Source of the DNA: Okeania hirsuta
GTDB lineage: Bacteria > Cyanobacteriota > Cyanobacteriia > Cyanobacteriales > Microcoleaceae
DNA: 64,000 nt
Reading direction: 5' to 3'
NCBI RefSeq assembly: GCF_003838195.1
Contig: NZ_RCBY01000001.1
Coordinates: 1 to 64,000 of the forward strand
The notes below the pieces were generated by a model. It was not told where the DNA came from and did not search any database. It saw only the letters and a program-made list of their open reading frames with translations. The translations under genes were made by a program, and so were the position numbers. The stretch's first letter is position 1, and every line of letters begins with the position of its first letter. Below are positions 1-64,000 of this stretch, in pieces.

Positions 1-53
1 AATTTTGAACACCGTGTAGACGGTGGGGTATTAAACCCACAAAGAAAATGATA
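1..53. repeat. Structured intergenic repeat, copy 1 (cut by window edge)
   Basis: A core of about 53 bp that recurs at 3131-3182 and 5679-5731. It contains the hairpin CACCGT-GTAG-ACGGTG followed by a second short hairpin, GTGGG ... CCCAC. The window begins inside it, so the upstream half seen in the other copies (GGAGACA heptamers and an AAAATTAC/GTAATTTT inverted repeat) is missing here. Confidence 0.85.
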
Positions 54-285
54 AAGATATAAAAATGAGGCCAAAATAAAGTTTTATATCTTATTTTTAA
101 CTTATTAAATTTTCATCACTATTTTACGGATAATAAAACCAACTTATCTATATAGCATAATAATTAGTAATGCATAGGTTGTACTTAAGAATGCTTTTAT
201 TATAAAAAATCACTAAAATAAGTGGGGTATAATCAGGATTTAATATTAGTAAATACTAGAGCATAATTCTTGGAGTTTGCTAACG

Positions 286-1041
286 ATGTTTGATAGTTAT
301 AAAGATATTTTCAATCAAAGAGGACTTTCGTATCATCAAGCCATGATGACCTATCCTTTGGCTAGAGCTGAAGAATTTAATCAAGTGTTAAAGCTAGCTA
401 AAATTAAAGATGACAACGTAATTTGTGATGTGCCTTCAGGGGGTTGCTATCTGAGTAATTTTATACCTCGATGTGCCAAGTTAATTTCAATAGAAACTTC
501 AGAAAAATTTATTGAATGTTCTCAAAAGAAAGACCACAACATTGCTCTAGTTTGTGAAAATATTAGTCACATTCCTTTGCTTTCAGAAAGTATCGATCGG
601 GTGATTAGTTTAGCTGCTTTACATCATGTAGATGATAAGTTTGGTTTTTATCAAGAGGCTTACCGTTTACTTGCTCAAGGAGGAATTTGTTGTCTGGCAG
701 ATGTCAGGAAAGGATCGAAAGTAGCTGACTTTTTAAATATCTTTGTTGATCGATACAACTCTATGGGGCATCAGGGTGCATTTTGGGACAAAAATACTGC
801 CAATCAGTTAGAAACAGTAGGTTTTCAAGTGCTTGTTCATCAAGCAATTTCCTTTGATTGGCAGTTTGATAGCTGAGAAGATATGGTGAACTTCTGTAAG
901 TTACTGTTTGGTATTGACAAAACTGACAACTCCAAAATTTTAGAGGGAATTGAACAATATCTGAGCTATCGCATTGAAGAGAATCACTATTATCTGTGTT
1001 GGGAATTAGAATTTTTCCAAGCTCTCAAATCAGGAATTTAA
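286..1041 (+). pseudogene. Class I SAM-dependent methyltransferase, one in-frame stop
   Basis: A Methyltransf_11-type small-molecule methyltransferase. The SAM-binding motif is seen as VICDVPSGGCYLSNF, and VISLAALHHVDDK and EAYRLLAQGGICCLADV fit motifs II and III. ATG at 286 is preferred because GGAG lies 10 bases upstream (272-275). Reading ends at TGA 874-876, but the same frame stays open to TAA at 1039-1041. That tail (starting EDMVNFCKLLFGID, ending QALKSGI) reads like the natural C-terminus, so one nonsense change, perhaps TGG to TGA, splits the gene. It lies 61 bp upstream of the equally broken ligase gene, so the two may have formed an operon. Substrate unknown. Confidence 0.75.
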
Positions 1042-1102
1042 TGCTCTCCCTGCTAGATTAATAAAAACTAATAAAACAAAACCAACAATTCTTTAATTAA
1101 AT

Positions 1103-2464
1103 ATGCCAATTCCTATTTCTGCGATCAAAGGAGTTATTTGGCCAGCCTTACCAAACCCTAACAATTCCTTGCTTTTGGCCTTGCAATATCAGTTAGAACA
1201 AACTCAATGGTGGTCTCCTGAAGAAATCCAAAAGTGGCAGATGTTCCAACTCACAGCACTCCTTGCCCATGCTGATCACACTGTTCCCTTCTATCGTCAA
1301 CGACTGGGTGTTTTACTCGAAGTACGCGATCGCTTCCTCAACTATAGTGACCTACAGCAGATTCCGATTCTGACTCGTCAGGATATTCAACAGCAAAGCA
1401 AGGAGATGATTAGCACTGCCTTACCCAAAGAACATTTGCCTACTTCAGAAAGTCAAACTTCTGGCTCTACAGGGCGACCAATTACTTTTCAAACAACCAA
1501 AACAAAAGGAATTTTTTACCGAGCATTAAATCTTCGCAGTCATCTATGGCATCAGCGTAACTTTTCGGCAAAAGTGGCAGCTATTCGAGTGCCTCGCTCT
1601 AAATTACGACAGTCCAAGCAAAAACAAGAGGGTAAGAAAATTTGGGCTGATGCTTTTCCCAGTGGTGCGCTCGTAGAATTGGATAGTGGTAAAACAATTG
1701 CAGAACAGTTAGCTTGGTTAGAAAAGGAAAATCCCGAGCATATACTAACTTACCCTTCTAATATTCTCGCTTTAGCAAAACAAGCCAAGAAGAAAGGAAT
1801 AAAAATACCAAATCTTCAAGCTCTCAGCACATTTGGAGAAGTTGTGACCCCGGAAATACGTTAGGTTTGTCAAGCTGTCTGGAACATCTGCGTTGTTGAT
1901 ATCTATAGCTGTCAGGAAATTGGTCTGATTGCTCTGCAGTGTCCCAAACACGAACACTATCATATTCAGTCTGAAAGCGTGATCGTAGAAATTTTAGACG
2001 AAAATGACCAACCTTGTGCTCCTGGTCAAATTGGGCGGGTAGTACTAACAGATCTTCATAACTATGCCATGCCCTTTATTCGCTACGAAATTGGAGATTA
2101 TGCAGAAGTGGGTGAATATTGTTCCTGTGGCCGAAAACTACCAGTGTTGCGACGAATATTAGGACGAAGCCGTAATCTACTGGTTTTGCCATCGGGGGAT
2201 CTTATTTGGCCTTCATATATACTCAGTAATTGGGCTAAATTAGGTCCTATTCTCCAGATTCAGGTTATACAGAGAAGTGTGGAAGTTATTGAAGTTCGGA
2301 TGGTGCTTTCCAGAGCAATAACTGAGAATGAGGAAGCAATTCTCCATCAACACATTTGCGCAGATTTAAAAAATCAATTCCAAGTCAAGCTTTTGTATGT
2401 TGATGAAATTCCTAGAGCTGCTAACGGTAAATATGAAGATTTTATTTCAGAAGTAGTGGTTTGA
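1103..2464 (+). pseudogene. PaaK/CapK-like AMP-forming ligase, one in-frame stop
   Basis: Resembles phenylacetate-CoA ligase/CapK-type adenylate-forming enzymes. The N-terminal half carries the AMP-binding signature (SQTSGSTGRPITFQTT, about residues 117-132). The C-terminal half has the family motif YAMPFIRYEIGDYAE and a NGKYEDF end near the usual catalytic lysine region. The gene is interrupted by TAG at 1862-1864. The frame then continues without another stop through VCQAVWNICVVDIYSCQEIG, an obvious part of the domain, to TGA at 2462-2464. In this family such enzymes activate aryl or acyl acids; the substrate is not visible here. The preceding methyltransferase gene is broken in the same way. 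Confidence 0.78.
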
Positions 2465-2803
2465 TTTTAGGTGATGATCGAGGCTTTGTTGCATACAGGA
2501 TGATTAGACATCAGGCAACAGCTCATCTGGCAACAGGCAACAGAGAATTAATAAGCTGTACTTCACGCTTCCTAAAAAGTGCTGTAACCATTCTATAACT
2601 GTTTAACCGGACTTAATATCATGGGTAAGTCCTAAAATTGCCAAAGAAAAACTACCTGCACTTTATTCATCTGGCGTTGGTGATTTGAGGTATGATATCA
2701 TGTCCTGATGAAAGTTCTATAGAACTCCGTGACCTTTACGCGACCAAAAAACTTTCTCCTTCTACATCCTGTTTCTGATTCTTTATTCCCTCCTGAGGAG
2801 GTC

Positions 2804-2839
2804 CTCCTGACTTCCCCTCCTGGGAGGGGAAGTCAGGAG
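2804..2839. repeat. Perfect 17-bp stem hairpin in intergenic DNA
   Basis: Bases 2804-2820 pair completely with 2823-2839, leaving a two-base loop (TG). The arms are built from CTCCTGA and CTTCCCCTCC-type units, related to the GGAGTCA heptamers that follow. It sits in the gene-free stretch 2465-3358 with no nearby gene end, so a terminator role is unlikely. A related imperfect copy is at about 32200-32235. Confidence 0.7.
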
Positions 2840-2931
2840 TCAGGAGGAGAAAGAATTACAAAGATGAGGGTAGTTATGACGATTGAAGATTTTTTTTATG
2901 CCCAATTAAACGGATTTGATATAATTAAAAT

Positions 2932-3059
2932 TATAGCAATGTGCGCTGGCATATTTACAAATTACAGTAACTGTCCAATAGCTAAAAGCCTGATATTATC
3001 GGTTTTTTATTCCCCCAGATGAGCTGTTGCCAGATGAGCTGTTGCCTGCGCACAGCGCT
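2932..3059 (-). repeat. Miniature element family A, copy 1
   Basis: A unit of about 128 bp with near-matching ends: TATAGCAATGTGCGC at the left, and the complement of AAGCGCTGTGCGC at the right. The same unit occurs in the other orientation at 42668-42790 and, split by another insertion, at 31390-31786. The inside contains GTTGCC/GAGCTGTTGCC tandem motifs and CAATAGCTAAAAG. No coding capacity. MITE-like by structure; the parent transposon is not in this window. Confidence 0.7.
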
Positions 3060-3065
3060 TTGAAG

Positions 3066-3182
<117 letters not shown>

Positions 3183-3358
3183 AATGGTAGTCCTGTATGG
3201 GTTTTGGTGAAGATATATATTTTTTAATTTCTCCCATACTCCCCATCTCCCCATCCCCCCATCTCCCCACACTCTCTCTACCATTACTATGCACCACCAC
3301 CAAATTAATATCATACACGCGCTTCACCAACGCCATTCATCTCAACTAAGCAACAATA

Positions 3359-5368
3359 CTATTTCCATTCATCCCAAGTATTATTAAAAATAGAAGTTTC
3401 AGGAAAAGCTGTGGGATTACCATTTTCTTGTAAGCGACCTTGTAAAACCTCCAATTCCCATTCCTTAGAAGGCATATCATCAATCAATTCATCAGGAAAA
3501 ATACCTCGCTCCAAAGCAAAATCAATTGTTGTACCAGCAGCAGCACCAGCAGACCATTCAAAAGAATGAACCCGATAAGCAGCAGCAGCAATATAACTTG
3601 TAGCAATAGTCTTCCCCGCTACCAACAAATTATCAATTTGCTGAGGGATCATTGCCCGTAAAGGAATTTGAAAAGGATAAGCAGAACCTTGACCCCTCCT
3701 AATACCTGCTCGTTCAGAATTACCAGGTGCTTCTGCCGGACTTTTTGTCATGCAGGGATGAAAATCTATGGCATAATGACCAATTCCTACACTATCAGGA
3801 AAAACAGTTGCTCTTGCTCGTTGAGGCATTTCTTTCATTGAATTAATTTGTGAATTTTCAGGTACAAAAGCAGCAACACTTCCCCACAAATAATGCAACA
3901 TATCTGACGGTAAATTTTGTAGATAAAAATTATCCCGAAAATTCTTTTTAGCAATATCAACCTCTGCTACTGTAAAACCCCTGGGGCGAGTTTTCCCAAC
4001 ACGACCAATAATGCGTCGCCCCTCCCGCATATAAGGATATTTTGACAACCCATGAGCTGTTCCCATCGGCGCGTCAAATCCAGTCAATAAACGATGGTTT
4101 GGATATTTTTGCTTCACCCCTTCCCCTAACTGAGAGTCAGTAGTACCCTCAACTAACCAATAAAAATAACCGAGAGCATTTTCCTCACCTCGACGGAGGG
4201 TTTCGGCACGCAAACCACCCATCCAACCCCCCGGTTGCAGTTGACCTGTAGCTTGTAGTTGCCCTCGACTGTAAATCAAATTGTCGTCGCGGTTGCCAGG
4301 ACGGTAGTCATTACCCCAAGTCCAATTTTGCATGGAAATATCGCCGGGAAAAATTGTTCGTTTTTTGTAATCTCCTGGTTGCGGTGCGTCTGGTTTCACT
4401 GACCAAATTTGACGATAGGTGAAAACTAGGGGGAAACTAGCTAATCTTGATAATTCATAACTATAGTAGGGTGCATACTGAGAATAAAAGGGTGGTTCCA
4501 CATGGGTTTGAGGTGTTTCGGTTGCTTCCATGGCGAAGGTGTAGGTAAAACCTTGGGTGCAGTAGGAGTCTCTAGTGTCAACGGGGGATGAGGGGTCAAG
4601 ATAGGTTTGTGGATCAATACCGAGACGATAGGGAACATCTGCTAGAGCAATAATTTCTCCGGTTTCCGTAGCTTCGACAACGTACCAGTCTGCACCGCCT
4701 GTTTTTTCTGGGGAAGGTTGGGGTATAAATTGAATTATGGTTTTGTCGAAACGCACTGAGTTTTCGTAACGGTAAGCATCTTCGATAACTTGAGACAGGG
4801 GTTCGGTGTTGATGGGTGGGGTGCCTGCTGCTGGTTGATGTTGGATAGCGATCGCTCTATTGATTTGATTATTGGAAATGTCTAACTCTTTCACAACAGT
4901 ATTGGGAAACCATTTGAATGTTCCTCCACCTTTTTTGGCAGCATCTTGCAACATCTGAAATAGAATACCGTGACCATCGTAGGGCATAAAACAGGAGACG
5001 CTGACCCAACAACGACCGGGATTTAATCTACCGTATTTTTCCTCAATGCGTTCCCGTAATTCTAAGTAACCACGGGGATAAAATAGGAGACTGCGTTGAG
5101 TACCGCGTTCGTCGAGAGCGGATGTACCTTGGGAGGAAATTTGACCACCTACCCAGTCGGTAATTTCGGTGACACAAACGGTGCGTCCTGCTAATAATGA
5201 TTCGTAGGCAGTTGCTGCTCCTGACAAACCGCCACCGATGATGAGTATTTCGCAGGTTTCTTCTTGGTCTGGGGTGCGGGGTGGCGCTGCTAACGCGGGG
5301 GCAATAGTTGGAGTTAGGGAAAATAAGCTGAGAATTAGACTAATTATTGGTTTGGTTTTTTTGAGCAT
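3359..5368 (-). CDS. Exported FAD-dependent oxidoreductase
   Basis: Begins with a signal peptide (basic MLKKTK, a hydrophobic stretch, ALAA cleavage region, residues 1-28). A Rossmann FAD-binding motif follows, ILIIGGGLSGAATAYE (about residues 42-57), and a second FAD-contact region near the C-terminus, NLLVAGKTIATSYIAAAAYR. The whole protein fits the FAD_oxidored (PF12831) type, 669 residues, with no obvious second cofactor domain. Substrate cannot be predicted. It stands alone on the minus strand, with repeat-filled spacers on both sides, so it is probably monocistronic. Expected location is the periplasm or cell envelope. Confidence 0.8.
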   Translation of the reverse strand: MLKKTKPIISLILSLFSLTPTIAPALAAPPRTPDQEETCEILIIGGGLSGAATAYESLLAGRTVCVTEITDWVGGQISSQGTSALDERGTQRSLLFYPRGYLELRERIEEKYGRLNPGRCWVSVSCFMPYDGHGILFQMLQDAAKKGGGTFKWFPNTVVKELDISNNQINRAIAIQHQPAAGTPPINTEPLSQVIEDAYRYENSVRFDKTIIQFIPQPSPEKTGGADWYVVEATETGEIIALADVPYRLGIDPQTYLDPSSPVDTRDSYCTQGFTYTFAMEATETPQTHVEPPFYSQYAPYYSYELSRLASFPLVFTYRQIWSVKPDAPQPGDYKKRTIFPGDISMQNWTWGNDYRPGNRDDNLIYSRGQLQATGQLQPGGWMGGLRAETLRRGEENALGYFYWLVEGTTDSQLGEGVKQKYPNHRLLTGFDAPMGTAHGLSKYPYMREGRRIIGRVGKTRPRGFTVAEVDIAKKNFRDNFYLQNLPSDMLHYLWGSVAAFVPENSQINSMKEMPQRARATVFPDSVGIGHYAIDFHPCMTKSPAEAPGNSERAGIRRGQGSAYPFQIPLRAMIPQQIDNLLVAGKTIATSYIAAAAYRVHSFEWSAGAAAGTTIDFALERGIFPDELIDDMPSKEWELEVLQGRLQENGNPTAFPETSIFNNTWDEWK

Positions 5369-5610
5369 AATTTAGGTGAACTGTTAGTAATCAAATACTC
5401 AAATTTTAGATTAATTTGAACAAACTTGATTTCGAGTCCAATAGATTTATATGACCACCAGTTGAGTAATTAGTCTATGGTTGACGATTTTTATTTTTGG
5501 AGGCTATCATAAATACTATACATTTAAAAAATAAAAAATAATAGAGTAAGAGACTGTTTGTCAAAAAAAGGTAAATATGGCCATAAATAAAGTATCTAAC
5601 GTAGGGAATT

Positions 5611-5731
<121 letters not shown>

Positions 5732-5921
5732 AAAAAATCAATGTCCCGAAAATCTTATGCTAGGGGTCTAAGCAATTCCCTATAGGATGCTACGCGATCG
5801 CGAGTGGGAACTACTCAAATCTTTCCTACTAGATTCAATATAACAGTGGTGCATTAACTCACTACCAAATAAGTAAAAATAGTGATTTTTCGTCTATATC
5901 TACATAATCACACAGAATTTT

Positions 5922-7724
5922 ATGCAAACTGCTCCAATAGATATTGTCTTTACTATATTTTGTGCAATCCTAGTCATTTTAATGCAGCTAGGTTTTGCTC
6001 TTTTAGAAGCAGGGTTGCTTCCTTCCAAGCACACAGTCTCAATCATATTCAAAAATTTTGCTGACTTTGGCGTTAGCTTTATCGCTTTTTTCTTTTTTGG
6101 TTACTGGATATTGAAGGGTTTTGATAATTCCTTACATCCCTTCAATATTATAGTATCAGAACCAGGAAATATTGAGAATGCAAAGCACTTAGTAGATTTT
6201 ATTTACCAGGGAGCTTTTGCTGCAACCGCTGCAACTATATGTTCAGGAGCGATCGCTGGTAGGATGAAGTTGTCTGATTACTTAATAATGAGTAGCTTCA
6301 TTTCTGGCATTATATATCCCCTCTCAGGTTTCCTATTGTGGGAAGTTTTCGATGAAGTATTTAAAGATTACGCTGGTTCAGTCGTAGTACATGCAACTGG
6401 TGGAGCTACAGCCTTAGCAGCTACTTTACTTATAGGGTCTCGACCTGTAAGAGAAAGACGACTACCAGCTCATAATATTCCTCTAGCGACAACAGGTGTA
6501 TTTTTACTGCTCATCGGATGGTATGGGTTTAATATGGGCAGTGTAGAATCTGTTGGGACGCCAGAAGGTTTAAATGAAATTGCTCTGGTTGCCATTAATA
6601 CAACCTTGGCAGCGACTGTCAGTATGATGGTGACGATCTTTCTGAGTTGGTTCAACAATATTCCGAGGCTAACGATCGCAATAAATGGCTTACTGGGTGG
6701 ATTAGTCGGAATTACAGCTGCACCAGATGTAGCAATGATTTGGTATCCATTTTTTGTGGGCGGTGTTTGTGGTTGGCTAGTTTTCTTATATTCAAAATTT
6801 ATTATTGAGGATGAATTTTCATGGGAGGTAATGGATGATCCGGTTGGTGCCGTGATTGTTCACTTGGTTTGTGGTGTAGTAGGAGGTTCCGCGGTAGGAA
6901 TAATTAGGCTTTTTGAGAATGAGCCACATGGAAGAACTCAAATTGGAATTTCTGTGCTAGCTCCCATCTTGGTTTTCCTTTGTTTCATAATGTTTTTGTT
7001 GGCTTTGCACGGGATGGTTGCATCTAATCGGAAATCAAGATTACCAAAAAATCAAGATGAAGGTCTTTTCGCAATGCTTGGTATTCTTAATCGTCTTCGC
7101 AGTGAAAACTCTGAAATAGATAGGGGTTTAGATTTAGCAAATCATCAGGAGACAGCTTATGATATTCCTGGTCCTCTAGAAACTCCTCGGCTATTTCAAG
7201 AAAGGATTGATGCCTTATTCATTCAGTATATTCAGAAAGAGAAAGAGAATGAATTTATTGAAGGGGAAATCTATCCTTCCAGAGAATATGGGAGGAGCCA
7301 TTTTACATATAAAAATGCTGCTAAGGCAAGAAATCTTCCAGACGAAGCGAGTACCAGAATAAGAGCTAATCGTCAACCTTTTGATGTAGCTTTAGAGTCA
7401 TGGCTTGGGGAAGCTTCATCACTTGTTGAAAGGTATTTTAAGCTTTATGGTGATGTTATCAAGATTAATGATGAAAATTTAGTTGAAAACTTTAAGAATG
7501 CAATTCAAGAGGTTGAGCAATATCGTTTCCAACTTAGAAGAAATAGAGAAAATTTCTTTAATCAAAAAATGAACGAAGTTATTAAGCAGTTATGGCATAT
7601 TAGAACGATAGCTAATACACATAATGAGCTTACTCAAGAATCAGTAGAAAAGTTGACATATATGTCAAATGAAATATCTAAATTAAAACAAGAAATTAGG
7701 GCTTTGAAGGGTAGAAATAGATAG
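5922..7724 (+). CDS. Amt-family ammonium transporter with long cytosolic C-terminal extension
   Basis: Residues 1 to about 370 form an Amt/MEP/Rh-type channel with about eleven hydrophobic segments. Family hallmarks are present: FALLEAGL in TM1, YQGAFAATAATICSGAIAGRM (gate phenylalanine), the pore twin-histidine sites VVVHATGG and VIVHLVCG, and the cytosolic RGLDLANHQETAY that resembles the usual GLD...HGE.AY tail. Ordinary Amt proteins end soon after this. Here some 200 further soluble residues follow, ending in a charged, probably coiled-coil helix (about 520-600). ATG at 5922 gives the normal Amt N-terminus. A GTPase gene begins 10 bp downstream. The conserved pore suggests real transport; the tail may couple it to the GTPase (inference). 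Confidence 0.85.
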   Translation: MQTAPIDIVFTIFCAILVILMQLGFALLEAGLLPSKHTVSIIFKNFADFGVSFIAFFFFGYWILKGFDNSLHPFNIIVSEPGNIENAKHLVDFIYQGAFAATAATICSGAIAGRMKLSDYLIMSSFISGIIYPLSGFLLWEVFDEVFKDYAGSVVVHATGGATALAATLLIGSRPVRERRLPAHNIPLATTGVFLLLIGWYGFNMGSVESVGTPEGLNEIALVAINTTLAATVSMMVTIFLSWFNNIPRLTIAINGLLGGLVGITAAPDVAMIWYPFFVGGVCGWLVFLYSKFIIEDEFSWEVMDDPVGAVIVHLVCGVVGGSAVGIIRLFENEPHGRTQIGISVLAPILVFLCFIMFLLALHGMVASNRKSRLPKNQDEGLFAMLGILNRLRSENSEIDRGLDLANHQETAYDIPGPLETPRLFQERIDALFIQYIQKEKENEFIEGEIYPSREYGRSHFTYKNAAKARNLPDEASTRIRANRQPFDVALESWLGEASSLVERYFKLYGDVIKINDENLVENFKNAIQEVEQYRFQLRRNRENFFNQKMNEVIKQLWHIRTIANTHNELTQESVEKLTYMSNEISKLKQEIRALKGRNR

Positions 7725-7734
7725 GAGTTTAGAC

Positions 7735-8622
7735 ATGAACAACGAAATAGATCGAGAACTGAAGAAAATAGAAGAAAGACTCAAACCACCAAGTATTGCT
7801 CTAATTGGTAGAACTGGTGCAGGAAAGAGTAGTCTAATTAAAGCTATTTTTGGGCTAGATGATAATGAAATCAGAGTAGATGTTGGGTTGCCAGTAACAA
7901 AACGTTATAACAAATATCCAAACCCATATAATCCAGATATTCCAATCATACTCTATGATTCTGCTGGTTATGAAGTTAGCAAAACAGATGATTTTTTACA
8001 AGAGACTTTAGGATTCCTTGGGGAAAAATCTCTTTCCAATACCCAATCTGTAGATGACAGTATTCACCTTGTTTGGTACCTCATTCATGCAGGATTAACT
8101 AGGATTGAACATTTCGATCTAAAAGTGATTGAAACAGCACTTAGCTTAAAAATTCCTGTAATCATAGTGTTAAGTCAGTGTGATATTGCTAAACCAAAAG
8201 AGCTTTCTGAACTAAAAAAAAGGCTGAGTGACTCCTTAGCTGAAATTGAACAGAGAGCAAATACTCAACTCAAAATTATGGAAGTTTCTGCCGATCCTAT
8301 TGCAGGCAAGACAGTTTCAGGTCTAAAAGAATTAACAGAAGCGTCTATAAAAGCCATTCCTGAATCATATTCGCAAGCATTTATAACAGCTCAGGCAGTT
8401 AATGTCAAACTAAAAAGGACAGTAGCATACTCTCTTGTTGCTACAGCAGCTGGGGTATGTTTTGGTTCAGCTTTTATTCCTATTCCAGGTTCTACTCCAC
8501 TGAGTATTATTGCAACTCAGCCAACTTTACTAGCATCTATTGCCAAAGTTTATAATCTCGATCGTTTTCTTAATAGTTGTCGCATAAGTGCAACGGTAAA
8601 TAGTAACTCATATTCAGTATAA
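7735..8622 (+). CDS. Small Era/Der-like GTPase with hydrophobic C-terminal helices
   Basis: TRAFAC-type GTP-binding protein, 295 residues. G1 is GRTGAGKSS (25-33), G3 is DSAG, and G4 is the variant SQCD in place of NKxD. The C-terminal part (AYSLVATAAGVCFGSAFIPIPGSTPL ...) is hydrophobic and resembles the start of a DUF697-type membrane-associated module, but is shorter than usual and ends abruptly after a serine-rich tail. GGAG lies 8 bases before the ATG, and only 10 bp separate it from the Amt gene, so the two are surely co-transcribed. Function is unknown; a regulator or partner of the unusual Amt tail is the simplest inference. Confidence 0.75.
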   Translation: MNNEIDRELKKIEERLKPPSIALIGRTGAGKSSLIKAIFGLDDNEIRVDVGLPVTKRYNKYPNPYNPDIPIILYDSAGYEVSKTDDFLQETLGFLGEKSLSNTQSVDDSIHLVWYLIHAGLTRIEHFDLKVIETALSLKIPVIIVLSQCDIAKPKELSELKKRLSDSLAEIEQRANTQLKIMEVSADPIAGKTVSGLKELTEASIKAIPESYSQAFITAQAVNVKLKRTVAYSLVATAAGVCFGSAFIPIPGSTPLSIIATQPTLLASIAKVYNLDRFLNSCRISATVNSNSYSV

Positions 8623-8732
8623 CAGTTATAATTGCTCGTAGTTTTGCTCTATAGTCCTAAAGGGTTTAGCATCCTTTTATGGTTGTTAATGATAGTTGTG
8701 CGCCAGCAAACGGCCGTTTCCTCCGCGACATA

Positions 8733-8755
8733 TTTGCGTAGCATTCCGCAGGAAA
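8733..8755. repeat. Small dispersed repeat (TTTGCGTAGCATTCC type)
   Basis: A 23-25 bp unit also found at 12451, 19241, 54591, 59451 and 61233 with small changes. In its other orientation it can fold as two mini-hairpins with the same TAC loop, TTCC-TAC-GGAA and TGC-TAC-GCA. This copy lies in the short spacer between convergent genes, next to the palindrome AAACGGCCGTTT (8708-8719). Confidence 0.65.
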
Positions 8756-8803
8756 ATACCCCTACTACTAAATTGAAGTGAGGTTGTTCAACCAGATTTA
8801 ATA

Positions 8804-9907
8804 TCACTTAAGTTTTGCTGATCCAAAAGTGACATCAAATTTTTCACACCAGACCACAACATTTGGATAATCTTGCCAATTTATTCCTTCTGGAATGTCA
8901 TAAACTTGTTCTCCTGTAAAACTTTTTAAATCTCCCAAACGCACATAATTTTCTGTGGTATAACTTTCCGGACGATTTTCTTTATGTAATAACAATTTTA
9001 CTGCCGGACCTTCAATGGCAGAAAAGTTTTCCGCTAACCGAACTTGAGTTTTATTACCTGCTTGAATAATTTCTGCTGTACCTTCGGTATCTTCCCCCGG
9101 AGTAATAGTTACAAATTCTCCAGAAGCTAAAACAGTATTTGTCTGAGCTAAAGTTGGATAATTAGAAATAGAAGCAACAATTATTTCTGGTGATAAAATT
9201 TGTGATTGTGCATCTGGACAAACTTGTTTTTCCCAATCACATTTATATAAATATTTTTCTTGCCAACTTAGAGAAATTTCTAACAAATCCCGACTTCCTG
9301 TTATTCCTTGCCCTAAAAATACTAGAATCGCCAAACAGTTTAAAGCAGTATGAATTTTGCGCCATTTGTGAGTCCTATCTTTATATATTTCCGGCACAAT
9401 AGTCAAAGAAAAAATCATCAATATTGAAGCTATTATACCATAATAAAAATGAGAAACTGCCCACTCATAGTCGCGTCGGAAAACACCATCTTGAAAACCT
9501 AAAATTACGATACCTGCTCCGGTTAAGGTCGCAAATACTCCTCGCCATAATTTAGTTTTAGCTTGATAAAGAAATATTAGAGAAGCAACCGTAGTCATAA
9601 AGATGGTTACTATTAATATTGCTAGGGTCATATTTTCACTTTTAAAATCTTTAAAAATACCCTTAAAATATATTGAGTAAGCAATAGCGACTAAAGTTAT
9701 TCCCACAACGGAACCCGTCAACAAATTACCTATTTTTCTATGTTCCGGTCCTACCACTGGAGGAATTTTACTTTTACTTTTATCCGCAGTTTGTAGCCTT
9801 CGTTGACGAGTCTGCCAAGCCAAGTTGAGAACTATACCAATGATTGGGAAAACCACCACAACTGCCAATGCTGGATGTATCAATCCCGCAATATCCTTTG
9901 CATTCAT
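8804..9907 (-). CDS. DUF4079 membrane protein with C-terminal DM13 domain
   Basis: N-terminal residues 1 to about 215 contain several membrane helices and histidines (DIAGLIHPALAVVVVFP, HFYYGIIASILMIF, IHTALNCLAILVFLGQGITG), the pattern of DUF4079, a cytochrome b561-like cyanobacterial family. Residues of about 255-367 match a DM13 domain: ASGEFVTITPGEDTEGTAEI, the core LGDLKSFTGEQVYDIP and the conserved-cysteine end NVVVWCEKFDVTFGSAKL. DM13 has been proposed to act in redox reactions through that cysteine. The fusion suggests membrane-linked electron transfer with DM13 on the outer face (inference). The gene is single, convergent with the Amt-GTPase pair. Confidence 0.75.
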   Translation of the reverse strand: MNAKDIAGLIHPALAVVVVFPIIGIVLNLAWQTRQRRLQTADKSKSKIPPVVGPEHRKIGNLLTGSVVGITLVAIAYSIYFKGIFKDFKSENMTLAILIVTIFMTTVASLIFLYQAKTKLWRGVFATLTGAGIVILGFQDGVFRRDYEWAVSHFYYGIIASILMIFSLTIVPEIYKDRTHKWRKIHTALNCLAILVFLGQGITGSRDLLEISLSWQEKYLYKCDWEKQVCPDAQSQILSPEIIVASISNYPTLAQTNTVLASGEFVTITPGEDTEGTAEIIQAGNKTQVRLAENFSAIEGPAVKLLLHKENRPESYTTENYVRLGDLKSFTGEQVYDIPEGINWQDYPNVVVWCEKFDVTFGSAKLK

Positions 9908-10574
9908 AATTTACCTCTCAGATATAACTTTACATATTATATTTAAGCAGGTTGAGTGTCGGTTAAATTATTTTTTGCTGAAAATTTTCTAAAAATTAGG
10001 TGTTAGGGGAATTTGGCAAGATTGAGAATAGTTGAAAGGTCTTAAAATCTATATCCTGGTATTAAAACTCTATTGTTACTGAAGCATTCTCATAACTGAT
10101 AATTAGAGATGATCATTTCTATAAAAAGAGTAAATTATGTGGTCAATAAAAATGCAAAATATTGCTTTAATTTCAGCAAGAATGAAACAAATAATTCTCT
10201 GAATAGAGCTTTTCAATTTACTGTAATAGATCGAGTTCTTTAGATTAATCTATTAAAAAAGATAGTTGGTGTAATTCATTAGCTCACTATTGCAAAATGA
10301 GGGTAATGAAAGTGCTATTCAGTTTGAGAAAGCCATCAACCAGGAGATAATTAAAACTGTAGACTTTGAGATCAAATACGCCCGGGTTCGGTATAAAAAA
10401 ATGTTTCATTGTCAGCCAGATCGCAAATATTTCTACATTTTATTCCCTCCTGACTCCTAATTAACTAATCTAGTTATACCAATGCTACCGGATTTGATAT
10501 AAACGGACGATATTCACCTCCAAAAAGTCATTCTCTGAAAAGTTGGTGGGAAAATACTTCTGAGGACTCACTCA
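9908..10574. other. Gene-free stretch
   Basis: No convincing coding region. The left part, upstream of the DUF4079 gene, must hold its promoter, but no clear consensus boxes stand out. Around 10480-10520 there is degenerate sequence (ATGCTACCGGATTTGATATA) related to the ends of miniature element family C. Confidence 0.5.
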
Positions 10575-10733
10575 TATCATGTCCGTTGGTATCGTTTGTG
10601 TAAAAGTTAGCGTGGATATCTACAGGAAATTTAAGTTTTTTTCTTGCTCAATTGCCTTCCTGTCTGTTGCCTGTTGCCTTCCGGAGCTGTTGCCTACCTT
10701 TGCTATACAATGCCGATGCTACCGGACATAATA
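10575..10733. repeat. Miniature element family C, copy 1
   Basis: A 159-bp unit bounded by TATCATGTCCG and CGGACATAATA (one mismatch) and flanked by TCA on both sides, which looks like a 3-bp target duplication. A second copy, in the same coordinate orientation, lies at 54062-54232. The interior shares a region ending in GATATCTACAGG plus a CCTTTGCTATACAA arm, and has GTTGCC-type tandem filler in the middle. TNA-type 3-bp duplications are known for the IS1031 subgroup of IS5, a possible source of the mobilising transposase. Confidence 0.75.
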
Positions 10734-10760
10734 TCACGCATAACAACCAAATATAGTAGG

Positions 10761-10782
10761 GGTTAACGGCCGTTAACCCCCT
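10761..10782. repeat. 22-bp perfect palindrome
   Basis: The sequence from 10761 to 10782 reads the same on both strands (GGGGTTAACGG then its complement), inside a slightly longer imperfect palindrome TAGGGG...CCCCTA. It lies 46 bp beyond the stop codon of the minus-strand TPR gene. It could act as its terminator, although no strong T-tract follows, or as a protein-binding or cruciform site. Confidence 0.7.
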
Positions 10783-10827
10783 ACAAATAGTGTATAATTC
10801 GTATGCGTGCGTAAGTCCTGATAAAAA

Positions 10828-11358
10828 TCAACTAAACCAAACTAACCCACTAACAGTCAGAATTATTAGTACTAACGCCACCCAAACAAATTGATTATCT
10901 TTTGTGTTAACTTGACTAGGATCGACAACTTCTAACTTCAGAGTTTTTGGCTTCGGTGGCCGTGATTTCACTTGGGAAACCATAGTGCTACCTCGACGAT
11001 CTTTAGCATCACTTTCACATATTGCCCCCAAGTCAGGAATTTTAGTCATCCATTCTTGCCTGGTTCTCAGTACAGGTGCTTCGAGAATGGCTAATATACG
11101 TTTTGCTTGTTGGCGGGTTTCTAAACGAGGATGACGAGTTAGTTGTTTACAAAGGGCAGTTGCTTCTTGAATTTGGCCAGCCGCTTGATATGCTGTCACT
11201 AACCAGATTTGTACCTCTCCCCCAAATCTTGAATTAAGCTCAATATTGTCTTTAGCAGTTTCTAAATGTTGCACTGAATTACGGTATTGACCTCGCTCAA
11301 AGGCATATTTGCCAGCTTTATATTCAGTTTCAAATAATGTTAGGTTTTCTGAAGTCAC
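10828..11358 (-). CDS. TPR-like protein with C-terminal membrane anchor
   Basis: A 176-residue protein. Residues of about 8-95 are helical with TPR-like periodicity (EYKAGKYAFERGQYRNSVQHLETA, then VQIWLVTAYQAAGQIQEATALCKQL). A basic linker (SRPPKPKTLKLEV) follows, and the final 19 residues (VWVALVLIILTVSGLVWFS) form one membrane helix, so this is a tail-anchored protein with its TPR part in the cytosol. Similar short tail-anchored TPR proteins occur in cyanobacteria; no specific role is known to me. Monocistronic, with the palindrome at 10761 downstream. Confidence 0.65.
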   Translation of the reverse strand: MTSENLTLFETEYKAGKYAFERGQYRNSVQHLETAKDNIELNSRFGGEVQIWLVTAYQAAGQIQEATALCKQLTRHPRLETRQQAKRILAILEAPVLRTRQEWMTKIPDLGAICESDAKDRRGSTMVSQVKSRPPKPKTLKLEVVDPSQVNTKDNQFVWVALVLIILTVSGLVWFS

Positions 11359-11745
11359 AATCCCTGTTAATTAGTTTTTGATATATTTAAAATTAATCTT
11401 GGTTATTATATCAATTTTTTGATCGAAGAATTTTCAACCCACTGTGATTGTAGCAATTTACAAAAGTAATGCTAAACTTATCCTCCTGATATTTTAGCCT
11501 GATGGGGAAATAGAAAACTAAGTATAGCAAAGTTTTTGCTCATTGGTACTATAGGAAATAGTGCTGCAATTCCGCATTGGTCAGATGCAAGTGGCCTTTG
11601 TTCCCTATTCCCTACTATATATCTTGATAACAAAAAAAATCTGAGATTCTCCTGTTTCGTTTTTAGGAGAAACCCAGTTATAGAATTTTTATTTATTTGT
11701 ATCCAATATTAAAATTTATAGTAGATGCAATTATAATTTAATTTC
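11359..11745. other. Gene-free stretch
   Basis: AT-rich spacer upstream of the TPR gene. It contains the phrase AGTATAGCAAAGTTTTTG (about 11521-11538), which recurs at about 58120-58135, and a fragment of the TTCCCTATTCCCTA heptamer type. Nothing else recognised. Confidence 0.45.
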
Positions 11746-12221
11746 TTAGCGAGACTGGCGACGACGGGAAAGGAACATTCCACCACCAATGAATGCTAAA
11801 GCTGCAATGCTATTAGGATCTGGTACACGCACTTTTGGATCTGAAAGGAAATCACTGTACATTTTTTTGTATGTTAGTTCAGAGATGGCACCATTTATAC
11901 CAATTCTTTGTAAAGCTGCGCTTAATAATTGTCGATCGGACCTTATTGCACTGACTATTCTCATCTTTAATATTACAGCGGTTTTCATTTGGGTAGACCA
12001 CAGTAGGAACTTTCCATGGAATGTCCCTACAAAGTTTTGTTTGTGAAGATGTGGTTCATCAATTTGAAAAGCGCTGTAAGTGCAACTTCATGGAGAAATG
12101 GTATTATACCGTTAAAGTTAACTTCTAAACTCCTAACTTGTCCTAGTTCTTCTCCGAAGTAAAAATCCCAGACAGAGTTTTCGTATTTTTCACCAGCATG
12201 CAAACCGTTATCAGCTTTCAA
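11746..12221 (-). pseudogene. PEP-CTERM protein remnant
   Basis: The downstream part ends in a PEP-CTERM-like sorting signal: VRVPDPNSIAALAFIGGG, a hydrophobic helix, then SRRRQSR. In other cyanobacteria this targets exported proteins to exosortase. Upstream, 12027-12221 encodes a stretch (ENSVWDFYFGEELGQVRSLEV, FNGIIPFLHEV) in a different frame from the sorting-signal part. A frameshift near 12000-12030 is likely, close to a small repeat GGAACTTTCCATGGAATGTC. No signal peptide is visible, so the N-terminus is missing as well; a dead IS5 element starts at 12247, just upstream of the remaining 5' end. Confidence 0.45.
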
Positions 12222-12300
12222 GGAGAGGTAATAATTAATTATTAATGGCTTTGTTGCATGAAAGTTGCATTCGCGACGGCTCCCCCGAAAATTCCATCAA

Positions 12301-13280
12301 CTAAATTTCTACTTTGTAGCTTTCAGGTAACCCAAGTTGAATCATGTGGTTAAGGATAGCGCACTGTATAAATAACTCCACTGCTTGAGTCTCAAATTTT
12401 CGTCGTCGCAACTTGCCTCCGAATATCACTTTGAGCCTCAACATTGTTGTTTTCCTACGGAATGCTACGCAAACGGATCAGGAGCGCCGATGGTATCCAC
12501 TCTCTCGTTTCCATTTTTGACGTCCCACTCTACGAGTCTCTCTGAGATTTGAGTTCCTGGGATCAGCCGGAGCTTTACATTTGCCATGCTGCCAGATGAC
12601 TGCATTTTGACGCGGTGGTATGGTTGGTTTAGCTCCCCTTTTACTGGCTGCCTCGTAGCACTTGCGTTGATCATAGGCTCCATCACCAGATACTTGCCCA
12701 ATCTCACCCTCTACTCCCTCCAATCAGTAGCAAAACACTTGATCGTCACTAACATTGTTAGTTGTTACCACAGCACTAACAATTTCCCCAGTTGCTTCAT
12801 TGACACCTAGATGTAACTTACGCAATTGTACAGGTTTACTTACACCATGAACTCTTGTTTTCCATTCCCCTTCTCCATACACTTTCACCCCTGTAGAGTC
12901 TACGACTAGATGCATGGCCTCTTGGGCGACGGGCTGGGACTACTGGTATCTCAATATTCAATTTACTCAGGCGACGGGACAAGGTACTGTGATCTGGTAC
13001 TGGTAGCTCTAACCCCATTCAGGTAAATATAGATTCCAAAAATCCCTCGGTTTGTCGTCCTACCAAGCTCAACAGAGTAGCAAGAGTTGCCATTAATTCC
13101 ATAGCAACCTGACTATAGGTATGAGATGCCCCCCGACGTCCAGTTTTCTCTGTTGTCAGCCACTGCTCTATCATTTGATTACTCAGCCAAAATGTTAGAC
13201 TCCCCCTTTGTTTCAAGGAAGCATCGTATTGCTGACCAGTTACTTACTCTGTATTGGGATTTGGACTTGGACTTACTCAT
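12301..13280 (-). pseudogene. IS5-family transposase, broken
   Basis: Reads from MSKSKSKSQYRVSNW at 13280 to PESYKVEI at 12301. Recognisable blocks are LTFWLSNQMIEQW, GRRGASHTYSQVAMELMATL, PVPDHSTLSRRLSKL, the DDE-region HLVVDSTGVKVYGEGEWK, QVSGDGAYDQRKCYEA, and the C-terminal AVELFIQCAILNHMIQLGLP. Damage includes TGA at 13019-13021 where tryptophan is expected (IFT-W-MGLEL), a small insertion with a frame change near 12920, a frame change near 12840, and an SDR inserted near 12451-12475. It cannot produce a working transposase. Confidence 0.85.
12451..12475. repeat. Small dispersed repeat inside a transposase gene
   Basis: Starts TTTCCTACGGAATGC, ends TACGCAAACG. It interrupts the IS5-type transposase just before the conserved C-terminal MLRLKVIFGGKLRRR block. 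This shows the tiny repeat arrived after, or together with, decay of the transposase. Confidence 0.7.
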
Positions 13281-13426
13281 ATCTAGTCGGTGCAGATTTT
13301 TTGTACCATAACCATAACCATATCTATACTCTATGTTCATCTTTTGTGCAACAAAGCCATTATTAATTATTAATTATTAATTGTTGAATAGTCACTACCT
13401 AACCCTTATCTCCTCTAAATAACGAA

Positions 13427-16105
13427 TCAATCACATTCCAAAATACTAAACTTGCTGACAGGATAATCTAGGGGCAGAAATGTATAGCCTAATGGCGAAC
13501 AACTAGATTTCACGACTCTAGTAAAAATAATTCTTGATTCCTGGCGATCGCCACTTGGTAAAAAAGTTATTTCTCCTGTAGCACCCTCAGAACTAAAATT
13601 TTCACTTGCTAAAATTTGTTGCAGGGCGATGCGATTTAACTCTTGACGTTCTGGAAGTGATTCTAATGCTGTAATCAAGGCTCTAGCTGCATCATAAGCA
13701 AAAGCCGTACGCCAACTAACAGTTCCTCCCCAAATGTTTTTTGCTTGCAGTGGAAAATCTGGATCGGGGCTATTCAAGCTGTGCCACGGTGTAGCTACTA
13801 CAACATTTTTCTCTGCTTCTTGAGCACCAAACTTGAGAGTATAGTTACTATAGAGGTTTTCTCCAGTAATTATCGGTAAATTGAGCTGCCAATTTGCTTT
13901 GATTACCTCTATTGCCTTCGCTAAAGTGGAAATATCTGGCAGTAATACAATTGCAGTAGCTTTTTGTTTTTCTACTCTATTGTTCGCAGCACTGGCATTA
14001 AAAGAAGTCCTTGATAAATCAAAACTGTCATTCATATCTTTAACTATTTTGCCACCACCAGCACTCAAACTAACCATAAATTTATTTTTGAGAGATTCAC
14101 TGTAAATATCATTAGGATTATCAAACAGAGCTACTATTTGCTGTTGATCAGTAGATTTATTAATTAAGTAACTTGCCATTGCTTGAGCCATTGTGGCATC
14201 AGATGGTATCATCCTAAAGAAAAAATCATTGCGATTTGATAATTTAGAAGCACTAGCAGTGGGAGAAATTAAAACCAGTTTATTCTTTTCATAAATTGGA
14301 GCTACTTCCATCGTGATTTCACTAAAAGTATGACCAATTACTGCCAAAACTTGACCTGTTAAAACCAGATTATTTGCTATTTTTACTGCTTGCTCTGGAG
14401 AGTTGCCATCATCAACAATAATTACAGTTAAACCCTTGCCTCCAATCAAATTATCGCTCAGGTTTATGGCATTCTGAGCTTGAGCAACTCCCCGTAATTT
14501 TTCTAAACTATAGTTGAGAGCTTGTGACTCACCTGTCATTGGTGCTACTATGGCTATAGTATAAGCGTCAGTATTGCTAGCAGCTAGTCTGGCATTATTC
14601 AGATAAATCAGGATTTCTAGATCGTTAAAGTATTTTTTTCTAGCTGTTTCTAAAAGTTTGACTGCTTGCAAATAATCACCATCAGCAAAAGCTTTAACTC
14701 CCTCTTCTTTTTCTTTGGGTGCGGAACCTGGAATCAGAATTTCTTCCCCACAACTCAAATTATCATCCAGTTTTAAAGGACAAGTTGTTGGTGCTTCTGG
14801 TAAAATAGCAATTAAGACAGCGATCGCTCCTAGTGTGAAAAGGGAAATATTGCCTAACCATTTATTGACTTTGGGTGTGGTTTCTTGATATTTACTCTTG
14901 AAGTTCTGTATTTTTTGCTGCAATGGAAAGTCAGATAAATAGTTTTTCTTTGCGGGAGCGGGTTGTTTGCTCTGGGTAGGTTCAATTTCTGCTTGTACTT
15001 GCTGGTTGTAGTTAGCAAGACGTTCCAAAATGTCTTCGGTTGTTTGGGGGCGACACTGAGGTAAATTTGCCATCATCTCATCAATTAAGTCTGCTAATGT
15101 TTTTGAGATTTGAGTAGCATGGTGTCGCCACATTAATCTACCACTCTGAGGATCGGTAGGCAAATTAGTAGGATCTTGTGCTGTGACTAAATAAACTATA
15201 GTTCGAGCAATGGCAAATACATCCGACTGTCGTGTGATTTTCCCTTCATACTGTTCTGGGGATGTGTAACCTTGAGAAATCATCCCAGTCACATCTTTGC
15301 CTTCAAATTGCCTTAAATATGTTTCTGTAACTTGCCTAGTCGCACCAAAGTCAATTAATGCTAGTTGACCCCATTTCTGCTTTTGGGAATCTTGTTGATG
15401 GTCAGTGTGATTTTTTTCATTTTCAACCTCCTGTTTGTGGTCTAATGTTTCTCTGGTTTGTTCTGGATCATTTCCTAGCTGTGCAACATTTTCTTCGGTA
15501 AGTGAAATGGAAGATAAATTATTTGCTCTGCTAGCTTTTCCATCTGTTTGTTGACTAGCTTCTTGTTTAGGCAAATTTTCATAAGATCCAGAGGGTTGTT
15601 TGGCTCCATTATGATTGGAGTTTTGTGCTGGGAAGCTACGCAACATGATATTTGTTGGTTTAAGATCCCGATGGATGCAATGATGCTGATGAAGTTTAGC
15701 AATGATTTCTACTAATTGTGTGACCCAGGCGATCGCTTGCTCTTCTTCTATGGGTTGATTATGATGAATTTGTTGTAACCAGTCAGATAAATTTATACCC
15801 TCAATTTTTTCCATTACCAGACAGTGTAATGGTTCATCTCCCGCTTCTGACCAGATAAAGTATCCTTCTGGTTCAACTTTTGGTAATCCAGGTTCATGTA
15901 AATATGTTAAAACTTTTGCTTCTTGCTCAAACAAAGAAATTACTTGTTCTATTTCTTCGTCTTCTATTTCCCTTGGCACTTGCAATATTTTCATAATTTT
16001 TATCGTACCACCATCATCAACTTCCCAAGTTTGACCAAAACCACAGTCTCCAATAAGTTGAATCGCTCGATAGTGCTGTTGTAATATTTGTCCAGGATTA
16101 ATCAT
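13427..16105 (-). CDS. Ser/Thr protein kinase fused to a periplasmic ligand-binding domain
   Basis: A Hanks-type kinase occupies about residues 1-365: glycine loop IGDCGFGQTWEV, catalytic IHRDLKPTNIML, DFG in LALIDFGATRQV, and activation-loop GYTSPEQYEG. A single membrane helix follows at about 425-440 (ISLFTLGAIAVLIAI). After it comes a Leu/Ile/Val-binding-protein type domain (Peripla_BP_6) from about 520, beginning YTIAIVAPMTGES and containing VIGHTFSEITMEVAPIYE and FAYDAARALITALESL. This is a one-protein receptor: ligand sensed outside, phosphorylation inside (inference from topology). Unusual is a low-complexity insert of about 92 residues between HRDLKPTNIML and the DFG block. ATG at 16105 is preferred over an upstream TTG, because MINPGQIL is the usual start of cyanobacterial kinases. 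Confidence 0.85.
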   Translation of the reverse strand: MINPGQILQQHYRAIQLIGDCGFGQTWEVDDGGTIKIMKILQVPREIEDEEIEQVISLFEQEAKVLTYLHEPGLPKVEPEGYFIWSEAGDEPLHCLVMEKIEGINLSDWLQQIHHNQPIEEEQAIAWVTQLVEIIAKLHQHHCIHRDLKPTNIMLRSFPAQNSNHNGAKQPSGSYENLPKQEASQQTDGKASRANNLSSISLTEENVAQLGNDPEQTRETLDHKQEVENEKNHTDHQQDSQKQKWGQLALIDFGATRQVTETYLRQFEGKDVTGMISQGYTSPEQYEGKITRQSDVFAIARTIVYLVTAQDPTNLPTDPQSGRLMWRHHATQISKTLADLIDEMMANLPQCRPQTTEDILERLANYNQQVQAEIEPTQSKQPAPAKKNYLSDFPLQQKIQNFKSKYQETTPKVNKWLGNISLFTLGAIAVLIAILPEAPTTCPLKLDDNLSCGEEILIPGSAPKEKEEGVKAFADGDYLQAVKLLETARKKYFNDLEILIYLNNARLAASNTDAYTIAIVAPMTGESQALNYSLEKLRGVAQAQNAINLSDNLIGGKGLTVIIVDDGNSPEQAVKIANNLVLTGQVLAVIGHTFSEITMEVAPIYEKNKLVLISPTASASKLSNRNDFFFRMIPSDATMAQAMASYLINKSTDQQQIVALFDNPNDIYSESLKNKFMVSLSAGGGKIVKDMNDSFDLSRTSFNASAANNRVEKQKATAIVLLPDISTLAKAIEVIKANWQLNLPIITGENLYSNYTLKFGAQEAEKNVVVATPWHSLNSPDPDFPLQAKNIWGGTVSWRTAFAYDAARALITALESLPERQELNRIALQQILASENFSSEGATGEITFLPSGDRQESRIIFTRVVKSSCSPLGYTFLPLDYPVSKFSILECD

Positions 16106-16222
16106 CTTCCTACAAGTCAAAAATCAAAAGTCAAAGGCATATTAAAATATACAGTCACCTAGTCATCATATTAAATCTGGTGTTGCACAATAGAGAATGA
16201 TATTCTAGAATTTGATTGAGAG

Positions 16223-16399
16223 ATGGATTTTCTTGATTGTCAAAGCCATAAAAGCTTGAAAAATAGTCATTGTCACGGAAAACAGAGTTATCTGTGCCGT
16301 GACTGTGGCCGTCAATTTCCAGAAAGCCCCTGTCCTGCGGGTTATAGTTCTGAGGTGATATGTTGTACAGATCCATTCCCTTGCTGCTCTATGATTTGA
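16223..16399 (+). pseudogene. IS1-type InsA zinc-finger fragment
   Basis: Frame 16223-16399 encodes MDFLDCQSHKSLKNSHCHGK then QSYLCRDCGRQFPESP. This is the N-terminal zinc-finger pattern of IS1-family InsA/transposase proteins (normally CPxCxS...KNGxxxxGKQxYxCKDCGRQF), with the first cysteine pair degraded. No catalytic part follows, so it is a relic. Confidence 0.6.
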
Positions 16400-16451
16400 A
16401 ACATCGGCAAATTCCTCAATTCTCGTAATCATTCGTCACTGTGCAACGCCG

Positions 16452-16643
16452 GAAAATGCTATTGCTGCATATCATCTAGCATTGGAAGTTCGCACCAAAA
16501 AAGATTTTCCTATCGATTGGGCAGGGACTCAAAAAAATCTAGGTAACGCCTACAATAACAGAAATCGTTCTACCCAATCTACAAATTACTATCTATATTT
16601 TCTGAGACCAGTTCCCAAAACCTTATTGCAAATGCCTAACTAA
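16452..16643 (+). pseudogene. TPR-protein fragment
   Basis: The plus-strand frame reads ENAIAAYHLALEVRTKKDF followed by PIDWAGTQKNLGNAYNNR. This is very characteristic of the TPR repeats of large cyanobacterial TPR/CHAT-type proteins (RTxxxFPxDWAxTQxNLGNAY). There is no start codon and only one and a half repeats, and it runs into the 3' end of the convergent DegT gene. Probably all that remains of a deleted gene. Confidence 0.6.
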
Positions 16644-17765
16644 AGCTTCCCCCACTCGTTGAGCATCGGCCTCCGTCATGCCAGAAGTCAGAGGTGGACA
16701 GATATGATTCGGACACCAACGTTCGGCACCAGGAAAACTCTCACCTTCACAAATACCTGCAAAAACTGGTTGTTTGTGACAGGGTATTTCATATACTGTT
16801 CCTCCTAAAAATATCTCTTCTTCTGCTAATGCTGTTTTGATTTCTTTGGCATTTTTTCCCTCTGGCAAATGAACAATCAATTTGTAATTACTAGCGATAT
16901 CCATTTTTTCTGTAGATACAAACGATAGACCAGCTTCTTTGAGAGGTGCAGTAATTAATTCATAAGCTCGCTCACGTTTTTTCAACATCTCTGGCAATTT
17001 TGCTAAATGTATCCGACCAAGCAGAGCATTCATTTCCGTGATTCGCATACTATTACCAAAGTCCGTGTGTAAGCCACCAAAGTCCATGCCTCGCTTCCCT
17101 TGGTTTCTCAAAGAACGTGCGATATAGTCTTCCTCTTCATTATTCAGAGTTATCATTCCTCCCTCACAAGTTGTCATTACTTTAGTCGGGAAAAATGAAA
17201 AAGCAGCACCATCTCCCAAATTTCCAGCACTTACATCATTGATTTTACTACCGTGAGCATGGGCAGTATCTTCGAGGACAAATAACCCTCGTTGGTGACA
17301 ATATTCCACCACTTGCGGAAACTCTGGAGAAATGACGCCCCCAACATGAACCCACATTACTCCAGAAATCTTCTGTGGGAGATTATTACCCTTTTCTACT
17401 GCCTCTTGCACCATCTGTAGAGAAGGAGCAAATGTTTGTTTGTCCATATCCAGATATTGAACTTTTCCTCCGGCACGAATTACTGTAGCAACAGTAGCAA
17501 AGTTGGTATTAGTAGGAACTAAAACAGTTGTTGCCTCAACTTTTTTCAAGCGTAATAGAATTTCTAGTCCAGAGGAGCCACTATTAACAGCGATCGCGTA
17601 TTTTGTACCAACATATTCAGCGAATGCTTGTTCAAATGCTTTGGTATGTTCCCCTAAAATTAATTTTCCAGACCGTAAAATTTTCTCTGATTCTGATAAG
17701 AAATATTGAATTTCATCATCTGTAATATCGAAATAAAATGGTTTAATTGTTTGATTTACTGTCAT
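16623..17765 (-). CDS. DegT/DnrJ/EryC1/StrS-family sugar aminotransferase
   Basis: A 380-residue PLP enzyme of the nucleotide-sugar aminotransferase family, which adds an amino group to a keto sugar for surface glycans or natural products. Seen are the substrate-binding AVNSGSSGLEILLR (about 61), LEDTAHAHGS (aspartate for the PLP nitrogen) and the Schiff-base lysine in FSFFPTKVMTTCEGGMI. A downstream GLHTDFGNSMRITEMNALLG motif also fits. Length is normal and the ORF is intact. It opens a minus-strand series of glycan-related genes and remnants (16.6-25.7 kb). The exact sugar is not predictable. Confidence 0.85.
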   Translation of the reverse strand: MTVNQTIKPFYFDITDDEIQYFLSESEKILRSGKLILGEHTKAFEQAFAEYVGTKYAIAVNSGSSGLEILLRLKKVEATTVLVPTNTNFATVATVIRAGGKVQYLDMDKQTFAPSLQMVQEAVEKGNNLPQKISGVMWVHVGGVISPEFPQVVEYCHQRGLFVLEDTAHAHGSKINDVSAGNLGDGAAFSFFPTKVMTTCEGGMITLNNEEEDYIARSLRNQGKRGMDFGGLHTDFGNSMRITEMNALLGRIHLAKLPEMLKKRERAYELITAPLKEAGLSFVSTEKMDIASNYKLIVHLPEGKNAKEIKTALAEEEIFLGGTVYEIPCHKQPVFAGICEGESFPGAERWCPNHICPPLTSGMTEADAQRVGEALVRHLQ

Positions 17766-18112
17766 GTTACTCTCTCTTGAAAATTCGTGTTCTTACATTA
17801 AATAAATTTACATATTTATCGAACTAAAATACGATAATCAATCTAGTTTTTTCCTCTTCCATAAAGTAGGAATTATACCATTTTTTCCAAGTAATACTAG
17901 AACCTATCTATAGTTTCATCAAAGGCTGATTTAGTAAAAATTTATTAATTGCTGCCTTTTATGGCAAATAACACAGCAAAGGCAGCAAGCAAATTAGAGT
18001 GATTAAAAGAGCGTTAAACGACTAAATTGTGTGATACACATTATAGCTAATTTGTACAGTGTGTAACTCAATAGTTATGCTGCCGAAATGAGCTAGGGAT
18101 TCATTGCTTCAA
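17766..18112. other. Gene-free stretch
   Basis: AT-rich spacer upstream of the DegT gene that should contain its promoter. I see no hairpin, repeat or coding remnant. Confidence 0.5.
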
Positions 18113-19048
18113 TTACTTAGCTACTAAAACATGAATGACCATAGGTTCATTTTGATGTGCAAAATAATCTAGGGGTTTGAACCCTGCTTTTATCGCCAGA
18201 TCTTGAAAATAGTCCACTGGATATTTATCATAACTTAAAAAGTGAAATTTTGTGCCACTCTTTATATTTATTGGTCTTTAGTTGCTCTCAAATTATGCTT
18301 TCCACAATGAGTTTAAGCCACCCAATTAAATTCATAATTAAATGCAGTAGGGTCGAATCCAGAAACTGGCAAATCACGATTGATAAAATATAAAATACTG
18401 AGCGTCAAATTCCCCATTTTTCCATGATCATCAGCTCCTTTTAATGACGACTAATTTTGATTTGAATCAACACCAACAATGAGAATACCATCTGGTTGTA
18501 GTGGTTGTAAAATTATTTCAAAAAATTTCAGGCAATTATTTGTAGAAAGATTGGTAATTGTACTTCCTTTAAAAAACTACGGGTTTAGTAAAGTTTTTAA
18601 TCAGATCGATTTTCTTAATAAAGTCTGTATTGATTTTCTCAACTGATATTTCTGGTAACTCTCGGCTTAAAATTTCCTCACTCTGATCCAGATAAGTTTG
18701 ACACAAATCTATAGGAACATAGCTTTTCAATTGTTTAATTTCTTTAAGGAAGGGCAGACTTTTATTTTTGAAAGCTATATCTGTACCCAGACCAAATTCT
18801 ATAACATTAGATCCTGGTGGAACATAAGCAGCTATTTGGCTAGCCTTATTATTAATTAATTTGATTTCTTCCTTGTAAAGATAATAATTTAAATTTTGAG
18901 ATATTAGTTCTTGGTAACATCCTTCACCATTGGCAGAATCGTCCTCAATATTAGGAGTACTGTACAAATAAGGAGCTAGATTTTCTTCCTGTTGCTGTAA
19001 AAATAGAGATTTTACATCACAAAGAAATGAGGTTTGAAAGTCTGTCAT
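18113..19048 (-). pseudogene. EgtD-like histidine-specific methyltransferase remnant
   Basis: The intact first half (19048-18569, 159 residues) has DFQTSFLCDVKSLFLQQQ and the SAM site PPGSNVIEFGLGTDIAFKNK. These fit the EgtD/DUF2260 family of SAM methyltransferases, which act on histidine N-alpha or related substrates. After the stop the sequence still encodes family-like pieces in shifting frames (NNCLKFFEIILQPLQPDGIL, SVSGFDPTAFNYEF-like, and the terminal HQNEPMVIHVLVAK ending at 18113). The gene therefore carries several frameshifts or stops in its C-terminal half. Confidence 0.65.
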
Positions 19049-19240
19049 AATGATTTTTCTTTGTAAGTAAAATATAATAATACTATAGAAATTCTCATTT
19101 GAATAAAAAAAACAGTGGATATGATACTTTTAGATTTTTTGCCTAATTTTAACTAGCTATCAGCTATTAGCTATCCTCCTACGGAGGAACTACGTTAACA
19201 GCTATCAGCTTAAAAACTTGTGCATAGATAATTGTATCTG

Positions 19241-19265
19241 TTTGCGGAGCATTCCGTCAGGAAAC
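19241..19265. repeat. Small dispersed repeat, diverged copy
   Basis: TTTGCGGAGCATTCCGTCAGG plus AAACG, a variant of the family at 8733, 12451 and 54591. It lies about 10 bp beyond the stop codon of the GT21 gene. Confidence 0.55.
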
Positions 19266-19275
19266 GCTTTTAAAA

Positions 19276-20442
19276 TTACTTCTTGCTGACAGGAACCATT
19301 TTCCCATTATTAATTAATTTATACTTAATGCCACGCCATACTACTGTACGCTTAGTCAACGCTAGAGCAAAAAATATTAAACCAAAAAGATCACGCAAAG
19401 GCAATAAGTAAAGACTTTTTAAACCTTCAGAATCTTTCAACTCTTTTAAAATTATCCCACTGGTCAGAAGTCGTAAACCAATTGTAATCCCTAATACTCC
19501 TAGTCCCAATAAGTCTCCCATTCGTGCCACAGCGAAGAAAATAGCAAAAGGTACTGCTCGGATTAATATAGTTGCAATAAATGGCCCAGAACGTGCTAAA
19601 TATGTATTCTGATCCCAATAAATTTGATGAGTCCACCATTGTCGCCAATTCTTCAAGTCTACAACTACATCAATAATATAAGGTAAAAGCACCATTTTTT
19701 TCCCAGAAGTCCAAACCCTCCGTCCAAGTTCGTAGTCTTCTACAAGATAATTTGCTAGACTCTCTAAACCACCAAGTTCTTGTAGTGTGGTTTGATTTAT
19801 GGCTATGGAAGGTCCCAAACAAGCATTGGATGCTCCCGTAACTGCTGCAAATATCACGCTAGGAATAAAGTCTGCATTCATAGTTAATAGTTCCATCTTC
19901 TCAAACCATCGGTAGGCACTTTTGGCTTTAAAGAGAGTACAGACACATCCCACGTCGGGATTGGATAGAGGAGCTATGATATTTTTGATATAGTCAGGTT
20001 TGAGATTTGTGTCACTATCGCTGATAATAATGATATCGTGGTGTGCCTCAGCTATGGCACCAAGTAAATTATTGACTTTACCATTAGCTCCTCCTTGAAC
20101 ATTGCTAATGACAACGAAAATCTTCTGAGTGTCTACTTCTGCTTGAATATCCTCAAGAATAGGGAGGGCTAAATCTTCAGGGTCTTGAACTGAATAAATT
20201 ACCTGATACTCAGGCCAATCTTGAATAGAAATGCTACGCAGGTTTGACTTGAGGTCTTTTTCAATACCTCGTACTGGTTTCAGTACAGTGACAGGTGGGT
20301 GAAATTTTTCTGTGGCATTTATGTCTGGGGTGGTTTTCCTCAAAAATTGTCTAGTAGTCCATACACTGAGGATTGAATATACAGACCCACCGACTATCGG
20401 TATCAGGCAAATTATTTGAAGCACCTCTACAGGGGTTAACAT
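19276..20442 (-). CDS. GT21-type (ceramide glucosyltransferase-like) glycosyltransferase
   Basis: A 388-residue membrane glycosyltransferase. An N-terminal helix (VLQIICLIPIVGGSVYSIL) precedes a GT-A domain with PPVTVLKPVRGIEKDL, DIIIISDSDTNLKPDY (metal-binding aspartates) and LVEDYELGRRVW (the D3 region). WTHQIYWDQNTY replaces the usual Q/RxxRW signature. Two or three C-terminal membrane helices follow (FIATILIRAVPFAIFFAVARMG, GLIFFALALT). In this family the acceptor is a lipid, such as ceramide or a hopanoid (HpnI). It is an intact member of the surface-glycan cluster. Confidence 0.75.
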   Translation of the reverse strand: MLTPVEVLQIICLIPIVGGSVYSILSVWTTRQFLRKTTPDINATEKFHPPVTVLKPVRGIEKDLKSNLRSISIQDWPEYQVIYSVQDPEDLALPILEDIQAEVDTQKIFVVISNVQGGANGKVNNLLGAIAEAHHDIIIISDSDTNLKPDYIKNIIAPLSNPDVGCVCTLFKAKSAYRWFEKMELLTMNADFIPSVIFAAVTGASNACLGPSIAINQTTLQELGGLESLANYLVEDYELGRRVWTSGKKMVLLPYIIDVVVDLKNWRQWWTHQIYWDQNTYLARSGPFIATILIRAVPFAIFFAVARMGDLLGLGVLGITIGLRLLTSGIILKELKDSEGLKSLYLLPLRDLFGLIFFALALTKRTVVWRGIKYKLINNGKMVPVSKK

Positions 20443-20702
20443 TAATTAATTCTTGTTTTCAATTTTTCAATTCAAGTATAGTTATGTGATTATAATTTAG
20501 CAACAATAGCGATCGCTCGCCAATTTGCTCTAGCCTCGAAAAAACAAAATAAATAATAATACCATGAGATTTTCCCATAATATCATGTGCCTCTTTCAGG
20601 GGAACTACGCTATCGGTTGAACAGTTATAAATAATTTTTAGAAGTGAGATGGGGAGAGGAGGGAGAAAATATATGAGGGTGTTTTTCTCATATTATTAAT
20701 CA

Positions 20703-21232
20703 CTATAATTGTACTGTTTGTCCATGATCTGGGAAAGTGGCGAAACTATACTGAGGAAAAAAATCATGTATGGCAGCAACTATTTTAAATACATCACCCA
20801 TCCAAGCAGCACTTTTTTCCCCAGAAAAATTCTGTATTTGTCGGCAACGCTGTAGTGATGATTGTGCTTGAGCATAACTTCTCGGACAAGTATCATCAAT
20901 TAACCATATAGTTTTTGAGTGTGCCACAGCAAGGGAAGCACAAAAGTCTCGAAAAGTTTGTTCAAAAGTATGCAGGCCATCTAAGTAAATTAAATCGAAT
21001 GATTCAAACTTCTGGGCATAACTTTTGAAAAATTCATCACTGGAAACTTCGAGACAAACTACTTTTTCAGTGGCATATTTATCCTTATTTAATCTGAACT
21101 GAGGATCGACGGCAACTTTATTGGTAATATTTACTGCATTAAAAGTTATACCTTTTGATACTCTTATTTCTAGATATCTGGATGATTGATTAATACTAGC
21201 AAGCTTGTTGAGGCGATCGCTGCGACTTTTAA
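20703..21232 (-). pseudogene. Class I methyltransferase fragment (5'-truncated)
   Basis: A continuous minus-strand frame encodes SDRLNKLASINQSSRYLEIR, then NAVNITNKVAVDPQFRL, FESFDLIYLDGLHTFEQTFR and the C-terminal part. This is a Methyltransf_24-type protein whose glycine-rich SAM motif is altered (YLEIRVSKGITF instead of YLEIGVxxGxTF). There is no start codon: the 5' side joins a GT61 fragment at about 21232, near a HIP1 site (GCGATCGC at 21213-21220). Probably a deletion fused two glycan genes and killed both. Confidence 0.6.
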
Positions 21233-21982
21233 TGAAACATAACCCTCATCAGTGAACAGAGTCTCAAAATACTTTTCTCCTGCTATAACTCCACTAAAAG
21301 GGATATGATTTCTTCCTCAAAAAAGCCGTTGTGGTTGATCTTTTCTCAGGTTATTTGTTAACTCAAAAATCCTGTGCTGTAGTTTTTCTAAATAAGAGAA
21401 ATACCATTTCTTTTGTCCAAGTGTTAGCTCACTACCCGGTTCTGGAATGATAAGATTTTCAAAAATACAGTCGTTATTTGTAACTAAAACACATTTAGCT
21501 AGCGGTATGCCTATAATTTCTAGTATTTGAGTAAACCATAAAGGAAAAGTATATTCAGCTAGGGAGGTATTGGGGGGTTGTGAAATAGTAAAAACAATGC
21601 CATTATGAATACTGATATCAAATGCCCAAAGACGATGAATACTTTCAGTCAAAGCGTGCCCAAAGTGTGGATGAAAAGGACCTCCGTAGATATATGTACC
21701 ATGGTAAGTTTTTGAACTATCAATCTGATGAGTATCACTGTTGTCGCTGCCAAGATTATTTTTTTTATTCACTTCTATGAACTGATCTAAGTAGACTATT
21801 TCTTGCTCTAGACTACCACCGCGTTGATCACGGAATATTTTTTCTTGATCTAAATTGATATTGCTTCGTCGATGACGGAATATTTCTGGCATATTATTGG
21901 GAAAAACTACACCCCCTGACCACTTATTATGTTGTTCCTGAATCTGAATGGGTTTGACTATGGCATTATGTATTTTGAACAA
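21233..21982 (-). pseudogene. GT61-type glycosyltransferase remnant
   Basis: Resembles DUF563/GT61 capsular-type transferases: YIYGGPFHPHFGHALTESIH then RLWAFD, and PLWFTQILEIIGIPLAKCV. A TGA at 21317-21319 interrupts it, but the same frame goes on with IPFSGVIAGEKYFETLFTDE and GYVSLK, a typical GT61 continuation, before changing into the methyltransferase fragment. The only possible start is TTG at 21982; upstream codons remain open for some distance in this frame and adjoin the coiled-coil ORF. The original protein may have been coiled coil plus GT61, split by a frameshift near 22020. Confidence 0.6.
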
Positions 21983-22022
21983 TCGATTTTGCTCATCTGA
22001 ATGCTCTAACAGTTTCTCACTC

Positions 22023-22883
22023 TTAATCTACCTTGAACTTAGTTTGGTCAGACTTAGTTTCCTCCAACTCCTTCTTTAATTGAGACTTTGACTCTGACTG
22101 CTCTTTCTCTTTCAACTGAGTTTCCTGAAGTTGAGAATAATACTTCTCCAACACATCCATTGTTTCACTTAACTGGGACTGCGACTGCTCCAATAACTGC
22201 TCGGTTTCCCGCAACTGAGATTTAGTTTCCTCCAACTCTTTGTGCAACTCCGAGTCCGATCGTGGCTGTTGTTGTTCCTGTTTCTCTCTCAACTGAGCTT
22301 GCTGCAATTGTGATTGAGATTGCTCCAATACTTCCATTGTCTCACTTAATTGCAACTGATACTCATCTAACAACTGCTCAGTTTCCCGCAACTGAGACTT
22401 AGTTTCCTCCAACTGTTTGTGCAACTCAGACTCTGACCCCGACTGCTTCTGTGCTAACTCTGCCTTAACCTGCTCCAACTCTTCCTGCTTCTCCTGCAAC
22501 TTTCCTTGCAACTCTTCCAATGTCGCCATCGTTTGCTCCATTTGAGACTGATACTCTTCCAACACTCCCATCGCCTCACCTAACTGCGACTGGGACTCCT
22601 CCCATAACTGTTTGCTCTCCTGCAACTTGGACTTGGTTACTGCCAATTCCTGCTTAACTTCTCCATCTGATTCTGACTGCTGTTGCTCTCCTTTCTCCTT
22701 AAGCTGATATAACTCAAAGTGGGTTTGCTCCAACTCTCCTAATACCTCATCTAATTGAGATTGCGATCGCTCCAACTCTTCTCTCACATCGTGCAACTCG
22801 GACTTAGTTTTGTCCAACTCTTGCTGAGTTTGTTGCCATTTAGTCTTAGCTTCTTCTAGTTCTTTTTCTGTTGTTGCTGCCAT
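22023..22883 (-). CDS. Coiled-coil repeat protein, possibly the N-terminal half of a broken GT61 fusion
   Basis: A 286-residue, almost purely coiled-coil protein of degenerate units (ELEETKSQLRETEQLLEQSQ type), rich in Q, E, S, K and L. There is no signal peptide, membrane helix or enzymatic motif. The same repeat style fills the middle of the sulfotransferase protein upstream (23099-25669), so the two are related by duplication or recombination. The GT61 frame follows directly with a frame change, so this may be a truncated multi-domain protein. Function unknown beyond scaffold or spacer. Confidence 0.55.
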   Translation of the reverse strand: MAATTEKELEEAKTKWQQTQQELDKTKSELHDVREELERSQSQLDEVLGELEQTHFELYQLKEKGEQQQSESDGEVKQELAVTKSKLQESKQLWEESQSQLGEAMGVLEEYQSQMEQTMATLEELQGKLQEKQEELEQVKAELAQKQSGSESELHKQLEETKSQLRETEQLLDEYQLQLSETMEVLEQSQSQLQQAQLREKQEQQQPRSDSELHKELEETKSQLRETEQLLEQSQSQLSETMDVLEKYYSQLQETQLKEKEQSESKSQLKKELEETKSDQTKFKVD

Positions 22884-23098
22884 TAATTTATATTCCCCTT
22901 AATTTCTTCAAATATTACCAATATCTTGATAAAATCAAATTCTAAAAATAAGTTAACTATACTGAGTAAGTGACTTTATCCTACCTCCATTTGTTCCCAA
23001 TATTCCTGATTTAATTTCTTCTGTTGAATATTTATGTAGTATTTTTGCTCATGTTTTATTTGTCTAATTTTATTTAATTAAATCTGTCTTCTACTCAC

Positions 23099-25669
23099 TT
23101 ATTTTTCACTACTTACCAAAACTTTATGCTGAATTTTCATAGTGCGCTTCATCAATTTTTGCCATTCTTCAGAATTTGTCAGCTTTTGACTATCTAACTC
23201 TAGACCTTTTTGCTGAGAGAAATTAGCAAAACTATCTAACCATTCCATTACTATTTCTGCCCGAGAGTTTTCAGTATATTTCAAAGATTTCTGAAGGCGC
23301 TCTTGCATTTCAAGCAAATTACCTTTTTGATAAGCATACCAAGCTTCCCAAACTAATAGTTGATATTCTGTTTGACTCTCGGATTTAGAATTTATCAGAA
23401 TGGCTTGTTGATACTGCAATTTTTCCAATTCAGACTGAGTTTGTGTTAGTTGAGACTTTGTTTTAACTAATTCTTTTTGTGCATTTTGTTGTTGAGATTG
23501 AGATTGTTGCAATAATATTTCTGTCTGCCTCCATTGAGTCTTAATTTGTTGCAATACTGTCTGATTTTCCTGTAATTGTAGTTGCTGTTTTTTGCGTTCT
23601 TCATCAGTTTGATATAGCTGATTTTGAAACTCTTTTAATAATGTTTTTGTCTGTTTCATTTGAGATTGAGATTGTTGCAATAGTGTTTCTGTCTGTTGCA
23701 GTTGTGAATTAGATTCTACTAATTCTGTTTGAACTTCTTGCATTTGTAGGTTAGTTCGCTTCAATTCTTGCTTTGCTTTATGTGATTGAGATTTAGATTT
23801 TTCCCATTCCTGCTGATTTTTTTTAATTTCTTTGAGTTGTTTTTCTGACTGTTGCAATATTGTTTCATTTTGTTTGAGTTGAGAGTTAGATTCTGTTAAC
23901 TCGGCTTGAGTTTGATTTAGCTGAGATTGAGTTTCTTGTAATTCTTGGCTAGTTTTTTGTAGTTCAGATTCAGACTTTTCTAACTTTTGTTCATGCTTTT
24001 GTAGTTGAGAATTAGATTCTGTTAACTGAGACTGGTAATATTCCCACTCTTCTTGAGTTTGGTGTAACTGATGTTTATAAACTACTAATTCGTCTCTAGT
24101 TTCACATAAATTATGTTTTGTTAATCCTAATTCTGCCTGAGTTTGTTTCAGTTGTGAGTGGGAGTTTTCTAATTCTGTCTCTACATTGTTTAACTGTTCT
24201 TGATATTGTTGTAAACTCTTCTCATTTGCCATTAACTTAACCTGAGAATCTTCCCAGTCTTCTTGAGTTTGGTGTAGCTGATTTTGGCAAACCTTTAATT
24301 TAGCTTGAGTCTCATACAAATTATGTTTTACTTTCCCTAATTCTGCTTGAGTTTGTTTATTTTGTGATTCGGACTTTTCTAACAATACTTCTGTTTTTTC
24401 TACCTGAGATTGAGATTTTTGCCATACTGATTCTGTTTGCTGAAGTCTATAAGTAAATTGTTCTAGTTCTTCTTGTGTTTGATGTAGTTGTGACTGATTT
24501 TGTACTAGCTCTCCTTGAGTTTGGTGTAGTTCAGATTTTGTTTGTATAAGTTCTTTTTCTATTTGATCAAATCTGGTTTGAATATGTTCAACTTTTTTCA
24601 GTTGAGACTGAGTTTCTTCTAATACTGTTTCTGTGTGGTGGAGTTGTTTTTGAGATTCTAATAATGTTGTTTCGGTGGTATCGAGTTGAGAAGCATATTT
24701 TTCTAACTCATCTCGTGTTTGTGTTAATTGAGACTTAGTTTGTGTTAGTTCTAATTGACTTTGTTGGTATTGATTTTTATATTTTTCTACCTCTGCTAAT
24801 AAGTTTTTATTCTGATTTTCTACACTACACAAATTCATCCAGTCTTGAAAAGCCCAAATTCTATAGGGAGATGATTTGATTTTTTCTTGCCAGGAAAAGT
24901 CTGGTATTTCATCGGCTGGTTTCCAGGATCTTGCTTCTAATTCCTGGTACATTTCTATAGCTTCAGGAAAGTAATAATCTATGAGAGTGGATCTATGGTC
25001 GTCTGCTGATAATTGATTATTAAATAATGATGGTTCGTAGATATTGGCAGCGGGATAATTAAAGTTTGTCTTAAATTTTTGATTAATTGCTTCAATAAAT
25101 ACTTGTTGGTTATTTATGATTGTTTGAATATTTGTCAATAAACAATAATTACCAGCATGATTATAAAAATCAATAATTTTTTGATTGTAGTGTAACCATA
25201 ATTTTACTGCTAATTCCGGTTGACTTTGAAATATTTTATCTTGCCGACTATACAGATAATTAACTACTTCCCAAGGAGAACGATAAACTAATAAAAATTT
25301 GGCATTTGGCAGTAGATTTGCCCAAAAATCTAGAAATAAAGTTGTACGGGTTTCTTTCCATCCCCAATTTCCACTTATAGAATTTTTGGCGATAATTTCT
25401 TTTGCTATTTCTACAAAATTTTCTTCTATATCTATTCTTTCTTGGAGAGTCCAACCATCTGCATCTATTCCTTGAGATTCTAATACTTGTTTATGAAATT
25501 CATAGAAGTCTAAATTTTCAAAATATCCTTGAGGATTAGCTTCTGTTTCCTCTGTTAATTTCCGACCAATATGTAAACCAGAACCTTGGAGGATGGAAGC
25601 TGTTAAAGAACTTCCTGAACGGTGCATACTGGTAATAATTAGAGTTGATTTTTCTGTTTTTTGCATCAT
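23099..25669 (-). CDS. Sulfotransferase-like protein with giant coiled coil
   Basis: Residues of about 8-270 form a sulfotransferase-family domain: TLIITSMHRSGSSLTASILQ is the PAPS 5'-phosphosulfate loop, and KFLLVYRSPWEVVNYLYSRQ fits the 3'-phosphate-binding region (RxPW). Residues of about 285-770 are an extended coiled coil of short repeats (QLHQTQEELEQ, SQLKQTQAEL and the like). A helical tail of about 85 residues (LLVWEAWYAYQKGNLLEMQE ...) ends it. Sulfotransferases in cyanobacterial glycan clusters are thought to modify surface polysaccharides. The coiled coil may tether or multimerise the enzyme (inference). ORF intact at 856 residues. Confidence 0.75.
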   Translation of the reverse strand: MMQKTEKSTLIITSMHRSGSSLTASILQGSGLHIGRKLTEETEANPQGYFENLDFYEFHKQVLESQGIDADGWTLQERIDIEENFVEIAKEIIAKNSISGNWGWKETRTTLFLDFWANLLPNAKFLLVYRSPWEVVNYLYSRQDKIFQSQPELAVKLWLHYNQKIIDFYNHAGNYCLLTNIQTIINNQQVFIEAINQKFKTNFNYPAANIYEPSLFNNQLSADDHRSTLIDYYFPEAIEMYQELEARSWKPADEIPDFSWQEKIKSSPYRIWAFQDWMNLCSVENQNKNLLAEVEKYKNQYQQSQLELTQTKSQLTQTRDELEKYASQLDTTETTLLESQKQLHHTETVLEETQSQLKKVEHIQTRFDQIEKELIQTKSELHQTQGELVQNQSQLHQTQEELEQFTYRLQQTESVWQKSQSQVEKTEVLLEKSESQNKQTQAELGKVKHNLYETQAKLKVCQNQLHQTQEDWEDSQVKLMANEKSLQQYQEQLNNVETELENSHSQLKQTQAELGLTKHNLCETRDELVVYKHQLHQTQEEWEYYQSQLTESNSQLQKHEQKLEKSESELQKTSQELQETQSQLNQTQAELTESNSQLKQNETILQQSEKQLKEIKKNQQEWEKSKSQSHKAKQELKRTNLQMQEVQTELVESNSQLQQTETLLQQSQSQMKQTKTLLKEFQNQLYQTDEERKKQQLQLQENQTVLQQIKTQWRQTEILLQQSQSQQQNAQKELVKTKSQLTQTQSELEKLQYQQAILINSKSESQTEYQLLVWEAWYAYQKGNLLEMQERLQKSLKYTENSRAEIVMEWLDSFANFSQQKGLELDSQKLTNSEEWQKLMKRTMKIQHKVLVSSEK

Positions 25670-25714
25670 ATAGATTTTGATTATGTATTAGTTATTAATA
25701 TTACTATATAATTT

Positions 25715-26406
25715 TTTTGATCGTCTTGTTAACTTTTTGGCATATTGATTAACTGCTTTAAGTCCTCTACAATTATAGATTTTAGGCTGGTGGTTCGGTA
25801 AGTTTGTGCTTAAAGTTGCCAGATTGTTTAATCCTAAATCGATAGCTGCTATCCTAGTTTGAGTTAAAGGTTCTGTTTCTATTTCCTGTTTGTAAACTAA
25901 CTCAATTATCTCAGCATTTTTTTTAGGAATAATTCTAACTTTTTATGATTTTTTAACTCTTATTTTCAAATAAATATTAGTTTTACTAGGGCGAATTAAT
26001 CCTTTTTTTAAAGCTTTTTGACTAAGAGCTTGATGATGATAAATTACCACATATCTACCATTACTTCTATCTCCAGCACTACTTTGATAATTAAGATTTT
26101 TTGGCCTCACTTTAAATTTACTTGGGAAAGCTTTATCTTCTCGGTAAGCACTATAATAACTTTGCCATACTTTCAGAACCATTCTGAGAACTTCTTGACT
26201 AACTTTACGAGGTAAAACTCTTAGTATATGACTATTTTTGATCTGATAATAAACAGTAGTAGCATCCGTTTTTGACCGGTAAAAAAGTTTTGACAATCTA
26301 AATAATTCGCAGCATTGTAGAGATTTTTCGTCAAAAAAGATAAACCATCGCCCTCGGCGAAAAGTGAATGATTTTTTTTGATCAAATAATATTCTACTAA
26401 GAGCAT
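25715..26406 (-). pseudogene. TnpB (IS200/IS605 OrfB) fragment
   Basis: Pieces in two or three frames match the N-terminal half and RuvC start of the intact TnpB at 39179-40417: LSFLTKNLYNAANYL, ILRVLPRKVSQEVLRMVLKVWQSYY, RYVVIYHHQALSQKALKKGLI, then IAAIDLGLNNLATLS. The C-terminal half (second and third catalytic acids) is absent. Together with the frameshifts this makes it a relic. Confidence 0.75.
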
Positions 26407-26429
26407 AATTGTTTATATACTTGAGTCGG

Positions 26430-27420
26430 TCATAAAAAAAAATTAACTAAAACTAAATATTTTGTCAACTACCAAAATAAAAAGCTATGTTTAAGTATAT
26501 CTGACTATATTTTTATTTCAACTTTACTATACAAAATTTGCGAACTTAAACAGGTCTAATATTAATTAGGATCAGTTAGCACCGCTATATAATTTTCACT
26601 TCCAATACCATTATTCATATAGATTTGTCAATGATTTATATTAATTTTTTGGTTGTTAGCATTTATCCATTTTTGTCTGAATTTTCAGTTAGGACAGACT
26701 CAAATAAATTTAGTCTTATTTTGATTTACCTAATTTTATCATCTTCTCGATCCACTAAGAAAATCTGATTAAGTTCCGACTTTTGACTTAAGCTAAGACA
26801 CATTTAGATTTTATGTTCTCTGTTAAACCTTAAGGGTTTACTTTTACAAATAACTTACAGCAGTTTCCCACTTTCCGTAGGTACAAAATTTTGGGTAGTA
26901 GGCAACAGCTCATCTAGCGAAACAAAAGAGGGAATAGAAATTAATCTAAAACTGTACCTCACCATCCATCAAAAGTGCTGTATATATAGCAATATAATTT
27001 AAGTTGTGAGTATTGGAAACTTTTAGGGAACAGGGGACAGGAAACAGAGAAAGAAGAAAAAAACGTATCATCTGAATATGATAACTGCTATATTCTATAC
27101 TTTTAAGGAACAGTCAAATTATCACAAATGATTTATAATTGCTATAGTTTAAATGCTTAAGGGCTTACAATCAAACTGTTTCTTGATAAAAATTCAGCCT
27201 ATAATAAAATTTTTAATTTACTCTGGTAAATTTAGTAATATTGCCTCAAGTAAGTGACATAGGAAAACATTTACTATATGATGTTAACTACATTAGGTTA
27301 ATTTTATTCTATCGAAATTGATAGGAATAATCAACCTACTAAAAAACTGTAGAATATCAACAGTTAATCAGCAATATTACCCAATCCATAACTATCAAAT
27401 AAAGGATTTTTTCAATAATA
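26430..27420. other. Long gene-free stretch with a family B miniature-element relic
   Basis: No coding region is supported. About 26858-26997 has the layout of miniature element family B: TACAGCAGTTTCCC at the left and CTGTACCTCAC...AAAAGTGCTGTATA at the right, with a short filler including CAACAGCTCATCT. The last 150 bp should contain the promoter of the TPR gene that starts at 27421. Confidence 0.45.
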
Positions 27421-28902
27421 ATGTCAACCTCAACAATAGCAACAGAAACAGAAAGCAGTGTTCACTATCTTCATACTGCGAATAAACTACTCAGAGAAGG
27501 TGATTTAGCAGAAGCTGTTGATGCTTACCAACAAGTAATTAAACTTAATCCTAAATCAGTAGTAGCTTATCAAAACTTGGGAGAAGCTCTTAGTTTACAG
27601 GGAAATTTAGAAGCAGCAGCAAATATATATCACCAAGGAATTCAACTGCAACCAAACTATCCTTGGTCTTACTATAATTTAGGAGAAATTTTAATTAAAC
27701 TAGATAGATTTGATGAGGCAGTTATTTATCTAAATCAAGCGATTGAAATTAATTCAGAATTTCCCAAATTTTATAGTAGTTTGGGATTTGCTTTGGCAAA
27801 ACAAGGATTATTTGATGAGGCAATAGTTGCTTATCGTCATGCTATTGAAATTGATCCAAACTTTGCTTTAGTTTATCAATATTTAGGGGAAACTCTAGCA
27901 AATAAAAAAGAGTGGAATGAATCCATAGATGCTATTAATCAAGCTATTGAAATTAATCCTTATTTGCCAGAATATCATTTTAGTTTAGGTAAGGTTCTAG
28001 AAGACTCTGGTCAACTCGAACAAGCGGTTATTTCTTACCGTCATGCTCTTGATTTAAACCCAAATTTACCAGAAGCTTGCTATTATATTGGTCTAGGTTT
28101 AACTAAGTTACAAAAATGGGAAGAAGCCATTGATGCTTGTATGCAAGCTATTTCCCTAAATCTCAAAAATGCCGAAATTTATCATCATTTAGGAGCAGCT
28201 TTAGTCCAACTCAAAAAATGGGAAGAAGCTATTGCTGCCTATCAAAATGCAATTGAATTTAATCCTAATTCAGCAATAATTCATCATCAGTTAGCTTATG
28301 CTTTTGCTCAACTCAAAAAATGGGAAGAAGCTATAACTGAATATCGTGAAGTTCTCAAAATTAATCCTAATTCAGCAGTTGTATATGACCAGTTGGGAGA
28401 AGCATTAACAGAAATGGAAAAGTGGGAAGAAGCAATAAATTGTCATCAAAAAGCTGTCGAAATTAAACCAGATAATCAAAAGTTTAATCAGCATCTACAA
28501 GAGGCATTAGCGAGAAGACAACAACAGAATAAAACAGTAATAGACTCTCATTTGAAATTAGCAGAAATGATGGAACAACAAGGGTTTATTGAGGAGGCTA
28601 TTTCTGCTTATCGTCGAGTGATAAATCTTAATCCCACTGCTGCCGATATTCACCATAAATTAGGATATGCTTTGGCAAGTTTGGAAAAGTGGAATGAAGC
28701 GATCGCTTCTTATAATAAGGCAATTGAACTTCATCCAAGTTCGGGTATTGTACATTATCATTTGGGCGAAGCTTTGACTAATTTAGGCTTAGATGAACAA
28801 GCAATATCTTCTTTAGAAAAAGCTATTGAACTTGCACCAAATTTATCTAGTGCTCATCAAGCTTTAGAAAATTTACAGGCAAAATCAAAGAATAGGGAGT
28901 AG
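27421..28902 (+). CDS. Tetratricopeptide-repeat protein
   Basis: 493 residues made almost wholly of canonical 34-residue TPR units, about 13 of them, with the consensus W/EEAIxxYxxAIExNPNxxxxxxxLGxAL. Clear examples are KLNPKSVVAYQNLGEALSLQ, WEEAIAAYQNAIEFNPNSA and WNEAIASYNKAIELHPSSG. Several neighbouring repeats are near copies (KKWEEAI... repeated), showing recent internal duplication. A non-repeat break occurs near residues 360-385. No signal peptide or enzymatic domain. TPR superhelices bind partner proteins; similar modules often accompany glycosyl- or sulfotransferases, matching the upstream cluster, but a specific role is not visible. Confidence 0.8.
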   Translation: MSTSTIATETESSVHYLHTANKLLREGDLAEAVDAYQQVIKLNPKSVVAYQNLGEALSLQGNLEAAANIYHQGIQLQPNYPWSYYNLGEILIKLDRFDEAVIYLNQAIEINSEFPKFYSSLGFALAKQGLFDEAIVAYRHAIEIDPNFALVYQYLGETLANKKEWNESIDAINQAIEINPYLPEYHFSLGKVLEDSGQLEQAVISYRHALDLNPNLPEACYYIGLGLTKLQKWEEAIDACMQAISLNLKNAEIYHHLGAALVQLKKWEEAIAAYQNAIEFNPNSAIIHHQLAYAFAQLKKWEEAITEYREVLKINPNSAVVYDQLGEALTEMEKWEEAINCHQKAVEIKPDNQKFNQHLQEALARRQQQNKTVIDSHLKLAEMMEQQGFIEEAISAYRRVINLNPTAADIHHKLGYALASLEKWNEAIASYNKAIELHPSSGIVHYHLGEALTNLGLDEQAISSLEKAIELAPNLSSAHQALENLQAKSKNRE

Positions 28903-29985
28903 GGAGTAGGGGAGTGGGGGAGTAGGGGAGTGGGGGAGAAGTAAACATAAGAATAATTAACATTAATTTGGGTAAAATTAGCAAAAAAATTCCATGGGCA
29001 TAAGTTAATTACTTAATAACTGAAGTGTTGCTGAATAATTAAGGTAAAGATTCTCTCCTTTAAAGGAGAAACAAGCGGTCGGGGGATGGCGAGGTCTCCT
29101 CGCCATATCCAATCGACCAAGAGAGAAAAAATTTTCCTTTTATTAAATCCTCTTGCTTTTAGGGAGAGGTAATTATTAATTATTAATTATTAATTGTTCA
29201 ACATCTCGCCACTCCCTACCTTCCCATTTCCCTATCTACTCAGTTACAAAGATATATGGCTATATGGCAAACTTTTTGGGATTTGATATTATCCGATGTC
29301 TACAAGTCAGGAAGTTCAACCAAAGCTGAAAGCTATTAGTTAACTGCTAGTTAAGTAGATAGGGAAAATTATTTGCATATCTACTACTAAGATATATTTT
29401 ATGATGTCTGAATCTTCTCTTTTCCCTATCTCCAACAAATGTTAAATTACAGCATTTTTTAAAATAGTGAAATACAGTTGAATTGCAATTTATGTTCCCT
29501 ATTCCCTATTCCCTATTTCCTGTTCCCTAAAACATAGAATTTTTTCCTCACACTTTTCAGGCATTACTACAACCTACATTCTGCACTTCAAAATCTAGTA
29601 TAAAAAAGGAGTCAGAATTTCCTAGGTCATGGTCCGCAAACAGCAATTCTGCAATTCAGGAGGAAATAATAGAGGTAATTATCAATTATCAATTATTGAA
29701 ATAGTATAAATACCTAGCAAGCTACCGATTTTTATACTACTTTTAATGTTATACCATTTTGAAAAAAGAATGTTACGAATAGTAAGAGCGATAAAAAGAC
29801 AAGTGCAGGAGATGTCCCTGTGAGAAAGTGGTGCAACCCCGCGACGACAACAGTCGCACCTGGTAGCACACCAAGAGAAAAAGATAATTTACGCCTTAAA
29901 AAATGGTATTAAAGCCATTCCCATACGACTCCTGACTCCTAAGAAATACCCTAGATATTTGTAGCAAACATTTATCAATTTGGTA
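28903..29985. other. Repeat-rich gene-free stretch
   Basis: Holds GGGAGTA/GGGGGAGT heptamers just after the TPR gene (28896-28938), a GAGG-core hairpin repeat (29077-29118), ATTATTAATT tandem units (29170-29199) and TTCCCTA heptamers (29492-29530). The latter lie inside what may be a family B miniature element (about 29448-29580). A hairpin phrase AGTATAAATACCTA (about 29703) is repeated at about 31650. No gene is supported. Confidence 0.5.
29077..29118. repeat. GAGG-core hairpin repeat, copy 1
   Basis: Inner perfect hairpin ATGGCGAGG-TCT-CCTCGCCAT (29086-29106), enclosed by outer arms GGTCG (29077-29081) and CGACC (29114-29118). It shares only the GAGG-TCT-CCTC core and the two-stem layout with the copies at 60011-60047, 60846-60890 and 54960-55003. 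The stem bases differ but stay complementary. Confidence 0.65.
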
Positions 29986-31365
29986 TTACTTAAAAATAAC
30001 TTTTTTAATCAAACTTATTTTATTTTTGTACGGAGCATATCGCCAACTTAAATCAAACCATAAACCCTTTTTCAACACACTTTTGTAATGAGAAAAAGTG
30101 TCAAAACTAGCCTTGCCATGATAACGACCAATACCACTATTGCCTACACCGCCAAATGGTAAAGATACTACTCCAAATTGCATCACAGTATCATTAATAC
30201 AAACATTTCCAGAAGAAGTTTCTGTTAAAACTTGCTCTTGCTTTTGTTTGTTTCGAGAAAAGAAATAAAGTGATAGAGGTTTAGGACGAGAATTAACCAT
30301 AGCGATCGCCTCTTCTAAATTACTGTATTCTAAAACAGGTAAAATAGGTCCAAAAATTTCCTCTTGCATAATTAACGAATCCCAAGAAACCCCCTCAATA
30401 ATTGTTGGAGCAATGTAGCGATCCTCTGAATTAGTTTCACCGCCAATAACTATTTTTCCATTTTGCAGTAAGTTAGTTAATCTACTAAATTGTTTTTCAT
30501 TAATAATCCGACAATAATCTGGACTATTAGCAGGATTTTTACCATAAAATTCAACAATATATTTTTTTATTTTATCTAATAAATCTGATTTAACTGCTTG
30601 ATTTACTAATAAATAATCAGGAGCAACACAAGTTTGACCAGCATTAATAAACTTTCCCCAAGCAATACGTTTTGCCGTATATTCTAACTGAACATCAGAA
30701 TCAACAATACAAGGACTTTTTCCGCCTAATTCTAAAGTAACAGGTGTGAGATTTTTAGCAGCAGCTTCCATCACTATTTTGCCTACCCTTGTGCCTCCAG
30801 TAAAGAAAATATGATCAAATTTTTCTGCTAATAACTGTTGAGTTATTTCTACTCCTCCTGTAACTGTAGCAATATAAATAGGGTCAAAAGTATTAGCAAT
30901 TAAATTAGCCACAACCTCAGATGTATTAGCAGCTACTTCTGAAGGTTTAATAATTGCACAATTTCCTGCTGCAATAGCACCTAATAAGGGAGATATTACT
31001 AACTGAAAAGGATAATTCCAAGGACCAATAATTAAAACTACCCCTAAAGGTTCTGGATAAATTTTTGCTCCAGCAGGAAACTGTTCAATTGGGGTAGAAA
31101 CTTTTCGATGTTTTGTCCAATATTTTAGTTTTTTAATTGCATTATTTATCTCTTTGACAAAACCAAGTTCAAAATAACCTTCAAAAGTTGGTCGATTCAA
31201 ATCTGCTTTAATAGCAGCTATTATTTGTTCTCTATCGTCTGAAACAACCTGTTTTAAAAGTTTAAGTTGTTCTATTCTAAATTCAACATTTCTAGTTTTT
31301 CCTGTGGCAAAAAATTGACGTTGTTTATTTAATATCTTACTGATTAATGATTGGTTGAAATTCAT
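29986..31365 (-). CDS. Aldehyde dehydrogenase (NAD(P)-dependent, ALDH3-like)
   Basis: A 459-residue ALDH that oxidises aldehydes to acids; short ALDHs of this kind in cyanobacteria act on fatty aldehydes. Visible are VLIIGPWNYPFQLVISPL and AAGNCAIIKPSE (cofactor binding), FTGGTRVGKIVMEAAAK, the catalytic glutamate in VTLELGGKSPCIV, the catalytic cysteine in FINAGQTCVAPDYLL, and EEIFGPILPV. The C-terminus (KVIFK after SWRYAPYKN) resembles membrane-linked ALDH3-type tails. Monocistronic, with a miniature element directly upstream of its start. Confidence 0.88.
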   Translation of the reverse strand: MNFNQSLISKILNKQRQFFATGKTRNVEFRIEQLKLLKQVVSDDREQIIAAIKADLNRPTFEGYFELGFVKEINNAIKKLKYWTKHRKVSTPIEQFPAGAKIYPEPLGVVLIIGPWNYPFQLVISPLLGAIAAGNCAIIKPSEVAANTSEVVANLIANTFDPIYIATVTGGVEITQQLLAEKFDHIFFTGGTRVGKIVMEAAAKNLTPVTLELGGKSPCIVDSDVQLEYTAKRIAWGKFINAGQTCVAPDYLLVNQAVKSDLLDKIKKYIVEFYGKNPANSPDYCRIINEKQFSRLTNLLQNGKIVIGGETNSEDRYIAPTIIEGVSWDSLIMQEEIFGPILPVLEYSNLEEAIAMVNSRPKPLSLYFFSRNKQKQEQVLTETSSGNVCINDTVMQFGVVSLPFGGVGNSGIGRYHGKASFDTFSHYKSVLKKGLWFDLSWRYAPYKNKISLIKKVIFK

Positions 31366-31389
31366 AGTTTTTCTCTTAAATCAATCTGA

Positions 31390-31786
31390 TATAGCGCTGT
31401 GCGCAGGCAACAGGCAACAGGCAACAGAACAGCTCATCTGGGGGAATAAAAAACTTATAATATAACCCACATTCCGCATCACAAAATGTAGTATCGAAGA
31501 AGGAGTCAGGAGTCAGGAGACAGGAGACAGAATTTTAGAAGAAAATCATAGCTGCAGTGATTGAGTAATCAATCAAGCAAGCAAGTATTTATGCTTAATT
31601 ATTTACTCGGAATTTGATCAACGAAAAAAGTAATTGAGATGATTTGCATAGTATAAATACCTACCAAGCTACGGATTTATATACTACTTTTAATGCTACA
31701 AATTGACGTACGGAATGTGGGATATAAGACTTTTAGCTATTGGACAGTTCTTGTAATTTGTAAATATGCCAGCGCACATTGCTATA
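31390..31786 (+). repeat. Miniature element family A, copy 3, split by a nested insertion
   Basis: Left half 31390-31465 begins TATAGCGCTGTGCGC and includes GCTCATCTGGGGGAATAAA. Right half 31722-31786 contains GACTTTTAGCTATTGGAC and ends GCGCACATTGCTATA. Together they equal the uninterrupted copy at 42668-42790. The 256-bp insert between them is described separately. Confidence 0.75.
31466..31721. mobile_element. 256-bp miniature element nested in family A copy
   Basis: Bounded by exact 11-bp inverted repeats CCCACATTCCG / CGGAATGTGGG and flanked by a 6-bp direct repeat ATATAA (31460-31465 and 31722-31727). ATATAA occurs once in the empty site at 42668-42790, so this is a clean insertion with target duplication. 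The interior holds GGAGTCA/GGAGACA heptamers and a hairpin phrase AGTATAAATACCTACCAAGC. No coding capacity. Confidence 0.8.
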
Positions 31787-31912
31787 TAGCAATTCCCAAA
31801 AAGCGTGAGGTACAAAATTTTAGGCTTGAGGGAACACCGGATCTGGGAACAGGGAACAGGGAATAAAAAGACAAAAAGATAACTGTACCTCACGACCTTG
31901 GGAAACGCTATA
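31785..31912. repeat. Miniature element family B, copy
   Basis: Ends TATAGCAATTCCC...GCGTGAGGTACA and TGTACCTCACG...GGGAAACGCTATA are inverted repeats of one another with a few mismatches. The centre contains GGGAACA tandem units. It directly abuts the family A element. Related copies are at about 35155-35410 and 26858-26997. Confidence 0.6.
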
Positions 31913-32395
31913 CCAATTTTATGTGAAGCTGTGTTAGGTGGTAAGTAGTAGGTGCTAGGTGTTATACCAATTTGAAAAAAGAATGCTTAACTTAAGTAGC
32001 ACTTCAGTTATTAAGTAATTAATACTCTTATTCAATAACTTTTTTGATAATTACCACGCCAATTATTGTTAATTATTCTTATGTTTATTTATCCCCTACT
32101 CCTCCACTCAATAAAATGTAGCAAACATTTATCAAAATAATTAGGCCGAAAACCCCGCCTTTTAAGGCGAAATATTTTTGGAGGGCGACTCAAATCCCCT
32201 ACTTCCCCTCCTGGGAGGGGGAGGGGCCAGGGGTGGGTTAACTTCTAACTTCTAACTTCTGACTTCTGACTTCGTTAAGTCAGGTGCCATAGAATTATTT
32301 TTTCCTTCTTCCTTCTCTCCTAGATAACTAAAGCCTTCTTCCTTCTTCCTTCTCTCCTAGATAACTAAAGCCTTCTTCCTTCTTCCTTAAAAAAA
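31913..32395. other. Gene-free, low-complexity stretch
   Basis: Contains TTATACCAATTTGAAAAAAG (also at about 44128), CCCCTCCTGGGAGGGGGAGG, CTTCTAACTTCTGACTT heptamers (32240-32275), and two tandem copies of a unit CTTCCTTCTCTCCTAGATAA (about 32305-32370). No gene is supported; this is the region just beyond the 3' end of relA. Confidence 0.5.
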
Positions 32396-34663
32396 CTATT
32401 CAACTTGACTAAGACGACGTAAATTCAAAATATCGCTCATATTTTTAATCTGAGTACAAGTCTTTTCAAATTGTTGACGACCGCTCACTTCAATACATAG
32501 ATTAATAATTGCTGGGTGACCGGGATTTGTTTTAACTTGAGCATTTTGGACATTAACATTATTATCCATCAAACGAGACAAAATATCTTTCAAAACTCCC
32601 ACTCTATCCATCACTTCTATACAAATATTAACTGGATAAGTTTGAGGTCTTCCTTGATTTTCATTAGTAGAATTCCAACTAACAGGAACTAACCTTTCTC
32701 CGGGTACATTTTCCACATTAGAACAACCTTGACGATGAATAGAAATACCATGAATGCGAGTTACACTACCAATAATAGGTTCACCTGGAATAGGATTACA
32801 ACAACCAGCCAAATGATACATTAAACCTTCAACTCCAGCAATGGGATGAGATTTATCTGAAGATGAAGTTTGAGTTGGACGAGGTAGCATTAAAGTAGAT
32901 TTATGCTCAGAAAATTCTTTACAAATATCTGAATTTTTCTCAACTTGTGTGACTTCTTTAGTTGCATCTCGTAACCGATTAACTACTAAATTTAAAGTTA
33001 CTTCACCGTAACCTAAAGCTGCTAGTAAATCTTCCACATTATGGTAATTAAATCTCTCAGCAATAAGTCGCATTTGCTCAGACTTGAGTAAAGATTCAAA
33101 ACCTTTTTTACCCAATTCTTTTTCTAATAATTCTTTTCCTCTAGATATATTTCCTTCCCGATGAGAGCGTTTATACCACTGACGAATCCGGTTTCGCGCC
33201 CCACCAGTTACAACAAAATTTAGCCAATCTAGACTAGGATGCCCATTTTTTTGAGTTAATATTTCAACAATATCACCATTTTTTAATTGAGTATCTAAAG
33301 TGACAATCCGATCGTTCACTTTAGCCCCTGTACAATGGTTTCCTACTTCTGTATGAATACGATAAGCAAAGTCTACTGACGTCGAGCCTTGTTTAAGAGA
33401 AATTACATCACCTTTTGGTGTAAATACATAAACATCTTCATAGAATAAATCACCTTTTATAGTTTCCAAATATTCTTGATCGTCTATCAAGTCGCTTTGC
33501 CATTCTAATAACTGTCTTAACCAGGTAAATTTTTCATCTTCAGCATTAATTTTAGTATTACTCGATCCGGTTTCTTTATACTTCCAGTGAGCGGCAATTC
33601 CATACTCAGCAATATGGTGCATTTCTACAGTTCTAATTTGTACTTCTACAGGGCGACCTGCATTACCTATTACCCCTGTATGTAATGATTGATAACGATT
33701 AGGTTTTGGCAGACCAATATAGTCTTTAAATCTTCCAGGAATGGGGCGGTAAGAGTCATGAACAATAGCTAAAGTTCGATAACAATCTTCTCTTTTATTC
33801 ACAATAATTCTTAGTCCGGCAATATCATAAACTTCGTGAAATGCTTTTTGTTTTAAATGCATTTTCCGATAAATTCCATACAGATGTTTAGGACGACCAC
33901 TAATGTCGTAGCATTCTATTCCTGCTTGGTCTAATTTTTGTCGTAAATTTTCTGTCATTTCTAACAGTTTAGCCTCTCGGTCAGCTCTTTTATCTGCTAC
34001 CAATTCTTGAACTTCTCGATAAGCTTCTGGTTCTATATATTTAAAAGATAAATCTTCTAATTCCCATTTGATTCGACCAATTCCCAAACGGTTTGCTAAA
34101 GGTGCAAATATTTCCCGTGTTTCTAATGCTTTACTTAACTGTTTATGACGTGGCAAATGTTGCAGAGTTCTCATATTATGTAACCTGTCTGCCAGCTTAA
34201 CAACGATTACTCTAATATCCTTTGCCATTGCCAAAAACATCCGACGAAAATTCTCAGCTTGTAGCTCTGTTTTACTAGAAAAATTAAACTTAGAAAGCTT
34301 TGTTACACCTTCTACTAATAAAGCTATTTCCGAGCCAAATTTTTGTTCTATTTCTTCAATAGTTACATCAGTATCTTCAACAATATCATGTAGAAAACCT
34401 GCAGCAATCATCGCACTATCACCACCGAGATATTTCAACAATCCCGCAACAGCTATAGGATGACATATATAAGGTTCTCCTGATTTACGATATTGTCCTT
34501 CATGCAACTTATAAGCCAATTCAAATGCTTGACAGATTAATGCTGTATCTAGGGAACAGCTAGTTAAATTATCAGTGTTATTTTTGCTATTGATACATTC
34601 TTGTAGCCAGTCAGGAATTACACATGAAAGTACAGGTTTAGGTGCTAGAGTTTTTGTCTTCAT
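32396..34663 (-). CDS. relA/spoT: RelA/SpoT bifunctional (p)ppGpp synthetase/hydrolase
   Basis: 755 residues with the complete long-RSH layout. The HD hydrolase domain (about 45-200) has AGFLHDIVEDTDV and RLADRLHNMRTLQHLP-like motifs. The synthetase domain (about 240-370) has YDIAGLRIIV, RPIPGRFKDYIGLPKPNRYQ and SLHTGVIG. Then come TGS (VYVFTPKGDVISLKQGSTSV), a CC/zinc-finger region (HLAGCCNPIPGEPIIGSV, cysteines kept) and a C-terminal ACT domain (VMDRVGVLKDILSRLMDNNV). Both catalytic sites look intact, so it should make and degrade the stringent-response alarmone. Starts at ATG 34663; single gene. In cyanobacteria this is usually the only long RSH. Confidence 0.93.
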   Translation of the reverse strand: MKTKTLAPKPVLSCVIPDWLQECINSKNNTDNLTSCSLDTALICQAFELAYKLHEGQYRKSGEPYICHPIAVAGLLKYLGGDSAMIAAGFLHDIVEDTDVTIEEIEQKFGSEIALLVEGVTKLSKFNFSSKTELQAENFRRMFLAMAKDIRVIVVKLADRLHNMRTLQHLPRHKQLSKALETREIFAPLANRLGIGRIKWELEDLSFKYIEPEAYREVQELVADKRADREAKLLEMTENLRQKLDQAGIECYDISGRPKHLYGIYRKMHLKQKAFHEVYDIAGLRIIVNKREDCYRTLAIVHDSYRPIPGRFKDYIGLPKPNRYQSLHTGVIGNAGRPVEVQIRTVEMHHIAEYGIAAHWKYKETGSSNTKINAEDEKFTWLRQLLEWQSDLIDDQEYLETIKGDLFYEDVYVFTPKGDVISLKQGSTSVDFAYRIHTEVGNHCTGAKVNDRIVTLDTQLKNGDIVEILTQKNGHPSLDWLNFVVTGGARNRIRQWYKRSHREGNISRGKELLEKELGKKGFESLLKSEQMRLIAERFNYHNVEDLLAALGYGEVTLNLVVNRLRDATKEVTQVEKNSDICKEFSEHKSTLMLPRPTQTSSSDKSHPIAGVEGLMYHLAGCCNPIPGEPIIGSVTRIHGISIHRQGCSNVENVPGERLVPVSWNSTNENQGRPQTYPVNICIEVMDRVGVLKDILSRLMDNNVNVQNAQVKTNPGHPAIINLCIEVSGRQQFEKTCTQIKNMSDILNLRRLSQVE

Positions 34664-35154
34664 AGGAGTTAGTTTATAAATCAGATTAATTGGTTGTTTC
34701 TTTAGCTAATTTAGACTAGAGATGCCAGAGTTATATTTTGGTTTTTTCTTAACCTAAATTATCAATTTATAGTTGATGAGAAAGCGGTCTTAATTTTAAT
34801 TAGCTTTGTACTTTATAGTTACAGATTTTTTGAGATTATCTGTTATTTTTTATACTTTAATTCTGATAAAAAAATATGGAAAACTATGTATAATCATTGG
34901 GATAAGATTATATTATCAAATCGGGATTGATGTCTACGGATATCTACAATATAACTTAATAATTGAAGACATAATTACTCTTGAGTATAAATAGATTATG
35001 ACTCTAAAAAAACTATCAAAAATACTCATCAAATCAGTAATCGTAGAGTGAAATTAATTTACAGAACAATTAAAACTAATTCTGCAACTTTACTGAGATT
35101 ATGAATATCCTATATTATTACCTTGTAGATTAATAATATAGTCTTTCTCAAGTG
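34664..35154. other. Gene-free stretch
   Basis: AT-rich spacer between the divergent relA and patD-like genes. Short open frames here have no coding character. Promoters for both sides are expected but not identified. Confidence 0.45.
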
Positions 35155-35410
35155 ACTGAGGTACAGTTGTTTTTCTTCTTTTCTCTCTTGGTGCGCGTTC
35201 CCTCTCTTGGTCGGCATTCCCTTGCGACTGGCGTCGTCGCGGGGTCCGACCGCTTGCGCCTGACGGCGACGCTGGGTCTGACCGCTTGCGTCTGTCGCAC
35301 CCCGCGGGGTCGCACCGCTATTCCTTGTTTCCCAAGTTTCCCGAATTACTGCTCCCCACTCCCTAAAAATTACGAATGCGCATACCTCACGCTTCTTGGG
35401 AATTGCTATA
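35155..35410. repeat. Miniature element family B copy with GC-rich filler
   Basis: Outer arms CTGAGGTACAGTT (left) and TACCTCACGCTTCTTGGGAA with TTGCTATA (right) match family B at 31785-31912. The centre (about 35205-35330) is strikingly GC-rich against an AT-rich background and contains two copies of GGGTCYGACCGCTTGCG plus GCACCCCGCGGGGTCGCACC. It ends 25 bp before the patD-like ATG, so it must lie in that gene's promoter or leader. Confidence 0.6.
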
Positions 35411-35435
35411 TATACAAATTTAATTGATTTATATT

Positions 35436-35813
35436 ATGTTACCAAAGGAGCATAATCAACGATATCAAAAATTCACTCAACTGCTGAATCAGTTACAAGA
35501 ACTTATGGCCCAAGAAAATCTAGAGCTAGAAAAAATTTCGGCCATGAGGAAAGAAATCCAACAGTTTTTCGAGATTAAGATTATGAGTCTAGATAACTTA
35601 GAACTAGATCTATCTATTGTATTCCAGATCAAGTCTTACCTAACAGAGATCCACAAGGAACTTCGACTCTTATATGTAGATTTAATTTTTTTGCAAGCAT
35701 CTCGAAATCCTCAAACAACACAAAAACGATTGGCCACTATCAAAGACCGCCTAAAAACCCTCATAGGCTATTGCGGAAATATACTTAGTCAAACAAAATT
35801 AACACAGGATTAG
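35436..35813 (+). CDS. patD: PatD-like protein
   Basis: 125 residues, all helical, no membrane segment. The C-terminal block IHKELRLLYVDLIFLQASR followed by TTQKRLATIKDRLKTLIGYC matches the pattern I know for PatD, a small protein affecting heterocyst frequency in Nostoc (LRLLxxDxxFxQxARQxxTxxxRxxxxxDRxxxLIxYC). Homologs also occur in non-heterocystous cyanobacteria, where the role is unknown. ATG at 35436 is chosen over an upstream TTG, because MLPKEH fits the family start. Nine bases separate it from the next gene, suggesting an operon. Confidence 0.65.
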   Translation: MLPKEHNQRYQKFTQLLNQLQELMAQENLELEKISAMRKEIQQFFEIKIMSLDNLELDLSIVFQIKSYLTEIHKELRLLYVDLIFLQASRNPQTTQKRLATIKDRLKTLIGYCGNILSQTKLTQD

Positions 35814-35821
35814 GAATATAT

Positions 35822-36430
35822 ATGATGAAAAGTCCCAAGTACGATGTAGATTTAGAAGATGCCGTTTTGAACGATATTATCCCGGTAAAATATTGCCCAG
35901 AATCTAAAGGTTTTTGGATGTCGGGAAAAAATTATGAAGCTTGGTTAGACAGTTTACCCTCATGGTATGCCCCAGAAGAAATCTTACCCTATAATCAATT
36001 TGAAGATTTTGTCCCCTCCCCTTTTGATGGTAAGGCAGGGTTATGTCCAGAATGTGGTACTTATTTATCACGCATCAAAATAAATATTAAACAACCTTTT
36101 TATATAGAACGTTGTTTACATGATGGTGGTATTTGGTTTGATAATGCTGAAGAGTGGAAAATTTTAGAATCCCTTGGACTGCATACAAAAATACATGAGA
36201 TGTTTTCTCGTCGATGGCAAACTAAGGTGCGTCAGCATCAACAAGAAATGATTAATCGTCAGACTATTATTGATAAATTGGGAGAAGAAATAGCTGAGTA
36301 TGTTTTTCAATTAGCAGATATATTAGAGGATAATCCTCATGGAGATTGTGCTGCTACTTATATGTTACGCAGATTTGAAAATAAAAGAAAGGAGCTAAAT
36401 GGGAAATTTAGTGTAGGAAGTCAAAGTTAA
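35822..36430 (+). CDS. TFIIB-type zinc-ribbon protein
   Basis: 202 residues. An N-terminal half-ribbon (IIPVKYCPESKGFWM) is followed by a full zf-TFIIB motif: LCPECGTYLSRIKI ... ERCLHDGGIWFDNAEEW, as in small bacterial zinc-ribbon proteins. The remainder is a helical, charged tail (SRRWQTKVRQHQQEMINRQT, DKLGEEIAEYVFQLADIL). Function unknown; nucleic-acid or protein binding is plausible. It is directly downstream of the patD-like gene. Two adjacent ATGs are possible starts (35822, 35825). Confidence 0.72.
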   Translation: MMKSPKYDVDLEDAVLNDIIPVKYCPESKGFWMSGKNYEAWLDSLPSWYAPEEILPYNQFEDFVPSPFDGKAGLCPECGTYLSRIKINIKQPFYIERCLHDGGIWFDNAEEWKILESLGLHTKIHEMFSRRWQTKVRQHQQEMINRQTIIDKLGEEIAEYVFQLADILEDNPHGDCAATYMLRRFENKRKELNGKFSVGSQS

Positions 36431-36523
36431 TATTTTATGAAAGGAAGAAGGAAGAAGGAAGAAGGAAGAAGGAAGAGGGAATAAGGAATAAGGAAAAAAT
36501 AATTCTGCGCCACCTCACATAAA

Positions 36524-37204
36524 GAAGTCAAAAGTCAAAAGTCAAAATTTAAAAGTAATATTTTGAGGAATTAACACTTTGAAACTACAGTAATTTAACC
36601 GAAATTATTTCATATTTAAAGGAGCGAAACTAGAAGTTAAAAGTCAAAAGTCAAAAGTCAAAATTTAAAAGTAATATTTTGAGGAATTAACACTTTGAAA
36701 TTACAGTAATTTAACTGAAATTATTTCACATATATATAAGAAGCGAAACTAGAAGTAAAAATTTAAAAGTTAAAAGTTAAAAGTAATATTTTGAATACTC
36801 AAAACTTTGAGGATACAGTAATTTAACTGCAATTATTTCATATCTATAAGAAGTGAAACTAGAAGTCAAAAGTCAAAATTTAAAATTTAAAAGTAATATT
36901 TTGAATACTCAAAACTTTGAGAATACAGTAATTTAACTGCAATTATTTCATATCTAAAGGAGCGAAACTAGAAGTTAAAAGTCAAAAGTCAAAATTTAAA
37001 ATTTAAAAGTAATATTTTGAATACTCAAAACTTTGAGAATACAGTAATTTAACTGCAATTATTTCATATCTAAAGGAGCGAAACTAGAAGTTAAAAGTCA
37101 AAAGTCAAAAGTCAAAATTTAAAAGTAATATTTTGAATACTCAAAACTTTGAGAATACAGTAATTTAACTGCAATTATTTCATATCTAAAGGAGAGAAAC
37201 TATT
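36524..37204. repeat. Six-unit intergenic tandem repeat (about 110-118 bp units)
   Basis: Six head-to-tail units starting at about 36524, 36632, 36753, 36864, 36972 and 37089. Each unit has a variable run of AAAAGTC/AAAATTT heptamers, then GTAATATTTTGA, AACTTTGAG, TACAGTAATTTAACTG, AATTATTTCATAT, and ends GGAGCGAAACTAGAAG. Units 4-6 are nearly identical outside the heptamers while units 1-2 differ (GAGGAATTAACACTTTGA), so expansion was from the right side. No open frame runs through the array. It fills most of the spacer between the zinc-ribbon gene and the ABC ATPase gene. Confidence 0.85.
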
Positions 37205-37372
37205 AGTAACATTCTTTTTTTAGCTGGTATAACACCTAAGTGCTTAGGCAAAATGAATTGCCTAATTTTATTCTCTATAATTTTTACAACATCAGCTTTT
37301 TAGCTTGAGAGTATGTGTAATTAATTTTGCATGACTACTTAAAACCTATGAACTACCACCTACCACCTAGTA

Positions 37373-39031
37373 ATGAATTCCTTACTTGATATAAAAAATC
37401 TACGAGTAGCTTATCCAGAAAAACGTGGAAAATCTCATTGGGCAGTAAATGATGTCTCCCTCACACTTCAACCAGGTGAAAAATTAGGATTAGTGGGAGA
37501 ATCTGGATGTGGTAAATCTACTCTTGGACGTGCTGCTATGAGATTATTACCCAAATCAGTACAAGTTGAGGGGTCTATAACATTTGGGGGAGAATACATA
37601 TTTGAGATGAACCCCTCTCAACTGAGAAAATTTCGTGGAGAAGCAGTAGCATTAGTTTTCCAAGACCCCATGACTCGCCTCGATCCATTAATGACTATTG
37701 GGGATCATTGTGTAGAAACAATTCAAGCTCATCAACCCAATATATCTAAATCTCAGGCACAACAAAAATCTACAGAAACTCTTGAAGCAGTAAATATTCC
37801 TGCCAGTCGTTGGTCTCAATATCCCCATGAATTTAGTGGAGGAATGCGACAAAGGGTGGCGATCGCTCTAGCTTTATTACTGGATCCTAAATTAATTGTT
37901 GCGGATGAACCTACTACTAGCTTAGATGTAACTATAGCGTCTCAGATTTTAGGGGAACTTACCAGACTTTGCCAAGAACGTCAGACTTCCTTATTATTAA
38001 TTTCCCACGATTTAGCAATGGTAGGAGAATATTGTGACCGTATTGCTGTAATGTATGGAGGTGAAATAGTAGAAACAGGTTCAATTAAACAAGTTCTCTA
38101 CAATCCCCAACATGAATATACCAAATCTCTGTTTCAAGCTGCTTTACATATTCAAGTAGTTGAATCTACTCCTGCTCAAATTCAACTAGAAAAATCTGAA
38201 TCAACGGAACTTCCCAAAATCCTCAAACCAATTTTGCAGATCAAAAATTTACAGAAGCACTACACCTTAGAAAGTAATTTTATAGAGCAGTTATTATTTT
38301 CTGGAAAAAGTAAACTTATCAAAGCAGTAGATGGAGTTAACCTAGACCTCTATCCAGGGGAAATAGTCGGATTAGTAGGAGAATCTGGGTGTGGTAAAAG
38401 TACCTTATCTCGGACTATTTTACAATTAATCAAATCTACTTCTGGCTCAGTCGAATTTCAAGGCAAAGACTTAACGAGTCTCTCTTTATCCGCATTGCAA
38501 CCCTACCGTCGCGAAATGCAAATGATATTTCAAGACCCCCTTGCTTGTCTTAACCCGATGATGACTGTTGACCAGATAATAGCTGACCCTCTATTTATTC
38601 ATAATTTGGCTAGTGTAGAGAAAGCTAAAATTCAAGTGGAGCAAATGTTAGAAAAGGTAGGTTTGACTCCAGTAGCAGAATATGGCAAAAGATACCCCTC
38701 AGAATTATCTGGAGGACAACAACAAAGGGTAGCTATTGCTAGAGCTTTGATTACTAATCCAAAACTGATTATTTGTGATGAACCTGTGAGTATGTTAGAC
38801 GCTACTATTCAAACTCAAGTTTTGGAATTGATGTTGGAATTGAAGAAACAATTAAATTTAACTTATTTATTTATTACTCATGATCTATGGGTAGCTAGAT
38901 TTATTTGTGACAGAATTGCTGTTATGAATAGTGGAAAAATTGTTGAGGAAGGGAAAACAGAAGAAATATTTAATTATCCTCAACATCCTTACACTCAGAC
39001 ATTGTTAAATGCAGCGCCGTTACTATCGTAA
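37373..39031 (+). CDS. Duplicated ABC transporter ATPase (peptide/nickel type, DppD-DppF fusion)
   Basis: 552 residues with two ABC ATPase domains. Domain 1 (about 1-260): GESGCGKST, FSGGMRQRVAIA, LIVADEPTTSLD. Domain 2 (about 285-550): GESGCGKST, LSGGQQQRVAIARA, LIICDEPVSMLD. Each is followed by the oligopeptide-ABC type C-terminus (NPQHEYTKSLFQAAL; YPQHPYTQTLLNAA). These power uptake of peptides, nickel or similar solutes. No permease or binding-protein gene lies nearby in this window, so the partners are encoded elsewhere. ORF intact with normal length. Confidence 0.88.
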   Translation: MNSLLDIKNLRVAYPEKRGKSHWAVNDVSLTLQPGEKLGLVGESGCGKSTLGRAAMRLLPKSVQVEGSITFGGEYIFEMNPSQLRKFRGEAVALVFQDPMTRLDPLMTIGDHCVETIQAHQPNISKSQAQQKSTETLEAVNIPASRWSQYPHEFSGGMRQRVAIALALLLDPKLIVADEPTTSLDVTIASQILGELTRLCQERQTSLLLISHDLAMVGEYCDRIAVMYGGEIVETGSIKQVLYNPQHEYTKSLFQAALHIQVVESTPAQIQLEKSESTELPKILKPILQIKNLQKHYTLESNFIEQLLFSGKSKLIKAVDGVNLDLYPGEIVGLVGESGCGKSTLSRTILQLIKSTSGSVEFQGKDLTSLSLSALQPYRREMQMIFQDPLACLNPMMTVDQIIADPLFIHNLASVEKAKIQVEQMLEKVGLTPVAEYGKRYPSELSGGQQQRVAIARALITNPKLIICDEPVSMLDATIQTQVLELMLELKKQLNLTYLFITHDLWVARFICDRIAVMNSGKIVEEGKTEEIFNYPQHPYTQTLLNAAPLLS

Positions 39032-39178
39032 GCATTCAGCTTTCAGCTATTAGCTATCAGCTAGCTCGGTAATTTTTTGTGGAGAAGGAGTTAGTGCTAG
39101 CTACTACGAGATGAAGCTCAACGTTCAATAGGTATGGCAATGCAGAGTTTGTAAGTTTATAGACAAATATTCATCTAT

Positions 39179-40417
39179 CTACCAACTCACTTTTCCAGGT
39201 GTTACCCTGAATGGAACTACTCCTAATCCCTCTATTCCATCAGCATAAGCATTTGGAACTGCTTTTCGTAGTATGTTGTAACTACCGTTGAGGTCAGGAT
39301 TAATCAACAAGCCATTTTTCGATTTATATAATCCTCTTTTTATTCTTTGACCACTAAATTTATGTTTTACTCCCTTTTGATAATTGGGGATATTATCAAG
39401 ATCAAGAAAGCTAGCTTTTGATGTATAACTTTCTTCGTTGATAATTACTTTTATGCCTACTAATTCAGCTTTATACGTCAATTGTTCTATAAATTTATGA
39501 TGAGGAATTTGAACAAAATTTTGGTTATTTCTTTTCCCTATATTAATCTCTTGTTTCCATTTTTGATTATTCCCTATTACTAATGTCCCAATCTTGTTTT
39601 CTCGAAGATTATTAATTATTTTTCTACTTGCTTGATGTAAATATGTCTCTACTTTTAAATTACGTTTTCTTGTTAATTTATTGATTTTATTTGAATTGAA
39701 ACATTCGACCCCTTGTTTTTGTAATTTACTCTGTAATTCTCCTCTCTTTTTATTATAATATTGATTAATTGATTTTAAAGGTTTACCATTGATTATAAAT
39801 GGTTGAAATTCCTTCACATTTGAGGAAACTGTTGCTAAATTTGATAACCCTAAATCAATTGCTGCCACTCGATTATTATCTATTGGTATTCCTGATTCTA
39901 CTTCATAAACTGCCTCGAATATATAATAACCATTACGAGGTACTAATCTAATTTCATTGACTTTTCCTTGAATTTTTGTTGGGATTGATATATTTGTTCC
40001 TGAAGGTTCTAAGAATCCCTTCTTTAAACCTCTTTTACTAATCGCTTGAGCTGGATAAATCGTCACACACCGACCTTTTAGCTTATCTTTATATCTTGGT
40101 AAATTTGGTTTGCCTAGATATTTATGAGGGTTTTCTGAGTAGTCTTTGAGGGAGGCAAAAAACGAACTCCAGCACCTATCTACTAATCTAATTATTTGAC
40201 AACTTACTTTTCTAGGTATTGCTTTATAGTCAACAGACTCTTTAATTAAATGATAAGTTTGAGCTGAGTTTAAATACTTCTGGTTGAAGATAAATTCTTG
40301 TCTAACAATATAATTAACTGCATTAAATAAATTCTTTGATAAAAAGCATAACTTATCGATTTCTTTATAGTTACAATGGTTAGGCTTAATTATATGTTTT
40401 TCAATCAGTTTCAGCAT
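39179..40417 (-). CDS. tnpB: TnpB (IS200/IS605 OrfB, IS1341-type), zinc-ribbon cysteines absent
   Basis: 412 residues, intact. The N-terminal wedge/REC-like part has PRYKDKLKGRCVTIYPAQAI. The RuvC active site has D188 (VAAIDLGLSNLATV), E328/E329 (VIINEESYTSKASF) and D375 (LLINPDLNGSYNILRK). Where many TnpBs carry two CxxC pairs, this one has TSKASFLDLDNIPNY with no cysteines, a ribbon-less variant. TnpB proteins are RNA-guided nucleases that help keep the element, with the guide RNA encoded at the gene's 3' end. No tnpA (Y1 transposase) is adjacent. A hairpin TACATTCT...AGAATGTA (about 40470-40500) lies upstream, possibly near the left end. The element sits next to a truncated nitroreductase gene. 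Confidence 0.85.
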   Translation of the reverse strand: MLKLIEKHIIKPNHCNYKEIDKLCFLSKNLFNAVNYIVRQEFIFNQKYLNSAQTYHLIKESVDYKAIPRKVSCQIIRLVDRCWSSFFASLKDYSENPHKYLGKPNLPRYKDKLKGRCVTIYPAQAISKRGLKKGFLEPSGTNISIPTKIQGKVNEIRLVPRNGYYIFEAVYEVESGIPIDNNRVAAIDLGLSNLATVSSNVKEFQPFIINGKPLKSINQYYNKKRGELQSKLQKQGVECFNSNKINKLTRKRNLKVETYLHQASRKIINNLRENKIGTLVIGNNQKWKQEINIGKRNNQNFVQIPHHKFIEQLTYKAELVGIKVIINEESYTSKASFLDLDNIPNYQKGVKHKFSGQRIKRGLYKSKNGLLINPDLNGSYNILRKAVPNAYADGIEGLGVVPFRVTPGKVSW

Positions 40418-40553
40418 GGCAACTCCTGAGTCCTGTTTCTGTGCTTTTATTTGTCGCCCTAGATCGTCTATACATTCTCACACTAAGAGAAATAGAATGT
40501 ATCCTCAAGTATGAATGCAGTAACATAATTGTCCGTAAATGTCTAGATCTTGA

Positions 40554-40772
40554 TTGAAATTAAATAATACCTTAATGTTAGCAGCAAAAACCATGGGTTA
40601 TGATTCCTGCCCAATGATTAGTTTTGATATTCAAAAAGTAGCAGAATTAATTAATTTACCTGAAGATTATGTAATGGGTCCTATGGTAGCCATTGGCAAA
40701 AAAGTTAAAGGTCCTTGGCCAAAACCAGGACAATTACCATTGAGTGAGTTAGTGATTGAAAATAAATTCTAA
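40554..40772 (+). pseudogene. Nitroreductase-family protein, C-terminal fragment
   Basis: The frame encodes LMLAAKTMGYDSCPMISFDI, then KVAELINLPEDYVMGPMVAI and PWPKPGQLPLSELVIENKF, the well-known C-terminal third of FMN nitroreductases. The N-terminal FMN-binding part is missing; sequence just upstream belongs to the IS605-type element region. Only a TTG start exists (40554). Interpreted as a gene truncated by the TnpB element or an associated deletion. Confidence 0.75.
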
Positions 40773-40816
40773 AAGAAAATTAATTATCACTCTGCTAGTT
40801 TAAACTAAATTCCTCC

Positions 40817-40851
40817 GCCCCATACTGAAAACCTAAGTTCCGGTATGGGGC
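40817..40851. terminator. Hairpin between nitroreductase fragment and glyA
   Basis: GCCCCATAC (40817-40825) pairs with GTATGGGGC (40843-40851), a perfect 9-bp GC-rich stem with a 17-base loop, followed by ATATACTTTT. It may be the terminator of the old nitroreductase transcript or a leader element for glyA, whose ATG is 34 bp downstream. The T-tract is weak, so either reading is possible. Confidence 0.55.
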
Positions 40852-40885
40852 ATATACTTTTAATGTAGCCCAAAAAATATACAAC

Positions 40886-42163
40886 ATGATTAACGCTAAC
40901 TTTCTAGCTGATACTGACCCCCTAGTCGCCGAACTAATTCAAAAAGAATATGGACGGCAACAAGACCACCTAGAACTAATTGCCAGTGAAAACTTTACCT
41001 CAGCAGCAGTAATGGCCGCCCAAGGTTCCGTACTCACCAACAAATATGCCGAAGGTCTCCCAGGTAAACGTTACTACGGTGGCTGTGAATTTATAGATGA
41101 AATTGAGCAAATAGCTATAGACCGTGCCAAACAATTATTTGGTGCTGCCCATGCCAATGTACAACCCCATGCAGGTGCCCAAGCTAACTTTGCCGTATTC
41201 CTTACCTTGTTAAAACCAGGGGACACAATTATGGGAATGGACTTATCCCACGGCGGACATTTGACCCACGGTTCCCCAGTTAATGTTTCTGGTAAATGGT
41301 TCAATGTTCATCATTATGGTGTCAGTCAGGAAACAGAAACCATAGATTATGACCAAGTTCTCGAACTGGCAAAGCAACATAAACCTAAACTACTAATTTG
41401 TGGTTACTCCGCCTATTCTCAAATAATTGATTTTGAGAAATTTCGGGCGATCGCTGATGAAGTTGGAGCTTATTTATTAGCAGACATTGCTCATATTGCA
41501 GGTTTAGTAGCAACGGGTCATCATCCTAACCCAGTCCCCCACTGTGATGTAGTCACAACTACTACCCACAAAACCTTAAGGGGACCACGAGGCGGTTTAA
41601 TCCTGACCCGCGACCCAGAATTAGGAAAAAAACTGGACAAGTCAGTATTTCCCGGAACTCAAGGGGGTCCGTTAGAACACGTTATTGCAGCTAAAGCAGT
41701 AGCATTTGGAGAAGCTCTCAAGACAGAATTTAAAGCTTATTCCGGCCAAGTGATTGAAAATGCTAGTGCCTTAGCAACTCAACTGCAAGAACGCGGATTA
41801 AAAATAGTTTCTGGTGGTACGGAAAATCACGTTATGTTGGTGGATCTAAGGTCAGTAAGTATGACAGGGAAAAAGGCAGATAAATTGATGAGTGGAGTTA
41901 ATATTACTACGAATAAAAATACTGTACCTTTTGACCCACAGTCTCCTTTTGTCACCAGCGGCCTCCGACTAGGTTCTCCAGCAATGACCACAAGAGGTAT
42001 GAAAGCTCCTGAATTTACTGAAATAGGCAATATTATTGCGGAACGGTTACTCAATCCAGAAGATGAAGGGGTAGCTCAAATGTGTCGAGATAGGGTAGCA
42101 TCATTGTGCGATCGCTTTCCTCTCTATCCTCATCTCATGGCTAAGGTTCCCAGTCTAGTCTAA
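40886..42163 (+). CDS. glyA: Serine hydroxymethyltransferase
   Basis: 425 residues, standard length. It interconverts serine and glycine, charging tetrahydrofolate with a one-carbon unit, in the cytosol. Motifs: [55 protein letters not shown], the PLP-lysine motif [16 protein letters not shown] and [15 protein letters not shown]. All catalytic regions look intact. The short leader contains a strong hairpin (40817-40851). Confidence 0.95.
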
Positions 42164-42275
42164 ATAATTTTGGATGGACAATTGAGGATTTTTCCGAAGT
42201 TGAGGTTTTATGTATAGCACTATAGTTTTAGTGACTATACATAGGGTTTGCTTATGGAAAGTCTTTTTGCTGGGG

Positions 42276-42312
<37 letters not shown>

Positions 42313-42667
42313 TGGGAATGAGTCAGGAGGTAGGAGCTAAGTTTTGTCCCAAGATTGTTCTGCCCAACTATGCGCCTAAAATACTAGCTTTTTGAGCGTT
42401 TTAGACTGAAATAGGTGCACTGCAATTCGACCCCAAAAAGGCACTTGTCTTTATATGTCAATGCTTTTAGATTTAATCAGCAAGCCCTACATAAGTATCG
42501 TAAATCGGTAACTTCCAATTTGGGATTGATTTCTAGTCTTGAGCTACTAGCAAATTAAAATACTAGATTTAATCCCCAACCTGTATATTGCAATATTCAT
42601 TAGTAGAGGCGTTCAATACAATGTCTCTACCATTATAGATAAAGACTAATTTATCGGCATAAAATAC

Positions 42668-42790
42668 TATAGCGCTGTGCGCAGGCAACAGGCAACAGCT
42701 CATCTGGGGGAATAAATTGCTGATAATATAAGACTTTTAGCTATTTGGCCTTTCCTGCAATTTGTAAATATACCAGCGCTCATTGCTATA
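42668..42790 (+). repeat. Miniature element family A, uninterrupted copy
   Basis: Runs from TATAGCGCTGTGCGC to GCGCTCATTGCTATA, 123 bp, with internal GCAACAGCTCATCTGGGGGA and AATATAAGACTTTTAGC. It provides the empty-site reference for the nested insertion at 31466-31721 (contains ATATAA once). No coding capacity. Confidence 0.75.
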
Positions 42791-42923
42791 TATTTACAGT
42801 AGCACTATAGTTTAAGCCCACTATATATGGAATTTAGACTCAGGTTTTACGAGCAAAAATTCAAGTATTTTTATAACTATATCCAATTATTTATATTTTA
42901 TATAGTAGCAAAATATCCTAATA

Positions 42924-44036
42924 ATGCTAGACAAAATTAATAATTTCTTATTAACTTTTAACCCCCCATTACTTCAGATACCTCATTATCTGTACCATTT
43001 GATTACCTTAATAATTTCAACTTTTGTTGTACTTTTAATTACACCAATTATCCGCAAAATTGGTTTAAAAATTGGACTTGTAGATAGTCCAGGTGGTCGA
43101 AAAATTCATAAACAGCCAATGGTACGTTTGGGAGGAGTTTCTATTTTTATTGGTAGCCTAATTGCCCTTTTAGTTGTTTGGTGGTTAGGAGGATTTATAG
43201 ATACTAATGGCAATATTTTACCTCCAGAAAAAGAGTTTGAAATCTGGGGTGTAACAATTGGTAGTTTAGCTTTTTTTCTAATTGGTTTAGCAGATGATTT
43301 GTTTGGTTTATCTCCCTTATTTCGGTTATTCATGCAAACTATTGCTGCTAGTATGGCTTGGATAGTAGGAGTACAAATTGAATTTCTGACAATTCCTTTT
43401 TATGGGTTAGTACATATTAATATTCTGAGCTGGCCTGTAACTGTTATCTGGTTAGTGGGGATGGCAAATGCGATTAATTGGATTGATGGTGTAGATGGGT
43501 TAGCTGCTGGTGTTTCTGGTATTGCAGCTTTTGTGATGTTAATTGTAAGTATATTTATGGATCAACCAGCAGCAGCTTTAATTGCCGCAGCTTTAGCTGG
43601 TGGAACATTAGGTTTTCTTCGTTATAATTTTAATCCAGCTCAAATATTTATGGGGGATGGAGGAGCTTATTATGTAGGATTTACTTTAGCAGGAGTAGGA
43701 GTAATAGGGTTAGTGAAAACTACTGTGGTTACTTCTGTTATTTTGCCATATCTAATACTAGCAGTGCCAATTATTGATATGTCTGCTGTAATTCTAGACC
43801 GTTTACGAAATGGTAAATCTCCTTTTATTGCAGATAAACGCCATCTTCATCATCGTTTATTAGATGCTGGTTTATCTCAAAGATTAACAGTTTTTTTTAT
43901 CTATTCATTAACACTTTGGGTAGGAAGTTTAGCTATGGCTTTTTCTGGTATTCCTAGTGGCGCAATTTATGCTTTTAGTGCTACAGGTTTACTGGTTTAT
44001 ACGAGTTGGAAAGTGTGGAAACACAAACAAGCTTAA
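42924..44036 (+). CDS. Undecaprenyl-phosphate N-acetylhexosamine-1-phosphate transferase (WecA/TagO-like)
   Basis: 370 residues, about ten or eleven membrane helices, glycosyltransferase family 4. It moves a sugar-1-phosphate from a UDP-sugar to undecaprenyl phosphate, the first step of many envelope polymers. Motifs: GGRKIHKQPMVRLGGVSIF, FFLIGLADDLFGLSPLFRL (DD), NAINWIDGVDGLAAGVSG, IFMGDGGAYYVGF and the cytoplasmic RHLHHRLLDAGLS (HHRL). These fit WecA/TagO/Rfe rather than MraY. Together with the glycan genes at 16-26 kb it points to surface polysaccharide synthesis. Confidence 0.87.
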   Translation: MLDKINNFLLTFNPPLLQIPHYLYHLITLIISTFVVLLITPIIRKIGLKIGLVDSPGGRKIHKQPMVRLGGVSIFIGSLIALLVVWWLGGFIDTNGNILPPEKEFEIWGVTIGSLAFFLIGLADDLFGLSPLFRLFMQTIAASMAWIVGVQIEFLTIPFYGLVHINILSWPVTVIWLVGMANAINWIDGVDGLAAGVSGIAAFVMLIVSIFMDQPAAALIAAALAGGTLGFLRYNFNPAQIFMGDGGAYYVGFTLAGVGVIGLVKTTVVTSVILPYLILAVPIIDMSAVILDRLRNGKSPFIADKRHLHHRLLDAGLSQRLTVFFIYSLTLWVGSLAMAFSGIPSGAIYAFSATGLLVYTSWKVWKHKQA

Positions 44037-44374
44037 ATGTTTTATTGACCAGGGGAATTGGGGAGTGAGAGAGTGGGGGTAATGAGGGAGAAGTAAACAT
44101 AATAATAATTAATGTGCTCTTAGGGTGTTATACCAATTTGAAAAAAGTAAGTTTGAATTTTCCTTGGAGACTAATTCCTCCTGAGCTTGTGATAATCAGT
44201 TAATAACTCATAGCTGTTAAAAAGCGTTTCCCGAATGCTCCCCTTGCCAGATACCATTATCGTCCGCACTGCCTTTTTAGGCTGATAGCTGATAGCTGAC
44301 TGCCGAATGCTTACTAATTAATTAATTTGAGAAATGCGATAAAATTAAACATCAAATTAGGACTACCATTTGAT

Positions 44375-45640
44375 ATGATTGCAGAAATTATATGTGTTGG
44401 AACAGAACTACTATTAGGAGATATCCTAAATAGTAACGCTCAATATTTAGCCCAAGAATTAGCAACATTAGGAATAGCTCATTACTATCAAACTGTAGTA
44501 GGAGATAATCCAGAAAGAATAAAACAAGTATTAGCGATCGCTACCCAACGCTCCCAAATATTAATTTTCACAGGAGGTTTAGGCCCGACTCCAGACGATC
44601 TAACTGTGGCCACCATCGCAGACTATTTTAATACTCCACTGATGGAAAGACCAGAAATAATAGAAGATATTACCAAAAAATTTGCCCATCGGGGTCGCAC
44701 CATGACCGCCAGTAACCGGAAACAAGCCTTAATTCCGCAGGGAGCAAGTATTTTGCCTAATCCTATTGGTAGTGCTCCAGGAATTATTTGGCAACCAGTG
44801 CCGAATGTAACAATAATGACCTTTCCCGGAGTTCCCACTGAAATGAAATTAATGTGGCAAGAAACTGCTGTACCTTATATGCAGAATCAGGGTTGGTGTG
44901 GTGAAACTATCTATAGTCGGACATTAAAATTTTGGGGCATTGCAGAGTCAGCTTTGGCAGAAAAAGTTGCCCCATTGTTGGAAATGAAAAATCCTACTGT
45001 TGCTCCCTATGCTAATTTTGGAGAGGTAAAATTACGAATTTCTGCTCGTGCTAAGTCTCAGGAATTAGCAGATAAATTAATTTTGCCTGTAGAACAAAAA
45101 ATACGAGATATTGCAGGAATTGACTGTTATGGCATTAATGATGACTCTATAGCTTCAGTAGTAGGAAAATTATTGTTAGATGCAGGGGAAACTTTAACTG
45201 TGGCCGAATCTTGTACTGCTGGAGGTTTAGGTAGTATGTTGACTTCTACTCCAGGTAGTTCGCAATATTTTTATGGTGGAGTTATAGCTTATGAAAATAT
45301 TGTAAAAATTTCTTTGTTAGATGTTAGTCAGGAAGATTTAGCGACAGAAGGTGCTGTGAGTCATGCAGTGGCAAAACAAATGGCAAGTGCGGTGGTGAAG
45401 AAGTTAAGAAGTAACTGGGGAATCAGTATTACAGGTATTGCCGGACCTGGAGGTGGAACAGAATTTAAGCCAGTGGGTTTAGTTTATATTGGTATAGCAA
45501 AAATAACTGGTGAGGTAGAAAGTTTTGAATACCGCTTTGGTGCTTTACGCAGTAGAGATTGGATTAGAAGAGTGAGTGCCTGTACAGCTCTCGATCTGTT
45601 GAGAAGAAAATTATATTTATCTGCTGGAAGACTACAATAA
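44375..45640 (+). CDS. cinA: CinA-family protein (competence/damage-inducible CinA)
   Basis: 421 residues with two domains. The N-terminal MoCF/COG1058 domain has MIAEIICVGTELLLGDILNS and IFTGGLGPTPDDLTVATIAD. The C-terminal CinA/NMN-deamidase domain has LTVAESCTAGGLGSMLTSTP, FYGGVIAYENIVK and SITGIAGPGGGTEFKPVGL. Such proteins recycle nicotinamide mononucleotide and ADP-ribose-type products. ATG at 44375 gives the canonical MIAEIICVGTELL start; upstream codons reach only a TTG and add non-conserved residues. Confidence 0.92.
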   Translation: MIAEIICVGTELLLGDILNSNAQYLAQELATLGIAHYYQTVVGDNPERIKQVLAIATQRSQILIFTGGLGPTPDDLTVATIADYFNTPLMERPEIIEDITKKFAHRGRTMTASNRKQALIPQGASILPNPIGSAPGIIWQPVPNVTIMTFPGVPTEMKLMWQETAVPYMQNQGWCGETIYSRTLKFWGIAESALAEKVAPLLEMKNPTVAPYANFGEVKLRISARAKSQELADKLILPVEQKIRDIAGIDCYGINDDSIASVVGKLLLDAGETLTVAESCTAGGLGSMLTSTPGSSQYFYGGVIAYENIVKISLLDVSQEDLATEGAVSHAVAKQMASAVVKKLRSNWGISITGIAGPGGGTEFKPVGLVYIGIAKITGEVESFEYRFGALRSRDWIRRVSACTALDLLRRKLYLSAGRLQ

Positions 45641-45932
45641 TAAAATACTTGATTATAATAAAACGATAATAAATAAAATTGTGGATTTTTATCCATGTTT
45701 TTTAAGACAACTTAACCGAATCGTTGCTGAATGGCCATATACCCCGACAGCAAAGATAGTGTTAATATAAGAGTAAAGATAAACAAACGAAAGGCCACAA
45801 TGACTATTGATCATTTTGTGGCTGAGTTGTTAAAATCTTTCAAAACTTTTGTATGAAAAGGGAAGCGGCAGAACCCGCCCCGCTTACCCCTCACTATAAA
45901 AGGTGAGAGTATTCAGCGGGAATAAAATATTG

Positions 45933-46067
45933 ATGGATTTCATTGACAAGGTAATAGAAAAATTAAAGGAATGGACCCGCAAGCTGGTTGATTCTTTATT
46001 AGGTCCAGAACCAGAACCAGAACCAGAACTCATTCCCATTCCAGTCAAAGACCGCTCTCGTCGCTGA
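45933..46067 (+). CDS. Small charged/proline-rich protein (44 aa)
   Basis: Encodes [20 protein letters not shown], then [20 protein letters not shown] and RSRR: an amphipathic helix followed by a Pro-Glu repeat and a basic end. I believe similar tiny proteins precede aroQ in other cyanobacteria, but cannot confirm it here. It stops 28 bp before the aroQ start, so the two may be co-transcribed. The region 45700-45930 upstream has two possible hairpins, GCCACAA/TTGTGGC (about 45792-45823) and CTCAC/GTGAG (about 45890-45907), that could be leader structures. Confidence 0.6.
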
Positions 46068-46095
46068 TAATTCTATCATTCAAAGTTTAAATTAT

Positions 46096-46542
46096 TTGTT
46101 TAGCATTTTAGTTTTACATGGGCCAAATTTGAATCTCCTGGGTCTGCGAGAACCAGGAATATATGGCTCTGAAACTCTAGATAATATAAATGGACTGTTA
46201 GAGCAAGAGGCGGAAGCCCTGGGAATAAAAATCTCTGTATTACAGTCTAATCATGAAGGTGTCTTGGTGGATGTAATTCACTCAGCTAGTGAGCAACACC
46301 AAGGCATAGTTATTAATGCCGGGGCATATACTCATACAAGTATTGCCATTAGGGATGCTATTTCTGGGGTTAATATTCCCACGGTAGAAGTACATCTGAG
46401 TAATATTTATCGTCGGGAACAATTTCGACATCATTCTTTTGTAGCACCAGTAGCTGTGGGTCAGATCAGTGGCTTTGGTTCAGAAAGTTATATTTTAGGG
46501 TTAAAAGCAATAGTTAATTATCTTCAAAAAACTATCAGTTAA
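46096..46542 (+). CDS. aroQ: Type II 3-dehydroquinate dehydratase
   Basis: 148 residues, normal length. It catalyses the third step of the shikimate pathway in the cytosol. Motifs: [21 protein letters not shown] (with the catalytic tyrosine), [34 protein letters not shown] (catalytic histidine region) and [18 protein letters not shown]. No ATG is available; TTG at 46096 gives the canonical start, and the frame is open further upstream without a better codon. Downstream of the 44-aa gene. Confidence 0.93.
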
Positions 46543-47426
46543 ATAATTGCCTAAATCTAAATATGGCTGGAAATTTTATATTTGAAAAAAATATATCAAT
46601 TACAACACTTTTCATTTAAGTAGACTACAAAATTATTTTGGGTTAGGGAGTAGGGAGTAGGGAGTAGGGAGCAGACAGCAGGATTATGCTTTGGCAACTG
46701 TAGTCTATCTATTTGAAAACCGCTATAAATTATTCAATAATATTTAATAAATAAAATAGCGTAAACTTTAACGATTCATTCAAGTAATAACTATGTAGCT
46801 CAAATCATAGAATACTATAATTACTCAAAGAATGAGAGAAACAAATTTTTTACAACTTTTATATAAAAAATAATACTTATTCAATAATAACTATTATTAA
46901 TGGCATCAATATTAAGAGAGTGTTTGTTAAATAAATATTAGATAGTTTATGGTACGAAGCTTTTTAGGTAACGCACTCTTCCCACAGCAAGCAGAGCGTG
47001 GCAGTAAAACTGACTATTATTCTATAAATGTTAAACGTACCGTCACACACCCTACTTAATCTTTTTTTGACAAACAGTATCTAATGCCAGTCACAAAAAT
47101 TAAATTATTCATATAAAGAACATTTATTTTGAGAATAAGTAATAGTATAAATCTGTACAGATGACATAATAAAATTCAATATAGATAGCGACCTTAAATA
47201 AGTTTTGAATAAATGTTAGTCTGAAAAAGCATATATAAAACTTACAGCACTTTTGAGGAAGCGTGAACTACAATTTAATACTAATCTCTATTCCCTATTC
47301 CCTCAACTCGTAAAACTTTTTACCTCGTAAACTCCAAAATTGCTGTAGGTCTAACTTGATTAAATTTACCTATACTACTCATTACCTATATAAGAAAAAT
47401 AAATTTATAGAAGAAATGAATAAATA
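46543..47426. other. Long gene-free stretch
   Basis: Contains GGGAGTA heptamers (46647-46675), a CTTTTTTTGACAAACAGTAT phrase that matches the reverse of one at about 5551-5570, and GC-rich CACAGCAAGCAGAGCGTGGC (about 46984). A family B-like relic lies at about 47243-47350 (ACAGCACTTTTGAGGAAGCG and AAATTGCTGT). No coding region is supported. Confidence 0.45.
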
Positions 47427-48566
47427 ATGCAGCATTCTCTATTAACAAAATTCCAAGGTACTTTATTAGGAGCAGTTTTAGGTAATCATTTAGGTTATTA
47501 CTTTGAGCAACAACAAACAGAGAAAGAACGAAAAAATTATAAAATATCGATAAATAAACATAAATTTAACCTAGATTTAGATAAACAAAAATTGCAAAAA
47601 TGGGGAGAAATTACAGCTAATTGTGCAAATAGCCTAATTATAAATCAAGAATTTAATCAAAAAGATTGGCAGAAAGTTTATGAAGAATGGCAATATAATT
47701 GGACTAATAAAAAAGACCAAAGTGGCAAAACAAGTCAGGTAAAATATTCTCAAAAAAAAGTAGAAAAATTTCCAGAGATATTTGATAATGAATTGGCCGA
47801 TATTTACTATATAGATAAAGATGATGTATTTTATACTACAGCTAGTAATGCAGTTATAGCAAGCTTGCCAGTAACCTTGCTATATCACGAAGATGAATTG
47901 AAACTGGAAAAAAAATTACAGCAATGGGGAAAAGTGTGGCAAAATTACTCAGATATCAATCCAAGTAACTTAGCAATTGGATATCTTATAGCCCAAGCTT
48001 TGACAGAAAAACTAGATCCCCGAACTATAATACCCAAAATTATCGACTATATTGGAGAAAAAGAACCATTAGTAGGGCAACTAAGACAAGTAGAACAATT
48101 GATTAATCAAAAAGCAAATTTAGATACTGCAATAACTAAATTATCAAAAAATCTTAAATCTTGTTCAAGACAGGATATATTTTCTGAAGAACAAGAAAAC
48201 TCTATCTCTTGTCCTTTTTTCTTACCTATCTGTTTAGCCTTATACTGCTTCCTCAGTACCCCGGAAGACCTGAGTTTATCAATATTACGAGGTTCAAGAA
48301 CAAAATGGGCAACCGAAATCTGTACTATAGTAGGTACTTTATCAGGAGCTTATAACAGTACTACTGGAATTCCTGTAGAATGGCGACAAAAAATGGGAGC
48401 AGAACTTTTGGGAATAAATGAAGCAGAAATTCTGAAGTTGGCCAAAAAACTTTGGGCAGTTTGGTGTGGAGTTTATGACCCAAATAATATGACACAAAAT
48501 ATAGTGCCAGCAGTTGCTGCCAGGAATATAATTCGTCCTCGCCCACGCAAAGCTAGTGGATATTGA
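47427..48566 (+). CDS. ADP-ribosylglycohydrolase-like protein lacking metal-binding acids
   Basis: 379 residues. Overall pattern resembles cyanobacterial ADP-ribosylglycohydrolase (DraG/ARH) proteins: start FQGTLLGAVLGNHLGYYFEQ, and C-terminal ATEICTIVGTLSGAYNSTTG followed by IPVEWRQKM, the equivalent of the IAGALAGAxxGxxxIPxxW helix. The usual metal-ligand motifs (GDALG near the N-terminus; GGDTDT before the last helix) are replaced by GNHLG and GSRTKWATE, so hydrolase activity is doubtful. It lies 30 bp upstream of the pgpH-like gene, probably in the same transcript. It may be a binding or regulatory derivative. Confidence 0.65.
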   Translation: MQHSLLTKFQGTLLGAVLGNHLGYYFEQQQTEKERKNYKISINKHKFNLDLDKQKLQKWGEITANCANSLIINQEFNQKDWQKVYEEWQYNWTNKKDQSGKTSQVKYSQKKVEKFPEIFDNELADIYYIDKDDVFYTTASNAVIASLPVTLLYHEDELKLEKKLQQWGKVWQNYSDINPSNLAIGYLIAQALTEKLDPRTIIPKIIDYIGEKEPLVGQLRQVEQLINQKANLDTAITKLSKNLKSCSRQDIFSEEQENSISCPFFLPICLALYCFLSTPEDLSLSILRGSRTKWATEICTIVGTLSGAYNSTTGIPVEWRQKMGAELLGINEAEILKLAKKLWAVWCGVYDPNNMTQNIVPAVAARNIIRPRPRKASGY

Positions 48567-48596
48567 AAACTCTATGATGTTTAGACATCAACAAAT

Positions 48597-51116
48597 ATGC
48601 ATCTGACACATTTAATTGGGAAATTATTGAAGCCCCAGAAAAAACAACAATTATCGAGTTGGTCAACTCTGGCAACTTCACCAATTTTAGTGGTGTTGAC
48701 AATAGCATCTCTAACAGGTACTATGGGTCAACGTTACTACAGTCAGCCAAAGTTAGATGAGGGAACTGTTGCTCCTCAAACTATCCGTGCTCCGAAAGGT
48801 GCTATAGTTCCCGACAATAAAGTAACTGAACAGCAGCGCAAATCAGCTAGACTGGGTGACATCACTGTATTGATGATTAATGAGTCAGTCAATCAAAGAG
48901 TTGACAAAGAATTAGCTGAAATACTGGCACTAGGTAATCAAGTCAGAGAGATAGTTGTTAATTTTCCATTTGTGAATACAGGTATATTATCAACAAATAC
49001 TCAGCTGCACCTACAGCAAGTTTCCCAAGAAAAGTGGGTGGCTATTCAACAAATAGTAGAGGAAGAGTTAAAAGAAAGACCTCCAGGGCCTCAACCAGGA
49101 ATAAATGCTGATTCTATATTAACTAAAAACTCAATAGAACTTGTCAGTAACAATGATAACGTTATAGACGATCGATTATTGACTAAGGTATCAGTCCTAG
49201 CAGACTATCAGGAATATAGTCAAAATTCTATAGTTATTAGTAGTAAGGATCGACAAGCAATTTCAGAATTATTAGCTTATCGCAAAAAAAGTTTTTTTCA
49301 AAACTATGAAAGAGTTTTGGAGGAGATTTCACAAGCTCGTGATTTGTACAAAGACGCAACAGAATATCTGGCTAAACAGCAGGAAATCGAAGGTTATGAG
49401 GTATACGATTCTACTTTATTAGAACTGTCTGACACTGACTGGCAAAAAACTCAAACAGGTATTGAAATTGTAAAAGAGCGAATGCTGGCTCAAGGAATAT
49501 CGCCAAATCTACCTAAGCAGGAATGGGTGAAAGCACTGAAGTTACAAGTAAATGATGTAGTTCCTGTGGTGGCGGAAGATTTAGCAATCAATGTTTTGAA
49601 GGTAGCTTTGGAAGCTAATTTATCTCTAGATTCAGAAGGCACTAAACAATCAGTTGAACTGGCAGCACAAGAGATTGAAACAGTAACATACAAAGTCCGA
49701 AAGAATGAAGTTATTGTCAGGAAGGGGAAAAATATTAGCCGTAAGGCATTTGTGTTACTAGATCATTTTCGCTTAAGTCGCCGTACAGTTAATTGGCATG
49801 GTTTGGGGGTTTTGGTAGGTATTGTTAGTGGAGCTGTAGGTATAGTAGTTCTAGTAGAAAGGCAATTTAAATCTGGTCTAAGGCACAGAGATAATATACT
49901 TTTGTTGCTTTTGAGTTTGAGCGCACCGTTACTGATCGCCTTGAAAGTACCATGGAGTAGTTTACCAGCAATTGGATTATTGGTAGGAACTTTCTATGGT
50001 TCAACTATGGGAGTGACAGTGGTGGGATTAATCTCTGTGATACTACCTATTGGGATGGATGTTGACAAAATAGATTGGTTTGCCAGTGCTGCTGGTGCTA
50101 TTGTTGGCAGTGTAATAGCTGAAAAAATGCGATCGCGTGAAGAACAAGCATTGTTAGGTTTAGGGGTAGGGTTAACTCAAGGTACTGTTTATTTGTTGAT
50201 AAATTTGATTGTCCGTGAAACACCAGGATTACTATGGTATGCAATCATAGGTCCGGTAGGTTCGCAAGCAGTAACAGGTGCAGTAACAGGTTTGGTTTGG
50301 AGTATTGTTGCTTTGGGTTTGAGTCCATATTTGGAGCATTTGTTTGATTTGATTACTTCGATTCGTTTGTCTGAATTGGCTAATCCTAATCGCCCTCTGT
50401 TGAAGCGTTTGGCATCGGAAGCACCTGGTACTTTTCAGCATACTCTGTTTGTGGCAAGTTTGGCAGAAGCGGCAGCACGAGCAATTGGTTGTAATGTAGA
50501 ATTGGTGAGAACGGGTACTTTGTATCACGATATTGGTAAAATGCACGATCCATTAGGATTTATTGAAAATCAAATGGGTGGACCGAATAAACATGATGAA
50601 ATTAAAGATCCGTGGGTGAGTGTGGAAATTATCAGAAAGCACGTTACGGAAGGATTGGTAATGGCTCGTAAACACCGATTGCCAAAGGCTATTAGGGCGT
50701 TTATTCCTGAACATCAGGGTACAATGTTAATTGCTTATTTTTATTATCAAGCTAAACAAAGATCTGAGAAGGGAGAAAAGGTAGTTAAGGAAGAGATGTT
50801 TCGCTATGCAGGACCGATTCCACAATCGCGAGAAACTGCTATTGTGATGTTGGCAGATTCTTGTGAGGCAGCATTGCGATCGCTCAAAGATGTGACTCAT
50901 AAAGATGCTTTACAGATGGTGAAGAAAATTATGCGGGCACGTTGGCAGGATAATCAATTGGCTGATTCTGGTTTGACAAGGGCAGAAATGTCAACTATTG
51001 CCGAAATTTTTGTACAAGTTTGGGAACAGTACAATCACAAACGTATTGCTTATCCTAAAGCGGCAATGAATCCAAACCAAGTAAAAACTGTAAAGTCAGT
51101 TGTTAGTTCTAATTAA
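48597..51116 (+). CDS. pgpH: 7TM-HD family phosphohydrolase (PgpH-like, cyclic-di-AMP phosphodiesterase family)
   Basis: 839 residues. One N-terminal membrane helix (ILVVLTIASLTGTMG) is followed by a large extracytoplasmic 7TMR-HDED domain (about 50-395, beginning with LDEGTVAPQTIRAPKGAIV). Then come seven membrane helices (about 400-590) and a cytosolic HD domain with GTFQHTLFVASLAEAAARAI, TLYHDIGKMHDP (HD) and FIPEHQGTMLIAYFYYQAKQ. PgpH-type enzymes degrade c-di-AMP and integrate envelope signals; cyanobacterial members have this same layout. Metal-binding H and D residues are kept. Possibly translated with the upstream ADP-ribosylglycohydrolase-like gene. Confidence 0.88.
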   Translation: MHLTHLIGKLLKPQKKQQLSSWSTLATSPILVVLTIASLTGTMGQRYYSQPKLDEGTVAPQTIRAPKGAIVPDNKVTEQQRKSARLGDITVLMINESVNQRVDKELAEILALGNQVREIVVNFPFVNTGILSTNTQLHLQQVSQEKWVAIQQIVEEELKERPPGPQPGINADSILTKNSIELVSNNDNVIDDRLLTKVSVLADYQEYSQNSIVISSKDRQAISELLAYRKKSFFQNYERVLEEISQARDLYKDATEYLAKQQEIEGYEVYDSTLLELSDTDWQKTQTGIEIVKERMLAQGISPNLPKQEWVKALKLQVNDVVPVVAEDLAINVLKVALEANLSLDSEGTKQSVELAAQEIETVTYKVRKNEVIVRKGKNISRKAFVLLDHFRLSRRTVNWHGLGVLVGIVSGAVGIVVLVERQFKSGLRHRDNILLLLLSLSAPLLIALKVPWSSLPAIGLLVGTFYGSTMGVTVVGLISVILPIGMDVDKIDWFASAAGAIVGSVIAEKMRSREEQALLGLGVGLTQGTVYLLINLIVRETPGLLWYAIIGPVGSQAVTGAVTGLVWSIVALGLSPYLEHLFDLITSIRLSELANPNRPLLKRLASEAPGTFQHTLFVASLAEAAARAIGCNVELVRTGTLYHDIGKMHDPLGFIENQMGGPNKHDEIKDPWVSVEIIRKHVTEGLVMARKHRLPKAIRAFIPEHQGTMLIAYFYYQAKQRSEKGEKVVKEEMFRYAGPIPQSRETAIVMLADSCEAALRSLKDVTHKDALQMVKKIMRARWQDNQLADSGLTRAEMSTIAEIFVQVWEQYNHKRIAYPKAAMNPNQVKTVKSVVSSN

Positions 51117-51775
51117 ATGTTTTTCAACAAAGAAGGAAGAAAGAAGAAAGAAGAAGGAAAAAGGCGATTAGTTATAGCAACCGCCAAGTTGGTGTTTGAC
51201 AATTAGTGCGAGCATCTTGCTCGCGTAATGAATCATCATAATTGCCTGATATCCTAACTATAGTATAATGGCCACTGCTATATATTGGCGATCGCTTTTC
51301 TCTAATACAAGGAAGAAGTAAAAAGCAAGAAGGAAGGAGGCGTTTAGTTATCTAGGAGGGAAGGAAATATCTTGCGTTGTCTGAGTTTTAAGCTTTTAAT
51401 ATGTCCGTGCCCTTTCCTTCGACTGCTATAAAAATTAATAATATCAAATCCTAACTATAGTGGCCACTGCTATATATTGGCGATCGCTTTTCTCTAATAC
51501 TTTGAAAATATGCTTATGATAAGCACTACACAAATAAGTTAGGAAATTCTTCTATTTCCTGTTCTGTGCTACCTACTCCCTTTTCACTCAAATTTATTGT
51601 CAAATGCCAAAGAACCTACTGCTATAGCAGTCGAAGCAAAGCTTAGGACATTCCTAAATGCTCAAACGAGGGTCAGAGATCGCTTCTGTAGGGGCGAATG
51701 GCCATTTGCTAACGCAGAGCTGCCGCTAACGCCCCTACTTACTTCTGACTTCTGACTTGCGCGTAGCGCTATATA
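51117..51775. other. Gene-free stretch with a direct repeat
   Basis: Two copies of a block of about 40 bp that includes GGCCACTGCTATATATTGGC and GATCGCTTTTCTCTAATAC (around 51270-51310 and 51457-51500), each including a HIP1-overlapping GCGATCGC. AGAAGAAGGAAG-type purine runs and an SDR-like phrase GCTAACGCAGAGCTGCCGCT (about 51708) are also present. No gene is supported between the pgpH and radC ends. Confidence 0.6.
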
Positions 51776-52507
51776 TCAATCTCCTTGAGGATATTCTTCC
51801 CATAAATTAGTCGCTTGGCGCAGACTGGAATGTTCTCCATTACCCATAATGATATGGTCGAGTAGAGGAATAGCTAAAAATTGCGCTCCTGCTAACAATT
51901 GGCGTGTTAAGTTGATATCTTCGGGACTAGGTTCCACATTTCCCGAAGGATGATTGTGGGAAATAATAACTCTGGTTGCACCCTGGCGAATCACTTCTCG
52001 AAAAATTTCACGGGGATGAGCTAATGTTTCTGTTGCGGTACCGATGGTAATTACTTGAGTTCCGAGTAAGCGGTTATTTACATCTAAGAGTAAAACTGCA
52101 AATTTTTCTTGGGTTTGCCACATTAAATCTTGACTTAAAGCATCTGCAGCAGCTTGTGGACTTTCAACAAGAGCTAATTCTGGAGGGCGAGATTGAAATA
52201 CTCTTTTTCCTAATTCAATGGCAGCCAAAATAGTTGTTGCTTTTGCTGTACCAATACCATGAATTTGAGTTAATTCTTGAACTGTAATATTACGGAGAAT
52301 TGAGAGGGGGTCGCGCTGATGTTGACTTAATTGATTGAGTATATATTGTCCGAGACCTACAGCAGAAAGTTTCCCTTTTCCCTGACCTGTACCTAAGAGA
52401 ATAGCAATTAATTCTGCAGTGGAAAGACTTTTCGGACCAGAGGCAATTAATCTTTCCCGTGGTCGTTCATTGCTCGGTAAGTCTGCAATTCTAAGACTGT
52501 AGGTCAT
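51776..52507 (-). CDS. radC: RadC/YicR family JAB-domain protein
   Basis: 243 residues. N-terminal helix-hairpin-helix-like region ([20 protein letters not shown]) and C-terminal JAB/MPN domain with the metal-binding signature [20 protein letters not shown], plus LLDHIIMG. Length and motifs are standard. Despite the name, no radiation-repair role is proven; the family is linked to DNA transactions. Single gene on the minus strand. Confidence 0.92.
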
Positions 52508-53356
52508 TTCAGTTATCAGTTATCAGTTATCAGTTATCAGTACTTCCGGCTTAAGTGGGAGGCTTGAAATACTGAAGTTTCTTTTTTCATCCCCTTTAAA
52601 GGGGAGGCTTGAGACCTGATATTTTGGTCATTGATGCACTATGAAAAAACTAAGGTCAATAATTTCTAAACATAACATAAGTTATTCCAAGAAACTAGAC
52701 ACAAAACAAAAACTTCATACAACTCCGTATTATTTTGGATACCTAGAATTTTTACTGCCAGATTATGTCTAAGTTATCTCAGGAGGTGAGAAGAAAACTA
52801 TAAGTACATGTGCAAAATTAATTTAATATTTGTCAGTAGGGAGTAGGGAGTAGGGCATAAAAAATATACTTTTGTGTACAATAAATCAATCTAAAAATAC
52901 AGCAGATTCCACCAAGTGTGAGGTACACCCATAGCGGGCATCTTGCCTGCACTGAGAACATTTAATTGTTAATATCTGTACTTTATATACAACCGAATAT
53001 GCTGTATTTTTTCCTACCTATTTAAGCTAACCATCAAATATACAATAGACATCTCCAATAATAAAAAATAAAATTAATATCGTACAAAAATCATTAATTA
53101 TTTACTGTATACTTCCTACTGACCTTCCATGGAAGGTCCCTAATGCATACTCCCTACTCCCTCTTTTCTGGAGATGTCTAATTAATATTGCTTGACTATT
53201 TAAAGGATAAATAGAAAAAAAGTTTTGATAAATAATAGTTTAAGACCAATATCAAGCTGATTAAAAATTATTAGGAGTTGGTAATTGCCAAGGGTTAAAT
53301 CAGCAATATCGTCAATTTTCCTCTAGATTTTTCTGCATATAATTTTCAGGTTATTA
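52508..53356. other. Gene-free stretch
   Basis: Starts with tandem TTATCAG heptamers (52509-52538) right behind the radC ATG. A CCCCTTTAAAGGGG palindrome (52590-52603) and GGGAGTA heptamers (about 52837) follow, then a possible family B relic (AGCAGATTCCACCAAG, GTGAGGTACA at about 52903). No gene is supported. Confidence 0.45.
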
Positions 53357-53488
53357 CTAATACAACCAACTCTGATATTCTGAATTAGCATCTTTCATTT
53401 CTTCATATAACCAAACCATGCGATCGAGAAACCACATCTTACTTAAAAGTACTAGAACAACTCCTAATAAAATCGGCCAGATATTCAA
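53357..53488 (-). CDS. Small one-helix membrane protein (43 aa)
   Basis: The frame encodes MNIWPILLGVVLVLLSKMWF, then LDRMVWLYEEMKDANSEYQS and WLY: one membrane helix and a short charged tail. The pattern LLSKxWFxDRMVWLxExMK matches what I recall of a small conserved cyanobacterial protein (a DUF6653-type), though I cannot check. The start would be TTG at 53486-53488; an in-frame stop lies just upstream. Too short for most gene finders. It lies about 100 bp from the end of an insertion sequence. Confidence 0.5.
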   Translation of the reverse strand: MNIWPILLGVVLVLLSKMWFLDRMVWLYEEMKDANSEYQSWLY

Positions 53489-54061
53489 CTTAATTAATCC
53501 CTAAATACAAAAGATTAAACCAACTGTTGAAATGAGATTAAGAATATTAATTACGGGTTGATGATGTTTGGGAGTTTCAATACTGAGACTTACACAACTT
53601 AACTGGTAAAATTAGACTATAATGCTTGTAAATCAATAATTTTACGTCGAAGCGCTCGCTACGGGACTTACACAAAATTTTAGAGCTGCCGAAATCAAGT
53701 AAATATTAAGGGGCTAAATTACTTACTATACTTCGATTCCAGTAGTTTGATGAATTTAATCTTTAATTGCGAAAAGCGATATTATATAAGACTTTTGGCG
53801 AAGTTTACACTTCTCATCTTCAGCCCAAATATAGCCCAAACTCTCTCTGTGAGAGGTAAATACGTCACGGTTATTAGTCAACCAATCAAAAAAACGGAAA
53901 GACATAGCTGTACGAAAAGCGTACCATTGCATCAGTAAATGTCTTTAAAGGTTGATTGGCCCATTGTCTTTGTAATCCTCCAGTTAGTTGATGCCAAATG
54001 ATCAAAGTATCAGCACAAAATACCAAAATAAAATGGCGTTCTAGACTCCATTTATCTCTTA

Positions 54062-54232
54062 TATCATGTCCGGTAGCATCGGTCTTGTATAGCAAAGGTA
54101 AGGAAGAAGGAAGAAGGAAGAAGGAAGAAGAAAGAGGGAAGAGGGAAGAAGGCTACCCTCGCAAGAAAAAACCATCATTTCCTGTAGATATTCACCCTTG
54201 GGTTTATACAAACGATATAAACGGACATGATA
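54062..54232. repeat. Miniature element family C, copy 2, inside a transposase pseudogene
   Basis: 171 bp, ends TATCATGTCCG / CGGACATGATA (perfect), flanked by the 3-bp duplication TTA (54059-54061 and 54233-54235). The homologous transposase copy at about 61610-61625 reads straight through (AATATCAAGTCAGAGATAAA), confirming an insertion here. The filler is GGAAGAA heptamers, unlike the filler in copy 1, while the arms are shared. Confidence 0.85.
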
Positions 54233-54590
54233 TTACTTGATATTCTGTTAATCCTCACCATCATCATTGCTTCTCGGTAAAAAACTTCTATCCAATTTCT
54301 GTTTGAGTAGCTATTTACTATCCACTCAGATGTTACTTTTGATGGCTCGACATTGGTCATAAAATTATCAATTTCTGTGGCCTCTTCTATAGAACTAGCA
54401 TTGATAACGATAGCAAATGTTCTTTCTCCAAAAAGGCGTGAAGTTGATGCTCTAAATGTCATCACCCAAAGTTTTTTGGTTGTGTCTACAGTTAATATAA
54501 CTCCCTCAAATTCCTCTATTCGGATGCTTTTTGCCCATTCATCTCTTCTAATTTCTGTTTCTGATTGGGATTTTTGTCTAACTACTATTT

Positions 54591-54615
54591 TTTCCTACGG
54601 AATGCTACGCAAACG
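54591..54615. repeat. Small dispersed repeat in transposase copy 1
   Basis: TTTCCTACGGAATGCTACGC then AAACG. It sits at the same place in the transposase (after the GGIAKNR block) as the reverse-orientation unit at 61233-61257 in copy 2, so both elements inherited it from one ancestor. Confidence 0.75.
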
Positions 54616-54959
54616 GTTTTTGGCGATTCCTCCTAGATATTTTCATTCCTTTTCTTCAAGTTGGTTCATAAATCTTGTGTTATTGCCATAACCAGCATCA
54701 ATTAAAACTTTTTCCTGACTATGGCCTCTACTGAGACTGCGGTCTATTAGCTCTATTCCTATATCTGGCTTTTTCTGAAATAGTTTGTCATTTTTTCCTT
54801 CTGGTAAAGAGCTGGAATGTTGATATAATTCAATATCTAAAGGGAAACTTTTTTTACCATCGTATCGGATGAGTTGTTACAGTTACTATTTCATTGTCTG
54901 TTTTACCAATTTCTCCTATGTATTGTCGTCCTACTCCAGATGTAAAATTACCGCTTCTT

Positions 54960-55003
54960 GCTCCGTCTTGACGCCGAGGAAACCTCGGCGCAGGCGGTGC
55001 GCT
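54960..55003. repeat. GAGG-core hairpin repeat in transposase copy 1
   Basis: Inner hairpin CGCCGAGG-AAA-CCTCGGCG (54972-54990, complement of the TTT-loop form), with GCTCCGTC on one side and GGCGGTGCGC on the other. Same site within the transposase (between DDSGH and GNFTSGVGRQ) as the copy at 60846-60890. Confidence 0.75.
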
Positions 55004-55438
55004 GTTTCGGTGTCCAGAATCGTCTAAAATCAACCCTTACCCTTTCTTGAATTTGGTTTGAGAACGTTTGTTAATTATTTCTAGACGACGTTTGCTAACG
55101 CAAAGCTTCGCTAACATTGATTTTACTAGGCTCGATTATGAGAATCTGCTATGAAATGATGTCGGCGATTATAAACTACTCCAATGGAGTTATTGGCCAT
55201 TTGAGATATGTTTTTCCTTTCACTTTCCCCTAGTAATCCACCCAAATAGTGGCGGAATCCTGTTTTTTGGGGTGGGTTTTTCCCACAATCATCAAACTGT
55301 TGACACCACCTTTCAAAGCAAGGGGGCATTGCAGTAGGGGTTGTTTCTTTCGTTCCTTGCGATCGCTTCGACGTAAAATTATTGATTTACAAGCATTATA
55401 GTCTAATTTGGCCAGTTAAGTTGTGTAAGTCCCAATAT

Positions 55439-55642
55439 AACGTCTTAGTTTTTCTGCTGTTGTAGATTTTGCGGTGGTGAAAAATCAGGCACTGAAAACT
55501 ATAACGTCTTAGTTTTTCTGCTGTTGTAGATTTTGTGATGGTGATCAATCAGGCACTGAAAACTGCAACGTCTTAGTTTTTCTGCTGTTGTAGGTTTTGA
55601 GGTGTGTGAAAATCAGGCACTGAAAACTACAACGTCTTAGTT
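55439..55642. repeat. 64-bp tandem repeat, three units plus a partial fourth
   Basis: AACGTCTTAGTTTTTCTGCT starts at 55439, 55503, 55567 and 55631, an exact 64-bp period. Each unit continues GTTGTAGATTTTG, a slightly variable 12-base segment (CGGTGGTGAAAA, TGATGGTGATCA, AGGTGTGTGAAA) and ATCAGGCACTGAAAACT. The unit ends can pair across junctions (GAAAACTA...TAGTTTTTC). It starts 8 bp after the IS701-like element and ends about 210 bp before the ROCO gene. Confidence 0.85.
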
Positions 55643-55850
55643 TTTTAATCTACTTAATATTATATGATTTTTACTAAAATGTCTAGCACACTACTGAAAT
55701 ACTGAGAAAATTTCTAGCTAAAGGATAGGGTGGTTATCTATCAGAATTTTTTGTAGGTTGGGTTGAAGTAAGAAAGTTTTGATGGTTACGGAGAATCAAT
55801 GTTTGTATTTGTAGGTATTACAATGATTGTAAAAATTATTTTATTGAGCT

Positions 55851-57647
55851 ATGATTTTTCGTAAAACAAATCAGCAGAATCAGATACCACGACGTTTTCA
55901 AGAAAGAATACAAGTAGCTAAAGATAAAAAACTTAAGAAGTTAGACTTAAGTCATGATTATTGGAGAAGAGATGATGAAAAATTAACTGAAATTCCTACT
56001 GAGGTTTGCGAGTTAGAGCAGCTAGAAGTATTAAATTTAAGAGATAATCAATTAACAAGCATCCCGGAATAAATCTCTCAATTAACTAATTTAACTAGGC
56101 TGGATTTAAGAAGTAATCAATTAAAAAGTATCCCAGAATCAATCTCTTAACTCACCAATTTAACTGGGCTGGATTTAAGAAATAATCAATTAACAAGCAT
56201 CCCAGAATCAATCTCTCAACTCACCAATTTAACTGGGCTGGATTTAAGAAATAATCAATTAACAAGCATCCCGGAATCAATTACTCAACTTACCAATTTG
56301 ACTAGACTTTATTTAAATGATAATCAATTAACAAGCATCACGAAATCAATTACTAAACTCACCAATTTAACTCGACTTTATTTAAGTGATAATCAATTAA
56401 CAAGCATCACGAAATCAATTACTAAACTCACCAATTTAACTCGACTTTATTTAAGTGATAATCAATTAACAAGCATCACGAAATCAATTACTAAACTCAC
56501 CAATTTAACTCGACTTTATTTAAGTGATAATCAATTAAAAATTCTCCCAGAATCAATCTCTCAATTAACTAACTTAACTGAGCTTGATTTAAGTTATAAT
56601 CAATTAACAACTATTCCGGAATCTATCACTAAACTCACGAATTTAATTGGGCTTGGTTTAAGAGGTAATTCCCTGGAAACTCCACCAATAGAAATTGCTC
56701 AAAAAGGGATAGAAGCAATTAGAGAGTATCTCCAACAAATAAAAGAAGAAGGAACAGATTATCTCTATGAAGCCAAATTACTAATTATTGGAGAAGGTAG
56801 CGCTGGTAAAACTACTCTAGCTAACAAAATTCAAAACCCAGACTATAAACTGCAAGAAGAAGATTCAACTAAAGGAATTGAAGTTTCTCAGTGGAATTTT
56901 CCCACAAAAAATCAACATGACTTTCAGATGAATATTTGGGATTTTGGCGGACAAGAAATTTATCATGCGACTCACCAATTTTTTCTCATTAAACGCTCCC
57001 TATATATTCTTGTGGCTGATACTCGTAATGAAGATACAGACTTTTATTATTGGCTGAATATAGCAGAATTGTTGAGCGATAATAGTCCTTTATTAATTAT
57101 CAAAAATGAGAGACAAGAACGTAAACGGGAAATTAATCAAATAGCATTACAAGGTCAATTTTCTAATATCAAAGAAATATTAGACACCAATCTTGCTACT
57201 AATCGAGGTTTAGAAGAAATTCAAACAGATATCCAACATTACATCAGTAATTTACCTCATATTGGCAGTGCCCTTCCTAAGACTTGGAAAAAAGTCCGTG
57301 AAGTATTAGAAACAGATGGTCGTAACTATATTAGTTTGACAGAATATTTATCTATTTGTGAAGAGAATGGCTTTAAGAAGCGAGAGGATAAATTACAATT
57401 AAGTGGTTACTTACATGACTTAGGAGTCTGTCTGCATTTTCAAGATGACCCACTGTTAAAGAAAACAGTTATTCTTAAACCAGAATGGGGAACAGCAGCA
57501 GTTTATAAAGCTTTAGATAATCCGCAAGTTTATGATAATTTTGGCAAATTTACCAAAGATGATTTAACAAATATCTGGCATGAAGATAAATATGCCAATA
57601 TGCACGACGAGTTACTGCAATTAATGATTAAATTTAAACTCTGCTAT
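55851..57647 (+). pseudogene. ROCO protein (LRR-Roc-COR), 5' segment, two nonsense codons
   Basis: Start MIFRKTNQQNQIPRRFQERI, then about ten 23-residue leucine-rich repeats (LTNLTRLYLSDNQLTSI type; three almost identical). The Roc GTPase domain has AKLLIIGEGSAGKTTLANKI (P-loop), NIWDFGGQEIYHATHQFFL (DxGGQ) and LLIIKNERQ in place of the usual NKxD-type motif. COR follows (SYLHDLGVCLHFQDDPLLKK, ILKPEWGTAAVYKAL). In-frame TAA at 56070-56072 and 56148-56150 break the LRR part. At 57647 the gene is cut by an insertion and resumes at 61877. ROCO proteins are dimeric signalling GTPases; in bacteria their partners are mostly unknown. Confidence 0.9.
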
Positions 57648-58229
57648 CGGGACTTTAGTGAAAAAATAGCAAAAAAAAGGGTAGAATATATATGTGATAT
57701 GTATTTTACGTTAATTACTGGCCGGGGTAAAGTCTGATGAAAGAAACAACTTCAGTGGCCATGCCTCCTTGTTTTCATCGATGGTGCGTTCGCGGTAGCG
57801 TTGCGTAAGCAAATCGCTTTAACGATGTCAGGACTTACGCAAAGACACTATATATAGAGTATGGTCATCTAGAGCGATATAGCTGCCGCACTTGCTCCGC
57901 CAACGCTTAAAAATGGAGAGCGATTGCCTCAGCAAAGCTCCGCTAACGCCTCAAGACAAGTATCATTATCAGAAATTAGGCCAAGAAGCTATATATAGTA
58001 CCATTTCTCATGCATTAATGCTCGGCTTGGAAGGTAGTCAAAATAAATGGAAAAATTACAGAAGTTAGTTAACAATAAAATTACGTTAATAAATAGTATT
58101 TATAAATAAAAAATCCAAGTATAGCAAAGTTTTTGAGAATTGGTATAACTATAGTGTACTGATCTAAGTTTGGTAGGTGTTGCTCCATGTTAATACATTG
58201 CATCAAAATACTCTAATTATAATATAATA

Positions 58230-59279
58230 GACTTGTCGCTTTATAAGGTAAAGTAAAGTTAATAGGGTGTTTGAGATGGGACAATGTTAGATCTGAATCG
58301 GGTGCTAAAAGAAGACCGCCTCAGTGCGGGCATTGACTGGACTAAACCGTAAGGCATTGGATGAATTATTACAAGCTTTTTGTGTCCAACTTGACTCGGA
58401 AGCGATACGGCGCTCCGCCACCCTCCGCGAACGCTCTTTTGCCAAAAACCTAGAGTTCGAGCTTTAGGAGGAGGGAGAAAAGCGCGGTTGTTAGAGGCCA
58501 AAGACAAGCTATTTTTTATCTTGTTCTACTTCAAGTGTTACCCTACCTTTGATGTGGCAGGAATATTGTTTGACTTACACCGCAGCCGAGCACACTATTG
58601 GATGTTAAGACTACAACCGTTGCCCTGAGAGTGCTTTAGGGAAAAAAATGGCCTTACCAGAACGTAAGTTACAAAGCATTGAAGAATTCATTGGCAGGTT
58701 TCCATCTGCCAAAGAAGTGATGATTGATGGTACGGAACGGCCAATCCAGCGTCCAAAAGACCAGCAAAAGCAGAAAAATCATGACTCAGGTAAAAAAAAG
58801 TGCCATAGGAGTCAACATCTGATCATGACAGACTCAGATAAAAGGGTCCTCGTCCTATCAAAAGCAAGAGAGGGCAAGGTTCATGGGCCTTCGGCAGTTG
58901 GACGCGCGAAAAATTGGTAGATTTTGTGCTTTTTGGAAGTGAAAATTCATGTAGATTTGGGTTTCCAGGGATTACAGAAGGAATTCGTCAACATCAAAAT
59001 TCCCACGAAAAAACCTAAAGGAAAGGAATTAACTGAGGAACAAAAACTTTTCAATAGAGAGAAAAGTAGCGTTAGCGTCAAATGTGAACATACAATATCT
59101 GGCGTGAAGAGATATAATGCAGGGAGAGGATTGTATCGAAATCACATTAAAGATGCGCGACGATCGCTTCATGTTCACTGCGGCTGGACTCTGGAATTTT
59201 TACTTAATGGTAGCATAGTTTAATCAGTGAAAACCAGAATTTTCCCATTTCACTTTAAGGTTTTATTTCGCGACAAGTC
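58230..59279 (+). mobile_element. Third-level IS5-type insertion
   Basis: 1,050 bp, ends GACTTGTCGC / GCGACAAGTC, flanked by TA on both sides (58228-58229, 59280-59281). It sits in the leader of the second-level IS: the uninterrupted relative at 62470-62530 has the same CAAAATACTCTAATTAT and ATGAATTTTAACTATATTGA sequences close together. The TA duplication fits IS427-like members of IS5 with a DDE_4-type transposase. Confidence 0.88.
58275..59223 (+). pseudogene. IS5/IS427-like DDE_4 transposase, broken
   Basis: Pieces in several frames: the HTH part (FDVAGILFDLHRSRAHYWML), LPERKLQSIEEFIGRFPSAK, DDE motif 1 in EVMIDGTERPIQRPKDQQKQ, KNHDSGKKKCHRSQHLIMTD, LGFQGLQKEFVNIKIPTKKP, EQKLFNREKSSVSVKCEHTI and GVKRYNAGRGLYRN. 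At least two stops (for example near 58628 and TAG 58918-58920) and frame changes make it dead. Confidence 0.8.
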
Positions 59280-59450
59280 TAATTATCTAGAAATGTTGTA
59301 GAGAGCGATCGATATGAATTTTAACTATATTGATGATTGTCAATATTTGCTAAATTCTCATACAAATTATACCATAACTAACCTAGCCAATCACCTAGAA
59401 AATATTAGCCATGATACAATTAATCGTTATTTAAGAATAGAATGTCTAAG

Positions 59451-59474
59451 TTTCCTGCAGAATGCTGCGCAAAC
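59451..59474. repeat. Small dispersed repeat, diverged copy, in transposase
   Basis: TTTCCTGCAGAATGCTGCGC then AAAC; bases differ from the family consensus at the loop and stem (TGC for TAC). It separates YLRIE from QDLWRNVKEE; the relative at 62650-62690 lacks it. Confidence 0.65.
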
Positions 59475-60010
59475 ACAAGATTTATGGCGAAATGTGAAAG
59501 AGGAAATAGTCCAATGTACAGAGGCATACCTAATTTTTGATGAGACAGTAATCAATAAAAAATATGCCAATAAAATTGAACTTGTACGACGACAATATAG
59601 TGGTATCGGTACATCAAGTAATTCGGGGCATAGGAATAGTTAATTGTATCTATTTTAATCCACAAAATGAACAATTTTGGATAATAGATTACCGTATTTA
59701 TGATCCAGATAGTGACAACAAAACTAAAATAGATCATGTTGAAGAAATGATATTAAATGTGATAAATACCAATAAATTACCATTTAAAACTGTATTAATG
59801 GATAGTTGGTATGCAACACAAAGATTAATGGCATTAATAGATAATTTAGGAAAAATTTATTATTGCCCCTGAAAAATAAATCGCGCACGTAGATGATACT
59901 GGTGGTGTAGAAAAATATAAAAAGATTGCTGAATTAAGCTGGAACTCCTCAGAAAAAATATCAGGCAAAATAATTAAAATTAAAGGTTTTCCAAGGGATA
60001 AAAAAGCGAA

Positions 60011-60047
60011 TGCGTAATTCTGAGGTCTCCTCAGAATGTAAGACGCA
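60011..60047. repeat. GAGG-core hairpin repeat, copy in transposase
   Basis: Inner hairpin ATTCTGAGG-TCT-CCTCAGAAT (60017-60037), outer arms TGCGT (60011-60015) and ACGCA (60043-60047). The homologous transposase at 63190 goes directly from GATAAAAAA to GTCAAACTATT, so this is an insert of about 50 bp. Confidence 0.8.
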
Positions 60048-60845
60048 CTCAAGACAGTCAAACTATTCTGGGTAATTGTTTCTACCAACAAGACAGAATA
60101 TATTGCTACTAATGACCTGAGCAAATGCAGTAAAGATGATGTAGAATTTGAATCTCAAACCAGATGGAAAGTTGAAGATATCAATGGAGAAATTAAGCAA
60201 TTAACAGGTCTATGCTCCTGTCAATGTCGTCTGAGAAAAATTCAAATAAATCATATTACTTGTGGAATGTTAGTCTGGAATTTTTGAAAAAGATTAGCAG
60301 TAACAATAGGAAAAACTATTTACGAAGTCAAACATGAATTACTCTGCTGATTATCTGCTCCAAGAACTGAAGAAACCCACAATCAAATTCAGAGCGGTTT
60401 TTATTTGATAGGTATTTTTTGACTCTTGTTTTGATCATGATACTTTTCTTGAGGCGTTAGCGGAGCTTTGCTGAGGCAATCGCTCTCTATTTTGCAGCGT
60501 TGGCGGAGGGAGCAAGTGCGGCAGCTATATCGCTCTACATTACCATACGCTATATATGGTGTCTTTGCGTAAGTCCTGGATGTATTCAAGACAAAAGCTC
60601 AAAAAACTGGGTTTAGAGAGTATATAGGAGGGTGATTAGGGGAAAGCCAGAGAAAAAACTTGTCTCAAATTGCCAACAACACTGTAGGTCTGTCATACCA
60701 CAAATTACGGCATTTTTTAGTTCGAGCAAATTAGTCCGTAGATGCTGGTATGGGAGCGTCGTCTTCAAGTAATGTGGGAATGTCGTCAAACAAAACCTTC
60801 TCGTTCCCGCAGCTTTAATTATAGACGATTCAGGCCACAGGAAAA

Positions 60846-60890
60846 GCGCACCGCCTGCGCCGAGGTTTCCTCGGCGTAAAGACGGAGCAA
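60846..60890. repeat. GAGG-core hairpin repeat, in-frame insertion in transposase copy 2
   Basis: Inner hairpin CGCCGAGG-TTT-CCTCGGCG (60858-60876), short outer CCG/CGG pair. In the transposase frame it adds APPAPRFPRRKDGA between GHRKS and RSGNLTAG without breaking the frame. Confidence 0.8.
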
Positions 60891-61232
60891 GAAGTGGTAA
60901 TTTAACTGCAGGAGTAGGGCGGCAATATATAGGAGAAATAGGAAAAACAGATCATGGTGTAGTTGTGGTTACCACTCATCTTGATGATGGAGTCAAAAGT
61001 CTACCTTTAGATATAGCTTTAGATCAAAAAGCGGATTCTTTACCTTGAGGAAAAAAAGACCCAGAATTTGTGAAGAAACCAGACTTAGCAATGTCTCTAG
61101 TTGACCAATGTTTGTCAGCGAGGACATCGGCCAGAAATTGTGTTAATTGATGGGGGATATGGTAACAATACATCATGTTTGAATCAACTAGAAAAAAGAA
61201 ATTTAACTTATATAGGAGGATTAGCTAAAAAT

Positions 61233-61257
61233 CGTTTGCGTAGCATTCCGTAGGAAA
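61233..61257. repeat. Small dispersed repeat in transposase copy 2
   Basis: CGTTTGCGTAGCATTCCGTA then GGAAA, reverse orientation of the family. It directly follows GGLAKNR, the same place as in copy 1, and supplies an in-frame TAG. Confidence 0.75.
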
Positions 61258-61872
61258 AAGTAATCATCAAAAAACAGGATGAAATTCTAGAAGAAATTAG
61301 ATTAGACCAGCTAGCTGAAAGTATATCCCCACAAGGCTTTAATTTAGTTCAACTAAGCACAAAAAAGAAAGAAGAAGTTTGGGTAGCCACATGAGAAGTA
61401 CAACTATCTAGGATGTCAGGTCAAAAAACTATAGCTATCGTGATCAATGCTAAAAGTTTTTCTGAGGCCACTGCTCTTAACTATTAGATCACTAATATAG
61501 AACACAAATATATAAGTCCAGAGTGGATGTATTCTACTTATCAAAAGAGAAATTGGGTGGAAGTTTTCGTGATTAGAAGCCAAAGGATGGTGAGGACTAA
61601 GAGAATATCAAGTCAGAGATAAAATCAGCCTCAAAAGGCATTTTATTTTAGTCTGATCGTGCTTATACATTTATGATCTGGCATCAGTTAACAGGAGGTA
61701 TAAGAAGGCGTTGGGCTAACAAACCATTAAATACCTTTACTGATACTTGAGAAGCATTTCGTACAGCAATATCTGATCGTTTTGTTGAGTGGTTAGATGA
61801 AAACATCGACGTATTTACCGCTGATCAAGAGAGTTTGGGGTTTGTTTGGGCTTGAAATTTGCTAAAGTCCCG

Positions 61873-62298
61873 CTATAAAATTCCTGGTACTTCTCAAATC
61901 TATATTGCCCCTCAACTCCTAACAGAAGCTCAACCAGAATATGATTGGGATGAAAGCAATAATTTGATATTACGTTACACTTACGAATTTATGCCCAAAG
62001 GAATTATTACTCAGTTTATTGTGGCGATGCACGAGGATATTGAGGAGCAAAAATATGTATGGAAAAGCGGAGTCATTCTCAAGAAAAATCAAACCAGAGC
62101 AGAAGTGATTGAATATTACGGTAAGAGAGAAATAAAAATTAGAATTTCTGGGCAGCAAAAACGGGATTTAATCACTATTGTTATTCACGAATTGGATAAA
62201 ATTCATAGTTCCTACAATAATCGACTCAAATATAATAAATTAATTCCTTGTAATTGTTCAGCTTGCAAAAATACTCAGAATCCTTATTTCTACAACTT
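61873..62298 (+). pseudogene. ROCO protein, middle segment (COR)
   Basis: Continues the ROCO frame after the 4.2-kb insertion: KIPGTSQIYIAPQLLTEAQP, YDWDESNNLILRYTYEFMPK, GIITQFIVAMHEDIEEQKYV, NQTRAEVIEYYGKREIKIRI, VIHELDKIHSSYNNRLKYNK, LIPCNCSACKNTQNPYFYNF. This is the second half of the COR domain plus a CxCxxC cluster. From 61877 the codons are in register with 57647 once one CTAT is removed. No stop in this segment. It is cut again at 62298 by another IS. Confidence 0.88.
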
Positions 62299-63667
62299 CA
62301 GGACTTACGCAAAGGCACTATATATAGTGTTAAGCCTTAAGGTTATTTCTACATTGGTATTCCTGACTAAGTTCCCCTTAGCGATCGCCTAAACAAAATT
62401 CGTGAGGGGCGAAAGACACGCTAATATAGTTTATTTTTCCTCTATGTAGATGTTGCTAATTGTCAATAAACTTGGCCAAAATACTCTAATTATTATAGAA
62501 TAATACTGTTGTTGATTTGAGCTAACTACATGAATTTTAACTATATTGATTATTGTCAGTATTTACTCAATTCTCATACGAATTATACCATTACAAATTT
62601 AGCAAATCACCTAGAAAACGTTAGCCATGACACGATAAATCGTTATCTGAAAACCGAAAATTTTGATGACCAAAATTTATGGGGAAATGTTAAAGATGAA
62701 ATTGTAACTAACACAGAAGGCTATTTAATATTTGATCATACAGTTCTTAATAAAGAACATAGTAATAAAATTGAGTTAGTCCGCCGACAGTATAGTGGTA
62801 ATAACCATAGTGTAATTCGTGGTATAGGGATAGTAAATTGTATATATTTTAATCCAGAAGCCGAAGAGTTTTGGCTGATAGATTATCGAATTTATGACCC
62901 GGATACTAATAAAAAAAGCGTGCGGAGATCATGTAGAAGAAATGATTTTTTCTGTGGTAGGTCATAAAAAACTACCGTTTAAGACTGTATTAATGGATAG
63001 TTGGTATGCCACACAAAGATTAATGGCATTGATAGACAATTTAGGAAAAATATATTATTGTCCCTTAAAAATAAATCGCTTAGTAGATGATACTGGTGGT
63101 GTAGAAAAATATAAAAATATAGGAAAGTTAAGTTGGAATGAATCCGAAAAAACATCAGGTAAAATAATTAAATTTAAAGGGTTTCCAAGAGATAAAAAAG
63201 TCAAACTATTCTGGGCAACTGTTTCGACCAACAGGACAGAATATATTGCAACTAATGACTTAGCTCAATATTCAGTAGATGCTGTAGAGTTTGAGTCTCA
63301 AACTAGATGGAAAATTGAAGAATTTCACAGATAAATTAAGCAGTTAACAGGTGTTGAATTTTGTCAATGTCGTCTTAGGCAAATTCAAAAAAATCACATA
63401 GCTTGTGCTATGTTAGTCTGGAATTTCTTAAAAAGATTAGCAGTAAAAATAGGAAAAACTATCTATAGAGTCAAACATGATTTACTATCAGATTATCTGC
63501 TCCAAGAGCTGAAAAAGCCTACAATAAAATTCAGGGCTATTTTTATTTGATAGGTATTTTTTTCTCTTGCTTTAAGAATGGCAGAAATATTTAGGCGATC
63601 GCTTGAAAATTTATAGCGATCGCCTAAATTAGTAGACGCTATATATAGTGCCCTTGCGTAAGTCCTG
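62299..63667 (+). mobile_element. Insertion sequence with CAGGACTTACGC ends
   Basis: 1,369 bp; inverted repeats CAGGACTTACGCAA(A/G)GGCA and CTATATATAG (about 29 bp), flanked by the 5-bp duplication AACTT (62294-62298, 63668-63672). Removing it rejoins the ROCO frame as YFYNF-RELKERINYRK. It contains one transposase gene with two lesions. Confidence 0.93.
62530..63550 (+). pseudogene. DDE transposase of the CAGGACTTACGC-ended IS, copy 2, two lesions
   Basis: MNFNYIDYCQYLLNSHTNYT ... EGYLIFDHTVLNKEHSNKIE (first DDE acid), LVRRQYSGNNHSVIRGIGIV, FKTVLMDSWYATQRLMALID (second), LFWATVSTNRTEYIATNDLA, RWKIEEFHR, then QLTGVEFCQCRLRQIQKNHI to the end at 63550. A one-base gain in an A-run near 62910 shifts the frame (compared with the copy at about 59710), and TAA 63332-63334 stands where glutamate is expected (EFHR-E-IKQLTG). 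This is the least decayed copy here. Confidence 0.87.
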
Positions 63668-64000
63668 AACTTTAGGGAATTAAAAGAACGAATTAATTAT
63701 CGCAAATACACTACTGAGTGCGGTAAACCTCCCTATCATACAGTTGAGGTATTAAGTTTAATTGATGATGTAATAGACAAAGATAGGAGTAGGAATTTTT
63801 TAAACCCTAAAGATTCTACAAACTATACAATAAATAATCATACTGACTCAGTAATAAATATTAATGAAAATGATGTTATTGGCAATCAAACTATAGCTGA
63901 AAAACTTGTCAATGACCAAAGCCAGAAAATTGAAAATAAAAATGGAAATGTTGTGGGAAATGTATTGGGTGATGAGAGTAAGATTGCAGCTAAAGTAACA
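63668..64000 (+). pseudogene. ROCO protein, 3' segment (runs off the window)
   Basis: Resumes in frame at 63673 after removal of the IS and one AACTT. It reads RELKERINYRKYTTECGKPP, YHTVEVLSLIDDVIDKDRSR, then a polar, Asn-rich region (TNYTINNHTDSVININENDV) ending NVVGNVLGDESKIAAKVT at the window edge with no stop. The last part resembles the linker that precedes C-terminal effector or helical tails in large cyanobacterial signalling proteins. What follows is outside the window. Confidence 0.85.

Follow-up and report, generated by a model that had tools for sequence, protein, structure and literature searches.

An ammonium transporter gene (Amt) with a long cytosolic tail and the GTPase gene behind it form a real, unusual, narrowly distributed and eroding locus, which is restricted to the genus Okeania as far as seen. 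The locus was analyzed in a DNA stretch of 64,000 nucleotides, here called the window, from an Okeania genome of 8.79 Mb that is 99.99% complete. Our preferred reading, held with middling confidence, is an Okeania-restricted, eroding operon of an Amt sensor and a GTPase, in which tail and GTPase are coupled when the pair is intact. PII is known to block Amt proteins, and fusions of Amt to kinases are known as well. A GTPase as partner type seems to be new, no description of an Amt-GTPase pairing having turned up in the literature searched, although the theme of an Amt with an added signaling partner is already known.

The locus comprises the following features:

3359..5368, minus strand: FAD-dependent oxidoreductase gene (PF12831), divergent neighbour and synteny anchor
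5922-7724, plus strand: Amt ORF, 600 aa
5922..7160, plus strand: Amt transporter domain, residues 1-413, pore complete (PF00909 and alignments)
7125..7160, plus strand: canonical Amt C-terminal motif GLDLANHQETAY, residues 402-413 (alignment with other Amts)
7161..7721, plus strand: Amt tail, 187 residues (414-600), cytosolic, predicted helical (no family match; AF2; identity blocks)
7723..7727, plus strand: ribosome-binding site AGGAG, overlapping the Amt stop TAG at 7722-7724; same in both orthologous loci (L031, L032)
7735-8622, plus strand: GTPase ORF, 295 aa, 10 bp past the Amt stop
7735..8575, plus strand: homologous part of the GTPase, 280 of ~404 residues (MMR_HSR1, E 1e-8; orthologue and family alignments)
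8576..8622, plus strand: 15 unrelated codons after the breakpoint, arising where the GTPase gene lost its 3' third (orthologue DNA alignment)

A preliminary description of this DNA had placed the GTPase 10 bp behind Amt, and both reading frames were recovered in this layout. In each of the three tail-bearing genomes the spacing amounts to 10-14 bp and the ribosome-binding site overlaps with the stop codon of Amt, and pair and spacing stay while the downstream flanks differ among the three. On the left flank, the FAD gene was present in 11 of 11 related genomes checked. No NtcA box (GTAN8TAC) was found near the operon.

The transporter domain and its ammonium site

A Pfam profile search matched residues 9-413 of the window Amt to PF00909 with 248.4 bits against a cut-off of 23.2 (E 1.4e-73). 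In NCBIfam, the protein scored 271 bits, below the threshold of 343.3 for the amt subfamily TIGR00836, and it is therefore a divergent Amt; identity to the uptake Amts of Microcoleaceae is ~35-40%. Individual residues were read from alignments with AmtB, AfAmt1 and Ks-Amt5, and with 72 cyanobacterial Amts. The Phe gate (F99, F203), the His pair (H157, H314) and the selectivity filter (W140, S207) are all kept, as are D149 and W200, which bears out the earlier statement that the pore residues are conserved.

Among solved structures, the best relatives of the window Amt are Ks-Amt5 and other long Amts, with 129 bits versus 87 for AmtB. Ks-Amt5, an Amt-histidine kinase (PDB 6eu6), holds two NH4+ within the membrane via Q24, E31, N47, D50, T51, T109 and T112 (PMC5764959). 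At these positions the window Amt has Q22, E29, N45, D48, F49, T105 and S108, five of seven being identical, with T51 replaced by F and T112 by S. The Q, E, N, D set (QEND) is absent from AmtB and AfAmt1 in the alignment. Both proteins have a full pore and a C-terminal cytosolic extension; they differ in that the window tail is unrelated and contains no histidine kinase, a separate GTPase gene replacing the fused output domain. The pore-closing residues F27, Y30 and F34 of Ks-Amt5 correspond to F25, L28 and L32 in the window Amt, and since two of these three are not kept, transport by the window Amt may continue.

In a sample of 73 cyanobacterial Amts, the site was QEND in 26, NENV in 42 and TYSA in 5. 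All 21 proteins with a C-terminal extension of at least 100 aa are QEND, and the 42 NENV Amts of the uptake type are short without exception, in a sample in which long frames were deliberately included and the site residues read afterwards. Cyanobacterial Amt-signaling fusions (e.g., the ~1228-codon frame G000:C157) resemble the window Amt in the QEND site and the extended C-terminus; their outputs are PAS, kinase, phosphatase or cyclase-like as judged from sequence, and their tails look unrelated to that of the window Amt. The 18 signaling fusions form a clade of their own (96/99), outside of which lies the trio of the window Amt and its two orthologues. In the tree, this trio falls together with four short QEND Amts, close to the NENV uptake clade, on a very long branch of 2.3-2.6 substitutions per site that makes its exact place uncertain. 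Because the trio groups with short QEND Amts, QEND is probably ancestral, having been lost once, and we rejected it as proof of sensing. The site nevertheless makes ammonium sensing by the window Amt possible, and Q/D versus N/V in helices 1 and 2 could serve as a simple marker of sensor-compatible versus uptake-type cyanobacterial Amts.

Sister short QEND Amts (L155, L156; 43% identical) stand divergent from a gene for a response regulator-histidine kinase hybrid. The closest non-orthologous Amts (L015:210-2502 in G422 and L014:493-3283 in G434; ~37-46% identical) are immediately followed by a 272-aa gene without Pfam match, whose product looks helical or coiled-coil in its N-terminal part and Rossmann/TIR-like in its C-terminal part. 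The G434 copy of this gene is broken by a frameshift, and the next gene matches PDC-M14B weakly in PADLOC. The Amt and 272-aa protein of G422 and G434 represent a second pair of an Amt and a soluble partner. We found no homology of the window tail to the coiled-coil protein beside the sister Amts.

The C-terminal motif and the helical tail

Behind the last membrane helix, the window Amt carries an insertion of ~23 residues, followed by the C-terminal motif in the form GLDxxxHxExAY. In AmtB, the region of this motif becomes ordered upon binding of PII/GlnK. Pore residues and C-terminal motif are common to the window Amt, AmtB-GlnK and Synechocystis Amt1-PII; the window Amt differs by the insertion and the 187-residue tail, and AmtB is without QEND.

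No curated family for the tail was found in Pfam, NCBIfam or PADLOC, and neither Pfam nor NCBIfam gave a kinase, cyclase or PAS match. A single PHROG match (E 0.003), to an entry with no assigned function, was not taken as meaningful. AF2, with three sequences in the input, modeled the tail as helices at low confidence (pLDDT 46). Residues 578-595 follow a perfect 3-4 heptad pattern (L578, M581, I585, L588, I592, L595), and identity blocks between the orthologues locate the strongest conservation of the tail in its last ~50 residues. On a trimeric Amt, we infer that this heptad stretch would suit a trimeric coiled coil. The preliminary description had reported a long, partly coiled-coil tail of about 200 residues; a long, family-less and predicted helical tail with a heptad was found, its length being corrected to 187 residues, with the Amt C-terminal motif preceding it.

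The truncated GTPase and the distribution of the pair

The GTPase is of the MMR_HSR1+DUF697-like kind. MMR_HSR1 was matched in the window copy, Pfam DUF697 is recognized solely in some of the distant relatives, and common to the window GTPase and these relatives is a G domain followed by hydrophobic glycine-rich helices. Alignments identify the P-loop GRTGAGKS, a G3 motif DSAG, a G4 motif SQCD and the first hydrophobic helix; as G4 is non-canonical, the nucleotide specificity is only putative. Orthologues in Okeania SIO1I7 (L031) and Okeania SIO2B3 (L032) measure 403 and 404 aa. In both comparisons, the DNA identity of 84-91% stops abruptly at window base 8575. The ~124 residues missing from the window copy correspond to the second hydrophobic glycine-rich hairpin and the C-terminal helices, which are common to the wider family, and they were found neither elsewhere in the window nor in the rest of the genome. 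Past base 8575, the intergenic DNA is pieced together from short dispersed repeats, which would fit a deletion or rearrangement; the break may also be a misassembly. The possibly membrane-associating C-terminus noted earlier belongs to a hydrophobic module that is longer in the orthologues and of which the window copy has the first half only. A working GTPase in the window genome, as the preliminary description had supposed, is not supported, given the loss of the C-terminal residues.

The SIO1I7 copy has lost G3, DSPG being changed to YSPD, and is thereby also without DxxG. In the G domain, non-synonymous and synonymous substitutions number 24 and 9 on the window branch, 50 and 21 on the SIO1I7 branch and 6 and 13 on the SIO2B3 branch; the non-synonymous excess over the SIO2B3 branch gives Fisher p values of 0.008 for the window and 0.003 for SIO1I7. 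Only the SIO2B3 copy of the GTPase looks complete and constrained. Between SIO1I7 and SIO2B3, dN/dS of the GTPase C-terminus is about 1.3. For Amt it amounts to 0.27-0.43 and for the tail to 0.45-0.66, compared to 0.05-0.09 for the neighbouring FAD gene, and the fast evolution of Amt could reflect a relaxed constraint on the whole locus.

Full-length Amt with the tail was present in three of five Okeania genomes and in none of 57 other genomes of the same family. The tail was absent from all 385 genomes of other cyanobacteria, and a species-wide contig scan (84,980 species, one genome each) recovered it at two loci only, so that a general cyanobacterial Amt-GTPase system was rejected. Tails standing without the GTPase in most genomes, named earlier as the finding that would speak against a linked pair, were not seen: in this sample of one genus the GTPase gene accompanies the tail in all three tail-bearing genomes. 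In the Okeania genomes G419 and G422, the FAD and DUF362 genes are present and the pair is absent between them. In a genome of a sister genus (G320:C109, L070:6265-6461), the same FAD gene is flanked by 57 codons left over from the GTPase C-terminus, which are 65% identical and interrupted by several stops. This relic, together with the losses within Okeania, makes it probable that the pair, or the GTPase at the least, predates Okeania and has since disappeared more than once.

Distant relatives of the GTPase occur in 17 other cyanobacteria and on plasmids. None of the 17 cyanobacterial neighbourhoods and none of the 4 plasmid neighbourhoods opened contains an Amt beside the relative, and viral contigs yielded no relative. 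Compared to these MMR_HSR1+DUF697 GTPases, the window copy thus differs both in its position beside an Amt and in lacking the second hydrophobic hairpin and the C-terminal helices. A FeoB_N match of the GTPase remained sub-threshold; FeoB is alike in working only, as a GTPase paired with a permease, whereas the window GTPase is unfused and of another GTPase family, and the transporter fold is a different one.

One relative (L055 in G231, 2416-12612; 32% identical) is flanked on both sides by TPR-CHAT genes and has a SAVED/Cap4-like gene in its vicinity, a context that hints at accessory or conflict genes within the wider GTPase family. Full-length distant relatives on Acinetobacter and Klebsiella plasmids (L094, L095), one a small and one a conjugative plasmid, overlap a second GTPase-domain gene. 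Other plasmid relatives stand alone, one of them on an E. coli plasmid of 108 kb that also carries phage-type genes.

Coupling of the pair and alternative readings

In the intact form of the operon, represented by SIO2B3, the Amt trimer would bind external ammonium and serve either as sensor or as gated channel. In the cytosol, the three tails of the trimer would come together in a helical bundle or coiled coil that keeps the DUF697-type GTPase at the membrane, so that the occupancy of Amt by ammonium and the GTPase's nucleotide state would affect each other. Both the scaffolding by the tail and the coupling of ammonium to GTPase state are what we infer for the intact pair. In the window genome, where half of the membrane module of the GTPase is missing, the coupling is probably broken, and Amt may act alone or be on its way out. 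The ammonium-sensing or gated-transport system of the preliminary description is in keeping with the pairing in three of three genomes and with the sensor-type NH4+ ligands, but it shrinks to a single genus, to three of five Okeania genomes and to a locus repeatedly lost.

A more specific version, in which the SIO2B3 pair is a two-component ammonium transceptor whose Amt trimer recruits and switches the GTPase via a trimeric tail, we regard as unlikely. If true, this transceptor would be a bacterial G-protein-coupled ammonium receptor and would differ both from the Amt-kinase fusions and from control by PII. As the window GTPase is broken and the SIO1I7 copy has lost DxxG, SIO2B3 offers the only complete pair for study. 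To our knowledge, DUF697-type GTPases are common and mostly without assigned function; a lineage tying one of them to a known membrane partner would provide a concrete handle on both.

Alternatively, Amt and GTPase could be ordinary neighbours, i.e., a third, divergent Amt with a structural tail and an accessory, uncoupled GTPase. This we consider possible, if rather doubtful. The complete Amt pore, the GTPase relatives without Amt in other cyanobacteria and on plasmids, and the rarity and decay of the locus all agree with it, but it leaves unexplained why the tight spacing and overlapping ribosome-binding site are the same in three species despite a changed downstream flank, and why no tail occurs without the GTPase gene.

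Coupling in a nitrogen-sensing operon also has to be weighed against a conflict or defence module, in which an IRG/dynamin-like GTPase is the membrane effector and Amt with its tail serves as its membrane anchor or trigger. An arms race, not nitrogen sensing, would then lie behind the fast evolution and the repeated loss, and the dN/dS of the GTPase C-terminus, the patchy gene presence, the relative between CHAT-TPR genes near a SAVED gene and the plasmid-borne relatives fit such a history. The AF2 model of the SIO2B3 GTPase best matched IRG (Irga6), EHD2 and dynamin-like folds in Foldseek, but the model is weak (pLDDT 63) and the TM-score of 0.33 is low, so the likeness comes mostly via the G domain. 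PADLOC gave a weak match to Eleos LeoBC, which spans the P-loop region only (residues 2-46 in the window copy, 2-93 in L032), and no dynamin (LeoA) partner was found beside the window GTPase. No defence gene was seen beside the window pair either, and we know of no defence system that employs an Amt. Taken with its counter-evidence, a defence role appears improbable.

Replacement of PII/GlnK by the GTPase as gate of the window Amt, suggested in the preliminary description, is very improbable: the GTPase is co-encoded with Amt, and the extra tail and 23-residue insertion lie right where PII would dock, but the C-terminal PII-responsive motif is retained, PII proteins are encoded in the window genome, cyanobacterial PII binds Amt1 in Synechocystis (PMC6603209), and the GTPase is broken in the window while the Amt frame stays open. 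Elsewhere in the window genome (G000:C361:1-1471; L004, L005, L159), a further Amt lies in pieces, with three in-frame TGA codons; a partial PII gene directly precedes it, and the two are probably a glnK-amt pair of pseudogenes.

Two other genes of the window deserve mention besides the preferred Amt-GTPase operon. At 1103-2464, a PaaK/CapK-looking adenylate-forming enzyme, judged by eye, extends over two ORFs, the first part giving no Pfam match at E 1e-3; this is probably a broken gene. At 13427-16120, an N-terminal Ser/Thr kinase is joined to a C-terminal periplasmic-binding domain (Peripla_BP_6/ANF receptor), an uncommon receptor-kinase arrangement.
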